Shown: one piece after another, positions 1 to 49,123 of the stretch | Layout: every line of letters starts with the position of its first letter | How positions within the stretch are numbered: the stretch's first letter is position 1 | Virus record (IMG/VR): IMGVR_UViG_3300022699_000206 | Location: 1 to 49,123 of that record | Reading direction: 5' to 3' (one strand) | From: a virus | Length of the DNA: 49,123 nucleotides | Translations under genes and position numbers: made by a program | The notes under the pieces: generated by a model | What the model was told of the DNA's origin: nothing | The model's input: the letters and a program-made list of their open reading frames with translations, nothing else | Databases searched by the model: none

Positions 1-99
1 CTCAACGGATAGTGATACAACCATTTTGGCCTATTACTTGGCCAACAATGGTTTTGTATCTGATGCCGAATGGGTTAATGAGTTGGCCGCAGCCAATGG
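1..99. repeat. Terminal direct repeat, left copy
   Basis: These 99 bases are identical to the last 99 bases of the window. The reading frame of the capsid gene is continuous across the join, so this is best read as an assembly overlap of a circular or circularly permuted molecule, not as two real copies. True short terminal repeats at the packaged ends cannot be excluded from sequence alone, but they would have to lie inside the capsid gene, which is unlikely. Confidence 0.95.
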
Positions 100-289
100 C
101 CCTCTTGCCGCAGATACAGCCATCTGCTACAAGCGTGATCCCGATACGCTCACCCTTGAGATACCGCAGGATTTTGAGCAATTTGCCCCGCAGCAAAAAG
201 GCTTGGAATTTGAGGTAGCCGTGCATGAGCGTATTGGCGGAGTACTTTTGTATTACCCGCTTGCTTGCGCCAAATCAGACGATATCTAA
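1..289 (+). CDS. Major capsid protein, C-terminal part (continues from 48372)
   Basis: This is the C-terminal third of the major capsid protein. The gene starts at 48372, runs off the right end and re-enters here in frame: 653 coding bases precede the join, so base 1 is the third base of codon 218. The joined protein is 313 residues. The first ATG in this fragment, at 26, is internal and is not the start. The tail end contains IPQDFEQFAPQQKGLEFEV and ends in a short hydrophobic run, as is usual for DUF2184-type capsid proteins. See the entry at 48372 for the rest. Confidence 0.93.
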   Translation, partial: STDSDTTILAYYLANNGFVSDAEWVNELAAANGPLAADTAICYKRDPDTLTLEIPQDFEQFAPQQKGLEFEVAVHERIGGVLLYYPLACAKSDDI

Positions 290-308
290 CCCAAAAGCGA
301 AAAATACA

Positions 309-334
309 GATGGCCCCCGTGAGCGGGGGCCATC
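309..334 (+). promoter_or_regulatory. Strong RNA hairpin after the capsid gene
   Basis: A perfect 11-bp stem (GATGGCCCCCG pairing with CGGGGGCCATC) closes a TGAG loop 20 bases after the capsid stop codon. No run of T follows, so it does not look like a classical intrinsic terminator. A partial terminator, or a 3' barrier that stabilises the abundant capsid mRNA, is more likely. The next gene starts 27 bases downstream with its own GGGAGG ribosome site. Confidence 0.7.
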
Positions 335-360
335 CATGTAAGTAGCGAGGGAGGTTTTCA

Positions 361-603
361 ATGAAAATCAAAAATAATGGCGCAATCCTTTGGCTGCCCA
401 GTGGCATGGTGCCCGCAGGTGTAAGCGAAATGGATAAGGCCAAATGGGAGCGTTGCAAGGAATTGCCTAAAGTAAAGGCCGCATTGGCTGATGGCCGACT
501 TGAGGTTGTAGGCGCTGAAAAATCAGCAAAAACCGCACCTGAAAAGGTTGAGGAAACTGAGGATAAACCTGCGCCCAAAACAGGTAGGCGCAGCCGCCGT
601 TAA
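361..603 (+). CDS. Small capsid-region protein, paralogue of the next gene
   Basis: An 80-residue protein of unknown function between the capsid gene and the connectors. It carries the segment KWERCKELPKVKAALADG followed by EVV, which is clearly related to a segment of the next gene. The C-terminus is rich in Lys, Glu, Pro and Arg and ends GRRSRR, so it is probably flexible and basic. Start: ATG with GGGAGG eight bases upstream. Its place just after the capsid gene suggests a head accessory or connector-binding role, but no function can be assigned from sequence. Confidence 0.8.
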   Translation: MKIKNNGAILWLPSGMVPAGVSEMDKAKWERCKELPKVKAALADGRLEVVGAEKSAKTAPEKVEETEDKPAPKTGRRSRR

Positions 604-623
604 AACGTTTGGAGGGTCGTTAA

Positions 624-1013
624 ATGTTAGTAATGTACAATAAACCCAATCTTTTGAGTGTACCGCTCATAAATTCAAAAAACATTTTGGATAAGACCAT
701 TCATTTCAGCCCTGGGGTTAACAGCCTTAGTACAAATGATTGGGAGCGTTGTAAAAAGTTTCCTAAGGTTAATAGCCTTTTGGATAACGGAGTTATGCGC
801 GTTGAGCATGATAAAGATGATAGCAATGAAAAATTTGCTATCTCTGATGCGCCTGTAAACAAGGCGGTTACTATCATCAAAAAAACGTACAACCCGTTAC
901 TTTTGGAGGATTGGCGCGCCGCTGAAACACGGGCGGGCGTGGTTAAAGCTATCAATGCTCAACTTAAGTACATTGAGGAGCAAACCCAGCCCAATAAAGA
1001 GGCCGCTAATTAA
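624..1013 (+). CDS. Head-region protein, paralogue of the preceding gene
   Basis: A 129-residue protein with the segment DWERCKKFPKVNSLLDNG, matching the preceding 80-residue protein (KWERCKELPKVKAALADG). The C-terminal half, from about residue 85, is unique and contains LLEDWRAAETRAGVVKAI. The tandem arrangement suggests duplication of a small domain followed by divergence. The ATG at 624 is preceded by GGAGGGTCGTTAA; an alternative ATG lies at 633. A head or neck accessory role is inferred only from position. Confidence 0.8.
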   Translation: MLVMYNKPNLLSVPLINSKNILDKTIHFSPGVNSLSTNDWERCKKFPKVNSLLDNGVMRVEHDKDDSNEKFAISDAPVNKAVTIIKKTYNPLLLEDWRAAETRAGVVKAINAQLKYIEEQTQPNKEAAN

Positions 1014-1028
1014 ACGAGGTTTTAGGCC

Positions 1029-1403
1029 GTGGCAATTTCAACTGATTACGATTTTGTAATAGATGTGGCCCCTGAGTTAAGCGGGGAGAGTGAAACGCGC
1101 ATTAACCGTTTCATTGGCCTTGCTAAATTAAGCGTAAGTGAGGATGTTTGGGGCGCAAAGGCTGATTTTGCCACGGCATTACTTGCCGCGCACTATCTCA
1201 CCATGGCAACAAGAGAGGGCGTGGGGGGAGAGGTTAAGCGTAAAAGGATAGGTGAGGCTGAAATAGAGTACGGCCTTACCGGGGGCGGCTCAACGTCAAC
1301 TGATGCCGTTCATGAGTTGAATTTAACCAGTTACGGTAAGCAATTTTTACAATTGCGCCGCACATTGGTAATAACCCCGAGGGTTAGCGGGTGCCCGTTG
1401 TAA
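1029..1403 (+). CDS. DUF4054-like head-tail adaptor
   Basis: A 124-residue protein with the helical pattern of DUF4054 / gp6-like adaptors, which attach to the portal ring in the neck: an N-terminal helix region (DVAPELSGES), then ISEDVWG-like text (VSEDVWGAKADFATALLAAH) leading to a hydrophobic helix and a Gly-rich link. It begins with GTG and its stop overlaps the next gene by 13 bases. Position between capsid and tail completion genes agrees with the assignment. Confidence 0.75.
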   Translation: MAISTDYDFVIDVAPELSGESETRINRFIGLAKLSVSEDVWGAKADFATALLAAHYLTMATREGVGGEVKRKRIGEAEIEYGLTGGGSTSTDAVHELNLTSYGKQFLQLRRTLVITPRVSGCPL

Positions 1404-1861
1404 CAAAAGATATTGATAGGGGCTACCGTGAGGCGCTTAGGCAAATTGATTTTGTTAAGCGCAATAAACCCTATGTAAAAATCGGCATTCAATCCGATGC
1501 AGGTAATCACCCTGAATCAGAGGATATAACCGTAGCGGATATAGCTACCTTTAATGAATTTGGCACCATTAATATTCCGCCGCGCCCTTTTATCCGGGAT
1601 ACCATGGATGAGGAGCGTGCGGGGCTGTTAAAGCATACGCGAGAGCTATACTATCAAATGGCTGCCGGTAAAATGACCACGGCCCGCGCTTTGAGTATTT
1701 TAGGCAAAAAGATAACAAGCCTTATCAAAAAGAAAATAACCACATTGCGAGAGCCCCCCAATGCACCCTCAACAATAGCCCGTAAGGGCTCATCCAATCC
1801 ATTGATTGATACAGGGTACATGCGCCAAAAGGTGCGGGATGAGATAGTGCTTAAGGGATAG
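1391..1861 (+). CDS. Neck / tail-completion protein (HK97 gp10-like)
   Basis: 156 residues. The pattern of a beta-rich N-terminal part, an FGTINIPPRPFIRDTMD motif around residues 58-74, a helix, and a C-terminal PPNAPSTIARKGSSNPLIDT motif is typical of phage virion morphogenesis and neck proteins (HK97 gp10 / Mu virion morphogenesis type). These join the head completion ring to the tail. GTG start inside the end of the previous gene, with GAGGG upstream. Confidence 0.78.
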   Translation: MPVVTKDIDRGYREALRQIDFVKRNKPYVKIGIQSDAGNHPESEDITVADIATFNEFGTINIPPRPFIRDTMDEERAGLLKHTRELYYQMAAGKMTTARALSILGKKITSLIKKKITTLREPPNAPSTIARKGSSNPLIDTGYMRQKVRDEIVLKG

Positions 1862-1863
1862 GA

Positions 1864-2223
1864 ATGTTTAACGAGCTTTTAAAATCCGATTTAAGCCGCA
1901 CTGAGGTACGCGTGGTGCGGTTTACAAAGGGCCGCAGGATAGGCGGGAAACTTAAAAGCTCAGCCAAACAACCCTTTGTAATCAAGGCAGCGGTACAGCC
2001 CTTGAGCGGGCGTGAAACTGAAACGCTGCCCGAGGGGCGGCGGCAAATGCACGTACTCAAATTATACACGCAAACAAAATTGTTTGTTGAGGATGATAAA
2101 AACGATCTTAGGGCTGATTTACTTGAAATTGATGGGGAAACTTACGAGGTTTTCAAATCGGAAAAGTACACGGGATTAGGGCTCAATCATTATAAAGTGA
2201 TGGCTGCGAGGGTTAACAAGTGA
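1864..2223 (+). CDS. Probable head-closure / stopper-like protein
   Basis: 119 residues, beta-rich, with FKSEKYTGLGLNHYKVMAA near the end; this kind of small protein ends the neck module of DUF2184-type phages. I do not recognise a named family with certainty. It starts 3 bases after the stop of the previous gene and overlaps the next start (GTG at 2220) by four bases, so the three are almost certainly translated together. Role as stopper is inferred from order. Confidence 0.65.
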   Translation: MFNELLKSDLSRTEVRVVRFTKGRRIGGKLKSSAKQPFVIKAAVQPLSGRETETLPEGRRQMHVLKLYTQTKLFVEDDKNDLRADLLEIDGETYEVFKSEKYTGLGLNHYKVMAARVNK

Positions 2224-2810
2224 GCTTAACGCCAAATACACGCGAAAAATTCAACGAGATACGTGCCGCGCTGTATCAATGGCTTACTGATATAGCAGAT
2301 GTACCCGTGGTTATCGCAGAAGAGAGTGATCCAAGGCCATCAGGCCCGCATTTGGCGTTTACCATCCTTACAACCCTGGTGCGCGTGGGCGGTTTAGATG
2401 AGCATTTGCCTAAAACAGCCACTAGGGAGTATACCATACGCTCCCAGCGCACATTTACCGTTAGCATAACAGCCGCAGGTACCCCAGTGGGTAATTTTGA
2501 TGATTTAGACGCTAAGGTGCGTGCGGTTGACTTGCTTAATGAGGTGCAGTTAAGCCTTGAGCGCCCTACAGTAATGGAGCCGTTGCGCGCTATTGGGCTA
2601 TCTATTTTTGAGCAAGGGCAAGTTATATCATTGCCCGCTGAGCAGGAAACTGAAACGGAGCCTAGAGCCGTTTTAGATATAATTTTTGGCGTTTGTATTG
2701 AGGTAACCGATGAGCCTGGGTATATCGAAAAAGTGCAGGTTAGCGGCCAAATCGATACCGATAAGGATGGCAGCCTTGATTTAGATATACCTGAGTTTGA
2801 AGTTAGTTAA
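2220..2810 (+). CDS. Neck terminator-like protein (LIC_12616 type)
   Basis: 196 residues. The N-terminal half (ALYQWLTDIADVPVVIAEES, then GPHLAFTIL) matches the pattern of the phage neck terminator family found just before the sheath gene in Mu-like and Pam3-like myoviruses. The C-terminal 40 residues are acidic and include IDTDKDGSLDLDI, a possible calcium-binding loop. GTG start overlapping the previous stop. Confidence 0.68.
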   Translation: MSLTPNTREKFNEIRAALYQWLTDIADVPVVIAEESDPRPSGPHLAFTILTTLVRVGGLDEHLPKTATREYTIRSQRTFTVSITAAGTPVGNFDDLDAKVRAVDLLNEVQLSLERPTVMEPLRAIGLSIFEQGQVISLPAEQETETEPRAVLDIIFGVCIEVTDEPGYIEKVQVSGQIDTDKDGSLDLDIPEFEVS

Positions 2811-2831
2811 CATTAACGGAGGTAACGCGCT

Positions 2832-4166
2832 ATGTCATTGGACTCTATTGTAAATGTCCAAATTACGCGGGAAACAAGCGTGCCCACGCGGCAAGGGTTC
2901 GGTGAGGGCGCTTTTGTTTCAGAGGATGCAGTTTTTCAACCCCTTATTAAGGTGTATGGATCAGTTACCGAGGTAACGGATGATGCCTTAGCCGGGGCGG
3001 AAACTCTTAAGGCCGCTACGCTGTATTTTGGGCAAGAGGTGCGCCCAACCAAATTTTACGCCATCAAAAAAGGGCGTGATTTGGCGCATGTGCAGGTGAT
3101 CACTTTTTCAGGTGAGTTTGTAGCCGATAACTCAATTTCAATTGACGTTGATGGCCAAACTGTAACCCAACTATTCGATACGGATAGTGATACCACGCTC
3201 GCAGGCTTGGCTACAAAAATAGCCGCTGAGGCTGGGGTGGCCACGGCGGTTGAGGATACAGCGGCCAATACCATTACGGTAACTGGGGCTGTAGTTAATG
3301 ATTTGGTAGTGTTGGAAAACCTTAGCGTTACGGGCGGAGCCTCGCAGCCAACGGGCAGTATTGCTACTACGCAATATCCCGATGAGGTTAAAACCTACGT
3401 TGAGAGCATTGCCCGCGCTCAACAAATCAATAATGATTGGTATGGTATCGCCATCCAATCGAAAACCAAGGCCGATCAGGAGGCCGTTGCAGCGGTTATC
3501 TTGGCTCAGGTTAAACTTTTCTTTTTCTCTACGGCAGCCGCAGAGGCGAAAACCGCAGGTGATACAACGGATATTGGCAGCGTGCTTAAGGCCACCTCAA
3601 ACGATAGGGCCGTGCCCCTGTATTCCGCTGCATCGGCAACAAATCATCCTGAGATGGCTTTTATGGGCGGCCAACTGCCGAAACTGCCTGGGGCCATCAC
3701 CTGGGCTTTTAAAGAACTTAAGGGTGTTGCGGTTGATGAGCTTACTGAAAATGAAAAAACCGTGCTCCACGGTAAAAACTACAACACTTACACTGAGGTT
3801 GGCGGCCTAAACATCACGGAAAACGGCACCACATGTGAGGGTGAGTTTATCGATATCATACGCGGCACTGATTTTATTCAGGTGCGTATGAAAGAGGGTG
3901 TTTTCCAACTATTGGCCAACGCTGATAAGGTGCCTTTTACTGATAAGGGCATCGCCCAGGTTGAAAATGAAATGAGGGCCGTGCTGCGGCAAGCTACCAA
4001 CCAAGGCATTTTAACCGCTGATCCCGAGTACATGGTTGAGGTGCCATTGGCAGCCGATGTTTCAACCGCAGATAAGGGCAATCGTTTGTTGCCTGATATG
4101 AAATTTTTTGGCACCTATGCGGGTGCTATTCATAAAACCGAAATTCGGGGCGTGCTCTCGCTCTAA
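2832..4166 (+). CDS. Contractile tail sheath protein (DUF3383-like)
   Basis: 444 residues, usual size for the family. It begins SLDSIVNVQITRETSVPTRQ, the conserved strand that starts DUF3383 sheath subunits, and ends with the usual region around GTYAGAIHKTEIRGVLSL, the C-terminal strand that links subunits in the sheath lattice. An inserted beta domain lies at about residues 90-175 (DVDGQTVTQLFDTDSDTT and following). The sheath contracts around the tube to drive it through the host envelope. The tube gene follows 19 bases later. Start ATG with GGAGG upstream. Confidence 0.88.
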   Translation: MSLDSIVNVQITRETSVPTRQGFGEGAFVSEDAVFQPLIKVYGSVTEVTDDALAGAETLKAATLYFGQEVRPTKFYAIKKGRDLAHVQVITFSGEFVADNSISIDVDGQTVTQLFDTDSDTTLAGLATKIAAEAGVATAVEDTAANTITVTGAVVNDLVVLENLSVTGGASQPTGSIATTQYPDEVKTYVESIARAQQINNDWYGIAIQSKTKADQEAVAAVILAQVKLFFFSTAAAEAKTAGDTTDIGSVLKATSNDRAVPLYSAASATNHPEMAFMGGQLPKLPGAITWAFKELKGVAVDELTENEKTVLHGKNYNTYTEVGGLNITENGTTCEGEFIDIIRGTDFIQVRMKEGVFQLLANADKVPFTDKGIAQVENEMRAVLRQATNQGILTADPEYMVEVPLAADVSTADKGNRLLPDMKFFGTYAGAIHKTEIRGVLSL

Positions 4167-4185
4167 CTGAGGAGGTTATCAAACC

Positions 4186-4620
4186 ATGACCACAAAATCT
4201 TATGATCCGGCCAATGTAACGGTTATCATTGGCGGGCATATTGTTGAGGGCTACGCTGATGGCACGTTTGTTAACGTAGCGCGCAACAATGATGCCTGGA
4301 ATAGGGTAGGCGGTGCCGATGGCGAGCAAGCCCGCGCCAAATCGAATGATAAAAGCGGCACTTTTACACTTACTCTCATGCAAAGCTCACTGAGCAATGC
4401 AATCATGCAAGGGTTTGCCGCAGCGGATGAGCTTAGCAACGGCGGCACGTTTCCCGTGCTTGTTAAGGATGGCAACGGCAGTGAGCTTGCCGCCGCTGAA
4501 ATAGCCTGGGTGCGCAAGGCATCCGATAAAGGCTATGCAAAGGAAAATTCCAATAGGGAATGGATGATTGAAACAGGTGAGCTTACCCTTGCGGGTGGCG
4601 GTATCGATCCCCAAACCTAA
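4186..4620 (+). CDS. Tail tube protein (DUF3277-like)
   Basis: 144 residues. The order sheath then DUF3277-like protein is standard for this class of myovirus, and the sequence carries its landmarks: YDPANVTVIIGGHIVEGYAD at the start, FVNVARNNDAWNRVGGADGE, and SGTFTLTLMQSS in the middle. It should form the hexameric rings of the inner tail tube. ATG with GGAGG upstream. Followed 18 bases later by the tail chaperone gene. Confidence 0.88.
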   Translation: MTTKSYDPANVTVIIGGHIVEGYADGTFVNVARNNDAWNRVGGADGEQARAKSNDKSGTFTLTLMQSSLSNAIMQGFAAADELSNGGTFPVLVKDGNGSELAAAEIAWVRKASDKGYAKENSNREWMIETGELTLAGGGIDPQT

Positions 4621-4638
4621 AATTTAAAGGGTCGTTAA

Positions 4639-5073
4639 ATGCGTACAAGTGAAACTTTTAAGGCGGGTGAGCACTCTTATCAGGTGAACATGTGGCATCC
4701 TGATAAGGCCATCGAAAACCTAACATGGCTATCAAAAATGCTTGGGGATACCCTTTTGGGCATCCTCATACAAGTTGATAGCCTCAAGGAATTGATGGAT
4801 ATGGATGTAGATATGAAATTGCTCGCCCCAGGTGTTAAGAGTTTGCTGGGCAATCTCAATGAAAAAGAGGTGGCTTTGAAATGCCGCCAATTTACTGAGG
4901 GCATGCTTTGCGATGGCAAAAAGTTTGAATACGAAACGCACTTTATGGGGCGCGTTGGCCATCTAATGAAAGTGCTCATTGGCGTTTTGAGGGCTCAGTA
5001 TAAAGATTTTTTAGACGGCATCCCCGTAGCAGAGTTAAGCAAGCTCGGCAGCAAAGGGGCGGGGATGGAGTAG
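4639..5073 (+). CDS. Tail assembly chaperone, short form
   Basis: 144 residues between tube and tape measure, the place of the lambda G-like tail assembly chaperone. These bind the tape measure protein and recruit tube subunits. The sequence is mostly helical, without a membrane segment. Ribosomes that do not shift at the heptamer at 5007-5013 terminate at TAG 5071-5073 and make this form. The start ATG sits in AGGGTCGTTAAATG, a leader that recurs elsewhere in the genome. Confidence 0.8.
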   Translation: MRTSETFKAGEHSYQVNMWHPDKAIENLTWLSKMLGDTLLGILIQVDSLKELMDMDVDMKLLAPGVKSLLGNLNEKEVALKCRQFTEGMLCDGKKFEYETHFMGRVGHLMKVLIGVLRAQYKDFLDGIPVAELSKLGSKGAGME

Positions 5074-5273
5074 CGCAGTTTGATCCGGGGCCGATAAATA
5101 TTAATTTGTTTAAATGGCGGCCCATCATGCGCGGTATTTGCACTCTTGAGGAGTATGATAAGCATTACTCCCTTGCTGATTTGGCTGATGCGAATGAGGC
5201 CCTTGATATTATGGATGAGTGCGAAGCCTGGCATGAAAAACAAGCGGCAGCGCAGGCAGCAAATAGGCGCTAA
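4639..5273 (+). CDS. Tail assembly chaperone, -1 frameshift fusion (G-T like)
   Basis: A second product is expected from a -1 frameshift. The zero frame is read to codon 125 (TTA at 5011-5013), then the ribosome slips back one base and reads frame -1 from 5013 to TAA at 5271-5273, giving about 211 residues. The -1 frame is open from 5004 onward. Its tail encodes NLFKWRPIMRGICTLEEYDK and LADANEALDIMDECEAWHEK, the kind of small acidic helical domain seen in T-like chaperone extensions. The only in-frame ATG of that frame (5127) lies well inside the domain, which argues for shifting rather than a separate start. Confidence 0.75.
5007..5013 (+). other. Slippery heptamer T TTT TTA for -1 frameshift
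   Basis: The bases are TTTTTTA, placed so that the zero-frame codons are TTT and TTA: the canonical X XXY YYZ form, the same heptamer used by HIV-1 gag-pol. It lies within the region where both reading frames are open (5004-5070) and between the tube and tape measure genes, exactly where tailed phages place this signal. Confidence 0.8.
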
Positions 5274-5287
5274 GGGGATGGGATACT

Positions 5288-7306
5288 ATGCCAACTGTAA
5301 GGGAGTTAGTAACCAAGTGGGGCTTTGATATCAATGATGCGCCCCTGCGCCGCATGGATGCCCGCATTGCTGCCGTAAAAAGAGATATTAGGGGATTGGG
5401 TAGGCTAACCCGCAACGTTGGGTTGGCCTACGGCGCTTTAGGGGTTGGCATAGGGTACTTGCTGCGCCGTGCTGGTAATTTCGAGCAAATTGAGATTGCC
5501 TTTGAAACTCTTATCCAAAACGTTGATAAGAGTAAGAAGTTAATTGCTGATCTAACCTTATTTGCGCAAAAAACACCATTTCAACTCACCGGACTTTTCG
5601 AGGCTACCAAACGTTTGCTCGCCTACGGCATAGCGGCCGAGGATATCATTGAAACACTCACCGCGTTAGGAAACATAGCCGCTGGTGTAGGCCGCGATAA
5701 ATTGCCTAACTTGATACTTGCTTTTGGCCAGGTGCGTACAAAAACCAGGTTGATGGGGCAAGAGGTGCGGCAATTCACTGAGGCGGGGGTGCCTCTTGCT
5801 GAGGCCGTGGCCAAGGAAATGGGCATCTCTGTTAAAGATTTTATGAAAACCGTTGAGCGCGGAGAGGTTAGCTTTGATATCGTAAACAGAGCTATCCAGG
5901 ATTTGGCCAACGGTACCGGTAGATTTACCGGCCTTATGGATCGACAAAGCCGCACTCTCTTGGGTGTTTTTTCAAACATCAAGGATGCGGTTGAGGTGCT
6001 TGCAATTAGCGTTGGCAATACGCTACTGCCCAATACAAAAAAATTAGCCGTAGAGTTTTTAAACTACGTTACTGTTAATAAAGAGTTTATAAAACTCAAA
6101 ATGCAAGAGGTGCTAGAGAGCCTTGTAAAAGGCTTTATGGTTATGCTGCGGGTAGGCAAGGGCGTATTCAGGATGGCTAAAAGTCTAACTGATGCCTTTG
6201 GGGGGTTGGCCAATACCATTAAGCTTGTTACTACAGCTTTGGCGGCGCTTGTAGCTATACGAGTAGCGAGCTTTTTGGGTAACGTGGGCCTAGTGGCGTT
6301 ATCTGCGGCCCGTAATCTCAGTATATTTATGCTGCGAGCGCGAGCCGCAGGGGTGGCGTTGCTTGCGCTTAAAGCCACTGCATTGGCAGTACCTATTTTA
6401 CTTGGCGCGGCCTTCCTTGGCCTGTTTTTAATACTTGAGGATTTAGTTGCATTTTTTCAAGGCCGCAAGAGTGTAGTGGGCGGCCTGATCAATGATTTTG
6501 ATAAAAATGCTCCGGCATTTTTACGCTCACTTGATAAATTTGAAAACATGGTTGTTAGCAAAGTTGAGGGCTTTGTTACGCGTGTATCTGAGTTTTTTAC
6601 AAGTGAAAAATTTGCTCCGCAGCGTGAGCGCATCGCAGAGGCACTGCTAACTGCTTTTGATATAGCTCTCCAATCCTCAGCCGCCCTAGTACGTATTGGT
6701 ATACGCATAGCTGATGCCATACTTGAGGGCATGATAGAAGTTTTCAGTGAAAAAGCGCCCGGCCTTGCAAAATTCCTTGGCTTTAGTAGTAGGCGGCAAC
6801 GCAGAGAGCGCCTAGAGAGCATGGGCCGTATTGAGCAAGCGGAGTTTGCGGCCTCTCAACTGAGCCGTGGCGCTACTCCTGAGGAGCTAGCCCAAGTTGG
6901 CGTATCCGCATCAGCCATTGCCGCAGCGCGGCGGAGGGTGGCGCTCAGGGAGCAATTGCGTACTGTTAAAGCTGAGGTTTTCCTACATCGCAATCCAGAA
7001 TTAAAGGCTGCCTTGCAAGATGCCACTATTAGCCCTGAGGAGCTACTTAGCGGAGATATCGCAAGCCAACTTAGGGAATTGCAGCGCATAACCGGGGTGG
7101 ATACCAGGGGTTTAATTTTGGGCCGCAGGCGCGAGGCTGATGTTGAGGGCCGAGGGGAGCTAAATCAAACCAATAATATAACAATCAACGGCACTCAACT
7201 TACTCCTGAGGAGCTTAAAAGCTCGGTTAGGAGTGCCATTGATGAGAGCAATGAGAGCCTTTTTAGGAGCGCTGAGCGTAACTTGCGGCCCGCAGTCAAT
7301 GAGTGA
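5288..7306 (+). CDS. Tape measure protein
   Basis: 672 residues, short for a tape measure, implying a short to medium tail. Residues about 70-230 form the tape measure domain, with TLFAQKTPFQLTGLFEATKR, then GQEVRQFTEAGVPLAEAVAK and FSNIKDAVEVLAISVGN. Hydrophobic, probably membrane-active segments follow at about 320-390 (LVTTALAALVAIRVASFLG, LLALKATALAVPILLGAAFL), as expected for the part that enters the host membrane. The C-terminus has NNITINGTQLTPEELKSSV, a common capping motif. It follows the chaperones directly, as in most tailed phages. Confidence 0.92.
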   Translation: MPTVRELVTKWGFDINDAPLRRMDARIAAVKRDIRGLGRLTRNVGLAYGALGVGIGYLLRRAGNFEQIEIAFETLIQNVDKSKKLIADLTLFAQKTPFQLTGLFEATKRLLAYGIAAEDIIETLTALGNIAAGVGRDKLPNLILAFGQVRTKTRLMGQEVRQFTEAGVPLAEAVAKEMGISVKDFMKTVERGEVSFDIVNRAIQDLANGTGRFTGLMDRQSRTLLGVFSNIKDAVEVLAISVGNTLLPNTKKLAVEFLNYVTVNKEFIKLKMQEVLESLVKGFMVMLRVGKGVFRMAKSLTDAFGGLANTIKLVTTALAALVAIRVASFLGNVGLVALSAARNLSIFMLRARAAGVALLALKATALAVPILLGAAFLGLFLILEDLVAFFQGRKSVVGGLINDFDKNAPAFLRSLDKFENMVVSKVEGFVTRVSEFFTSEKFAPQRERIAEALLTAFDIALQSSAALVRIGIRIADAILEGMIEVFSEKAPGLAKFLGFSSRRQRRERLESMGRIEQAEFAASQLSRGATPEELAQVGVSASAIAAARRRVALREQLRTVKAEVFLHRNPELKAALQDATISPEELLSGDIASQLRELQRITGVDTRGLILGRRREADVEGRGELNQTNNITINGTQLTPEELKSSVRSAIDESNESLFRSAERNLRPAVNE

Positions 7307-7313
7307 GGATTGA

Positions 7314-8093
7314 ATGAGTATCATAGGGTTTTTAACCAACTCAAACCCTCAATTGCTAACGCTTAGCCGTACCGATGGCGTGGGCGTTGCGCCAAAATTG
7401 GAGATTGATGCTACCATACGGCAGAATACAAGCCGCCGCGCCATGCTTACTAAAAACCCCGTTGAAAGCGGGGCGCTCACCACGGACCACGTTAACCTTG
7501 AAAATATAAATTTTGAGGCTGAGTGCCTGGTATCAGAGGCCCCCTTAAGCTTGCTGCAATCTCTTATTGGCGGCATTGCGGGTGGAGCGCTAGGCACTGA
7601 GGTAGGTGGCGCACTCGGTAGTTTTTTGGGCACGGCAGCGGGGGCCTCAGTAGGCTCTCAAATCGCTAAGTTTGCATTGAGCCCAGACATTCCGCCAAGT
7701 GAGGCTTTAGGCTCGCAAATAGCTACGCGCATACCGGGAGATTTAGATTACCCTAAAAAGGTTTATGATTACCTGTTAGCCTTGCAGCAAGATAGAGCGC
7801 TCATAAAGGTTGAGAGCCGCATGGCCACCTTGAGTGATTTGGTTATTGTAAGCTTAACCGCACCCATTACGATTGAAAACGGGCGCTCTATGCGGTTTAC
7901 GGTTGGCTTTGAGCAAATACAAATAATTAAAACATCCACCTCAGCCTTAACAGAGAGCGTTATTGATGCAGCGGCCTCTGCCACTGGTGCCACTGCGCAA
8001 AATCTAGGTAGCCAAGCCGCTGAGGAGGCTACGGAGGCCGCAGCGGAGGAGCCTAGCAGTATCTTAAGCCAAATCTTGAGCGTGGGGGGTTGA
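7314..8093 (+). CDS. Dit-like baseplate / distal tail protein
   Basis: 259 residues. The N-terminal ~80 residues resemble the Dit-like tail protein domain that follows the tape measure in Pam3-type myoviruses: an expected strand pattern around TSRRAMLTKNPVESGALTTD and the strand NINFEAECLVSE. A Gly/Ala-rich hydrophobic stretch (GGALGTEVGGALGSFLGTAA) at about 90-115 looks like a glycine-zipper membrane segment inserted into the protein, which is odd for a baseplate ring subunit. The C-terminus is Ala/Glu rich. Confidence 0.7.
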   Translation: MSIIGFLTNSNPQLLTLSRTDGVGVAPKLEIDATIRQNTSRRAMLTKNPVESGALTTDHVNLENINFEAECLVSEAPLSLLQSLIGGIAGGALGTEVGGALGSFLGTAAGASVGSQIAKFALSPDIPPSEALGSQIATRIPGDLDYPKKVYDYLLALQQDRALIKVESRMATLSDLVIVSLTAPITIENGRSMRFTVGFEQIQIIKTSTSALTESVIDAAASATGATAQNLGSQAAEEATEAAAEEPSSILSQILSVGG

Positions 8094-8096
8094 GGC

Positions 8097-8429
8097 ATGG
8101 CAGTACTTGAAATGCCCCTTAGAGCGGATATACCCGCCTACAGTTTTCAGTTAAATTTAGAGGGCAATCTTTATAATTGGAAAATTCGCTACAATGAGCG
8201 CATGGGCCGTTGGCTCATGGATATTTTGGACGAAAACAAAATTACGCTTATTGCGGGCATTCCCATTCAAACTAGGTTTAGTCTACTGAGCCGATTTAAA
8301 AACCCTGATTTGCCGCCTGGGTATTTTATTGCGGTGGATGAGAGCGGGGAAAATAAACAGCCATCCCGAGAGGATTTAGGCAATGATGTAAAACTGTTTT
8401 ACATAGAGAGCAATTTTAATGGCCGATAA
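8097..8429 (+). CDS. Baseplate plug protein (Pam3 gp18-like)
   Basis: 110 residues. The compact beta pattern YSFQLNLEGNLYNWKIRYNE followed by GRWLMDILDENKITLIAGIP matches the small plug domain of cyanophage Pam3 gp18 and its relatives, which sits in the baseplate below the tube. Located between the Dit-like and hub genes, as expected. It overlaps the hub gene by 11 bases. Confidence 0.8.
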   Translation: MAVLEMPLRADIPAYSFQLNLEGNLYNWKIRYNERMGRWLMDILDENKITLIAGIPIQTRFSLLSRFKNPDLPPGYFIAVDESGENKQPSREDLGNDVKLFYIESNFNGR

Positions 8430-9258
8430 ATTCCTTAGGGTAGCGCGCTTTAAAACTATCTCCTCAGCGGGGGCGGGGGAGGCGGCTATACCAGGAGTTT
8501 TTGGCCAAAAAGATTATACCGGGCTGCGCACGCAATTTAAGATAGCAAAAACAAGTGAGAGCGGGGCTAACCAAGCAAAAATAACAATTTTCAACCTTAA
8601 TGAGGACAGCCGCACCAGCTTGGAGGAAAAGGATTTAAAAGTAGTTTTAGAGTGCGGCTATTCTGGAAACGTGGGTGAGCTTTTCCGTGGCGATATCCTC
8701 AAAGTAGCGAGCATTAAAAAAGGTGAGGATTGGCTAACGCATATTGAGGCTGGGGATGGGCAAAAGGCACTGCAAGCAAAGCACATTGATAAAAGTTGGG
8801 GGCCAGGCACCCCATTTATTGCCATTATACAACAGGCAATACTTGGGCTTGGGCTAACGCAGGGGCCTGCGGTACCGGTTGGCGCTGATATAGCCCTTGG
8901 CGGATTTAGTTTCAGTGGGCCTATTAAAAAGTTACTTGATGTCCTTGCCAAGCGCTTTGGATTTGAATGGAGCGTGCAAAATGAGGTTGTACAAATAAGC
9001 TATGATGGTGCGCCAACGTTAGATATACCGGTTGTTATCAACCCGCGTACCGGAGTTATTGGCAACATCATAAAAAGAGAAAAGGGCATTGAATTTAAAA
9101 CTTTGCTGGATACCGAAATTAAGCCTGGAAAAACTATATCCGTATTGGAGAGCATTGTAGCGGCGGGCGCGTACAAATGCCGCAAGGCTATTTTTGATGG
9201 CGATAGCCATGAGGGGCCTTGGTATGTAGCTGTAGAGTGCGAGCCTATTGGGGGATAA
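8419..9258 (+). CDS. Baseplate hub protein (late control D-like)
   Basis: 279 residues. The tube-like domains of gpD/gp27-type hubs are suggested by LRTQFKIAKTSESGANQAKI and ITIFNLNEDSRTSLEEKDLK, followed by a region on threading of the spike (DGQKALQAKHIDKSWGPGTP, a short helix-strand link also seen in such hubs). The hub joins the tail tube to the spike encoded by the next gene. Start ATG within the end of the plug gene; stop is directly followed by the next ATG. Confidence 0.75.
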   Translation: MADKFLRVARFKTISSAGAGEAAIPGVFGQKDYTGLRTQFKIAKTSESGANQAKITIFNLNEDSRTSLEEKDLKVVLECGYSGNVGELFRGDILKVASIKKGEDWLTHIEAGDGQKALQAKHIDKSWGPGTPFIAIIQQAILGLGLTQGPAVPVGADIALGGFSFSGPIKKLLDVLAKRFGFEWSVQNEVVQISYDGAPTLDIPVVINPRTGVIGNIIKREKGIEFKTLLDTEIKPGKTISVLESIVAAGAYKCRKAIFDGDSHEGPWYVAVECEPIGG

Positions 9259-10014
9259 ATGACAACGCAGCCTGGGCAAATAAAAAACGAGGCCCCCACC
9301 CTTGAGGAGGTTATAAGGCTTGGGGTGCAAAATGCTTTATTTGATTTGAATACGGCAATGCCGGGCATAGTGCAAAGCTACGATAACTTAACAAATACGG
9401 CAAATGTACAGCCTGTTTTCAGGCGCACATATACCGATGATGGGGAGGGCAATACCGAAACAGTTGATGCCCCTATCATAAATAAAGTGCCTGTAGCGTT
9501 TCCAAGGGCCAACCAAGCGGCAATTACATTTCCAATTAGGCAAGGTGATACCGTACTACTTATTTTCAGCCAACGCACCTTAGACCGTTGGAAAACAGTA
9601 GGCGGCAAGGTAACCCCTGGTGATCCGCGCACCCATGCTTTGAGTGATGCCATAGCCATACCGGGGGTTTACCCGGCAACAAATCCCGTGCTAATTGATC
9701 CCGATAACTTGGTTATAAGGCATATATTAAGCAAAATAACTGTTAAAAAAGATGCGATTGAGGTGGCCAGTGGTGCGGGAAAAATTACAGTAGATAGCAC
9801 TGGAAAACTTACGTTAGGCAATGGGGTTATTGAGCTATTGGATTTGGTTGATAAGCTCATGGAGCAAGTAAATGCTACCCTAACAGCAATCACATCCATA
9901 ACAGTACCAACGGCGGTTGGCCCATCGGGTACGCCAAACAATGCCGCATCTTTTATATCGGCAAAAACTCAAGTAACTGCGCTAAAAACAAAATTGGGGT
10001 TTATTAAGGGTTAA
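9259..10014 (+). CDS. Baseplate central spike (Gp138 N-terminal domain type)
   Basis: 251 residues. The N-terminal half has the OB-fold pattern of Gp138/gpV-type spikes (MPGIVQSYDNLTNTANVQPV, then INKVPVAFPRANQAAITFPI and QGDTVLLIFSQRTLDRW). The middle has short beta repeats (ITVKKDAIEVASGAGKITVD and STGKLTLGNG) typical of the beta-helical spike. The last 60 residues are helical and differ from classic spikes, so the tip may be modified or carry another partner. Confidence 0.82.
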   Translation: MTTQPGQIKNEAPTLEEVIRLGVQNALFDLNTAMPGIVQSYDNLTNTANVQPVFRRTYTDDGEGNTETVDAPIINKVPVAFPRANQAAITFPIRQGDTVLLIFSQRTLDRWKTVGGKVTPGDPRTHALSDAIAIPGVYPATNPVLIDPDNLVIRHILSKITVKKDAIEVASGAGKITVDSTGKLTLGNGVIELLDLVDKLMEQVNATLTAITSITVPTAVGPSGTPNNAASFISAKTQVTALKTKLGFIKG

Positions 10015-10017
10015 AAA

Positions 10018-10563
10018 TTGACGCTAGAGGCTTTAACAATTTGGCAGCAAACATTTGCAACGGATATGGTGCCTACTAACAGCCCCACCTGGCCCACTAT
10101 CCTTGCCGATTGGATGGCTGAGCGTGTAGATAACAAACTTGATTTACCGGGCTTGGGCGGCCCCGGTAGGGTGTACACGTTTAACAAGTCTGGGTTTGCC
10201 TCAGCCCTGGCCTCAATGAGCCCTACCAATGATGCCGTTGCCGCTATTACAACCCTAGCCAATGCCTGGGCCTCTAGCCTGGGCACTATGGTTGTTTCAC
10301 CGGGCACCTATATTGAGCCCGCAACGCCATCAACTACTTGGAGTGTAGTGCATAGCTCTATCATCGATGCGCCGTCAATCGCTTTAGCAAAAGCCAAAGT
10401 GCAAGAGCTACAGGCCAATAACCTTGTCCAAAGCGCATTGGATAGTGATTTTCCGGTTAAATTCAGAGAGGCTTTTTTATTGTTAACTGTAACCACGGAT
10501 GGGTTGGATAGCGATAGTGATGGCCCGTATCCTTTAACCGATAGCGCGAGGGCAGTGGGTTGA
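10018..10563 (+). CDS. Unrecognised baseplate-region protein
   Basis: 181 residues, between the spike and the gp25-like gene. I do not recognise a family. It has a long helical centre (NDAVAAITTLANAWASSLGT) and a C-terminus with DGLDSDSDGPYPL, an acidic loop that could bind calcium. TTG start with AAGGG upstream; no better start is visible. Genes at this position in related phages are structural, so a baseplate or spike-accessory role is plausible. Its stop overlaps the next start by three bases. Confidence 0.65.
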   Translation: MTLEALTIWQQTFATDMVPTNSPTWPTILADWMAERVDNKLDLPGLGGPGRVYTFNKSGFASALASMSPTNDAVAAITTLANAWASSLGTMVVSPGTYIEPATPSTTWSVVHSSIIDAPSIALAKAKVQELQANNLVQSALDSDFPVKFREAFLLLTVTTDGLDSDSDGPYPLTDSARAVG

Positions 10564-10913
10564 ATATTTTACTTGATGCAAATGGGGATTGGGCCGTAGA
10601 TAATGGGGCTGTGCAATTTGCAAGCGGTAAGCAAGAGATTGCCCAAAGCATAGCTACAAGACTACGCACTATCCTGGGCGAATGGTTTTTAAACACTGAG
10701 TTAGGCTTGCCGTGGTTTTCTCGTATACTTAGAAAAAACCCTAACAGCGCTGAGGTTGAAAATATTTTTGTTAAGGCTATTGCTGATAGCCCAGGTGTTA
10801 CCAGTATCGATGAGTTTAAAATGAGCTACATTAAGGAAACTCGTAAACTTTTGGTAGAGGCACGTATCAATAGCGTTGATGGGGTTATAAGTTTTACTGA
10901 GGAGGTGCCCTAA
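10560..10913 (+). CDS. Baseplate wedge protein (gp25-like)
   Basis: 117 residues with the gp25 / lysozyme-fold wedge pattern: GKQEIAQSIATRLRTILGEW then FLNTELGLPWF, and the helix EVENIFVKAIADSPGVTSI. gp25-like proteins form the inner wedge and trigger sheath contraction. TTG start overlapping the previous stop. The next gene (J-like) starts on the last base of this stop region. Confidence 0.87.
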   Translation: MNILLDANGDWAVDNGAVQFASGKQEIAQSIATRLRTILGEWFLNTELGLPWFSRILRKNPNSAEVENIFVKAIADSPGVTSIDEFKMSYIKETRKLLVEARINSVDGVISFTEEVP

Positions 10914-12766
10914 TGGCCTATGGTGTAACCCCCGAGGGTTTTGTTGCAAAGCGCCTTGAGGATATAAAAACCGAAATTGATGAGAAATTACGCGCTACTT
11001 TTGGCAAGGGTGTTGATTTAGATGAGCGCAGCCCGTTTGGGCAGTTTCGCGCTATATTCGCTGAGCGTGAGGCGGCAGTTTGGGAGCTTGCCGAGCAAGT
11101 GCATAACAGCCAATACCCGAGCACTGCCGAGGGGGCAAGCCTTGATAACGTAGTTTCCATTACGGGTACGGTACGTGAAACGCCAACAAAAAGTAGAGTT
11201 ATCGGGGCCATCCTATATGGAGTAGAGGGTACGGTTATACCCGCAGGCTCAACCGTTTCGGTTGACGGCAATCCCGACGCAAAATTTGATACGGATACTA
11301 ATGCTGAGATTGATGCGGGTGTAAGCTCAATTCAAAGGCTCACATTTCCAACCCTGCCTGAGGCCGGTACTTTTACACTTGATTTTGCTGGCGAGGTAAC
11401 CGCCGCCCTTAACTGGGATGCAACGGCGGCGCAAATACAAACCGCACTGGAAAACTTGGTTAATATAGGCCCCGGTAACGTTGATGCAACGGGTAACGTG
11501 CAAGATGGGCAAGTAGATATTGAATTCATAGGTACTCTAGCAGAAGAGCCCCAAACTGCGCTTACAATAAGCGCAAACGCCCTAACATCCTCAGAGGAAA
11601 CTGAAATAAGCTGCCTAGGGGATAGCTCGGGCTCATTAGACCGCACTACCTTTGTAATCAATGATCAAAATGGCTCTGTAGGTGTTTGGATTGATGTTGA
11701 TGATAGCGGCTCCGCTATTCCGCCTGATGCCTTGGCCGCTGATAGAGCCATTGAGGTTACGGGGGTATCCACCGATGATAGCCCCGGCAACGTTGCCGCC
11801 GCCGTTGCTGCGGCTCTTACTAACGACCCGGAGTTTTCAGCTACGGCGGTTGGCAGCGTTGTTACAGCCAATGATGCGGCCCAGGGCAGCCGAGCCGATG
11901 CGGCTGATGTGGATACAGGGTTTACCATAAGCACATCTAGCCAGGGCTATGATGCGGGCTCATTGCCCATAACCATATCCGAGCCCCAACCTGGTGCCCT
12001 GCCGCAAACCACTGTTAACTTGACTGCGCAAGAGGTGGGCAGCGTGCAAGCCCCAGCGGGTACGCTTACTGTTATTGAAACTCCGGTAACAGGCTGGGAT
12101 AGCATAACCAACCCATTGGATGCTGAGCTTGGAAAAGATTTAGAGGAGGATAACGAGTTAAAACTAAGGCGCTTGCAAGAGCTTGCTATTGCGGGCCGCG
12201 CTACCACTGAGGCGATAAGGGCCAAGTTACTTGAGCTTACGGGTGTTACCGCAGTAGTGGTTTTTGAAAACGATAGCGCTATTGTTGATGTGGATGGCCG
12301 CCCACCTAAATCAGTGGATATAGTGGTTGAAAACGGGGCTGAGGACGATATCGCGCAAGAGATTTTTGATACCGTTGCCGCAGGTATCGAAACGATAGGC
12401 GATATCTCAAAGGTTATAACGGATAGCCAGAATTTCACCCATATCATAAAGTTTTCACGGCCCAGCCCGGTTAATATTTGGGTTGAGTTTGATATATCAG
12501 TTGATAGCAATCGCTATCCCGCAGATGGGGATACAAGGGTTAAAAATGCGGTAGTAACATGGGGTGATGCATTAGGCATAGGCACTGATATTGTAGTGCA
12601 TGGCACTGATAGCTTAGAGGCAAGTATTGCCGATATACCGGGTATTACTGATGTGGAGATAAGAGTTGGTAAAACGGCCTCCCCTACATTGGATGATAAC
12701 ATAACTATAGCCCCGCGTGAGGTAAGCGCTTGGGATACTTCCAGGGTTGAGGTAAATCAGCTATGA
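10913..12766 (+). CDS. Baseplate J-like wedge protein with inserted beta domains
   Basis: 617 residues, much longer than the usual 300-400. The N-terminal J part (residues 1-130, with GVDLDERSPFGQFRAIFAER) and C-terminal J part (from about 350, with ELGKDLEEDNELKLRRLQEL and the GITDVEIRVGK region) bracket about 210 extra residues. The insert contains two beta domains: one with GTFTLDFAGEVTAALNWDAT, the other with GSVGVWIDVDDSG and GNVAAAVAAALTNDPEFSA. Such insertions decorate the outside of baseplates and may bind glycans. Starts on ATG at the end of the gp25-like gene. Confidence 0.85.
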   Translation: MAYGVTPEGFVAKRLEDIKTEIDEKLRATFGKGVDLDERSPFGQFRAIFAEREAAVWELAEQVHNSQYPSTAEGASLDNVVSITGTVRETPTKSRVIGAILYGVEGTVIPAGSTVSVDGNPDAKFDTDTNAEIDAGVSSIQRLTFPTLPEAGTFTLDFAGEVTAALNWDATAAQIQTALENLVNIGPGNVDATGNVQDGQVDIEFIGTLAEEPQTALTISANALTSSEETEISCLGDSSGSLDRTTFVINDQNGSVGVWIDVDDSGSAIPPDALAADRAIEVTGVSTDDSPGNVAAAVAAALTNDPEFSATAVGSVVTANDAAQGSRADAADVDTGFTISTSSQGYDAGSLPITISEPQPGALPQTTVNLTAQEVGSVQAPAGTLTVIETPVTGWDSITNPLDAELGKDLEEDNELKLRRLQELAIAGRATTEAIRAKLLELTGVTAVVVFENDSAIVDVDGRPPKSVDIVVENGAEDDIAQEIFDTVAAGIETIGDISKVITDSQNFTHIIKFSRPSPVNIWVEFDISVDSNRYPADGDTRVKNAVVTWGDALGIGTDIVVHGTDSLEASIADIPGITDVEIRVGKTASPTLDDNITIAPREVSAWDTSRVEVNQL

Positions 12767-13458
12767 CCGATATTGCCACCATTACAAACCACGTAGAGCG
12801 TGCGCTCAATCGCGTACTTACGCAGTACCGTGAAAAAGAGAGGCAAAACGCTTTTATCCAAGCTTTTGCTGAAGAGATGCAAAATATTGAGGATGTGCTT
12901 ATTGGGCTGATTGATGGCCGGGCACTTGATACTGCGGTAGGCGAACAACTTGATGGGCTTGGAGAGATAGTAGGCCAGGATAGGGGCGTTTTTGGGGATG
13001 ATTTTTACCGCATCCTTATTTTTGTAAAAATAGGCCAAAATACATCTCAAGGCGGCCCCGAGAAAATAATTAACATTTTCAAACTGCTTACTGAGGCCGA
13101 CCTAGTTCATTACATCAACCTCAATACCGGCTCTATCATGCTCGGTACTGATGTGGATATTTCAGAGGATAACATTGATTTTATATACCGCAATATGGAG
13201 CTTGTAGCCGCAGGTGGCGTGCGCATTGATCATATTGTTTGTTTTGATCCCGATGAGCCTTTTGCTTTTTCAGGGCCGAATACTACAAGCCCAGGCGAGG
13301 GATTTTCAGATATAACCGGAAGTACCGGAGGGAAATTTGCAGTGTTAAAACGTAGAGGCATAGCATTTAGTTTTGATGGCAATGATGTGGATGGGGGCGG
13401 CTTTGGCAGCCTTAAAGATCCCATTGTTGGGGGTAAATTTGTAGGTATAGGAGGTTAG
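12763..13458 (+). CDS. Baseplate protein, DUF2612-like (gpI role)
   Basis: 231 residues. The segment ALDTAVGEQLDGLGEIVGQD followed by FGDDFYRILIFVKIGQNTSQ and GGPEKIINIFKLLT is the signature of DUF2612 baseplate proteins, which link the J-like wedge to the fibres. The C-terminal 60 residues are Gly-rich (GGGFGSLKDPIVGGKFVGIG) and look like a short flexible or fibre-attachment tail. ATGA overlap with the J-like gene. Confidence 0.85.
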   Translation: MTDIATITNHVERALNRVLTQYREKERQNAFIQAFAEEMQNIEDVLIGLIDGRALDTAVGEQLDGLGEIVGQDRGVFGDDFYRILIFVKIGQNTSQGGPEKIINIFKLLTEADLVHYINLNTGSIMLGTDVDISEDNIDFIYRNMELVAAGGVRIDHIVCFDPDEPFAFSGPNTTSPGEGFSDITGSTGGKFAVLKRRGIAFSFDGNDVDGGGFGSLKDPIVGGKFVGIGG

Positions 13459-13461
13459 AAA

Positions 13462-14094
13462 ATGCCGATCCCTAAGCCAACCGCAAAAATGTCCTGGGGG
13501 GTTGGCAATCCTGATTTTGCAAATCGGGTAGTTGAGCCCTCCACGGCAAAAAAGCAGGCAGCATGGTTAGATGATGAGCGCCCACCCGCGCCAATAATGA
13601 ATTGGCTTTTTTGGATAGTCCAACAATGGTTGGATTATTTTGAAAACGTAAGTGATGAGTTTGAAACGCGTTATGATGCAATCATAGGCGCTGGGGCCGC
13701 TGCCACGCACGCAACATTACAAGATGCCGTTAATGATGTTTCCCTAGGTGCCGATGTATGGGTTAGGGTTGATGATGCGGCTACCATTGATAGCGCCATC
13801 AATCTAAATAAGGCCCGGTGGCGCATCGATTTTAAATCAACGGCGGTTTATACCAAGGGTGCGGGCGCTCCGGCAAACTGCCTGCAAATGGCCGCTGAGG
13901 GCATTATTGTTAACTATGGCCGTTTTGTAGGATGGACGGGCGGAGGAGATGCAGCCATTAAGCAAACGGTTGATGGCGAGTATTGCAGTGTTTTTGGCTC
14001 TCGTTTTGGGCCAGGCACTACTACTGAGGTTGATCAAAGCGCCGTGCCTGCCGGTAAAATAGGTCCGGTAACGGCCACCATTTCGGAGGTATAG
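13462..14094 (+). CDS. Tail fibre protein, baseplate-attachment part
   Basis: 210 residues. The N-terminus (IPKPTAKMSWGVGNPDF and PPAPIMNWLFWIVQQWLDYF) has the short Pro/Trp-rich pattern found at the attachment end of many fibre proteins. The rest resembles the start of a beta-helix. It has no signal peptide, unlike the following genes, and it stops before any tip domain, so it may be the anchor for separately encoded fibre parts. Confidence 0.65.
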   Translation: MPIPKPTAKMSWGVGNPDFANRVVEPSTAKKQAAWLDDERPPAPIMNWLFWIVQQWLDYFENVSDEFETRYDAIIGAGAAATHATLQDAVNDVSLGADVWVRVDDAATIDSAINLNKARWRIDFKSTAVYTKGAGAPANCLQMAAEGIIVNYGRFVGWTGGGDAAIKQTVDGEYCSVFGSRFGPGTTTEVDQSAVPAGKIGPVTATISEV

Positions 14095-14097
14095 GTA

Positions 14098-17000
14098 ATG
14101 GGATTTTTAAAGCGCCATAAATGGAAAACACTTTGTATAACCCTGGTGCTTATCGCTACCGTAGCCTTGGCCGCAGGGTATGAGCGTATACCTAAAGATA
14201 TACTTTTGCTTGGTACAGGCACTAGCGATAGCAAGATTATTGAATTTGATGTGGGTAACGGCTCGGCCAACCCTAAGATAAAAGGAAACTCAACCTCTCC
14301 TGCTATTGAATTTTCAGCAAATGGCATTGATTACCTACCGCTTGGCTCCGGGGGCTCCGGGGTGGGCATTCAGGCCCTTGCTAACGGAGATTTTGAGCTT
14401 GGTACTAACAATTGGAGCGCAAGCGCTGGCACGTTTCAAGAGGAAACAGGCGCAGGTGATGTGGGCAATGGAGCTAAAGCAGTAAGCTGGGATGCTACGG
14501 CGGCCAGTGATACGCTTACAAGTGATCAGGCCACGTTGCCGCTTGTTATCCAGGGCCAAAAATGCGTATCCTGGTTTTACTACAAAGGGGGTGATGCTAA
14601 TTTAACCGCTCAGGTTATTGATGGCAGCATTAGCGTATTGGCCTCTCAGGTGCTTGCTACTCAGGGGGCTTACACCCAAGTATACCTTTATTTTGATTGC
14701 CCCACGGGCGATACCGCAGCATTGCGCTTAACGGCTACCGGTGATGCGGCTACTGTCTACTTGGATGATGCTTTTTTGGGTGTAAGCATTACCGTACTTG
14801 AGGATTTAACAGATACGGATACCGCAGCAAAAGAGGATGGCCAAGCGCTCATATACGATAGTGCTAGTGAAAAATGGGTGCCGGGGGCCTCGGGTGATGC
14901 CTCATTTAAAGTGCAGGATGTAGCTGCGGATGGCTCAACCACTATCAAGGGCGGCTACCTTATCCTTGCAGATGGCCGAGAGCTTGCCACATATGATGGA
15001 TCGGGCACGGCCTCAACTGATTTTGGCGGTGATTTAGCCATTGATTTGGATAACCTTGAGGGCTCACCCGCTGATAACACTACCTATTACCTGTACATTG
15101 ATATCAACGCCCTTGCCGCGCAAATAACAACCTCTGATACGGGCCGCGCTCTCTACGGAGTGCAGGAGGCGCAATTGGTACTTAGCGCCGATGCCCCTGA
15201 TAGTGTAGCCCTCTCCCAACTCATACCCCTGGGGCTAGTGCGGCATACAACGGGTGGAGTTTGGGGTACAACGGCCTTTGCAACGCTTGCTTTTCGCAGG
15301 CACGATAAGCCCGTGCAATTTATAAACCCTCTTGTTTACTCCACATCTCAAGTGGTGGGTGCGGTGGGCACCAGTGGGCAAATCATGGCGGGGCATATCC
15401 TTACTGATCAATCATTTCCCGATACTGATTTAACGGGGGATATTGTTTATTGGAATTTAGCCGCTGATAGTAATGATGATAGTGTTAACGGCAAAAATTT
15501 AACAAATAATGGTACCGCGCCCTTTTCCGGTACCAATATTTTTGGAGCTACAACCTCTGCCGCTGATTTAAACGGTAGTACCCATTATTTTAGCTCTACC
15601 GATGCCTTTTTCAATCCCGGCAATGCCTCTTACACTGTAGGCGGTTGGTTTAAAATGGATGCTTGGGCATCAGGGGCTACTGAAGTACTTTTCTCAACGG
15701 CAGGCTCTACAAGTGATAGATCATTTGGAGTGTATAAGGCATCTACGGATATTCTTTATTGTTTGAGTACAAATACAGCCTCAAACTGGGATACTACCTT
15801 GCCCATGAGCCCGGATACCTCTGTATTGAGCGGATGGCAGCATATTGTTATAAGGTATGATGCTAGCGCCGATGTTTTTGCTTGTTTTATAAATGGTTTG
15901 GAGGTTACAAAAGCCAATGTTGCGGCTCAACGTGCGGCCTCCTCAGCCCAATTTAATATTGGAGCTTGGTACGCTACTCCGGCCAATTATATGGCCGGTG
16001 AGGTTGAGGATGTTTTCTTTTCAAATAGCGCCTTGGCTGATGAGGATGTGCGAAAACTCTATAGCGCTAAGCTATCCCTCAGTGCAATACAATTGGAGCC
16101 TGGCAATCAGCAATGGTTTGCCCAATACTCGCGCTCGGATGGCCTGCTACAAGGGGAGTTAAGCCCAGGTTGGATAGTGGATAAAAGAAAAGATGCCTTA
16201 TATTTTAACCTTGGCCTTGATGCGGCGGATACCGTGCGCATTGCCATGCGTGATATAGGATTTGGCTCCACCTCCGTTGCCAGTGCCAGACGTTATGATA
16301 GTGGATGGCAGGCGGCGGAGCAAAGCTATCCGCTTGCACATGGTTTGCCTATTTTCCCCACTGCGCAAAGCTTTTTCTATGATGATGCGGGCGCAATACG
16401 CAAATACCCCATAGGTCAATTTTGCAGTGTATCTGATACCCAGTTAAATTGCGAAATTGATAGCCTTATAACCATTGATGCAACGCATAAGTACCGTATC
16501 ATTTTGGCCTCGGGTGAGGAAACTATTACCTCAACTCTGCAAGAGGCATCCCCTACCCAAGCTGGCATTGTTTCAACTACAGCGCAATCATTTGCCGGTG
16601 AAAAGACATTTAACGCTGAGGTACAGGCGGTAAGTGGATTAGATGCTAGTGGGCAGGGGATTGTAGCAGGTAGTTTAACAACTGGGGATGTTACTGTAAC
16701 GGGTAGTTTAGGCATTGATCCCACATCTCTAAATGATATAGATTCTACTATACTGGGATTAAAACCTTATGTAAGCGGAACTACTTATAATGGCGGCAAT
16801 TCTCCCACTATCAGCGGTACGGATTATTTAAGCACCTACTATGGTATTTTTTATCCATATCGCACGCAATCAGGGGATTGGCGCTGTAGGTTTAATTTTG
16901 CAGTTAGTACTAATTCAAGCACCACATTTGCACCTGTAATAAATGGGATTACAGCAAAAAATGTGAGCGGATTTTTTCAGCCTGTAGCCGTTGGAGTAAA

Positions 17001-17133
17001 CGCTAATGCAGCTACACAAGGGCATTTTTCCCCGAATACCGGCACTATAATTACTTACTCTACGGCTAATGGAACGCAGTGGAGGTTTTCCGGAGATATA
17101 CTTTTAAACCAAAAGCCATCTTGGGCATATTAA
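14098..17133 (+). CDS. Large fibre/adhesin with signal-like N-terminus and LamG domain
   Basis: 1011 residues, the largest protein here. The N-terminus MGFLKRHKWKTLCITLVLIA followed by a hydrophobic stretch to ALAAG is a convincing signal peptide or membrane anchor. Then come a CBM-like beta domain at about 95-235 (NGDFELGTNNWSASAGTFQE ... VYLDDAFLG), a fibre-type stretch, a concanavalin-like LamG domain at about 440-660 (YTVGGWFKMDAWASGATEV; GWQHIVIRYDAS) and a C-terminal tip-like domain ending NQKPSWAY. Glycan binding is likely. Export by Sec would be unusual for a virion fibre; alternatively the hydrophobic segment is used during assembly. Confidence 0.82.
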   Translation: MGFLKRHKWKTLCITLVLIATVALAAGYERIPKDILLLGTGTSDSKIIEFDVGNGSANPKIKGNSTSPAIEFSANGIDYLPLGSGGSGVGIQALANGDFELGTNNWSASAGTFQEETGAGDVGNGAKAVSWDATAASDTLTSDQATLPLVIQGQKCVSWFYYKGGDANLTAQVIDGSISVLASQVLATQGAYTQVYLYFDCPTGDTAALRLTATGDAATVYLDDAFLGVSITVLEDLTDTDTAAKEDGQALIYDSASEKWVPGASGDASFKVQDVAADGSTTIKGGYLILADGRELATYDGSGTASTDFGGDLAIDLDNLEGSPADNTTYYLYIDINALAAQITTSDTGRALYGVQEAQLVLSADAPDSVALSQLIPLGLVRHTTGGVWGTTAFATLAFRRHDKPVQFINPLVYSTSQVVGAVGTSGQIMAGHILTDQSFPDTDLTGDIVYWNLAADSNDDSVNGKNLTNNGTAPFSGTNIFGATTSAADLNGSTHYFSSTDAFFNPGNASYTVGGWFKMDAWASGATEVLFSTAGSTSDRSFGVYKASTDILYCLSTNTASNWDTTLPMSPDTSVLSGWQHIVIRYDASADVFACFINGLEVTKANVAAQRAASSAQFNIGAWYATPANYMAGEVEDVFFSNSALADEDVRKLYSAKLSLSAIQLEPGNQQWFAQYSRSDGLLQGELSPGWIVDKRKDALYFNLGLDAADTVRIAMRDIGFGSTSVASARRYDSGWQAAEQSYPLAHGLPIFPTAQSFFYDDAGAIRKYPIGQFCSVSDTQLNCEIDSLITIDATHKYRIILASGEETITSTLQEASPTQAGIVSTTAQSFAGEKTFNAEVQAVSGLDASGQGIVAGSLTTGDVTVTGSLGIDPTSLNDIDSTILGLKPYVSGTTYNGGNSPTISGTDYLSTYYGIFYPYRTQSGDWRCRFNFAVSTNSSTTFAPVINGITAKNVSGFFQPVAVGVNANAATQGHFSPNTGTIITYSTANGTQWRFSGDILLNQKPSWAY

Positions 17134-17149
17134 TTAAAAGAGGCTAAAA

Positions 17150-17218
17150 ATGAAAAAACTTTTCCTATTACTTGCATTTACATGGTTTGCTGTGATTACT
17201 AACGGAGGTATAGCATGA
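17150..17218 (+). CDS. 22-residue signal-peptide-like small ORF
   Basis: A short ORF, MKKLFLLLAFTWFAVITNGG plus IA, that is essentially a signal peptide with no mature part. Its stop TGA overlaps the ATG of the next gene (ATGA at 17215), which is typical translational coupling. AGAGG lies 8 bases before its start. It may be a remnant of a lost exported protein, a leader, or a real membrane peptide. The next gene has its own signal peptide, so this is not its missing N-terminus. Confidence 0.5.
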   Translation: MKKLFLLLAFTWFAVITNGGIA

Positions 17219-17823
17219 GATACTTAATTTTACTTATTTTAGGCTTAACCAGTGCGCTTGCTTTGGCCCAAACCGATTGGCCTATTAACAATGGCAAGGG
17301 TAGTGGAGTAGAGCTTGCGGCACCTACGGTAACGGGTGCGGCCTCTTTTACCGGTAACCCAACTTTTTCAGGTACGCCATCATTTACAGGCACGCCCGAT
17401 TTTTCAAATGGAATACAAATAGGTGCTAGCGGAGATACTATAGATGAGTACGAAGAGGGCACTTTTACAGTACTTTGGAATTCAGCGGATTGGAGCGTAG
17501 AGCCTGGCACAGTTACCGTTGAATACGTGCGCATTGGAAAAATGGTTACCCTCTACATACCTGATTTTTCGGGCACATCTGATAGTGTATCCATGAGCAT
17601 AGGAGGTTTGCCCAATAGCATCGAAACTTTGCGCTCTCCAACTCCATTTAGCCAAAGTGTACTTGTAACCAATAACGGCTCAAATATAAGAGGGTGTATA
17701 GGAAACTCAACCTCAGGATCTTTTAATATAAGTTTTAAGCAAGGGGATTTATGCTCAAATTTTACAGCCTCAGGTACTAAAGGGCTGCCTTTGGGCATCT
17801 TTTACACTTACAAAATACAGTAA
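17215..17823 (+). CDS. Exported fibre-tip-like protein
   Basis: 202 residues with a clear Sec signal peptide: MRYLILLILGLTSALALA, cleavage expected after ALA. The mature part starts with short Thr/Gly/Phe repeats (GNPTFSGTPSFTGTPDFSNG), then DTIDEYEEGTFTVLW and VEYVRIGKMVTLYI, which are hallmarks of fibre tip domains where a triple-stranded stalk leads to a receptor-binding head. A virion tip does not need export, so the signal peptide is the surprise. GGAGG upstream of the start. Confidence 0.8.
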   Translation: MRYLILLILGLTSALALAQTDWPINNGKGSGVELAAPTVTGAASFTGNPTFSGTPSFTGTPDFSNGIQIGASGDTIDEYEEGTFTVLWNSADWSVEPGTVTVEYVRIGKMVTLYIPDFSGTSDSVSMSIGGLPNSIETLRSPTPFSQSVLVTNNGSNIRGCIGNSTSGSFNISFKQGDLCSNFTASGTKGLPLGIFYTYKIQ

Positions 17824-17841
17824 TCTAAAAGGGGCTAAAAA

Positions 17842-18396
17842 ATGAAAAAAATATTTTTACTTATCGTCTTAACAGCATTGGCCTGGGGCAGCTATACCTT
17901 TAGCACCTCAACCAATGTAAACCAACTCTACTGCGCCGCAGATGGCTGCACCGCTGTAGTGCCAGGCGGGGAAAATGTGCATTTGCAGCCCGGCAATGAT
18001 TGGGTACGCTACACTCCTACGGGCAGTTGGGTGAGTAATACGGATTACTACGGACGTTGGCGGCAAAATGGGCCTAACATGGATGTAGAGGTTAGGGTTG
18101 TTACATCAGGTGCGCCCACGGCAACAATTTTAACAGTAAATTTACCCACTGGTTATGAGATTGACGATACAAAACTACTGTATTCCGGCAATCAGAGAGT
18201 AGGCGCGGGCCTAATAGAAGACCCTGGAAATGATGATTACCCGGCCTTTATTTTACGAGCCCCAAGTAATGTTTTAAGAGTTAGCTTTATTGCGGGGGAT
18301 GGCTCAATTGATCCCGTTACCCAAGCCGCCCCCATGACATGGGCCTCAGGTGATTTTGTTATCGTTACCTTTAGCGTACCTATTAAGGGTTGGTAA
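17842..18396 (+). CDS. Exported fibre-tip-like protein, second type
   Basis: 184 residues with a signal peptide (MKKIFLLIVLTALAWG). The mature part contains YYGRWRQNGPNMDVEVRVV, then LTVNLPTGYEIDDTKLL and a C-terminus GDFVIVTFSVPIKGW, the pattern of the C-terminal head domain of many phage fibres. It is not the same fold family as the previous gene at sequence level. It follows the previous gene by 18 bases, and its stop shares bases with the next start (TAATG). Confidence 0.78.
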   Translation: MKKIFLLIVLTALAWGSYTFSTSTNVNQLYCAADGCTAVVPGGENVHLQPGNDWVRYTPTGSWVSNTDYYGRWRQNGPNMDVEVRVVTSGAPTATILTVNLPTGYEIDDTKLLYSGNQRVGAGLIEDPGNDDYPAFILRAPSNVLRVSFIAGDGSIDPVTQAAPMTWASGDFVIVTFSVPIKGW

Positions 18397-19487
18397 TGAA
18401 AAAATTTGCTATCATTTTTTTGCTGCTAACGGCCTGCGATTGGTTTAGCCCTCGGGATGCCACGGAGCCCGATCCCGATGAGGCCCCTGATTTACTCACT
18501 GCGGCCCGTATAGCGCAAAATGAGCGCCTAGCCGCCACTGCGGGAATAATGGCCGCGCACCCCTCGGGTTGGATAGCTCCTAACTCATGTGATGGGGCGC
18601 TTTGGAGCTACAAAACCGCCGCAGCCACATGCCCAGGCTCTTTTAACCCCCAGGCCAGCGAATTTGAGCCCGGCAGATATGGCCGCCGCCCTCCGCCGCC
18701 GTGCTGGGATGGGCAGGATAACGGCAGCCCCACCACATGGAGCGGTGATATGGGCAAGGGCCTTTTCACCTACGCATGGCGCTGTAAGCGCCTGGATATG
18801 GCTGAGGAGCACGCAGCCTATGGCGAGGCCAATAACTGGGTAATGGGCGAGGGAGAGCCCGGAGCCGTGCTTAGTCGGGCCGTATACCGCCCTACAATGG
18901 TGGGGCTCCTCTACCGGGTAATCCATGCCCTAGGCGGAGAGGACAACCCAAAGCGCCTGGTGCCCCAGGTGTTTTCAGGGGGGCTCACGGATTTTGAGGC
19001 GCATTTGCAAATGCTCACCATTGCCTTGATGGGCGAGATGGGCGAGGCCACGGGTGAGGCTGATGCCGTGCCCGCACCGCCGCCCGAGGGGGCCGAGTAC
19101 GTTTTTTTGGCCCCTAATGAAAACAATGGGTTACAATTAGCAAAAGCCCCCGAAAATGGCCCAAAAAGCAGGGTTTTTGATGCAAATACGCCCCCTTTTG
19201 AGGGCCTTTTGCTTGCTGATGGCGGGCTCAGGCTACTTGATATCAATGAAACCATGTTTAAGCGGATTGAGGAGCATTACCAACGCGATAGCGCTGATCC
19301 CTTGTTTTCCGCCCTGCATGCCATCTATTCAGGCGATTATACGCCCGCCCTGATGCTTTGCGCACGGCCTTACACCCCTGGCATGTACCTTGGGGAGTAC
19401 GTGCGCTGCGCCGATCAAAAGGGCTGCGAGCTTGGCCATTTCATCCATGCGTGCGATATGGTGCTTAGGAGGTATCCCAGTGGTTGA
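18396..19487 (+). CDS. Secreted lipoprotein of unknown function
   Basis: 363 residues starting MKKFAIIFLLLTACDWFSPR: a lipoprotein signal with lipobox LTAC and Asp at +2, a residue that in E. coli keeps lipoproteins in the inner membrane. The mature protein has many Cys (C at the CWDGQDNG, WRCKRLD, LMLCARP, VRCADQKGCELG segments), suggesting disulphides in the periplasm. I recognise no enzyme motif. The ATG at 18396 is chosen over the upstream TTG because of its fit to the signal peptide and the TAATG overlap. It ends the run of exported proteins just before the lysis region; superinfection exclusion or a lysis role are guesses. Confidence 0.8.
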   Translation: MKKFAIIFLLLTACDWFSPRDATEPDPDEAPDLLTAARIAQNERLAATAGIMAAHPSGWIAPNSCDGALWSYKTAAATCPGSFNPQASEFEPGRYGRRPPPPCWDGQDNGSPTTWSGDMGKGLFTYAWRCKRLDMAEEHAAYGEANNWVMGEGEPGAVLSRAVYRPTMVGLLYRVIHALGGEDNPKRLVPQVFSGGLTDFEAHLQMLTIALMGEMGEATGEADAVPAPPPEGAEYVFLAPNENNGLQLAKAPENGPKSRVFDANTPPFEGLLLADGGLRLLDINETMFKRIEEHYQRDSADPLFSALHAIYSGDYTPALMLCARPYTPGMYLGEYVRCADQKGCELGHFIHACDMVLRRYPSG

Positions 19488-19911
19488 CGGGCAGACCGCC
19501 GCCGTGCTTGCCACGGGGCTTACAGGGGTTTTCGGAGGGGCGTTTACGGCGGGCTTTTTGGCCCGTTTTTTCTTTAAGCGCTACATTGAGGAAAACGATA
19601 AAAAGCACTATCTTGCCGAGCAAAAACAAGCCTATATCAACCAAAAATTGGTTGAAATAAGCGGTGAGGTAAAAGACAAGCTTGGCGGCATATCCACCGA
19701 TTTAGCCGTTATTAAAGCAATGTATGGCGAGTTTGCCGCCCTCAAAGCGCAAATATTGACCGATCACGATGAGCTTATCCGGCTCGGGGAGCATAACAAA
19801 AAGCACATCAAGGATATTAACAATCAGCATGATAAAATTAGAGGCATCCATAGTAGATTAGAGGAAACACGCACCCTGATATCAGGGCTTAGGAGGCTAG
19901 ATGATGAGTAA
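19480..19911 (+). CDS. Membrane-anchored coiled-coil protein
   Basis: 143 residues from GTG at 19480, which has AGGAGG at proper distance; an upstream ATG at 19390 lies inside the lipoprotein gene and lacks a ribosome site. One N-terminal membrane segment (LATGLTGVFGGAFTAGFLAR) is followed by a long charged helical part (LAVIKAMYGEFAALKAQILT, KHIKDINNQHDKIRGIHSRL). This shape is common among phage proteins near the holin and spanin genes. It may be an assisting lysis protein; no family can be named. Confidence 0.75.
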   Translation: MVDGQTAAVLATGLTGVFGGAFTAGFLARFFFKRYIEENDKKHYLAEQKQAYINQKLVEISGEVKDKLGGISTDLAVIKAMYGEFAALKAQILTDHDELIRLGEHNKKHIKDINNQHDKIRGIHSRLEETRTLISGLRRLDDE

Positions 19912-20269
19912 TGAGGCTTATGGCGTTGAGCAAATGAAAAAGGTTTTAGATGTAATCATTGAGGGCGGAAACGTTGCCCCCAAAGTGCATGCGGCTACCA
20001 ACGTGGTAGGAAAAATTACAGCCCTGGTGCCCCTGGCCGATGAGTTGGCTGCCCTTGTTACCTTGCGCCCCACGCTCCTGAAAAAGGAATGGCATGATTT
20101 ATCAGATGAGGAAAAGGCTGAGCTTAAAACCCATGTCAAGGCGAAATTTGATCTTGAGGATGATGTACTTGAGGCTAAGGTTGAGGCTGGGTTTGAATTG
20201 GTAAATGAGGCGGTTGATTTGGTTGAAAAGGCCGTGGCCTACGTGCAAGCACTTAAAGGGGGTAAATAA
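19904..20269 (+). CDS. Small helical protein of the lysis region
   Basis: 121 residues, acidic and helical (SDEEKAELKTHVKAKFDLED, EAVDLVEKAVAYVQALKGGK). No membrane segment. ATG 19904 is preferred to 19901 because it puts the AGGAGG seven bases away. Family unknown to me. It overlaps the previous gene by 8 bases and the next ATG shares its stop (TAATG), so it is part of the lysis transcript. Confidence 0.72.
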   Translation: MSNEAYGVEQMKKVLDVIIEGGNVAPKVHAATNVVGKITALVPLADELAALVTLRPTLLKKEWHDLSDEEKAELKTHVKAKFDLEDDVLEAKVEAGFELVNEAVDLVEKAVAYVQALKGGK

Positions 20270-20481
20270 TGAGCGGTTGGATTACACTACTCACCGCTGT
20301 TTTTTCCTTTGGGGCTCAACTTTTTAAGTACCTAAGGGAGAGAGATGAGGCTGATAGGCTATGTGCTGAAAAATTGAGGAGGGCAAAAGATGCCATCAAG
20401 AGCGCAAGGGTTACAAAAGATACTGGCGAATTGGAGCGTGCTTTTACTGATTTGGGGCTTACTTCTAGCAAGCCTGCATAG
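20269..20481 (+). CDS. Small N-terminally hydrophobic protein, possible i-spanin or holin
   Basis: 70 residues: SGWITLLTAVFSFGAQLFKY is a possible short membrane segment, followed by a charged helix (RERDEADRLCAEKLRRAKDA). The next gene starts inside it in another frame at 20390. An inner-membrane protein whose end overlaps a lipoprotein gene is the layout of Rz/Rz1 spanin pairs, but the present protein is short for an i-spanin. A small holin is the alternative. Confidence 0.6.
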   Translation: MSGWITLLTAVFSFGAQLFKYLRERDEADRLCAEKLRRAKDAIKSARVTKDTGELERAFTDLGLTSSKPA

Positions 20482-20737
20482 CTGCCTTACCGATAAAAAA
20501 GAGGCGCGTGAGCTTTACGCCCCCACCATTTATGCAGGGGATAGCTCTGAGGCGGCGGCAGTGCGGGCGCAGTCAACCGAAAAGATTGCCTGCGATGATG
20601 CCAGGTTTGATGAGATGTTTTGCTTGTTTGATAGAGATATGCACATGCTCATAGAGCACTGCCTTGAAAAGCAAGAGGCCGCCCATACCTGGGAGGTGTT
20701 TAAGGAAAATGAAAAGGACGCCCCAAGCCCCAAGTAA
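20390..20737 (+). CDS. Possible o-spanin-like lipoprotein overlapping the previous gene
   Basis: 115 residues, read in a different frame from 20269-20481 over 92 bases. AGGAGG lies eight bases before the ATG. The N-terminus has a hydrophobic stretch (WSVLLLIWGLLLASLHSC) ending in LHSC, an imperfect lipobox since His is unusual at that position. The mature part is acidic and has further Cys. If the lipobox works this would be the outer-membrane partner of a spanin pair; otherwise it is a membrane-anchored periplasmic protein. Confidence 0.6.
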   Translation: MPSRAQGLQKILANWSVLLLIWGLLLASLHSCLTDKKEARELYAPTIYAGDSSEAAAVRAQSTEKIACDDARFDEMFCLFDRDMHMLIEHCLEKQEAAHTWEVFKENEKDAPSPK

Positions 20738-21230
20738 ATTGGAAATGGATACATCTAAGATGCGGCGGCGGGTTATACCGCCACCTGGTGTTATCCTACA
20801 TTGCTCAGCTACGCATGATTACCCAATTGGGCATGAGGTGTTTGATGTAATAACCGCAGCCACCATTAACGATTGGCATAAGCGCAGGTGGGGCAGCGGC
20901 ATCGGTTATCATTGGTTTATACGGCGCAGCGGCTACATTGAGCTTGGGCGTGATATACGCTACTTGGGCGCACATACCGAGGGGTATAACGAAAACTTGG
21001 GCGTATGCTGGGCAGGCACCAGGTGGCCAACCGAGGCGCAAATTGCCGGTATCCTGCAAATTTACACCCTTATAAAGCGTGATTTTGGCATAACTTGGCA
21101 TGATTGGCGCGGCCACTATGAATTTACCAACAAAAAAACATGCCCAGGCATCCCTATGCCGCTGGTAAGGGCCTTGCTGCAATACTATGATGAGGTAATA
21201 AGTGCCTACAGCATTGCAAAAACTACCTAA
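20709..21230 (+). CDS. Endolysin: N-acetylmuramoyl-L-alanine amidase (T7 lysozyme type)
   Basis: 173 residues from ATG 20709 (AAGGA upstream). Amidase_2 / PGRP fold with the T7 lysozyme residues in place: zinc ligands His31 (LHCSAT), His136 (GHYEF) and Cys145 (KKTCPG), catalytic Tyr67 (GYHWFI) and Lys143 two residues before the Cys. GAHTEGYNENLGVC is the conserved middle motif. It cleaves the amide bond between MurNAc and the stem peptide at the end of infection. No signal peptide, so it relies on a holin. It overlaps the previous gene by 29 bases. Confidence 0.92.
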   Translation: MKRTPQAPSKLEMDTSKMRRRVIPPPGVILHCSATHDYPIGHEVFDVITAATINDWHKRRWGSGIGYHWFIRRSGYIELGRDIRYLGAHTEGYNENLGVCWAGTRWPTEAQIAGILQIYTLIKRDFGITWHDWRGHYEFTNKKTCPGIPMPLVRALLQYYDEVISAYSIAKTT

Positions 21231-21540
21231 AACGCAAACAAAACTCAGCGGCATCATTCCCGCAGGGGGCAGCCTTGACTTGGATGTAATCCCAAACGCT
21301 GAGTTTAGTACAGCTAAATATGTAATTAAGCTATTTAACCAGGCCGAGAGCAAAACAAAAACAATGGCGCTTGTAGCCGTGAAATTTTCCGGCACGGTAA
21401 ATGATACAATATACGCAAGTTTAGGGGATAGCTTAGCTGTTACGGTTAAAGTGGAGCAAGGGGCTACCGATACGGCGCTACGTATGGCTAACGCTGAGGT
21501 ATTTGAGGTTAGTACATCCGTAGTTAAAACTTTGCTCTAG
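21202..21540 (+). CDS. Small beta-rich protein of unknown function
   Basis: 112 residues from GTG 21202, overlapping the amidase end; GAGGT upstream. The sequence looks like a single beta sandwich (SLDLDVIPNAEFSTAKYVIK, KTMALVAVKFSGTVNDTIYA). No family recognised. Similar small proteins accompany fibre or tail-tip genes in other phages, and the next genes here are of that sort, so it is probably structural. Confidence 0.7.
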   Translation: MPTALQKLPKTQTKLSGIIPAGGSLDLDVIPNAEFSTAKYVIKLFNQAESKTKTMALVAVKFSGTVNDTIYASLGDSLAVTVKVEQGATDTALRMANAEVFEVSTSVVKTLL

Positions 21541-21555
21541 TGAGGAGGCTTACAA

Positions 21556-22698
21556 ATGGCTAGAAATTTACACGCTGTAGAAAAGGGCCTAAGGATTACC
21601 GGAGAAAATCTTGTATCCGGGGTGGATATCCTTTTTGGCTCGGGGGCACCTGGTGGGGATGCAGATGAGCAGGATGCCGCCCCCGTTGGATCAATTTACA
21701 TGGATACGGGCGGCGCGCTCTATATAAAAGTAGTGGATAACGATGCGGCGGCGGATTGGGAGCAAGCTGGAAACGTGGTATTGGATGATTTGCGTTGGCG
21801 CAATGAAATTTTCCGTGCCGCCACCACGGATGCCCTAAGCGCAGGTACTACCGATCCCACCACATGGAGTGATAACGATAAGGGGCTAGACGATACCGCT
21901 TTTTCCGTTGGCGATTTGATCTTATCCGATTCGGACGGCACCCCCGCCCTTTTCCAAGTGGATAGCATCGCAAGCCCCAACCTTACCATTTCCGCAGTTG
22001 ATCAGGCTCTTGCCGATGGCGATAAGTTTGTCGTAAGGCATTACTTGCCGGATAGCGGCGCTGATCAGGAAGATGCGGCATTTTTGCTGTACGGCTCGGG
22101 ATCAATCATCAAGGTATCTGATGTTAACTGGGAGATTGCCAACGCGATTTTTCTCAGCGGCACGTTTGCGGCAGTTAACGGCACTCCCACCGCTGGGGAT
22201 AGTGTTGAAACAGCTATCAGCAAACTTTCGGGAAACCAGGTTGATATCCAAAGCGCATCGGGCTTAACCCAAGGCGATACGGATTACGGCACTTTTACCG
22301 GTGATAGCCTGGCCGATAGCCAAACCTCCAGGCAATTATTTCAGCGCATTGAAACGCTTTTGGAGCAAATGCGCGGAGCGCAGGCCACTGGCATTACCAC
22401 TGAGGCTACCGTGGATAGCGTGCCCGTTGCCTCAGTTAAAGCTTGTAAATGGCTAGTGGAGGCTTTTGAGGAGGCCACGCCCGCCAATCGGCAAGCTTTT
22501 GAGGTTTATGCCCTCAATGATGGCTCAACCGATGTTGATGATACCGTTTATTCAAAACTCAAAGTTGGGGCTAACTTTGATGTTAGCCTCGCCATTGATA
22601 TCGATACAGGCAATATGCGGCTTAGGGCTGCAAGCACCACTGCCGGTATCACGGTAACCGCACGGCGCATTGAGGTTGTTAAAACCGTACTCAGCTAA
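21556..22698 (+). CDS. Tail fibre / tip protein
   Basis: 380 residues. The N-terminus (LRITGENLVSGVDILFGSG, then PVGSIYMDTGGALYIKVVD and ADWEQAG) has the repeated layout of phage fibre heads: a short strand, an APVGS-type turn and a DW..G finish. A long middle part is beta-rich; the final part (KACKWLVEAFEEATPANRQA ...) forms a small globular domain found in tail tip proteins. GAGGAGG upstream of the ATG. Followed by a hairpin at 22709. Confidence 0.72.
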   Translation: MARNLHAVEKGLRITGENLVSGVDILFGSGAPGGDADEQDAAPVGSIYMDTGGALYIKVVDNDAAADWEQAGNVVLDDLRWRNEIFRAATTDALSAGTTDPTTWSDNDKGLDDTAFSVGDLILSDSDGTPALFQVDSIASPNLTISAVDQALADGDKFVVRHYLPDSGADQEDAAFLLYGSGSIIKVSDVNWEIANAIFLSGTFAAVNGTPTAGDSVETAISKLSGNQVDIQSASGLTQGDTDYGTFTGDSLADSQTSRQLFQRIETLLEQMRGAQATGITTEATVDSVPVASVKACKWLVEAFEEATPANRQAFEVYALNDGSTDVDDTVYSKLKVGANFDVSLAIDIDTGNMRLRAASTTAGITVTARRIEVVKTVLS

Positions 22699-22708
22699 TT
22701 AAAAGGAT

Positions 22709-22728
22709 GGGGGGCCTACGGGCTCCCC
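22709..22728 (+). terminator. GC-rich hairpin between fibre genes
   Basis: An 8-bp stem with one G-U pair (GGGGGGCC with GGCTCCCC, loop TACG) ten bases after the stop of the preceding gene. There is no T run, so it is at best a weak or factor-dependent terminator. The next gene starts nine bases later without a visible ribosome site, and the hairpin may affect its translation. Confidence 0.45.
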
Positions 22729-22737
22729 TAATTCCGC

Positions 22738-23316
22738 ATGATTGATATCAACAAAGCATTTGAATTGCCCAAGCACGGTGTGCTTATAAGCCAAGATGGA
22801 GTAAATCGAGTGCTTATAAGCTCAGATGATGCCGCGCCTACCCATGACGCCCCTATAGGCTCGCTACATTTTCAATCTAACGGTGATCGTTGGAGCAAGG
22901 CATATGCAGGCTCAGGCTCGGATAAGTGGGTACTTGATGGGGTGGGCAGCCCCGTTGTAACGCAAACTGCGGATTTTGGCGGCAAGGGCCGCTTAAGAAA
23001 CGCATACCTTAGCCGAGCGGGTAACGTGCCATCTAATATAGTAGGCATACCCATGGTGCTAAGCGGCGGTACTTTGCGCACTATATCCGTAGCAAATGAG
23101 GATACTACAACCTTTTCCATTGCCGTTTACGAGCATGATGGCAATGAGCTTAATGAAACGCTACTTTATACCGTGGCGGTAACATCAGATTATAAAAAAA
23201 CTATTGGCGGGCTCAGCATACCGGTTACCTCGGGTAAACAGTTATCAGCCAAGGTTGTATCGGGATCGGCTACAAATCCAGGATGTACGGTAGCATTAAA
23301 AGGGCTTAGTGTATGA
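22738..23316 (+). CDS. Tail fibre / tip protein related to the preceding one
   Basis: 192 residues. The N-terminal 70 residues repeat the layout of the previous fibre protein (HGVLISQDGVNRVLISSDDA, then DAPIGSLHFQSNGDRW and KWVLDGVG). The C-terminal half is one beta sandwich (TTFSIAVYEHDGNELNETLL). No signal peptide. No clear Shine-Dalgarno is visible before the ATG, which lies just after a hairpin. The stop overlaps the next start by four bases. Confidence 0.7.
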   Translation: MIDINKAFELPKHGVLISQDGVNRVLISSDDAAPTHDAPIGSLHFQSNGDRWSKAYAGSGSDKWVLDGVGSPVVTQTADFGGKGRLRNAYLSRAGNVPSNIVGIPMVLSGGTLRTISVANEDTTTFSIAVYEHDGNELNETLLYTVAVTSDYKKTIGGLSIPVTSGKQLSAKVVSGSATNPGCTVALKGLSV

Positions 23317-23990
23317 GTTGGAATACATGCAAAGTTAAAAACATAAGTGGCGGAGAAAAGACATTTTACAACAAAACCCTTGCCGATGATGAGGAGTACA
23401 CCATACCTGATAGCGATAGGGATGGATGGCTAAATCAAACAATATACTCAAATATCGGCTCAGATGATTTGCAAGTGGGCGATGGCTCCGCTTATTTAAC
23501 AGATTATGTTGAGCAATGGAATTGGCTATGCAATAGGGAATTGCACGTTGCCATTGAGAAAACACCACCATTTGCCGAGCCCCTATACCGTACTAAGCAC
23601 GCATCCGCAGCCAAAGCTACTTGCGCGGCAAATGCCTCGCAAACGATAGATTACCAATTAACCTCAGAGCGCTATTGCTCAGGGGGATTTATGGTGGTCA
23701 AAAACGGCCAATATGAGGATTGGGTTAAGGCTCAGGTATATGATAAGGATGGGGTTATCCCATCAGAATACCGCGCAAGCCTATGTGAAAATTGGCCGGT
23801 AGTAGCTGAGTACATTACAAAGGAATGGATTAAATATTTGGGCCAAACTTACACGGTACATGAGATAAACACCGAGCCGCTAAATGCGAAAATATCCGCA
23901 GGGCTCTATCTAAGAGTGCAGTATAATGCGGCCAACTCCGGCTCAACCCGTGAAATTTTAACCTCGTATGATTTAACCAAAAAGCTTTGA
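23313..23990 (+). CDS. Tail-tip region protein, unknown
   Basis: 225 residues, no family recognised. A short N-terminal beta domain (TCKVKNISGGEKTFYNKTLA, EEYTIPDSDRDGW) is followed by a longer one around VQYNAANSGSTREIL. The pattern of an N-terminal strand that adds on to a partner is common in fibre adaptor proteins. ATGA overlap with the gene before it; the next gene starts one base after its stop. Confidence 0.7.
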   Translation: MSWNTCKVKNISGGEKTFYNKTLADDEEYTIPDSDRDGWLNQTIYSNIGSDDLQVGDGSAYLTDYVEQWNWLCNRELHVAIEKTPPFAEPLYRTKHASAAKATCAANASQTIDYQLTSERYCSGGFMVVKNGQYEDWVKAQVYDKDGVIPSEYRASLCENWPVVAEYITKEWIKYLGQTYTVHEINTEPLNAKISAGLYLRVQYNAANSGSTREILTSYDLTKKL

Positions 23991-23991
23991 T

Positions 23992-24519
23992 ATGCTCTTT
24001 TTATGGCTTAAAAGCAATAAAGTTGGCTCTCGGCTCATCCGATGGGGGCTTAAAGAGGCGTCTAGCCATTTTGCCATTTGTTTTGATGAGCAATTAGGAA
24101 AAACCGCCCTGGTTATCGAGAGCCGCCTAACCACTGGTGTACGCCCCATTTGGTTAGGCGATTTTTTAGCCACCTGTGAAATAGTGCATGCTTTGCAAGC
24201 GCCTATCACCAGGGGGGAGGAGAGGGAGTTTTACAGGCTTTTTTCCTCTCGGCTCATCGGGCGTAAATACGATACATGGGCCATGGGCTATTGGGTTTAC
24301 GCTGGGCTGATGTACAGGCTTTTTGGCCGCCGCTTGCCTAACCGCAATGAATGGGGCGAAAATGAGCTTGTATATTGCGAGGAGATATTGCAGTACATGC
24401 CTGAATACCTTGAGGAAATGGGGGTTGACATTAGCGATATTGATTTGGAAATGACAAGCCCGGAGATGGCTTATAATATATTGAAACAAAGCCCGTATTT
24501 ACGAGAGGTGATGCCTTGA
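23992..24519 (+). CDS. Putative permuted papain-like (YiiX/NlpC-type) hydrolase
   Basis: 175 residues. The segment KEASSHFAICFDE puts His26 in the SH-[AV]-x-I motif, and NELVYCEEIL puts Cys129 in the C-x-E motif of circularly permuted NlpC/P60 (YiiX/YaeF) enzymes, in which His precedes Cys. The spacing of about 100 residues and the aromatic-rich middle (YDTWAMGYWVYAGLMYRLFG) fit. Such enzymes cleave peptides or amide/thioester bonds, and a cell wall or lipid substrate is possible. Its place among tail-tip genes suggests a virion-borne enzyme. Confidence 0.65.
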   Translation: MLFLWLKSNKVGSRLIRWGLKEASSHFAICFDEQLGKTALVIESRLTTGVRPIWLGDFLATCEIVHALQAPITRGEEREFYRLFSSRLIGRKYDTWAMGYWVYAGLMYRLFGRRLPNRNEWGENELVYCEEILQYMPEYLEEMGVDISDIDLEMTSPEMAYNILKQSPYLREVMP

Positions 24520-25013
24520 CGATACCCAGGCATAAAGTAGGCGAGAGCCTTAAGCTAGTGCTCAATGATTTTGAGGGTCGTGCAAGTCTATACCCTCGGG
24601 CAATTTTGCGTGATGTGGGTGGCATTGAGCTTGCCGCCTCTCCGGTTGATCTTACCCACGTTGGCGATGGCCTCTATGTGAATAAGGCCGTGGCCATGCC
24701 AAATACGGAAATGGTTACCGCCGTATATAAAACCTACACGGATGCCGCGCATACCCTATTGAGTGAGGATAACCAGGATAGGGTGGATGTTTTTTTGCGC
24801 CAAGATGCAGAGGCCGTTTCAAGTGGCGTTAATATTGTTGAGCGGGTGGAGGCTGTTTTTAAAAATAATCAAAAATTGGCAGGCGAAATATTAGAGCCGA
24901 AAATGAGGGCAATTTTAAAACCCCAAAGCATTGAGGCTGCCCTAGCCCGGCAGGCTATCAGCGGGGTTTTGAAACAGCAAAAAATAACCGGGCTGATAGC
25001 GGAGTGTACTTAA
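24516..25013 (+). CDS. Fibre-associated protein, unknown
   Basis: 165 residues, no family recognised. The N-terminal half is a beta sandwich (PRAILRDVGGIELAASPVDL and YVNKAVAMPNTEMVTAVYKT, like extracellular domains of fibre adaptors), the C-terminal half is helical and basic. Overlap of four bases with the previous gene and direct abutment with the next one suggest one transcript and linked roles. Confidence 0.68.
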   Translation: MTIPRHKVGESLKLVLNDFEGRASLYPRAILRDVGGIELAASPVDLTHVGDGLYVNKAVAMPNTEMVTAVYKTYTDAAHTLLSEDNQDRVDVFLRQDAEAVSSGVNIVERVEAVFKNNQKLAGEILEPKMRAILKPQSIEAALARQAISGVLKQQKITGLIAECT

Positions 25014-25391
25014 ATGCTTTTACCACGCGATGAGGTTGTTGAGGGTGTGCAGGGCGGCAAACTTGAGTTTGAAATTGCCCTTATTGATGAGTACGGCAGG
25101 CCCATTGATACAACCAATTACGATCAGTATAAAGTTTGCATTAAGCAAAGCTCAACCTCAGCCTTTGAAGTGAGCCAAGTAGCGGGGACTAATAACTCCG
25201 TTATGAGCAAAGTAGGGGCGGATATCCTGGGCGTTTTCAATGTGCTCATTGACCCTGCCGATATGGCCAACCTCAAGGATGGCGAAAGGCAGGATATCCA
25301 TTTTGAAATGAGCAATAGCGGGGATACCTCAGATGTGGTTAGGCTTGTTTTTAAGGATAGGCTTGCTATTTTTAAAACTGCCTGTAGCTAA
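25014..25391 (+). CDS. Small beta-rich fibre/baseplate accessory protein
   Basis: 125 residues. The sequence (GKLEFEIALIDEYGRPIDTT, YDQYKVCIKQSSTSAFEVSQ, FNVLIDPADMANLKDGERQD) resembles the N-terminal domain of BppU-like baseplate upper proteins, a beta sandwich that adapts fibres to the baseplate. This is the last gene of the rightward block. Its final 63 bases also encode the end of the convergent nuclease gene. Confidence 0.68.
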   Translation: MLLPRDEVVEGVQGGKLEFEIALIDEYGRPIDTTNYDQYKVCIKQSSTSAFEVSQVAGTNNSVMSKVGADILGVFNVLIDPADMANLKDGERQDIHFEMSNSGDTSDVVRLVFKDRLAIFKTACS

Positions 25392-25718
25392 TTCCATAAG
25401 CGTTGCATAAACCTTTTGCCAGTTTTCAGGGGTGGCCTTAAATGCGAGGCCGCCCGCTTTATCTATAGCGTTTAAATTGTACTCTTGCAGGGGCTCTAAC
25501 TTTGTTTTGGCATCAGGCTTTAACTCAATGGCTACAAAAAGGCCGTTGATGCAGCATAAAAAATCAGGGATGCCCCTGAGCGCTACCATTTGTATCTTTT
25601 TAGCCCAAGTGTTTGGCAAACTATCCAGTGCGCGGGCTACTTTGAGCTTAAATAACGTTTCAGGCTTCATTTTGCCTACGTACCGGCTCAATGCGCTAAC
25701 CTCCGCCATGCCTGGCAT
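25329..25718 (-). CDS. VRR-NUC domain nuclease
   Basis: 129 residues. The core RGIPDFLCCINGLFVAIELK, followed by LEPLQEYNLNAIDKAGG, is the VRR-NUC form of the PD-(D/E)xK fold: Asp of PDF, then E-x-K (ELK), then the Gln helix. These enzymes cut branched DNA or act in phage recombination and packaging preparation. The C-terminus is encoded inside the convergent plus-strand gene. Start ATG 25718 has AAGGG ten bases upstream. Confidence 0.85.
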   Translation of the reverse strand: MPGMAEVSALSRYVGKMKPETLFKLKVARALDSLPNTWAKKIQMVALRGIPDFLCCINGLFVAIELKPDAKTKLEPLQEYNLNAIDKAGGLAFKATPENWQKVYATLMELATGSFKNSKPILKNKPNHI

Positions 25719-25893
25719 AGAGATAGCCCCTTAGCTCATCTGCCACGGCCTCATTTTGCACTTTTAACCAGCAATCATTTTGCACATGCAATTCAACGCG
25801 CTTGCAACGTTTGCAAACTCTATATTTAACAAGTGTAACCGATGTTAGCGTTAGCCATTTATGTTTGAAAAAGAAAAGTAAACACATAGGCAC
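25696..25893 (-). CDS. Small Cys-containing protein
   Basis: 65 residues with a basic, hydrophobic N-terminus (MPMCLLFFFKHKWLTLTSVT) and a CKRCKR pair; the rest is charged. A half zinc-ribbon is possible but there is only one CxxC. GAGGTG lies five bases before the start, and the end overlaps the nuclease start by 23 bases, both supporting a real gene. Confidence 0.6.
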   Translation of the reverse strand: MPMCLLFFFKHKWLTLTSVTLVKYRVCKRCKRVELHVQNDCWLKVQNEAVADELRGYLYARHGGG

Positions 25894-25906
25894 CTCACAT
25901 TAGGGA

Positions 25907-26059
25907 GAGGGTGGGGGCGGCCATGCGCCAAAGCGCATACGCAGGGAGTTTCACCCCATCAGTAAGTTGCCGCCCTTAGGCATTTTGGAGCTTAGCATGC
26001 TCACCCCTTGGCTGCCTGGGCCATCAGCTAACCTGTTACCAGGCTGCAACGCCACCCTC
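25907..26059 (-). other. Potential folded RNA region upstream of the last early genes
   Basis: On the minus strand GAGGGTGG at the 5' side (26059-26052) can pair with CCACCCTC at the 3' side (25914-25907). Inside lie a GCCTGG/CCAGGC stem and a perfect ATGCGC-CAAA-GCGCAT hairpin (25923-25938, written on the plus strand). Together these could form a multi-stem leader before the gene that starts at 25893. The same DNA also contains the 36-residue ORF below, so either use, or both, may be right. I recognise no known riboswitch. Confidence 0.35.
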
Positions 26060-26061
26060 AT
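25951..26061 (-). CDS. 36-residue microprotein, translationally coupled
   Basis: A Gly-rich peptide beginning MRVALQPGNRLADGPGSQGV and ending KGGNLLMG. Its ATG shares bases with the TGA of the gene upstream (ATGA), which is the usual coupling in this block, and it lies where the long gap would otherwise be. No function known. The competing view is that the region acts as a structured RNA. Confidence 0.5.
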   Translation of the reverse strand: MRVALQPGNRLADGPGSQGVSMLSSKMPKGGNLLMG

Positions 26062-26258
26062 ATTTTAGCTATACGTAAATAGCCAATGCCTAAATTAATG
26101 ATAACTACAGTTAGGCTTTTATTAACCTGTACCCCAATATTATACTGCCAACCCCCGCCAAAACGGCCCATGTATGAGTTTTTTGCTCTAACAGTCCAAC
26201 GGCAAGAGTACTTTTTAAAATTAAAAGTTTTATCCTGTATCTTTATAATGCTATACAA
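26058..26258 (-). CDS. Small conserved-type phage protein
   Basis: 66 residues with the pattern FGGGWQYNIGVQVNKS then VVIINLGIGYLRIAKI. This W...G, then hydrophobic INL, then R-I ending is a layout I know from short phage proteins of unknown function. It probably forms a small beta domain. The stop overlaps the next ORF. Confidence 0.65.
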   Translation of the reverse strand: MYSIIKIQDKTFNFKKYSCRWTVRAKNSYMGRFGGGWQYNIGVQVNKSLTVVIINLGIGYLRIAKI

Positions 26259-26262
26259 GTCC

Positions 26263-26460
26263 TCAATCCCCCATGCACCTGCCGCAGTAATCCTTTAAAT
26301 TAGCCAATACATTAGGCTCTAAAGCTATGTGGTGCAAACCCTCTGCCCCTCTATCCGTATAAAGCCAAAATTGGTAGCCATCGTGCCCCACATAAACGCC
26401 ATCGCCTAAGTACCGCACATCCCTTAATTGCTCGCTAATGTGCTCCATGCGCACCCCCAT
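26263..26460 (-). CDS. Small conserved-type phage protein downstream of the polymerase
   Basis: 65 residues: YLGDGVYVGHDGYQFWLYTD and IALEPNVLANLKDYCGRC. Short proteins with the same V-Y-x-G-x-D-G-Y-Q-x-x-L core occur in many tailed phages near replication genes; the function is unknown. The first bases overlap the end of the polymerase gene by 26 bases, with AGGGG before the ATG. Confidence 0.68.
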   Translation of the reverse strand: MGVRMEHISEQLRDVRYLGDGVYVGHDGYQFWLYTDRGAEGLHHIALEPNVLANLKDYCGRCMGD

Positions 26461-28315
26461 TTTTAACCCCTGGTGCCTCGCTGATTTTATCTCCCCAACT
26501 TACAAATGAGTGATCTACCCCGCAGGTTAGAGGTAGATACTTGGGGATGTACGTATTTTCCATGATGCCCTTAAGCTCGGGCACCAGGTTGAATTCATTT
26601 TTATGGATGTAAAAAAAGCACTCATCATGTACTTGCAGCCTGAGGGTTGATTTTCGCCCCTTAAGGCAGTGCTCGCACTCAACCATGGCTTTTTTAACGA
26701 TATCAGCGCAGCCCCCTTGGATAAGGTAGTTGGGGGCTTTGTAGGCGAATTCGGGGTTATCAAACTCATAGCGGCGGCCCGCCCAATTGAAAATAAAACC
26801 GCGCTTTTCTGCCGTGTATATAACCCGCTTAATAAAACGCCAACAATTAGGCAGCCCATTTTTATAATTGCGCATGTATTCGGCAGCCTGATCATAAGAG
26901 CATTTAAGCTTGCGCGCCAAGGCCCTAATACCGCCGCCGTATATAATCATAAAGTTGAGGGTTTTGGCCGGGTACCTATCCACATGCATCATATCGGCAG
27001 TGGCCTGGTGTACATCCAAGCCACCTTTGATTTTTTCAATGAGCCCCATTTCAGCCGCATAGTTTAGCATTAACCGGTATTCCATTTGATCGTAATCAAT
27101 CATAACAAGTACGTAGTCTTTTGGCGGCGGAAACGCACGGCGCACCCGGTATTTTAGGCTCTCGTTTTCCTCCTCTCGCTTTGGCAAATTTTGTAGATTA
27201 GGCTCAGCACTACTCATGCGCCCGGTATCAGTGCCCGCTTGCCGTAAATCACAATGCAAATAATTGCTATCATCCGAAAAGTACAAAAACGACCGGTAAT
27301 AGGTGCCCGCTTTTTTGTTGGCTGAGCGTTGGGCAAGTACCAACTTGGCCGCAGGTGTTTCCATGCCCGCCAAAGCCTCAGCCTTAAAACATGGATTACC
27401 TACCGGAGTTTTGCCCTGCGCCCTGGCCTTTTTAACCATAAGTGCGGTTGGCGGATGGTGCGGATAGGGCTCGCCTATGGCATCAAAAGCTTTTCCAAGC
27501 GCCTTGGGGCTATCCTTAAAATCATGGCCCGTTAGTTTTTTAAACTCATCCTCAGCCTTTTTTTGCTCATTTAACTCATACTCAAGAGCCTCTTTTACAT
27601 AGGCGGGATCAATGAGCGCTCCCCGCCATTCCATATTAAAGCAAACTTTGGTTAGCTCACGCTCGCGGCGCATAAGCTCGCGCACATCACCTATATTTTT
27701 TGGCATAGTGGCAGCCATCGCCTCAATGCGGGCGATTTGGCTAAGGCCCAAGGCGCGGGTTATTTTTGCATCATCTAGGCCATAGGGCACTATCACATCA
27801 AAAGGCACCTTATCATAGTGCTCATTGCGTACCTTTTTTTGCTTGCCAGGTATTTGCACCATATCAAAAAGCTTATGTTTGCTTATGTACTCCTCTACAA
27901 CCTTGTTTTTTTCAAGGCCAATTTCCTTGGCCAAAGCATCAAGGTTATACTGGAAATGTTTGTTATAAACTAAACGGGCTATAGCCTGGGTGCAGTGTAC
28001 AGTGCGCTCAACCTCAATCCCATCAAAGCGCAACATAGCTAAGTCATATTTAGCATTATGCATAAATACAAGCTTGCCCTCATCCTTAAAAATTGGGGCC
28101 AGAACACTCGGATCAGGGAGCACGGCATCATCAGGGGCCTCAGGGTAGGGCTTAAAATTAAAATAAACCGCCCCCTCCTCATCGGCAATGATGATACTAA
28201 AAAGCCTATCGCCATTGTAGGGATGCAGCCCATAAGCCTCGGCATCCGCCGCTATGCTATGGGCCTTGGAAAAACGAGCAATAAGCTCATTTAGATTTTT
28301 TTGATTTGCTAGCAA
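26435..28315 (-). CDS. DNA polymerase, family A, with 3'-5' exonuclease
   Basis: 626 residues from TTG 28315, which has AGGGAT five bases upstream; a TTG at 28336 would add 7 residues but has no ribosome site. Exonuclease domain first: ADAEAYG (Asp and Glu of motif I), HNAKYDLAML (motif II), YGLDDAK (motif III). Polymerase: motif A MIDYDQMEYRL, motif B RYPAKTLNFMIIYG, motif C QVHDECFF. In motif B the residue matching E. coli F762 is Phe. All catalytic residues are present, so this is the replicative polymerase. The N-terminal 5'-nuclease domain of Pol I is absent, as in T7-like enzymes. Confidence 0.95.
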   Translation of the reverse strand: MLANQKNLNELIARFSKAHSIAADAEAYGLHPYNGDRLFSIIIADEEGAVYFNFKPYPEAPDDAVLPDPSVLAPIFKDEGKLVFMHNAKYDLAMLRFDGIEVERTVHCTQAIARLVYNKHFQYNLDALAKEIGLEKNKVVEEYISKHKLFDMVQIPGKQKKVRNEHYDKVPFDVIVPYGLDDAKITRALGLSQIARIEAMAATMPKNIGDVRELMRRERELTKVCFNMEWRGALIDPAYVKEALEYELNEQKKAEDEFKKLTGHDFKDSPKALGKAFDAIGEPYPHHPPTALMVKKARAQGKTPVGNPCFKAEALAGMETPAAKLVLAQRSANKKAGTYYRSFLYFSDDSNYLHCDLRQAGTDTGRMSSAEPNLQNLPKREEENESLKYRVRRAFPPPKDYVLVMIDYDQMEYRLMLNYAAEMGLIEKIKGGLDVHQATADMMHVDRYPAKTLNFMIIYGGGIRALARKLKCSYDQAAEYMRNYKNGLPNCWRFIKRVIYTAEKRGFIFNWAGRRYEFDNPEFAYKAPNYLIQGGCADIVKKAMVECEHCLKGRKSTLRLQVHDECFFYIHKNEFNLVPELKGIMENTYIPKYLPLTCGVDHSFVSWGDKISEAPGVKNGGAHGAH

Positions 28316-28466
28316 GTATATCCCTATGGCAATCAAGGATGTAATCTATATACCGTGCAATGGTTACCCCATGGCGCTTAGCCTCCCGGTCAACCATTTT
28401 TCGATTGACGGTCTTAACCCTCGCGTACACCAGGGCCTCACGTTTCGGCTCATTTAATTCGCGCAT
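28287..28466 (-). CDS. Ribbon-helix-helix-like small protein
   Basis: 59 residues, MRELNEPKREALVYARVKTV then NRKMVDREAKRHGVTIARYI. One strand followed by two helices with a G-V-T/S turn is the layout of Arc/CopG-type DNA-binding proteins, which act as dimers. AAGGAT lies seven bases before the ATG. It overlaps the exonuclease end and the polymerase start in other frames, so the three are coupled. It is one of at least two ribbon-helix-helix proteins in this block. Confidence 0.72.
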   Translation of the reverse strand: MRELNEPKREALVYARVKTVNRKMVDREAKRHGVTIARYIDYILDCHRDILASKSKKSK

Positions 28467-29209
28467 TGTACTATCCTTACTTTAAAATCATCCTTACAAG
28501 CCTTACGCTCCGCATCGGCCTGAAAATCCTTAACCAACTTGGCCCAAACTTTATCGGCCCCATCCCAACGGTACCCCCTGGCCTTGGCCTTATCCACCTG
28601 CTTTTCACCCTCCGGGGCCATATCTTGCCAAGGGGGCAGTGTATCGGCAACAAGGCGCACGTTTGGGCTCTCCGCATACAATTTAACAGTTTCCATATCA
28701 TACTGCCCCATGATGCGCAGCATGGTAAGTACATCAAAAAGGGCGCGGTGCGCAAAGGGGTTTAAAAAACCATGCTCCGCCGCAAGATGAACCAATTTCC
28801 TTGTTTTAATGGCCGGAGGATAGGGGATATCAACAGAGGTATCAGCCCAAAACACCTGGGGCACATCGATACCGAGGCCCTTAAAAGTAGCCTCAATAAA
28901 GCCTCTATCAAACGGAGCGTTATGCGCGGCAACGGCATCGGCCTTGAGCATAAGCTCACGTAGATTGATAAAAGCGGTGCGGTTATCCTCAACGGAAAAT
29001 TCGGCAAGTAGCTCGGGCGTAATACCAGTTAACTGTATAATTTCCTCAGTAAGCGGAGGAGAGCTTTTAAATGTACAGTTAAAGTTAACCATGTACAGGG
29101 GCTTTTTTTCCTCCATATCATATAAAACAGCCCCAACCTCGGTTATACGATCTACCGAGCAATCCAACCCCGTTGTTTCAACATCAATCCCAAGTACACG
29201 TTTTAGCAC
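28454..29209 (-). CDS. DnaQ-like 3'-5' exonuclease
   Basis: 251 residues from GTG 29209, which is preceded by AGGAGGGGAGGC; an ATG at 29251 has no such site. DEDDh fold: GIDVETTGL (motif I Asp/Glu), AHNAPFDRGFIEA (motif II), and HRALFDVLTMLRIM (motif III His and Asp). Resembles the epsilon subunit of Pol III and RNase T. As the polymerase has its own intact exonuclease, this one may act in host DNA turnover or repair. The C-terminal 70 residues (VDKAKARGYRWDGADKVWAK) are an added small domain seen on other phage DnaQ-like proteins. Confidence 0.88.
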   Translation of the reverse strand: MLKRVLGIDVETTGLDCSVDRITEVGAVLYDMEEKKPLYMVNFNCTFKSSPPLTEEIIQLTGITPELLAEFSVEDNRTAFINLRELMLKADAVAAHNAPFDRGFIEATFKGLGIDVPQVFWADTSVDIPYPPAIKTRKLVHLAAEHGFLNPFAHRALFDVLTMLRIMGQYDMETVKLYAESPNVRLVADTLPPWQDMAPEGEKQVDKAKARGYRWDGADKVWAKLVKDFQADAERKACKDDFKVRIVQCAN

Positions 29210-29396
29210 CGCCTCCCCTCCTAATATTGCGCATGCGCATTTTATGCTCATGCCGTTTTATATGCGCATCAACCGCTTGCGCTACAAACTCACTGAAACT
29301 TTTCACTCCCATCTCAAGGCGCGCAAGCTCAGCCTTTTGCCTTAGCTCAGGATTGATGTAAATATTTACACGCTTGCATGCGTATGGGTCGTACAC
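29184..29396 (-). CDS. Ribbon-helix-helix-like protein
   Basis: 70 residues: KRVNIYINPELRQKAELARL then GVKSFSEFVAQAVDAHIKRH. The strand-helix-helix pattern with the SFSEFVAQAV second helix is typical of CopG/MetJ-type regulators or antitoxins. No toxin gene is evident next to it, so a transcription role is more likely. GTG start with AGGAGG eight bases before it. Confidence 0.78.
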   Translation of the reverse strand: MYDPYACKRVNIYINPELRQKAELARLEMGVKSFSEFVAQAVDAHIKRHEHKMRMRNIRRGGGAKTCTWD

Positions 29397-29599
29397 TGCA
29401 TGGCCCTCCTAAGCTTTAAAGCTTTTGATTTACTGCGCCTTGGCACATCATTACGGGCTAAAATATTTAAAATAGTCATATGGGCGCAGCCAAGGCGGCG
29501 GCCTATCGTATGCGAGCTATACCCCTCATCATAAAGCCGCAAAACTTCTTTTTCATTTATATTTATGTGCCGGTATCCCGAGCCTGGGCCTCCCATCAC
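29366..29599 (-). CDS. Helix-turn-helix protein
   Basis: 77 residues. KEVLRLYDEGYSSHTIGRRL followed by GCAHMTILNILARNDV is a classic resolvase-like helix-turn-helix with basic flanks (PRRSKSKALKLRR). It probably binds DNA as a small regulator. ATGs at 29599 and 29596 are both possible. The four-base overlap with the upstream gene supports a coupled start. Confidence 0.78.
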   Translation of the reverse strand: MMGGPGSGYRHININEKEVLRLYDEGYSSHTIGRRLGCAHMTILNILARNDVPRRSKSKALKLRRAMQCTTHTHASV

Positions 29600-29802
29600 T
29601 CACCCCCTCTACCTAAAATATGGCGTACTTTGTAGCCTTGTAGTTGGCCGCTACAGGTTTGGTAATCCATGCGGCACTCGCCCCAGGCTTGTTTTAATTG
29701 CTGGGCCTGGGCACGCTCCTCATCCACCAGGCTTAAAATATAATTGGCCCATATCGCCCCACATGAGGCCACTATGAGCCAAAACAAAGTTACCCTACTC
29801 AT
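29596..29802 (-). CDS. Small single-span membrane protein
   Basis: 68 residues: an N-terminal hydrophobic segment (VTLFWLIVASCGAIWANYIL) and a soluble part with two Cys (CRMDYQTCSGQ). The topology would place the rest outside the cytoplasm, in the periplasm if N-in. Function unknown. The start lies in AGGGTCGTTAATATG, the same leader seen at 624, 4639 and 35159. Confidence 0.68.
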   Translation of the reverse strand: MSRVTLFWLIVASCGAIWANYILSLVDEERAQAQQLKQAWGECRMDYQTCSGQLQGYKVRHILGRGGE

Positions 29803-29820
29803 ATTAACGACCCTCTTAAC

Positions 29821-30060
29821 TTAATAACGCTCCGAGTACTCCCCGATACTGGCCATAGCATCGCGGCCATCGCGGTTGAGCTTATTACAATCTGTTACGG
29901 CCTGTAGCTGCATGCAAAAATCAAAATGGCTATCGGGCAGCGCCCCCAAGGTGTTAAAAAATTCGCATTGCTCTCCCGAAGTCATGGCCCAAAAACAACG
30001 TGCCAACTCATCAGGCTTTAACTCAATATTTAGCATCATCTCAATTTTGCGCTGTAACAT
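29821..30060 (-). CDS. Small conserved-type phage protein
   Basis: 79 residues. The stretch TSGEQCEFFNTLGALP followed by FDFCMQLQAVTDCNKLNRDG is one I associate with small proteins of unknown function in other tailed phages. Mainly helical, three Cys that do not form a zinc motif. GGAG nine bases before ATG 30060. Confidence 0.68.
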   Translation of the reverse strand: MLQRKIEMMLNIELKPDELARCFWAMTSGEQCEFFNTLGALPDSHFDFCMQLQAVTDCNKLNRDGRDAMASIGEYSERY

Positions 30061-30157
30061 ATCCGGCTCCGCTTAACCGAGGCGGCGGGCAATAGGCCCG
30101 CACGCCCCTTGCATCGCAATGCAGCTAATGAGTACTGCCTAACTAGCTGCCTGAATA

Positions 30158-30997
30158 CTAAAACTCATCGCCATCATTGGCCTTGCCTTGCTCCACCTGG
30201 GGCTCATCGTTTGCCGCGATATCACCCAAATCATCATCCTCATGCACCTTAACGCCCCCTGTTTTAGCCATTTTGGCCCATTCATATACAGCGGCGCGCT
30301 CGGCCTCGGTAGTTTCCCTGCCCTTTTTAACGTTGTACAAAAACCAATTCCCTTTTTCATTTTTGGTTTTTTCACTGCCAAAAATGTAGGTTTTAAAAGG
30401 TAAAAAGCTGCCCTTGTTTGTTTTGTAGCGGGTGCGAAACATCTTAGCCGCTGAAACGGTATGGGTAGTAAGCATTTTGCCAACCTTGAAATTGGTTGAG
30501 GAAAAGCTCATCATGCGCGGCAAGGCGTCCAACTCATTTGGCAGCATTACATAGTAATTCCATGTGATAAAGCACATAAGCATTTCGCCATCAATCTCAA
30601 CCTCTCTAAGGCGCTTGTTTTCCCATTCGATTGTATCCTTATCATAGGGCATTTCCTTGATAAAAAGCGGCTTGCCGCCCCCAGGCTGGGCCTTAAACAG
30701 CCGAAAACTTTTGTAGCGGTGAAAAGGTATAACCTCCAACTCTTGGCCGTTATCCGCCAATAAATCGGCCTCAAGGCTGCCAACAATTTGGCCGGGCGTA
30801 GCTTTTTCTTGCTCTACAAGAGAGCTTTGGCCCTGCATAAGCAGGATACGGCTAATCATGATATCAGATGAGGTTAGCGCCTCATCCTCATCATCATACA
30901 AATCAGCCACATCCTTATCGGTGTTAGCCAACTGCGCCGTTTCCTTACGCGCTACCGCTGTTTCCGTTGTTTTTTTGGTTTGCGTTTTTTTAGCCAT
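30158..30997 (-). CDS. Conserved-type phage replication-region protein
   Basis: 279 residues. The N-terminal 40 residues are basic then acidic and probably disordered. The core starts with SSDIMISRILLMQGQSSLVE and includes EADLLADNGQELEVIPFHRY and LPRMMSFSSTNFKVGKMLTT. Proteins with this core are common near polymerase and helicase genes of tailed phages. A single-stranded DNA binding or recombination role is plausible but unproven. The acidic C-terminus (ANDEPQVEQGKANDGDEF) resembles the tail by which SSB proteins bind partners. Confidence 0.7.
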   Translation of the reverse strand: MAKKTQTKKTTETAVARKETAQLANTDKDVADLYDDEDEALTSSDIMISRILLMQGQSSLVEQEKATPGQIVGSLEADLLADNGQELEVIPFHRYKSFRLFKAQPGGGKPLFIKEMPYDKDTIEWENKRLREVEIDGEMLMCFITWNYYVMLPNELDALPRMMSFSSTNFKVGKMLTTHTVSAAKMFRTRYKTNKGSFLPFKTYIFGSEKTKNEKGNWFLYNVKKGRETTEAERAAVYEWAKMAKTGGVKVHEDDDLGDIAANDEPQVEQGKANDGDEF

Positions 30998-31037
30998 CGT
31001 TTCATTGCTCCTATATACGCGGGCTCAATTGCCCATA

Positions 31038-31277
31038 TCAATTTTGAAAATAAAGCTGGTCAACATAAGTTTTTATGAATTCAGCCTTTGAGATATTTGA
31101 ATTGTATAGGCACCCTTGTATACCCATGGTCAAAGCCGCAAGCATTTTTGCTGCCGACATGGGCCTACTAGGCAGTACAACGCAATCATTGCTCGCTTGC
31201 AACGTAAGCTCAGAGCTACGCTCAACCAATTCAAATAAAACATCGGGCTCTTTAATAAGCGTATATTCACTACTCAT
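31038..31277 (-). CDS. Small helical phage protein
   Basis: 79 residues from ATG 31277, whose bases are interleaved with the stop of the upstream gene; GAGGG lies nine bases upstream. An ATG at 31283 is also possible. The protein is mixed helical (SSEYTLIKEPDVLFELVERS; KMLAALTMGIQGCLYN). Family unknown. Upstream codons of the same frame to 31424 overlap another gene and are not used. Confidence 0.62.
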   Translation of the reverse strand: MSSEYTLIKEPDVLFELVERSSELTLQASNDCVVLPSRPMSAAKMLAALTMGIQGCLYNSNISKAEFIKTYVDQLYFQN

Positions 31278-31449
31278 TTTCATTGCCCTCATCCGATTTA
31301 CTCGCCTCAACCGCACGCCCTTGCCGTTTAGCCTTGGCCATGGCGCGGGCCTCACTCTCTTTATTGTTGGGCGTGTAGGTATAGCAAGCCCCCTCAGCCC
31401 CCCATTTCCAACCGGGCTTGCCATCTTTTTGGCATTGTTTTAAAGGCAT
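31270..31449 (-). CDS. Small conserved-type phage protein (KPGYKWG-like)
   Basis: 59 residues, MPLKQCQKDGKPGWKWGAEG then ACYTYTPNN. The K-D-G-K-P-G-[YW]-K-[WY]-G ... CYTY pattern followed by a basic helix (EARAMAKAKRQGRAVE) is a frequent short protein in phages with large minus-strand gene sets. Function unknown; it may bind a partner protein by its Cys-containing beta hairpin. Overlaps neighbours at both ends. Confidence 0.75.
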   Translation of the reverse strand: MPLKQCQKDGKPGWKWGAEGACYTYTPNNKESEARAMAKAKRQGRAVEASKSDEGNENE

Positions 31450-31700
31450 TTTTTAACCTCCTCATCAATCAACCTTGTAATGTATTGGGGTATATCCTTG
31501 GGCGGTTTGTACTCACGCATGTAGGTTATGCGCCCGCGCCGCCAATTGAAAACGTACCTAACTCCGCGCTTTTCGTCTATGAGCCACCCCAAAAAGTAAC
31601 GACCCTCTTCATCTACTTTATTGGGGCGCTCATAGAGCAATATACGCCATTTTTTATTGGCGCTGTAAGCCAGCCTATCCGCCCATTCAAGTAGGCTCAT
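31440..31700 (-). CDS. Small beta-rich phage protein
   Basis: 86 residues from ATG 31700. The segments WRILLYERPNKVDEEGRYFL, GWLIDEKRGVRYVFNWRRGR form strands of a small domain; ends with a helix. An ATG at 31724 is open but has no ribosome site. Function unknown. Start and stop both overlap neighbours. Confidence 0.62.
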   Translation of the reverse strand: MSLLEWADRLAYSANKKWRILLYERPNKVDEEGRYFLGWLIDEKRGVRYVFNWRRGRITYMREYKPPKDIPQYITRLIDEEVKKCL

Positions 31701-31920
31701 TGCAAGTGGCCCCCATAGTTTCAAGAGCCGAAACAGTAAGGGAAATTTCAGCGAGCAAAAAGGCTACCCGCTTACCTCCCTCCTCTTGCAAAAAACTATC
31801 ATCCTGAAGTAAATCAGCATGCGTTTCCCTAATATACTCATGGGCGGCCCTGAGCGTTTCATTGGCCTTAGCGCTAACGCGTAAAAGCCTTTTATGCGCG
31901 CTGCCTGGAAATTCCATCAT
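31687..31920 (-). CDS. Small helical phage protein
   Basis: 77 residues, MMEFPGSAHKRLLRVSAKAN then ETLRAAHEYIRETHADLLQD. All helical. Starts considered: ATG at 31929, 31920 and 31917; the GGTGAG just upstream favours one of the last two. A ten-codon ORF with a strong GGAGG site runs just ahead and ends in TGA one base before ATG 31920, so reinitiation is possible. Function unknown. Confidence 0.58.
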   Translation of the reverse strand: MMEFPGSAHKRLLRVSAKANETLRAAHEYIRETHADLLQDDSFLQEEGGKRVAFLLAEISLTVSALETMGATCNEPT

Positions 31921-31957
31921 CTCACCCATCAATAATGCGCATGATATGTTGCATAGC

Positions 31958-32371
31958 TTAACCTCCACGGATGCCCAAAGTTTGCCGCATATCGCAAATT
32001 GCCCCTGGGATGCCCTCAAACTCCTCCCCGCGCTCATTGGCGGCCTTTTCCTCCGCCTCATAAAAACTGGTAAGGCTGCGATGATTAAAAGTAACGTTAG
32101 CCGTGTACCAATCGGGGGCGCGCTCTTTTATCCAGTTAAACATTTTAAATTTCAATTCACGCTCTTTAGGCACTGTAACAATAGCCATATCACGCACGTA
32201 AATAGTAGCGCCCGCTGCCTTGTAGGTGCGGCTATCCTCATCACGGCTCAATAATGTGGCGAGCACATCAGCGCGCAAATCCTTAACCTCACGCTCAAGA
32301 GCCTTGAGGGCCTTGTTTTTCTCAACTAGGGTTTTGCACTTTTGATCAAAGTGCTCAAGTGTTGTTTCCAT
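31958..32371 (-). CDS. Phage protein with coiled-coil N-terminus
   Basis: 137 residues. Residues 10-40 are a coiled coil (CKTLVEKNKALKALEREVKD). The rest has TIYVRDMAIVTVPKERELKF, then KERAPDWYTANVTFNHRSLT. Proteins with a short coiled coil followed by this kind of strand and the [YF]-x-E pattern are common in the replication region of phages; no role is established that I can name. Confidence 0.68.
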   Translation of the reverse strand: METTLEHFDQKCKTLVEKNKALKALEREVKDLRADVLATLLSRDEDSRTYKAAGATIYVRDMAIVTVPKERELKFKMFNWIKERAPDWYTANVTFNHRSLTSFYEAEEKAANERGEEFEGIPGAICDMRQTLGIRGG

Positions 32372-32382
32372 TTGTTTCGCTC

Positions 32383-32616
32383 CTATTTATTTTCACCATT
32401 TAAAGCAAGTATCAAGCTCTCCGCCGCAGCCACGGCCCATTCAGCCTGGCCCTCAGCGCCGTAATGCTGCCTCACATCGGCAGCCACGGATGCAGCCATC
32501 AGTTTGCATGCAAAATATTCCCGTTTAGTAAGGCCCTCGCACTCCTCAGATAAAGGCTCTCCGCCGCTTGTAAAAGAGGGAAAAGCAAAGCCATCTCCAT
32601 CAGTTTTGTTAGCCAT
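32383..32616 (-). CDS. Small conserved-type phage protein
   Basis: 77 residues from ATG 32616, with AGGAG eight bases upstream. The motif GLTKREYFACKLMAASVAAD followed by WAVAAAESLILAL is one I know from many phages: a helix with R-[ED]-Y-F-A-x-K then a second helix with A-x-A-E/D. Function unknown. An earlier in-frame ATG at 32646 falls inside the upstream gene. Confidence 0.72.
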   Translation of the reverse strand: MANKTDGDGFAFPSFTSGGEPLSEECEGLTKREYFACKLMAASVAADVRQHYGAEGQAEWAVAAAESLILALNGENK

Positions 32617-32617
32617 C

Positions 32618-32803
32618 TCATACACTCCTATCCAAATCATTTTCAATACGCCCGAGCCAATCCTCTTGCCCTCGAGTTAAATATTCATAAGAGCGCTCTT
32701 TTACATCACAGTAAAAATCCCAAGCCTTGGCCCAATAATCGCTAGTTTCACTGCGCTCAAAAAGATCATCCTCATCTATGCTGTATACATCCTTAACTTT
32801 CAT
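32618..32803 (-). CDS. Small conserved-type phage protein
   Basis: 61 residues from ATG 32803, with GAGGAT upstream; the longer frame to 32929 is not used. The motif SYEYLTRGQEDWLGRIENDL at the end (helix with Q-x-x-W-L-x-x-I) recurs in short phage proteins next to the previous one. Helical throughout. Function unknown. Confidence 0.7.
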   Translation of the reverse strand: MKVKDVYSIDEDDLFERSETSDYWAKAWDFYCDVKERSYEYLTRGQEDWLGRIENDLDRSV

Positions 32804-33041
32804 TGCTATCCTCATCAGCGCAAAATACCCGCTTAATATCAAGTTTACCCACCTGGTGCCCAGCCCCAGGGGTGCTAAGGGGCGGGCCATGGAAAAATCG
32901 ATGCAGGCCGACAAAACGGCAGCGCTCACGTTTAAGGGTAATTACCTTGCCAAAATGCCATATGGCCAGAGTTTTGGGGTTTTCCCGCTCAAGTAAGCCT
33001 ACATAGGTTTTACCCCTGCTTTGAAATTCAACAAGCCTCAT
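32793..33041 (-). CDS. Small basic phage protein
   Basis: 82 residues from ATG 33041, which overlaps the stop of the upstream gene (ATGA). Beta-rich first half (LVEFQSRGKTYVGLLEREN; AIWHFGKVITLKRERCRFVG), then a Gly/Pro-rich link and a short helix. Family unknown to me. Confidence 0.62.
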   Translation of the reverse strand: MRLVEFQSRGKTYVGLLERENPKTLAIWHFGKVITLKRERCRFVGLHRFFHGPPLSTPGAGHQVGKLDIKRVFCADEDSNES

Positions 33042-33187
33042 TTTGCACCTATGCACTTGTTATAAAGCTTTTGCGCCTTAACCAACTCGCGCCTGTAGTA
33101 AACGATAACAAGGTTAAGTACCGCCCAAAGGATAAAAAAAGCTATGCTGAGCCAAACAAGCCATGCAGGCAGTACTATTGTAATCAT
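33038..33187 (-). CDS. 49-residue single-span membrane protein
   Basis: MITIVLPAWLVWLSIAFFIL followed by WAVLNLVIVYYRR is one long membrane segment, then a short charged tail (ELVKAQKLYNKCIGAK). ATG 33187 overlaps the upstream stop by four bases, and its TGA overlaps the next ATG, so it is a member of the coupled set. Function unknown. Confidence 0.68.
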   Translation of the reverse strand: MITIVLPAWLVWLSIAFFILWAVLNLVIVYYRRELVKAQKLYNKCIGAK

Positions 33188-33507
33188 TTATCTAATTCCG
33201 TAAGTAAGGCATCCACGGATTTAACGGCCACATTGGCAAATATTTTGATGTGTTTATCCTCATCACCTGATGGCAAATCATCAACTACAGGATTGCTCAT
33301 GATGCCGCCCATGATATGCCCGGCTAGATTGAGCCTATCCTCTCTATCTTTTTGCGCGTACGCCCTTATCCCGTAACTGCAAGCAATATCAATCAACCAC
33401 GCTGCATCCTGAGGTGTAAAATAGGCCGTGGCCTCGCCATTTTGAAACTTGCCGTATCGGCAAACTATAGCGGCCAAACGCTTATCAAATTCAGCTTTAT
33501 CAATCAT
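33184..33507 (-). CDS. Helical phage protein next to the helicase
   Basis: 107 residues. AEFDKRLAAIVCRYGKFQNG and FTPQDAAWLIDIACSYGIRA are helices; the end is helical too. Not recognised. Overlaps both neighbours by four bases, so it is co-translated with the helicase. Confidence 0.68.
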   Translation of the reverse strand: MIDKAEFDKRLAAIVCRYGKFQNGEATAYFTPQDAAWLIDIACSYGIRAYAQKDREDRLNLAGHIMGGIMSNPVVDDLPSGDEDKHIKIFANVAVKSVDALLTELDK

Positions 33508-34967
33508 CGCATCATTTTCCTCCAGGCGAGTATTGCCTCAGCCTGATTGTATTTGCTCTCAAGAGCTTTAAGGATAGCCTCATCAATAGTACCGGGGGCT
33601 ACAATATCTATGCGTGTTATTTTCTCATGCACCTCTGAGCCGCCACGGTAGCAACGGGCCTCGCTTTGCAAATCATGCTCAAGGTTAAAACTGCGTGAGT
33701 AATAAATAGCGTATGAAGCTGCCGTTAGGTTAACCCCCACGCCCCCCGCACCCTGGTTTGCTATCATGCATCTAACCGTATCATCAGATTGAAACGCATC
33801 AATTGCCGCCGTGCGCTCCCCCTCACTGATGCCGCCAACAAGGCTCACGGAGCCGATGCCCAGCTTGCCGATAGCCTCTTGTATCATGCGGTAGTTTTCC
33901 CTAAAGCAAGCCCAAACGATAAACTTGGCCTTATCGGGCAGCCCATCCACAACCTCCGATAAAGCTTTCAGCCTAGGTACATCCTTGAAACGATGGGTTT
34001 TTGTATCGCTTGTTTTGAGCCTTATCCCCAACTTATCCACAACCTCGGGCTCATCCAATTTTGCAAAGCCTGATATGATTTGCTGTAAGCGCAGGGCCTT
34101 GGTAACGGCAAGCTCCGCTACGCATGCGCTATCATTTATGTATGATATGAATGCCCGATGCATATCTGAATAGACCCTGTTTTGCTCAGCGCTCAGGGCT
34201 ACCTCAACTTTTTGTTTAACAAGCGGCGGCAAATCCAGGCACTCCGCCTTGAGCACGCGAGTAGCTTTTTTATAAATTTTCCTATTAAAAATATCCTCCG
34301 TATCAGGATGGGGCCGCCAATCGGGAAAATACTTATGCTTGGGCATGCCTGCATTTTTATCGTAAAAGTAGCGTGCTCTAAACTGATAAAAGTTTTGGCC
34401 AAAAGTCTGGCCCTTATCAAGGAAACGGTACTGGGCGAAAACATCCATGGGCGTATTAAGTATCGGAGTACCGGTGAGGATATAGCGATAAAGGGCTTTA
34501 TCCCCGAGCGCAATGGCGGCGGCAGTGCGTTTGGCCTTTGGGTTTTTTATGCGTTGGCTCTCATCGCATACGATGGCCTCAGGCCGCCAATAATCGATAA
34601 GCTCAAACATTTTTTTGATGCCAAGCCCCTCGTAATTTATGATGGCAATAAACTGGCCGCCATAAAGGCCATGCACTTGCTTAAACCGCTCAACTCTCTG
34701 TTTAGCCGTACCGGTGAGCACGGCGCAGCGGTGCCCTACATTGGAATGGCGGGTAAACTCCTGATGCCACTGCCTGCAAACTACAATCGGGCATAGTATC
34801 AGGGTGCGCAGTACTTTTTTATGGGTGTAGTATTTATGTCTAAGGATGTTAACGGTAAGTGCGGTTTTACCCGTACCCATATCAAAAAGCAGCGCGTATT
34901 CCGGCTGGATTTTGGCTATGTCAAGTGTTTTTTGCTGATGAGCCCATAGCGGTACTTTAAATCGCAT
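33504..34967 (-). CDS. SNF2-type DNA helicase/translocase
   Basis: 487 residues. Two RecA-like domains: motif I DMGTGKTALTVNIL, motif II VCDESQRIKN, motif III LTGTPI, and in the second domain motif V GAGGVGVNLTAASY with motif VI QSEARCYRGG. DESQ in place of DEAH/DEGH is a variant. SNF2-like phage proteins move on double-stranded DNA during replication or recombination. First gene of the leftward block; its start has AGGGG before the ATG. Confidence 0.9.
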   Translation of the reverse strand: MRFKVPLWAHQQKTLDIAKIQPEYALLFDMGTGKTALTVNILRHKYYTHKKVLRTLILCPIVVCRQWHQEFTRHSNVGHRCAVLTGTAKQRVERFKQVHGLYGGQFIAIINYEGLGIKKMFELIDYWRPEAIVCDESQRIKNPKAKRTAAAIALGDKALYRYILTGTPILNTPMDVFAQYRFLDKGQTFGQNFYQFRARYFYDKNAGMPKHKYFPDWRPHPDTEDIFNRKIYKKATRVLKAECLDLPPLVKQKVEVALSAEQNRVYSDMHRAFISYINDSACVAELAVTKALRLQQIISGFAKLDEPEVVDKLGIRLKTSDTKTHRFKDVPRLKALSEVVDGLPDKAKFIVWACFRENYRMIQEAIGKLGIGSVSLVGGISEGERTAAIDAFQSDDTVRCMIANQGAGGVGVNLTAASYAIYYSRSFNLEHDLQSEARCYRGGSEVHEKITRIDIVAPGTIDEAILKALESKYNQAEAILAWRKMMR

Positions 34968-35027
34968 CCCTATCCCCTAATTCGCCGCCCTCACGGCAAA
35001 AATAAGTGGGAATATAGCTAGCACTCT

Positions 35028-35093
35028 CCTAGCCCTGGTGCAAGCGCAAAAAATTTTTAATTTGCTATCTTGACGGTTAGCCCCAGGGCTAGG
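35028..35093. promoter_or_regulatory. Inverted repeat in the divergent gap
   Basis: CCTAGCCCTGG (35028-35038) is repeated in inverse orientation as CCAGGGCTAGG (35083-35093). The two arms enclose 44 bases with an A/T-rich centre, in the 190-bp gap between the divergent helicase and primase genes. A TTGACG at 35070-35075 could be a -35 box, but the -10 box is poor. The gap must hold the leftward promoters and perhaps a rightward one. The arms may bind a regulator. Confidence 0.5.
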
Positions 35094-35158
35094 TAAGGTG
35101 GCGGATACATATCTACCAATTAACGGCTAACCCCCGTGCCAAATGCGTAGGGTCGTTT

Positions 35159-37546
35159 ATGCATCAAATACTAGGGCTAAGGCGCTGGAAGCCTGCAAAT
35201 AGCGCTGAAATTGTAACGGACGGTAAATTTTTCAAAAACGGTTGGGGCGCTGAGAGCCTGAGTGATCTGTTTAAAAACCTCTCGGCTCATCTCCAAAAAA
35301 TCCCGCAAAAAGAGCATTGGAATTTGTTTTATACCGTAGCTTATTGCGGTGATAAAAAGCGGGAATTTTTGCGCTTAAAAAATATTGTTTTTGATATCGA
35401 TGGGATCGATACGGCGCGCATAAAAGAGTACCCCCCGATAGTGCTCAAGGTGCTTGGCACGCCACCCAAGGCCACTGCCATTGTATGCAGTGGCAACGGC
35501 CTGCATTTCATTGTTGAGTTGAAAAAACCGATAGAGGATAAGGCGTATATTAAAAACAACCGGGGCCATTACAAAGCGATTTTGAAAAAAATAGCCGAGG
35601 CCCTAAAGGCTGCCGGTCTGCCTGCCAAACTAGACCCAGCGGTATGGGATGCCCGCCGCATCATGCGCCTACCCGGCACCGTCAACCGAAAACCAAACCA
35701 GCCTGATAAAAAGGCTTATCTCATCCAACCAAACTTGCAGCCCGTTGATTTTGATATACGCTCCCTATCGGGCCTGCCACAAGTGGATGAGGGCGGCCAG
35801 GTTGATGGCGCGTTTATAAAAAAGTTTCCTAAAGTGGATGAGGAGGCTGTTATACAAGAGTGCCCGTTTATGTCTAACGTGGCCACGCTTGCCGAAAACC
35901 GCACGCTTGCCAATGGGGATAAACTCACTGAGCCCGCTTGGTACGCTTGGATGAGCATAGCGGGAAAATTTGAAAAAGGTGAGGAATACGTACACGCGGT
36001 TAGCTCGCAATATAAGCATTATACTAAAGAGGAAACGCAATCAAAGTTAAGGCAGGCCCTTGAGGCATCGGGGCCGCGCACATGCAAAAACATTGATGAG
36101 CTTTGGGATGGGTGCCGGGCTTGCCCGCATTGGGGGCGGATAAACAGCCCAATTAACCTGGTGGGCAAGGATACCATAGCCACTGAATTCATAGGTTTTC
36201 ATACCTGGGTAAATAATAAACCAGTGCCCTGTTACGCGGATATGCAAAAGGCTTTTGAGCGTGATATGCACTACAAAATATTGGATGGCTCGCGCATTGT
36301 TATGGTTTGGGGCGGCACGCACTACGTGCCCATGGCCGATAACAGGGTTGAGGAGTTTGCGCAAGAGCGCTTTGAGCCCAAGGCTAAAACAAACATGGTT
36401 AAGGAATTCCGCCAACTCATCCAACGTACCAACATCAAGGATATGGAATGGTGGGAGCAAGCCACGCAGGGCAAAATGAATTTCCAAAATGGAGTGCTGG
36501 ATTTAAGCACCATGCAGCTTTTGGAACATAGCCCGGAGTTTGGTTTTAGGCATGTGCTCCCTTACAATTACGATCCAACGGCGCAGTGCCCAGTGTTTAC
36601 GCAAATGTTAGAGCGCGTTACTTGCGGGGATCGGGAATCAATCCATGTGCTTTTGGAGTTTATGGGCTACGCCCTAAGCAATGATGATTGTTGGGCGCAA
36701 AAAGCCCTTATCCTGGTAGGCGAGGGGGCCAACGGCAAGAGCACGTTTATGAATGTTTTAAAAGAGCTTGCCGGAGCCGGTAACTATGGCGCATCAACCA
36801 TGGGCGATCTTAGGCGCTCGGAGTATTCACGGCAATTACTTGATGGCAAGCTTTTCAATATCAGTGAGGAAACACCCACTACGGCGCTCTATGATAGCAA
36901 CCTGTTTAAAACCATGGTTACAGGGGGCGAGTTGCAGGTGCGCAGCCCGTATAAAGAGCCCTATTACTGCAAAAACAAAGCTAAAATGATATTTAGCTGC
37001 AATGATTTGCCTGATGCCTATGAAACAACCCATGGGTTTTACCGCAGATTTTTACTGGTGCCGTTTAATGCAAAGTTTGGGCCAAATGATCCTGATTACG
37101 ACCCTCACATTGATAAAAAATTGAATGATGAGCTTTCAGGCATATTTAACCTGGCCATTGCCGGGTACCAACGGCTCAGGGCCAACCAAAAATTCAGCCG
37201 CAGCAAGCAAATTGAAAAAACAACCAATAATTACGTTACGGAAACGGATACCGTGCGCGCCTGGTTTACCGAAAACCTCTACATCAATGGGGATGATAAC
37301 AAGTTTGCAAGCCTCAAAGATTTATACCGAAATTACCAAATAGAGGCCGAGGGCGCAGGGGAACGCGCCATTACCAGGCCAAAATTTACCCGCAAACTAA
37401 GGGCGCTTATCCCTGATTTTGATGAGCGCATATGCAAGCGCCGCCTGGGCGATGGGGCCGAGCGCGCCCTTGAGCGCGGGCTCAGAGGGATCGAATACGG
37501 CAGCGGGGTGGGCATGAGCGAGGATGAAGCCCAAACGGTACATTAG
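35159..37546 (+). CDS. Primase-polymerase fused to SF3 helicase
   Basis: 795 residues. Residues 1-200 form an archaeo-eukaryotic primase (AEP) domain: FDIDG at 78-82, SGNGLHF at 111-117 and ARRIMRLPGTVNRKP at about 165-178 supply the metal site, the His motif and the Arg/Lys nucleotide motif. The C-terminal half is an SF3 helicase of the D5/P4 type with Walker A VGEGANGKSTFM at about 520, Walker B-like FNISEETP and sensor FSCNDLPDAY. It primes and unwinds DNA at the origin. It starts in AGGGTCGTTTATG. Confidence 0.92.
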   Translation: MHQILGLRRWKPANSAEIVTDGKFFKNGWGAESLSDLFKNLSAHLQKIPQKEHWNLFYTVAYCGDKKREFLRLKNIVFDIDGIDTARIKEYPPIVLKVLGTPPKATAIVCSGNGLHFIVELKKPIEDKAYIKNNRGHYKAILKKIAEALKAAGLPAKLDPAVWDARRIMRLPGTVNRKPNQPDKKAYLIQPNLQPVDFDIRSLSGLPQVDEGGQVDGAFIKKFPKVDEEAVIQECPFMSNVATLAENRTLANGDKLTEPAWYAWMSIAGKFEKGEEYVHAVSSQYKHYTKEETQSKLRQALEASGPRTCKNIDELWDGCRACPHWGRINSPINLVGKDTIATEFIGFHTWVNNKPVPCYADMQKAFERDMHYKILDGSRIVMVWGGTHYVPMADNRVEEFAQERFEPKAKTNMVKEFRQLIQRTNIKDMEWWEQATQGKMNFQNGVLDLSTMQLLEHSPEFGFRHVLPYNYDPTAQCPVFTQMLERVTCGDRESIHVLLEFMGYALSNDDCWAQKALILVGEGANGKSTFMNVLKELAGAGNYGASTMGDLRRSEYSRQLLDGKLFNISEETPTTALYDSNLFKTMVTGGELQVRSPYKEPYYCKNKAKMIFSCNDLPDAYETTHGFYRRFLLVPFNAKFGPNDPDYDPHIDKKLNDELSGIFNLAIAGYQRLRANQKFSRSKQIEKTTNNYVTETDTVRAWFTENLYINGDDNKFASLKDLYRNYQIEAEGAGERAITRPKFTRKLRALIPDFDERICKRRLGDGAERALERGLRGIEYGSGVGMSEDEAQTVH

Positions 37547-38022
37547 GACGGGCAAATCAGGCGCAGGGCGCACGTTTAGGGGGCGGGGTGATTGATTGTA
37601 TGGGTAAAAGGAAAAGGCATCAGGGGGCCGATTTGGCGGCCTAAAAGGGGTAGGTATACGTACTCCCCCCACCTGGGGCTCAGGGTGGCCAGATATTGGG
37701 GAAATAAGCAGAAATAAAAGGCCCAAAATTATTGAGGAAATACCCTAATAAATGATGCAGATATGTATTTTTATACATGAGCCTACCGCCGTAAGGGAGA
37801 GGGGTTAGCCAATACGGGGGCGCGCCGCAGGGCGCAGGCTAATGAGCCCCAGGTGGCGTAAATGCTGCCTGGGGCTCTCGTTTTATGGCCAGAGGGCCTT
37901 GGTTTACCTCCCAGAATAGCACCATGGAGGGGGCAGGGCGTGCGGAATAAGGGGGCATAAAAGGGAGGGGTACCCATGGGGTACCATACCCCCGTATCCA
38001 AAAAAGCCCTAGAGATAGAAAA

Positions 38023-38034
38023 GTTTAGCTAAAC
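38023..38034. promoter_or_regulatory. GTTTAGCTAAAC palindrome, copy 1
   Basis: Perfect 12-bp palindrome. Identical copies lie at 39019 and 40487, all three in gene-free stretches ahead of rightward early genes. A partial copy (AGCTAAAC) occurs at 38085. Size, symmetry and location fit an operator for a dimeric regulator. Confidence 0.6.
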
Positions 38035-38151
38035 AAGGCTAATTTGTTGAAAAATACGCAAATAATCCGCAATGATGAGCGTGGAGCTAAACTTTTAAAA
38101 AGTGGTATACAAATGTTGCTAATATATTGTATTGATATGATCTATAGATTT

Positions 38152-38410
38152 CCGCCTCAAAATATTTCAGCCTCACAAATCGGCCTCACAACTTTTTTAG
38201 TAATCCCCAGGTGTTAAGGGGTGCTGATCTATAAAGGCAGTTTTTATAGTATACAGTAAGGTATATTTTAGTTACTTATACATACGTATATATGGGTATA
38301 GGTACCCCCCATAAAAGTCTACCCTATAGAAAATGGGGGTAAAAACCGCCTCAAAATCGCTGTAACCCCTGGTGCCCATGGGTTTTAGCTGTTTTGCGTT
38401 TCCGCCTCAG
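38152..38410 (+). repeat. Iteron-like CCGCCTCAAAAT repeats
   Basis: CCGCCTCAAAAT occurs identically at 38152-38163 and 38346-38357. Related copies are CAGCCTCACAAAT (38168-38180), CGGCCTCACAAC (38181-38192) and CCGCCTCAGAGAAT (from 38402). All five face the same way. They flank an AT-rich stretch. Direct repeats beside AT-rich DNA are typical of iteron origins. Confidence 0.6.
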
Positions 38411-38450
38411 AGAATTTTGTTGATCAGATCATATAATAATGGAGGTTAAG

Positions 38451-38726
38451 ATGGTTATGAAGCCCTATCATAGGCAATTTACTGATGTTTACGGGCATTT
38501 GCTCCAAGTTATGGGGGAGGATTTAGGCCTTCATAAGGAGGAGTTTTGGTACTTATCCATAGAGTTTTGGCGTAAGGAGTTGAGCGCTTGGCTCAACTTA
38601 TACGAGCAAATGCTGAATGGGGATAACCGGGCTTGGCGTAGTTTTACGGCCCGTTATAACGAGTTTAAGGAAAAAGGTGAGGTTGAATATTTCACGGATA
38701 TCAAGGCATTAGCCGAGGAGGTTTAA
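38451..38726 (+). CDS. Small early protein, unknown
   Basis: 91 residues from ATG 38451, with GGAGG six bases upstream; an earlier ATG at 38439 contains this ribosome site and is not used. Helical and aromatic rich (YHRQFTDVYGHLLQVMGEDL, GLHKEEFWYLSIEFWRKELS). First gene after the control region, likely expressed early. Not recognised. Confidence 0.7.
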   Translation: MVMKPYHRQFTDVYGHLLQVMGEDLGLHKEEFWYLSIEFWRKELSAWLNLYEQMLNGDNRAWRSFTARYNEFKEKGEVEYFTDIKALAEEV

Positions 38727-38728
38727 CC

Positions 38729-38974
38729 GTGGGGCTGGCGAAAGGTAAGTGCGTTGCGAAACGTTTTCAATTATTTCAGATAGATAACTATACTGGAAAA
38801 CGTAAGTTACTAAAAGTATACAAGTATTGGATTGCTGCTTTAGACCGTGCTTTTTTGGATAAGAGATTACGTATGGAAATTAGGGATTTAAAAACAAAAC
38901 AAGTTTTGGCGCGTACTTGGCTGAATGATTACGATACGTTACGTAAGTTTAAACCCATTGATTACAGGGTGTAA
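38729..38974 (+). CDS. Small basic early protein
   Basis: 81 residues, GTG start with GAGGAGG upstream. Very basic, with KRFQLFQIDNYTGKRKLLKV and LDKRLRMEIRDLKTKQVLAR; beta then helix. A nucleic-acid binding role is possible. Base composition is more AT-rich than that of its neighbours. It is followed directly by a terminator. Confidence 0.68.
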   Translation: MGLAKGKCVAKRFQLFQIDNYTGKRKLLKVYKYWIAALDRAFLDKRLRMEIRDLKTKQVLARTWLNDYDTLRKFKPIDYRV

Positions 38975-38976
38975 TA

Positions 38977-39006
38977 AAATAGGGCCTTTAAAGGCCCTTT
39001 TATTTT
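38977..39006 (+). terminator. Intrinsic terminator
   Basis: AGGGCCTTTAAAGGCCCT (38981-38998) is an 18-base palindrome, flanked by an A-rich run before and TTTATTTT after. The form is that of a rho-independent terminator that could work in both directions. It ends the two-gene early unit that starts at 38451. Confidence 0.85.
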
Positions 39007-39011
39007 AAGCT

Positions 39012-39042
39012 CTTACAAGTTTAGCTAAACTTTTCTTAAAAT
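39012..39042 (+). promoter_or_regulatory. Early promoter with GTTTAGCTAAAC operator, copy 2
   Basis: Palindrome GTTTAGCTAAAC at 39019-39030 lies between CTTACA (39012-39017, a weak -35) and TAAAAT (39037-39042, a good -10). A repressor sitting there would block polymerase. The unit lies just after a terminator and 38 bases before the next gene, so a promoter is expected here. Confidence 0.55.
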
Positions 39043-39079
39043 ACTGCGATAGTATTTTTAAAAGGGGGAGGGTTTAACA

Positions 39080-39367
39080 ATGTTTTGTAAAATACATCAT
39101 AAGTACGTGGCCGATAACTTCATTGCTTTTGCTGCTTTTACTAAGTGGGATCAGATAGTTGGCCGTAGTTATCTGCCAAAAGTAATGCAACGCTATATCA
39201 GGGCTCATCTTTTCAACGGCAGGCAGGTTGAATTATTAAGGGATGTTGAAACAGGTTGTTTTCGCATGATGGCCTATGAAAACGATGGGGAGCTATATGA
39301 TGTGCTGGAAATGGAGTTTTGCCTAATGTTATCAAATTTTTACAAGGCCCAAGGGCTAACCGGTTAA
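39080..39367 (+). CDS. Small early protein, unknown
   Basis: 95 residues, ATG with GGGAGGG upstream. Mixed fold (FTKWDQIVGRSYLPKVMQRY, EDGELYDVLEMEF-like end). No motif recognised. It is the first gene behind the operator-carrying promoter, so it is likely the most tightly controlled early gene. Confidence 0.68.
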   Translation: MFCKIHHKYVADNFIAFAAFTKWDQIVGRSYLPKVMQRYIRAHLFNGRQVELLRDVETGCFRMMAYENDGELYDVLEMEFCLMLSNFYKAQGLTG

Positions 39368-39378
39368 GGGGGTAAGTT

Positions 39379-39621
39379 ATGAAAAAGAGAACCCATTGCT
39401 CAATTTGTAATCGTGAATTTGGAGTAACCTGCACCTGTCCTGATGAGGATAGAGTACAGGATATTTGCCATGAGGATATGCTCATGATTGAGTGCGGGCG
39501 TCTTAGGCGGCTTGAGGCTGTAGTGCGTAAGAGCATGGAGAGCCGATCAAAGCCACCTGCGGCTATCATGGATGCGTTGGCTGATCTTGATGCGCTTAAG
39601 CGTAAGGGGGTGGCGAAATGA
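39379..39621 (+). CDS. Small Cys-rich early protein
   Basis: 80 residues. CSICNREFGVTCTCPDED and DICHED give a cluster of Cys (CxxC, CxC, C) and His that can bind zinc; the rest is one helix (LDALKRKGVAK end). Possible host-protein inhibitor or nucleic-acid binder. Overlaps the next start by four bases. Confidence 0.68.
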   Translation: MKKRTHCSICNREFGVTCTCPDEDRVQDICHEDMLMIECGRLRRLEAVVRKSMESRSKPPAAIMDALADLDALKRKGVAK

Positions 39622-39860
39622 AAAAGCCCAGGCATCCGGCAGAGGTTTTAAACGCTAGCTATTGGTTTTGGGGCTGCGATGGCCTTGATTTTTTAGGATT
39701 TTTGCAGGGCACCTATGATGAGGCCGAGGCGCAGCGCTATGAGCATGGGCCTTTTGCTACGTTTACCCAGGCTAAGCAGGATGCTTACAAATGGTTTGGC
39801 ACCTACCGCCGCAAAGCGGTTGAGGCCCGTGAAATTATTAGGAAAACTCGCAAGGGGTAG
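39618..39860 (+). CDS. Small early protein, unknown
   Basis: 80 residues, aromatic-rich (NASYWFWGCDGLDFLGFLQG) and then a basic helix (DAYKWFGTYRRKAVEAREII). No family recognised. Coupled to the previous gene by an ATGA overlap. Followed by about 100 bases of control DNA. Confidence 0.68.
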   Translation: MKKPRHPAEVLNASYWFWGCDGLDFLGFLQGTYDEAEAQRYEHGPFATFTQAKQDAYKWFGTYRRKAVEAREIIRKTRKG

Positions 39861-39904
39861 GATAAATATCCTATAGGCCAAGGATGGCCCTAGAGGGTGT
39901 TCAG

Positions 39905-39927
39905 TTAACAAATACGGTATTTGTTAA
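39905..39927. promoter_or_regulatory. 23-bp perfect palindrome before the early lipoprotein
   Basis: TTAACAAATAC, then G, then GTATTTGTTAA: an 11-bp inverted repeat with a one-base centre, 36 bases before the ATG of the next gene. A half-site (ACGGTATTT) follows at about 39932. No T run follows. It is best explained as a binding site for a dimeric regulator distinct from the GTTTAGCTAAAC one. Confidence 0.6.
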
Positions 39928-39963
39928 TTAAACGGTATTTCAAAACAAAGCATGAGGTTTAAA

Positions 39964-40485
39964 ATGAAACACGTAAGCATCGCAATCATCAGTGTTTTTA
40001 CCGCATTAGCTACTTGGCTTTTCGCAATCGTGGCCCTGGTATCCGTTTGGGCGCTCCTCTCCTCTTGCGGCACCATTGAGATACCAAAATCCGAAGTAAA
40101 ACAGGCTGAGGAGCCGGAAAACAGCGCGGAGGAGCCTGCGGGCGAGCCCTCCGAGCCTGATGTATCTGTTTCAGTTGACGTTGATATACAGGTAACTGTA
40201 AATGTCAAGGGAGAAATGGATGCCGATCCCATTTTCATTACAAAACTCCACCCCTGGGGCCAGGCGGTTGATGCTTGCCCTGAGGGCTATATATTGGCTA
40301 CCCGCTCTGAGGCCATTGAGCTTGTAGATAGCGGCTATTTGGATGATTTTATGGGCGATACTGCGGGTGTTTGGACGGCCACGGAGGATGCGAGCCTTGA
40401 GGGTTTGGCATGGGTTGTAACGCTCAATCATCATTTTGCTGCCCCAAAATCTCTTGATTTTAATGCCCTTTGTATGGCTTACTAG
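39964..40485 (+). CDS. Early lipoprotein, possible superinfection exclusion factor
   Basis: 173 residues from ATG 39964 (GAGG upstream). A long hydrophobic signal (AIISVFTALATWLFAIVALV) ends in lipobox LSSC followed by Gly. A Glu/Pro-rich spacer follows, then VSVSVDVDIQVTVNV and a C-terminal domain that starts DACPEGYILATRSEAIEL, similar in layout to FISUMP/DUF1566-type surface lipoprotein domains. Early-expressed phage lipoproteins often block receptors or DNA entry of later phages, but this role is inference here. Confidence 0.75.
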   Translation: MKHVSIAIISVFTALATWLFAIVALVSVWALLSSCGTIEIPKSEVKQAEEPENSAEEPAGEPSEPDVSVSVDVDIQVTVNVKGEMDADPIFITKLHPWGQAVDACPEGYILATRSEAIELVDSGYLDDFMGDTAGVWTATEDASLEGLAWVVTLNHHFAAPKSLDFNALCMAY

Positions 40486-40486
40486 G

Positions 40487-40498
40487 GTTTAGCTAAAC
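40487..40498. promoter_or_regulatory. GTTTAGCTAAAC palindrome, copy 3
   Basis: Third perfect copy, immediately after the lipoprotein stop and 22 bases before the next ATG. Copies 2 and 3 share the longer context GTTTAGCTAAACTTTTC. No clear -35/-10 pair is seen around it, so the promoter, if any, is divergent from consensus. Confidence 0.58.
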
Positions 40499-40520
40499 TT
40501 TTCCGGCTCAAGGCAATAAA

Positions 40521-40820
40521 ATGAGTGCGCATAGCCCGAAAAAACGGGGGTACACCCCCAAGAAAAAGCGCCCAAAGGGTGGGCGTAATCCTTTGGCGGA
40601 TGAGCGCATTGTACAGGTGGGCGTTAAGATGCCGGTGAGTGTTGAGCAAGCGTTTATTGAAAAAGTGGCTGAGCTAAGGGCCAAGGGCTACAAAACAACA
40701 AAATCACATCTACTGCGCACGTTGGCTGTTTACATGCTGCCTTATGCTGAGGATGCCTTGAATGAGATTGAGGGTAAAAATGCTATCGGCAATGACTCCA
40801 AGGGAGAGGCGCAAGCATAA
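40521..40820 (+). CDS. Putative ribbon-helix-helix DNA-binding protein
   Basis: 99 residues. A highly basic N-terminus (SPKKRGYTPKKKRPKGGRNP) is followed by a strand (IVQVGVKMPVSVEQAF) and two helices (TTKSHLLRTLAVYML), the layout of ribbon-helix-helix proteins. It lies right next to copy 3 of the palindrome, which raises the possibility that it binds that site. First gene of the long late transcript. Confidence 0.66.
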   Translation: MSAHSPKKRGYTPKKKRPKGGRNPLADERIVQVGVKMPVSVEQAFIEKVAELRAKGYKTTKSHLLRTLAVYMLPYAEDALNEIEGKNAIGNDSKGEAQA

Positions 40821-40995
40821 GCGTGAGCTTTTGTTTTGGCGTTTGGTCAAAGCAGTTTTGTTTTTAGGGTGCGGTTATCTGATCAGTAAGGGCATTGCTT
40901 ACTGCTTTGATGTGAGCATTTGGCATGCTTTTATTTTGGTTTTGAGCATTGATTACGCGTTAAGGTTGGTAACAAAGGATAAGGATACGCTATGA
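40780..40995 (+). CDS. Small membrane protein
   Basis: 71 residues from ATG 40780 (GAGGG upstream). Basic N-terminus (SAMTPRERRKHKRELLFW), then two hydrophobic stretches (VLFLGCGYLISKGIAYCFDV and IWHAFILVLSIDYALRL), so a hairpin in the membrane is likely. It overlaps the previous gene by 41 bases in another frame. A holin-like role is conceivable but it is far from the lysis genes. Confidence 0.62.
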   Translation: MLSAMTPRERRKHKRELLFWRLVKAVLFLGCGYLISKGIAYCFDVSIWHAFILVLSIDYALRLVTKDKDTL

Positions 40996-41300
40996 GTTTA
41001 GAGCCTTTTTTTAAGCTGCCTAAGGGCGCAATCATAAAGTGCCCAAACCCTTTATGCCCTGATCCAATCATAACACGCACGGTACGTGAGTTAAGGCCGG
41101 GCGATAAGTTAAAATCTGAGGTATTTGATAAGCAATACGGGCAGGGTGTTGAGCATGGGCAGCGTTGCACATGTAAGGCTTGCAATCACCATTGGCTTAT
41201 CAATACGGAAAAGCTTACGCGCATACATACAGCAAGAGGTTGGTACCCTGATGAGGGGCAATTTGTAGAGGGCTTAAACGTTGCCAAAGGCAAAAAGTAA
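40992..41300 (+). CDS. Zinc-ribbon protein before terminase
   Basis: 102 residues. CPNPLCPDP and CTCKACNHHW supply two CxxC-type knuckles of a zinc ribbon around a beta insert (TVRELRPGDKLKSEVFDKQY). It overlaps the previous stop (ATGA) and the next start. Similar small zinc proteins precede the terminase in other phages; the role is unknown. Confidence 0.7.
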   Translation: MSLEPFFKLPKGAIIKCPNPLCPDPIITRTVRELRPGDKLKSEVFDKQYGQGVEHGQRCTCKACNHHWLINTEKLTRIHTARGWYPDEGQFVEGLNVAKGKK

Positions 41301-41961
41301 AAAGAAAACTTCTGCAAAAAAGAAAAAGCAAGGTAGGCGCGGCCCGCCTAAGGGCAGCAAAAACCATGCGCGCAAACAAGCGTTAACTGCTAACCAACGC
41401 GCTGCCTTGCAAAAGATACATGGTAGCTCTCGCCTAACCCCGGAATTAAAAGTTGAGGTAGCCAAATTAATAGCGCGGGGATACAGCCAATATGCAGTAG
41501 CAAAAATAGTTGGAGTGAGCCAAGCTACTGTATGCCGTTGGATTGCGCTACATGATGATTTACGCATCAATATAAAATTACAGGAGCAATTGGCTACTGA
41601 TATGGTAGAGCGCAGCCTATTTGATAAGGCTATGGCCTACGTTGAGCATGAGCGTGAGATTGAGGTGGATGAGGATGGCGTTGAGCGCACGGTAAGAGTA
41701 AAAGAGAAAACAAAATCAGGCGATACTGCGGCGGCAATCTTTTGGCTTAAAAACAAACGGCCTGATGCTTGGAAAGATAGGCAAGAGATTTATAACGATG
41801 GGGCTATTGCGCATGATGTGCGCCTTAAGATCATTGAGCGTGTACAACAAATGAGCCCTGAGCAAAAACTTGCCCGTATAGAGGAGCTACGGCAAAGGGC
41901 TTTGCTGGTGGCCAAAACAAAAGATAAAGATGTAATAGATGCGCAGGTAGAGGAGCAATGA
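41281..41961 (+). CDS. terS: Terminase small subunit
   Basis: 226 residues. Very basic first 40 residues, then a DNA-binding helix-turn-helix (YSQYAVAKIVGVSQATVCRW), a coiled middle, and a conserved end (SGDTAAAIFWLKNKRPDAWK DR) found in phage terminase small subunits that use HTH_23-like domains. It selects phage DNA and feeds it to the large subunit. TTG start is the only one that fits; GAGGG lies upstream. One small gene separates it from the large subunit. Confidence 0.82.
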   Translation: MPKAKSKKKTSAKKKKQGRRGPPKGSKNHARKQALTANQRAALQKIHGSSRLTPELKVEVAKLIARGYSQYAVAKIVGVSQATVCRWIALHDDLRINIKLQEQLATDMVERSLFDKAMAYVEHEREIEVDEDGVERTVRVKEKTKSGDTAAAIFWLKNKRPDAWKDRQEIYNDGAIAHDVRLKIIERVQQMSPEQKLARIEELRQRALLVAKTKDKDVIDAQVEEQ

Positions 41962-42212
41962 AGTATCTAAAACTTAGATCGTCGTTTAATAAGCTGCCTA
42001 AATCGTATGTGGTTGATCATAAGCAATTAGTTTTATGCCCTGATCCCGATATCAAGGTGGCTGGCAATGAAATGTATGTTGTAGGTGTACTGCTACAGGA
42101 TGGCATGTTTTTGCGATTGGGTTTGTTTTATGCGGAGGGCATGGGTGAGATTTTTGCGGAGAGCCTTAAGCCATCCGAGTTAGAGCGTGTACTTAAGAGG
42201 TTGGGGCGTTGA
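41958..42212 (+). CDS. Small protein between terminase genes
   Basis: 84 residues, alpha/beta (KYLKLRSSFNKLPKSYVVDH, MFLRLGLFYAEGMGEIFAES). Unknown. Four-base overlaps with both terminase genes show it is translated with them; insertion of a small gene at this spot is uncommon. Confidence 0.66.
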   Translation: MKYLKLRSSFNKLPKSYVVDHKQLVLCPDPDIKVAGNEMYVVGVLLQDGMFLRLGLFYAEGMGEIFAESLKPSELERVLKRLGR

Positions 42213-43789
42213 GTGAGGCCGCGCAAATAGAAACTAACTTGAGCCCTGAGGAGCTTGCTGAGTTAGAGATACTTGAGGCTGATGGCAATTTGTTTGATGC
42301 CGAGGTGCAAAGTGCCGTTGATGCGCGCAACGGTATGCTTAATTTCACTACGTATACATTTCCAGGTTATGAGGTTAATTGGCATCATCGCGTTGTATGC
42401 GCTTATCTTGATGCTTTTGCTGAGGGCCGCATTAAGCGGCTCATGATTTTTATGCCGCCTCGGCACGGTAAGAGTGAGTTGGTTAGCCGCAGGCTGCCTG
42501 CTTATTTGTTGGGGCGTAATCCTAATGAGCAAATCATCATGGCATCTTATGCCGCCTCACTTGCCAATAAAATGAATACTGATGTGCAGCGTATCATTGA
42601 TGATGATAGGTACCATTACGTTTTCCCTGAAACATTGATTTTGCAAAAGGGTATGGAGTTTGAGGGGCCTACTCCAAAGCGCACCAGTGATTACTTTGAA
42701 TTGGTTAAGCGTAACCATAGGGGCTATTTCCGTAGTGTTGGCGTAGGCGGCGGTATTACTGGCATGGGTTTTTCCAAGGGCATTATTGACGACCCATACA
42801 AGGATAGGGCTGAGGCTGATAGCGCAACAATACGCAATGGTGTTTGGGATTGGTATACCTCTACGTTTACAACCCGCATGGAAAAGGATGCGGGAATATG
42901 CTTAACGCAAACCAGGTGGCATGAGGATGATTTGGCGGGCCGCCTCATGGATCGGGCCAAAAACGATCCCAATGCCGATCAATGGGTTATCTTAATGCTG
43001 CCTGCTTTAATTGAGGATGAGGGGGATATTGAAAACGTAAACGATAAGCGCAGCGTTGGGGCCGCCCTTTGGCCCGATAAAAAGAGCACATCTGATTTAC
43101 TGAAACAAAAAGCTTTGAGCGCTCGGGATTGGGCGGCATTGTATAAGCAAAAGCCCGTGGCTGAGGGCGGCATGATTTTAAAATCCCACTGGTGGCGCTA
43201 CTATGTGCCTGAGGGGTACGCTAGGCCGGTAGGTAAAACAGAGGATGAGTGCCCATCTTTGCCGCGTTTTTTGGATGAGATAGCCTTAAGCGTGGATTGT
43301 GCTTTTAAGGATTTTGATACCTCTGATAAAGTTAGCATTCAAGTTTGGGGCCGTAAGGGGGCAAACAAATATCTAATGGATCAGTTGGTTAATGAGCAAG
43401 GGGAGCCCCCGCGCCTTGATTTTGTTGAAACATGCAAGGCCATTTTAGGCATGATACAGCGGTACCCAACTATTAGGAGCAAATGGGTTGAGGCTAAGGC
43501 AAACGGGGATGCGGTTATAAGCACATTTAAAAAGAAAATCTCAGGCATGATACCCGTGGAGCCTGAGGGGGGAAAAGTGGCCAGGGCTCGGGCGGTAAGT
43601 GAGCAAATAGAGAGCGGTAACGTGTACTTGCCTGCCCCGGAGTGTAAGCCATGGGTGCATAAATTTATTGATGAGTGCGCCAAGTTTCCAAACGTTAAGC
43701 ATGATGATCAGGTTGATGCATGCACCCAAGCGCTTAATAAACTGCGTGAGCATGAGGGTGAGGATATAAGGGCACTATCAGCATGGTAA
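42209..43789 (+). CDS. terL: Terminase large subunit
   Basis: 526 residues. ATPase: Walker A FMPPRHGKSEL at 81-91, Walker B with GIIDDPYKDR, and the C-terminal nuclease with LSVDCAFKDFDT and DDQVDACTQAL (the Asp residues of the RNase H-like site). It cuts concatemeric DNA and pumps it into the procapsid. TTG start overlapping the previous gene. The family places it with terminases of P22-like headful or related packagers, but the packaging type cannot be told from sequence alone. Confidence 0.95.
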   Translation: MSEAAQIETNLSPEELAELEILEADGNLFDAEVQSAVDARNGMLNFTTYTFPGYEVNWHHRVVCAYLDAFAEGRIKRLMIFMPPRHGKSELVSRRLPAYLLGRNPNEQIIMASYAASLANKMNTDVQRIIDDDRYHYVFPETLILQKGMEFEGPTPKRTSDYFELVKRNHRGYFRSVGVGGGITGMGFSKGIIDDPYKDRAEADSATIRNGVWDWYTSTFTTRMEKDAGICLTQTRWHEDDLAGRLMDRAKNDPNADQWVILMLPALIEDEGDIENVNDKRSVGAALWPDKKSTSDLLKQKALSARDWAALYKQKPVAEGGMILKSHWWRYYVPEGYARPVGKTEDECPSLPRFLDEIALSVDCAFKDFDTSDKVSIQVWGRKGANKYLMDQLVNEQGEPPRLDFVETCKAILGMIQRYPTIRSKWVEAKANGDAVISTFKKKISGMIPVEPEGGKVARARAVSEQIESGNVYLPAPECKPWVHKFIDECAKFPNVKHDDQVDACTQALNKLREHEGEDIRALSAW

Positions 43790-44013
43790 TGAGGCCAGCA
43801 TTGATACAGTTTCAGCATGTGGATACAGGCGAAAATTACCTGATGTTATCCAAGGTTAAAATTAAATGCCTCTCTACTAGGGAATGGCTGCCGGGGTTTG
43901 CGTATATTAAGCAGGGCAATCCTGATAACATTTATGTAAGATACGCGCATGATTTTAAAAAGAAGTTTAAGGCCGTGGGCACTAGCTTTGATATAGGGGA
44001 GTTTAGCAAATGA
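43783..44013 (+). CDS. Small protein between terminase and portal
   Basis: 76 residues, basic beta protein (DNIYVRYAHDFKKKFKAVGT). ATG 43783 overlaps the terminase stop; ATG 43789 is also possible. It resembles in size the other small gene between the terminase subunits but I see no shared motif. Function unknown. Confidence 0.64.
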   Translation: MVMRPALIQFQHVDTGENYLMLSKVKIKCLSTREWLPGFAYIKQGNPDNIYVRYAHDFKKKFKAVGTSFDIGEFSK

Positions 44014-45425
44014 GTAAGCGGGGCAAATTGCTGCGGTTGGATGGCTGGCAAAATATCCTCACGGGCCTGGGTTTTAAAAGTAAGGATAAGCGCATGCACG
44101 CCCTTGCTGATTACTCCCTTATTTCTGAGGGAGAGGTTGAGGCGCTGTATGCAAGTGATGAGTTGGCCCAAAAGATTGTAAATAAGCTGCCTGAGGATAT
44201 GATGCGTGAGGGCTTTAGGCTAACCTCCCCAATTATTGAGGATGAGGTGCTTAATGAGGCCGTGGATGAGTTTGAGCGCTTAATTCAGGTGTTAGATAGC
44301 AATCGGTTTACCGAGGGCATGCAGTGGGGCCGTTTATACGGAGGCGCGGCCCTGGTTATCGGGGCAGATGATACTGATGAGCGTTTTAATGAGCCGATAG
44401 ACACAAGCCGCATGCGCCGTATTGAGTACTTAACTCTGCTAAATAGGTTTGAGTTGGCGCCGCAAACAATAAATGGTGATCCCCGCAGCCCTAACTTTGG
44501 CATGCCTGAAACGTATATTATACAGCCAAGGGTTACACCTGATACAAGAGGCGGTGCGCAATTTTCAGATGGGCTCACGTTAACGGAAATACACTACACC
44601 CGCCTTATACGCTTTGATGGCTCGCGCCTGCCCCGTAGGCAATTCATTCAAAACACCTATTGGCACGATAGCATTTTAAATAAGCTGCATGATGCTATTA
44701 GAGATTACCAAAATGCGTTTGCCTCAGCCTCAGCGCTTGTACTTGATTTTGCCCAGGCTGTTTACAAGATAAAAAACTTGGCTGATATTGTTGGCGCACC
44801 CGATGGCATAGAGATATTGGAGCGCCGCATTGCTATTGTTGAGCGTAGCCGTTCGATATTGCGCGCCGCGCTTGTTGATGCGGATAAAGAGGATTTTGAG
44901 CGCAAAAGCACTACTCTTGCCGGGCTGCCGGATACGTTGGATAAACTTGCGCGCAAGTTTTCAGCCTCTACCGAATACCCACATACAATACTGCTAAACG
45001 AGAGCCCAGGCGGCAACCTTGGCGGCACGGGTGAGAGTGAAAAGCGCGATTATGAGGATGTGGTGCGCGGAGCGCAGTTAGCAGTGCTTAAGCCACGCTT
45101 AAAACAATTTTTCAACCTGCTATTTTTATCAAGAGAGGGGCCAACTAAGGGCCGCCTTGAGCCATATGACATTGAATTCAATACGTTGCGCCAACTATCT
45201 CAGGCGGAAAAGTTAGAGGCCAGGGAGAGGCAAGCCAAAATTGATCAAATCTACATTAACACGGGCGTAGTTGATTCAACCGAGGTAGCTTTGAGCCGGT
45301 ACGGTACGGGTGAATACAGTTTTGAAACTGAAATTAACGAGGCGCTGCGCAAAATGGAAACAGTTGAGCCGGAGGGAAACACCCTCGGTGATGGGAGCAA
45401 TGTAGATGCCAATCAAGAGGCTTAG
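44010..45425 (+). CDS. Portal protein (DUF1073-like)
   Basis: 471 residues, typical length. DUF1073 landmarks: SEGEVEALYASDELAQKIVN near the start, MQWGRLYGGAALVIGADD at about 100-120, NTYWHDSILNKLHDAIRDYQ, then ILERRIAIVERSRSILRA and SPGGNLGGTGESEKRDYEDV in the clip/stem region. It forms the ring through which DNA enters and leaves the capsid. Databases sometimes label this family after Acb1, but nothing here supports a nuclease role. Confidence 0.92.
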   Translation: MSKRGKLLRLDGWQNILTGLGFKSKDKRMHALADYSLISEGEVEALYASDELAQKIVNKLPEDMMREGFRLTSPIIEDEVLNEAVDEFERLIQVLDSNRFTEGMQWGRLYGGAALVIGADDTDERFNEPIDTSRMRRIEYLTLLNRFELAPQTINGDPRSPNFGMPETYIIQPRVTPDTRGGAQFSDGLTLTEIHYTRLIRFDGSRLPRRQFIQNTYWHDSILNKLHDAIRDYQNAFASASALVLDFAQAVYKIKNLADIVGAPDGIEILERRIAIVERSRSILRAALVDADKEDFERKSTTLAGLPDTLDKLARKFSASTEYPHTILLNESPGGNLGGTGESEKRDYEDVVRGAQLAVLKPRLKQFFNLLFLSREGPTKGRLEPYDIEFNTLRQLSQAEKLEARERQAKIDQIYINTGVVDSTEVALSRYGTGEYSFETEINEALRKMETVEPEGNTLGDGSNVDANQEA

Positions 45426-46374
45426 GGCACCAGCAAACATCACCGCTGAGCTTTTAGAGCGCAAACGTTGGCTCCAAGCCCGTGGGCGCAAGTTTAAGCT
45501 GCGCCCTCCCCCCTTGTTACATCCCAAAGGCTTAGAGCGTGAGTATTACCGCGATCTATCGAAAAGATTTACTAAACTGCATGAGTTGGTAAAATTGGAG
45601 TTTGCGCAAAGGCTCCCCTCGCTTTTAAGCCAAGCGGCTCAAGAGCTAGGGCCGCAGCGCTTTGATGCGTTTCCCGATGAGTTGGAAACAATTTTGGGAG
45701 GGATTTTAATTGAGTTTGGCCGAGAATTAACCGATAGTGAAATACAAAGTCTAGCTAAACTGCGTGGCATGCAAGTAGCCGAATTCAATAGAGCCCAAAA
45801 TGATAAGGTGTTTAAAGCAGTACTCGGGGTTGATGTATTTAGGAGTGAGCCCTATATCTCACCCATCCTTGAAACATATGCCCAGGCTAATGCAAACCTT
45901 ATCAAAACGCTCTCCCAAAGGCACATTACGGATGTACGCAGTATTGCCATGCAGGCCGTGCGCCAAGGGCTCCCCGCCAATACTGTTAGGGAAATGATTG
46001 CAGGCAAGGTTGGCAAAACAAATGCTAACTTGCAGTTGATTGCGCGGGATCAGGTAAGTAAGCTCAACGGCCAGTTAACACGGGTTAGGCAAACTGAGCT
46101 TGGCGTTAGGCGCTACTTTTGGCGCACTAGCTTGGATGAGAGAGTGCGGGCATCGCATAGGGTAAAAGAGGGCCGTATTTTCAGATGGGATCAACCCCCG
46201 GCAGATACAGGCCACCCCGGAGAGGATTACCAATGCAGGTGTTATGCTGAGCCGGTACTTGAGGATTTATTGCCCCCTGAATTGGGTACGGATGAGGAGC
46301 AAGTGGGCTCGTGTGCAGCGGGATTAGCGGCAGCGGCGGCAGTAGGCATAGGGCTTGCAACGTTTTTGGGTTAG
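45406..46374 (+). CDS. Minor head protein (Mu gpF-like)
   Basis: 322 residues. The core ARDQVSKLNGQLTRVRQTEL, then RRYFWRTSLDERVRASHRVK and HPGEDYQCRCYAEPV is the Mu gpF / SPP1 gp7 signature; the last motif has the conserved Cys pair. It associates with the portal in the procapsid. The C-terminal end (CAAGLAAAAAVGIGLATFLG) is a hydrophobic helix, which could enter membranes if the protein is ejected with DNA. Overlaps the portal gene by 20 bases. Confidence 0.9.
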   Translation: MPIKRLRAPANITAELLERKRWLQARGRKFKLRPPPLLHPKGLEREYYRDLSKRFTKLHELVKLEFAQRLPSLLSQAAQELGPQRFDAFPDELETILGGILIEFGRELTDSEIQSLAKLRGMQVAEFNRAQNDKVFKAVLGVDVFRSEPYISPILETYAQANANLIKTLSQRHITDVRSIAMQAVRQGLPANTVREMIAGKVGKTNANLQLIARDQVSKLNGQLTRVRQTELGVRRYFWRTSLDERVRASHRVKEGRIFRWDQPPADTGHPGEDYQCRCYAEPVLEDLLPPELGTDEEQVGSCAAGLAAAAAVGIGLATFLG

Positions 46375-46381
46375 GAGAGCA

Positions 46382-46618
46382 ATGAGTAAGTACACCCCTA
46401 TTGACGCAGAGATGCAAACTTTAGGCAATAATTATTGCTACCATACCCCTAAGAGTGATCAGCAAGAGCGTTATGTGAGTTTGCGTGAAAAAGCGCGTGA
46501 GCTTGCTAAGTTATTTTTGGAAAACTGCCTGCCCTCGCGTGAGCGCTCAATAGCCTTAACGGAATTGGAAACGGCTATGTTTTGGGCCAATGCCTCAATT
46601 GCAAGGAATGAAAAATGA
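46382..46618 (+). CDS. acb2: Acb2/Tad1-like cyclic-nucleotide sponge (anti-CBASS)
   Basis: 78 residues from ATG 46382 (GGAGAG upstream). The layout matches the Acb2/Tad1 hairpin family: an N-terminal YCYHTPKSDQQERYVSLREK (Y-H-x-P then R) and a helical hairpin with SRERSIALTELETAMFWANA (R-E-x-x-[IL]-A-L-T, then W-A-N-A-x-I-A-R). Acb2 is known to form hexamers that trap cyclic di- and trinucleotides made by CBASS, so that the host nuclease or pore effector is not activated. Sits between the minor head and protease genes, with a four-base overlap to the latter, so it is expressed with the head genes. Confidence 0.82.
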   Translation: MSKYTPIDAEMQTLGNNYCYHTPKSDQQERYVSLREKARELAKLFLENCLPSRERSIALTELETAMFWANASIARNEK

Positions 46619-47823
46619 AGTCTGCCAATAGATTTGATACATACACCGCAGGTGAGGTAGAGCGCCTTGATAACGGTTTTTTGAGAGCCCCGGTTTTTGC
46701 TACAAGAGCCGGGATTTTTACGTACCAACTGCCTGATGGCACGTTTAGGCGCGAGCTTAGGTCCGAGGCTGAAGTATTCAAGGCTGATAGCCTCAAAACA
46801 ATGCGCTCCATTCCAGTTACAAACCGCCACCCCTCTGAATTGGTTGATAGCAAAAATGTAAAAAAGTACATGGTAGGCGCTACATCTGATAGCGTTTCCA
46901 GACGAGATGAGTTTATTGAAACATTCGTTACACTCATGGATGAAAATACCATTGATGAGGTGGATAAGCGGGGGCTGCGGCAAGTATCTTGCGGCTACCG
47001 TTGTGATGTGGTGCATGAGCCTGGGGAGTTTAATGGCGAGCGTTATGATGCCGTGCAAAAGAATATTAGATACAATCATTTGGCCCTTGTAAGCAAGGGC
47101 CGTGCCGGGGAGCAAGTTAAATTGCGCCTTGATAGTGATGATGCGGTTATGATCGATAGCAATGGCGAGAGCCCCGCTAACGATCCAAATTATAAACCCG
47201 ATGGAGGTAACAAAGGTATGTCCAAAGTTACGGTAAATGGCGTGCAATATGACGCTAGCGAGGCTTTGGCGGCGGCGGTTACAAGCGAGTTTCAAAAAAA
47301 GGATGAGGCTCTCGCCAATGCCAACAAAGCTCTTGAGGCGGCAAATTCAAACGCCAAAAAAGAAAAGGATGGGCTGCAAGCAAAATTGGATCAGGCCATT
47401 GAGGAGCGTAATACGCTCAAAAAAGATGCCGAAAACCGCCCTGAGTTGGCAGAGGCCGTTAAGGCACGCATGGCCCTGGTGCAAGCCGCTATGCCCCATT
47501 TGGATGAGAAAACCGTTTCCGCAATTCAAGAGATGGATGAGCGGGCCATTAAGGTAGCGGTTATCAAGTCCAAGGCTGCAAAATTTGATGATGAGGGCAA
47601 GAGTGATGATTACATTGCCGCCCGTTTCGATGCAATCATTGAAACAGCCCCGGAAAAGAAAAAAACGGATGAGCCCAATTCCCTTATTAAAAACCTGAGC
47701 AAGGTGGATGATACTAGGGGCGGTGAAAAAACAGCCGAGCAAGTGCGCGCCGATGCGCTCAAGGAAACGCAGAGCGCTTGGCAAAAACCGTTATCTGCAA
47801 CCGTTCGCAGCGTGGCAAATTAA
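46615..47823 (+). CDS. Prohead protease / scaffold fusion (DUF2213-like)
   Basis: 402 residues. Residues 1-170 are DUF2213-like: RAGIFTYQLPDGTFRRELRS, TNRHPSELVD and LRQVSCGYRCDVV include the His and Ser suited to a capsid protease of the serine type. After an acidic link comes a coiled-coil scaffold half (KKDEALANANKALEAANSNA and LDQAIEERNTLKKDAENRPE). It would guide capsid assembly and then be cleaved and lost. An internal in-frame start at 47218 is likely used too. Confidence 0.85.
   Translation: MKSANRFDTYTAGEVERLDNGFLRAPVFATRAGIFTYQLPDGTFRRELRSEAEVFKADSLKTMRSIPVTNRHPSELVDSKNVKKYMVGATSDSVSRRDEFIETFVTLMDENTIDEVDKRGLRQVSCGYRCDVVHEPGEFNGERYDAVQKNIRYNHLALVSKGRAGEQVKLRLDSDDAVMIDSNGESPANDPNYKPDGGNKGMSKVTVNGVQYDASEALAAAVTSEFQKKDEALANANKALEAANSNAKKEKDGLQAKLDQAIEERNTLKKDAENRPELAEAVKARMALVQAAMPHLDEKTVSAIQEMDERAIKVAVIKSKAAKFDDEGKSDDYIAARFDAIIETAPEKKKTDEPNSLIKNLSKVDDTRGGEKTAEQVRADALKETQSAWQKPLSATVRSVAN
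47218..47823 (+). CDS. Scaffold protein from nested in-frame start
   Basis: An ATG inside the protease gene, same frame, is preceded by GGAGGT with nine bases between. The product is 201 residues: SKVTVNGVQYDASEALAAAV, the usual opening of a scaffold protein, and then the coiled coil. This is the layout of lambda C and Nu3, where the scaffold is made in excess from an internal start at the end of the protease gene. Confidence 0.7.
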   Translation: MSKVTVNGVQYDASEALAAAVTSEFQKKDEALANANKALEAANSNAKKEKDGLQAKLDQAIEERNTLKKDAENRPELAEAVKARMALVQAAMPHLDEKTVSAIQEMDERAIKVAVIKSKAAKFDDEGKSDDYIAARFDAIIETAPEKKKTDEPNSLIKNLSKVDDTRGGEKTAEQVRADALKETQSAWQKPLSATVRSVAN

Positions 47824-47857
47824 GCCCTGTTTTTCATTTCATTAGGAGGTATCTGAA

Positions 47858-48346
47858 ATGAGCCAAACGACTGCCCCGGCAATCAATATGGCCAACGCAT
47901 TTGCGGGGCTAATTGCCGAAAGTTACCAACCCAAGGATATTGTAAGCCGCATCAATGTGGCTGCCGCAATGAAAATTGGTTACCTTGCCTCTCTTGATAG
48001 CGGCAATGGCGATGATGCGGTAAAAGCACCCGCCGCATCTACCGATGTAACCGATACTCCAAGCGGTTTTATTGCCCATACGCATGCTCTTGAGAGTAGC
48101 GAAACGGGTGATCCCCAATTTCCGGTTAAATCGGCGCTGAATATCATGCGCAAAGGCCGCATTTGGGTGCCGGTTGAGGATGCCGTTACCGTGGGCGCGG
48201 GTGTGTATGTGCGTTTTCAAAACGGCAGTGAGGGGCTTTGCCGCAGTGACGCCGATGCGGGTAACGCTGCATTGCTGCCTAGCGCCAAATTTGTAACATC
48301 AACCACGGGCGCGGGCCTGGCAATGGTTGAAATTAACCTGCCATAA
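47858..48346 (+). CDS. Capsid decoration / structural cement protein
   Basis: 162 residues. Beta-rich protein (ALNIMRKGRIWVPVEDAVTV, AGVYVRFQNGSEGLCRSDAD, FVTSTTGAGLAMVEINLP) placed between scaffold and capsid gene, which is the place and pattern of the structural cement proteins of DUF2184 phages. It likely binds the outside of the mature capsid and stabilises it. AGGAGG eight bases before the ATG. Confidence 0.82.
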   Translation: MSQTTAPAINMANAFAGLIAESYQPKDIVSRINVAAAMKIGYLASLDSGNGDDAVKAPAASTDVTDTPSGFIAHTHALESSETGDPQFPVKSALNIMRKGRIWVPVEDAVTVGAGVYVRFQNGSEGLCRSDADAGNAALLPSAKFVTSTTGAGLAMVEINLP

Positions 48347-48371
48347 CAAGGCGGCATAGGAGGGAGTACCA

Positions 48372-49123
48372 ATGAGAGATGAGCTTAACCAAAACCGCCT
48401 TGATGCCGATGAGAGCATTTTCTTTGCTCGGCAATTGGAGCACATTAAGGCACGCAGTTACGACAAAAAGTTTACGGAGCTTAAGGCACGCATGCTTATT
48501 CCCGTGAGCTTTGAGGCTGGCCCTGGGGCCGAGAGTATTACCTATGAGCAATACGATCAGGTTGGCTTGGCAAAAATTATTGCCAATTACGCCACTGATT
48601 TGCCTCGCGCCGATGTAAAAGGCAAGGAATTTACCAGCCCGGTAAAATCTCTTGGCTCATCGTTCGGCTACAGTATCCAAGAGATACGCGCCGCAGCCAT
48701 GGCGGGAAAACCGCTCACGCAGCGTAAATCAAACGCAGCGCGCCGTGCAATCATGCAAAAAGAAAACACTATCGCTTATTTTGGCGATACATCAACGGGC
48801 CTGGGCGGCTTTTTCAATAACGCCAATATCCCTGATGTGGCGCTGCCCGCAGATGGGGGCACCGGCGGCACCGATTTTGCTGATAAGATTACAACCCCCG
48901 ATAAAATCATCAGGGATTTGAATTCCATCAGCAATGCGGTAGTAACGCAAAGCAGGGGCGTGGAGATACCCAATACCATGCTCATGCCGCTTACTCCGTT
49001 TACCCTGATCAACTCAACCCCCCGCTCAACGGATAGTGATACAACCATTTTGGCCTATTACTTGGCCAACAATGGTTTTGTATCTGATGCCGAATGGGTT
49101 AATGAGTTGGCCGCAGCCAATGG
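48372..49123 (+). CDS. Major capsid protein (DUF2184-like), N-terminal part
   Basis: The gene runs off the end and continues at base 1; together 313 residues. ATG 48372 has AGGAGGGAG upstream. Opening RDELNQNRLDADESIFFARQ, then ELKARMLIPVSFEAGPGAES and ANYATDLPRADVKGKEFTSP are the conserved N-arm and E-loop-like part of this HK97-fold family. NAARRAIMQKENTIAYFGD begins the peripheral domain. Last 99 bases duplicate the first 99 of the window. Confidence 0.94.
   Translation, partial: MRDELNQNRLDADESIFFARQLEHIKARSYDKKFTELKARMLIPVSFEAGPGAESITYEQYDQVGLAKIIANYATDLPRADVKGKEFTSPVKSLGSSFGYSIQEIRAAAMAGKPLTQRKSNAARRAIMQKENTIAYFGDTSTGLGGFFNNANIPDVALPADGGTGGTDFADKITTPDKIIRDLNSISNAVVTQSRGVEIPNTMLMPLTPFTLINSTPRSTDSDTTILAYYLANNGFVSDAEWVNELAAAN
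49025..49123. repeat. Terminal direct repeat, right copy
   Basis: Identical to bases 1-99. The length and the unbroken reading frame across it fit a fixed-length overlap left by assembly of a circular sequence. Confidence 0.95.

Follow-up and report, generated by a model that had tools for sequence, protein, structure and literature searches.

The assembly of tailed phages is assumed to be cytoplasmic. Why, then, would consecutive genes of a phage tail operon, several of them resembling fibre tips, begin with export signals? The locus that raises this question lies in a window of 49,123 bases, which corresponds to one whole IMG/VR virus record (IMGVR_UViG_3300022699_000206), a record that may itself be a genome fragment. 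The virus is a myovirus: it has genes for a tail sheath, a tape measure, a baseplate J protein and a DUF2612-type baseplate protein, and further encodes a helicase and a PolA-like polymerase. No integrase of family PF00589 is encoded by the window or by its myovirus relatives. Genes are designated below by their first position, and those of the locus are all on the + strand.

Organization of the locus

The locus is anchored by the conserved DUF2612 baseplate protein (12763..13458; Pfam DUF2612, 1.5e-12), which served as query for relatives. The next gene, 13462 (13462..14094), encodes a 210 aa baseplate-attachment or adaptor protein. As the initial annotation had indicated, it has no signal peptide (SP) and its N-terminus is of the tail-attachment type; this start shows a weak match to phrog_7389 and carries a motif, KPT..W...VVEPS..KK...ERPP, that is conserved in relatives.

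The five ORFs that follow (14098, 17150, 17215, 17842 and 18396) were confirmed at their coordinates, each with a plausible ribosome-binding site. Four consecutive genes among them start with Sec or lipoprotein SPs. The protein encoded by 14098 (14098..17133) begins with MGFLKRHKWKTLCITLVLIATVALAA, followed after the predicted cleavage site by GYER (SP at 14098..14175, residues 1–26, ending in ATVALAA). The proteins encoded by 17215 (17215..17823) and 17842 (17842..18396) begin with MRYLILLILGLTSALALA before QTDW and with MKKIFLLIVLTALAWGS before YTF, respectively, and that encoded by 18396 (18396..19487) has a lipobox at the end of MKKFAIIFLLLTA, before CDWF. The fifth ORF (17150..17218) encodes only 22 aa, MKKLFLLLAFTWFAVITNGGIA, before its stop codon. 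It had been listed among the export-type starts and is indeed SP-like, but it looks like a duplication of the start of 17842 (70% identity over 37 nt) and is probably a duplicated or remnant start or a leader; the ribosome-binding site of 17215 lies within its 3' end.

SPs were scored with a purpose-written rule-based scorer combined with reading of the sequences. This scorer, whose scores are crude, flagged 8 of the 69 window genes, whereas 1.75 would be expected by chance, as estimated from shuffled proteins; the run from 14098 to 18396 accounts for five of the flagged genes. One of its matches, 28454, is likely a false positive. An error in the choice of start sites was considered and rejected, as strong ribosome-binding sites lie directly upstream of the SP starts. 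Sequences, ribosome-binding sites and scorer agree on the export-type starts described initially, and the sequence features make it very probable that the fibre-tip-like proteins of this run are exported. The exported genes sit between the baseplate and lysis genes, so their expression is presumably late.

Conservation of the signal peptides in related phages

Searches of IMG/VR recovered 12 distinct relatives through attachment and baseplate protein queries, i.e. independently of any SP, and one more through the fibre N-terminus. Near-duplicates (L018/L019, L016/L017, L020/L021 and L023/L024) were counted once, and L011, a distant match in which the SP protein is encoded 200 nt further on, was left out of the count. 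The attachment proteins of the 12 are 28–67% identical to that of the window. Alignments throughout the analysis were shallow. The gene starting 1–10 nt after the attachment gene encodes an SP in the window, in 12/12 of the relatives found independently of the SP and in the one found through it, whereas the attachment gene has none in any of the 14 lineages. In seven other phages whose baseplate gene is related, no SP is encoded by any of the 18 genes that occupy this slot.

According to the scorer and to reading, the SPase I-type pattern (basic n-region, hydrophobic core, AxA-type c-region) of the fibre SP is kept as a property in 14/14 lineages. The hydrophobic stretch has drifted to 35% identity among relatives, whereas the residues after AxA are conserved (57%), the cleavage region and N-domain together reading AAG-[YF]-ER-[IV]-xxD-xLxLGTGTSxDKxIEFD. 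The fibre of L024 is divided between two proteins, each with a separate signal; in L010, the protein encoded in this slot is an exported tail fibre carrying an S74 chaperone. PDB sequence searches retrieved nothing for the L010 protein and only insignificant matches for a small exported protein of L009.

The exported proteins are also richer in cysteine (1.22% in 20 proteins) than are the tail and baseplate proteins without SP encoded by these phages (0.32% in 43 proteins; Mann-Whitney p 3e-5), and non-zero Cys counts are even in 13 of 17 of them (p 0.025), although both p-values overstate independence, the proteins being related. Such a richness, with mostly even counts, fits a disulfide-forming compartment.

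Features of the exported proteins

The largest exported protein, encoded by 14098, comprises after its SP a conserved N-domain (residues 27–60), a carbohydrate-binding fold (CBM, residues ~91–231), a LamG-like part and a variable C-terminal tip. The CBM (residues 65–205 of the model) was predicted by AlphaFold with pLDDT values mostly of 80–94. Its best fold match is the porphyran-binding CBM 8xmz (Z 16.2, rmsd 2.1, 131 residues) and the fold is also known from the CBA120 TSP4 and K2-2 tailspikes, although a shared CBM fold is no proof of sugar binding. Two Cys are invariant in this domain. The receptor- or glycan-binding, fibre-tip-like character put forward initially is supported by this fold; for the exported slot as a whole, it is also indicated by the position in the tail operon and by the S74 tail-fibre domain of L010. 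Sequence makes the LamG domain proposed for 14098 plausible; over this part, however, model confidence is only medium to low and Pfam gave no LamG match. This LamG-like region occurs also in L006 and L007; the tip of 14098 is unique. No match to the 14098, L016 and L018 fibres was found among 50,697 phage records, nor to 14098 in a PDB sequence search.

In a comparison of the eight closest phages, conservation of the attachment protein (57% identity; 60% over its last 40 residues) and of the N-domain of the exported fibre (57–61%) equals that of the baseplate proteins (58–59%). Outside the N-domain, identity falls to 8%, and to less than 1% over the last 120 residues (four complete fibres). 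As the adaptor evolves at the baseplate rate and the fibre is mosaic, receptor-type diversity resides only in the exported proteins. The N-domain, which is repeated in tandem in several relatives, appears from its conservation to behave like a docking domain. In own-genome comparisons, no exported protein or domain resembled an SP-less protein of the same genome.

The two small tip proteins lack the N-domain (LGTGTS type). The protein encoded by 17215 consists of an SP, a repeat stalk and an EYEEGTF...YVRIG tip and contains two Cys. That encoded by 17842 is homologous to domains of gp68 of phage phi1422 (pairwise E 7e-10; 5e-8 in a 201-protein set) and to domains of a protein from L040, a temperate virus contig with an integrase that encodes a 43%-identical SP protein with four Cys. 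A lipoprotein of L040 is also homologous to one of L010 (E 1e-44). The exported set thus crosses virus types.

The initial grouping of the run as fibre-tip-like holds for 14098, 17215 and 17842. By its sequence, 18396 is instead a lipoprotein rich in Cys; three relatives (L016, L003 and L015) have homologues. This helical protein of 363 aa has a lipobox (LTAC, within LLTA-C) whose Cys is invariant in the four homologues, and its mature part includes 8 Cys after the lipidated one. No similarity was detected in PDB or Pfam, and a profile of the lipoprotein also retrieved nothing from PDB by sequence. The structure predictions of single proteins that had been recommended were informative for the CBM of 14098 but not for 18396, whose AlphaFold model (pLDDT 38) is unusable. 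Like the superinfection-exclusion lipoproteins of the T5 Llp type, 18396 is a phage-encoded lipoprotein with an export signal; it differs from them by its size, its many Cys and this lack of detected similarity.

The attachment-type N-terminus and the tip are carried by separate proteins: the baseplate attachment domain is absent from the exported 14098 chain, whose N-domain is different, and is found in the SP-less 13462 protein. Among the seven other phages mentioned above, MW202455, D6E and the Pseudomonas phage vB_PsaM_M1 have, like the window, a gene after a DUF2612-like baseplate gene that encodes a similar attachment-type N-terminus. Unlike in the window, the attachment domain and tip are fused there in one uninterrupted chain without SP.

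Relationships with Bdellovibrio phages and fibres

Phage phi1422 is a cultured lytic myophage of Bdellovibrio (PMC3391216; JQ177062). Only 3 of its 76 CDS scored as encoding an SP (gp01, gp68 and gp75), and two of these are fibre-like. The gene for gp68 begins 1 nt after that of the SP-less tail fibre gp67. Both gp68 and gp75, annotated only as hypothetical proteins, have an SP and even Cys counts (8 and 2, respectively) like the exported proteins of the window, and gp68 additionally contains a CBM-like region (profile match, P 1e-4) besides its 17842-homologous domains. It differs from the window proteins in being a single chain of 614 aa in which no LGTGTS N-domain was recognised.

Bdellovibrio bacteriovorus itself encodes 21 SP-bearing, phage-fibre-like MAT (mosaic adhesive trimeric) proteins, in which the N-terminal domain is constant and the tips are swapped (PMC10769870). 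They include S74 and non-S74 types and function in prey recognition (PMC10769870). The exported phage fibres follow this plan too (SP, constant N-domain, variable phage-like tips, S74 and non-S74 forms), in a setting that is probably likewise that of a Gram-negative predator; this comparison covered the plan only. MAT proteins are encoded by bacterial genes, whereas those described here are encoded by phage genes within a tail operon.

Terminase, primase, sheath and baseplate J were tried as host markers; their matches are spread over many hosts and have no diagnostic value. Searches of genome contigs with the baseplate profile and the fibre N-domain gave no bacterial or prophage match, and the host assignment of the window phage consequently rests on phi1422. 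The window phage and its family, lytic-type myoviruses, probably infect Bdellovibrio or related predators.

Possible roles of the exported proteins

The favoured reading, although still a tentative one, is that the exported proteins are the phage's own distal tips, which would dock on the virion at lysis. The lifecycle of these tips could be drawn as follows. An ancestral fibre, made of an attachment domain and a tip in one chain, would have been split into the short cytoplasmic adaptor 13462 and the tip proteins. The tips, made late, would be sent through Sec, cleaved, folded with disulfides in the periplasm and kept there until the inner membrane opens at lysis. They would then dock onto the 13462 adaptor through the conserved N-domain (ERIxKDxLxLGTGTSxDKxIEFD...), this step being the most conjectural of all. 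This reading is favoured because synteny is strict, attachment domain and tip are fused in other phages, the N-domain is conserved and no other variable binding protein is present. Several observations count against it: the small tips 17215 and 17842 have no N-domain, a lipoprotein is part of the module, docking at lysis would suffer from dilution, and the host of the window phage is itself only presumed. We know of no tailed phage whose fibre tips are added from the periplasm, and no precedent for SPs in tail fibres was found in the open-access literature searched, which does not prove their absence. As a precedent for late attachment, the long tail fibres of T4 can attach to finished fibreless particles (PMC3004832). 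Neither the addition of the phage's own distal fibres after export nor the link to phi1422 was part of the initial annotation.

A rival reading, which takes up one of the two explanations offered initially, is that the tips and the lipoprotein act as decoys or receptor blockers, binding the surface glycans of the host, whether in its periplasm, at the outer membrane or on debris, and so preventing superinfection or the loss of progeny to infected or lysed cells. Export signals and a lipoprotein in one late operon, the carbohydrate-binding fold of 14098 and small tips without docking domain would all agree with such a role, and receptor blocking by phage lipoproteins has a precedent (T5 Llp, PMC9586334). 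However, a homologous SP-less protein encoded in the same genome, which might be expected of a simple receptor decoy, is lacking; as the exported domains are unlike these proteins, a decoy would have to reach the receptor of the virion with an unrelated domain. If the exported proteins were only decoys, the sole remaining binding protein on the virion side, 13462, would be unusually conserved, and exit through the outer membrane would be left unexplained. This role is thus rather unlikely, and a MAT-like one, in which surface fibres alter predation by providing the infected predator with extra fibres binding prey or prey debris, is improbable. The latter would account for the plan shared with MAT proteins, S74 fibre included, and for the infection of Bdellovibrio by phi1422, but it fits poorly with genes placed between baseplate and lysis genes and presumably expressed late, with the lack of integrase in the window and its myovirus relatives, and with a host assigned by proxy. 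Least probable is that nothing is exported, the hydrophobic starts remaining uncleaved on ordinary virion fibres and serving as membrane or assembly devices, as had also been envisaged. The genes do adjoin tail genes and cleavage is predicted only; nevertheless, the signal-like pattern is preserved across the 14 lineages, the AxA ends and the residues that follow are conserved although the remainder of the signal has drifted (35% versus 57% for the N-domain), Cys are enriched and paired, each split tip protein of L024 and of the window has its own signal, and 18396 has a true lipobox.

Extended to the whole family, late docking of the tips is put forward with a little more reserve: a family of tailed phages may build disulfide-bonded receptor-binding tips in the host periplasm, and virions otherwise finished would be joined by them at lysis via the N-domain/adaptor pair. 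If so, the tail would be finished in a different compartment from that in which it was started. More generally, the conservation of an SP on the tip gene across the family implies either that the virion is completed in part at another site or that diverse receptor-like lectins are exported to manage adsorption; tips made outside the cytoplasm would either join the virus late or act independently on cell surfaces. The setting, with a predator (Bdellovibrio) that deploys exported phage-like fibres of its own, offers a possible route for the exchange of fibres between virus and predator, and as phi1422 is cultured, the question is directly testable.

Other predicted exported proteins of the window phage and its relatives

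The predicted exported protein of a related phage contig, L009 (13899-14699), again combines a signal peptide with a domain of virion type: its C-terminal part matches the head decoration family phrog_3018 (9e-14). The distantly matching contig L011 also encodes a signal-peptide protein (6133-6681), located about 200 nt downstream of an attachment-type gene; it was left out of the count, as both adjacency and kinship are unclear. In the window, a signal-peptide-like ORF of only 22 codons (17150-17218) overlaps the start of the exported tip gene 17215 and resembles the start of its neighbour 17842 (70% over 37 nt). This ORF may have been left behind when tip genes were exchanged at the leader encoding the signal peptide.

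A common lipoprotein (36%, E 1e-44) is encoded by two types of viruses, the temperate, integrase-bearing contig L040 (10418-11113) and L010 (12185-12925), a myovirus of the window phage family. The window itself carries a second lipoprotein-like gene (39952-40485), distant from the tail operon, with a possible lipobox LLSSC preceded by two hydrophobic stretches. Two genes that overlap out of frame (20269-20481 and 20390-20737) adjoin the amidase gene (20664) and possibly encode a spanin-like pair; the second product has four cysteines and a hydrophobic start.

The protein encoded by 14195-14839 of the related contig L024 carries a signal peptide, MSYKIKFLFLMFLAGVPSGASA, which its window homologue (22738-23316) lacks. 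Therefore, other proteins of the window phage family also gain or lose export signals.
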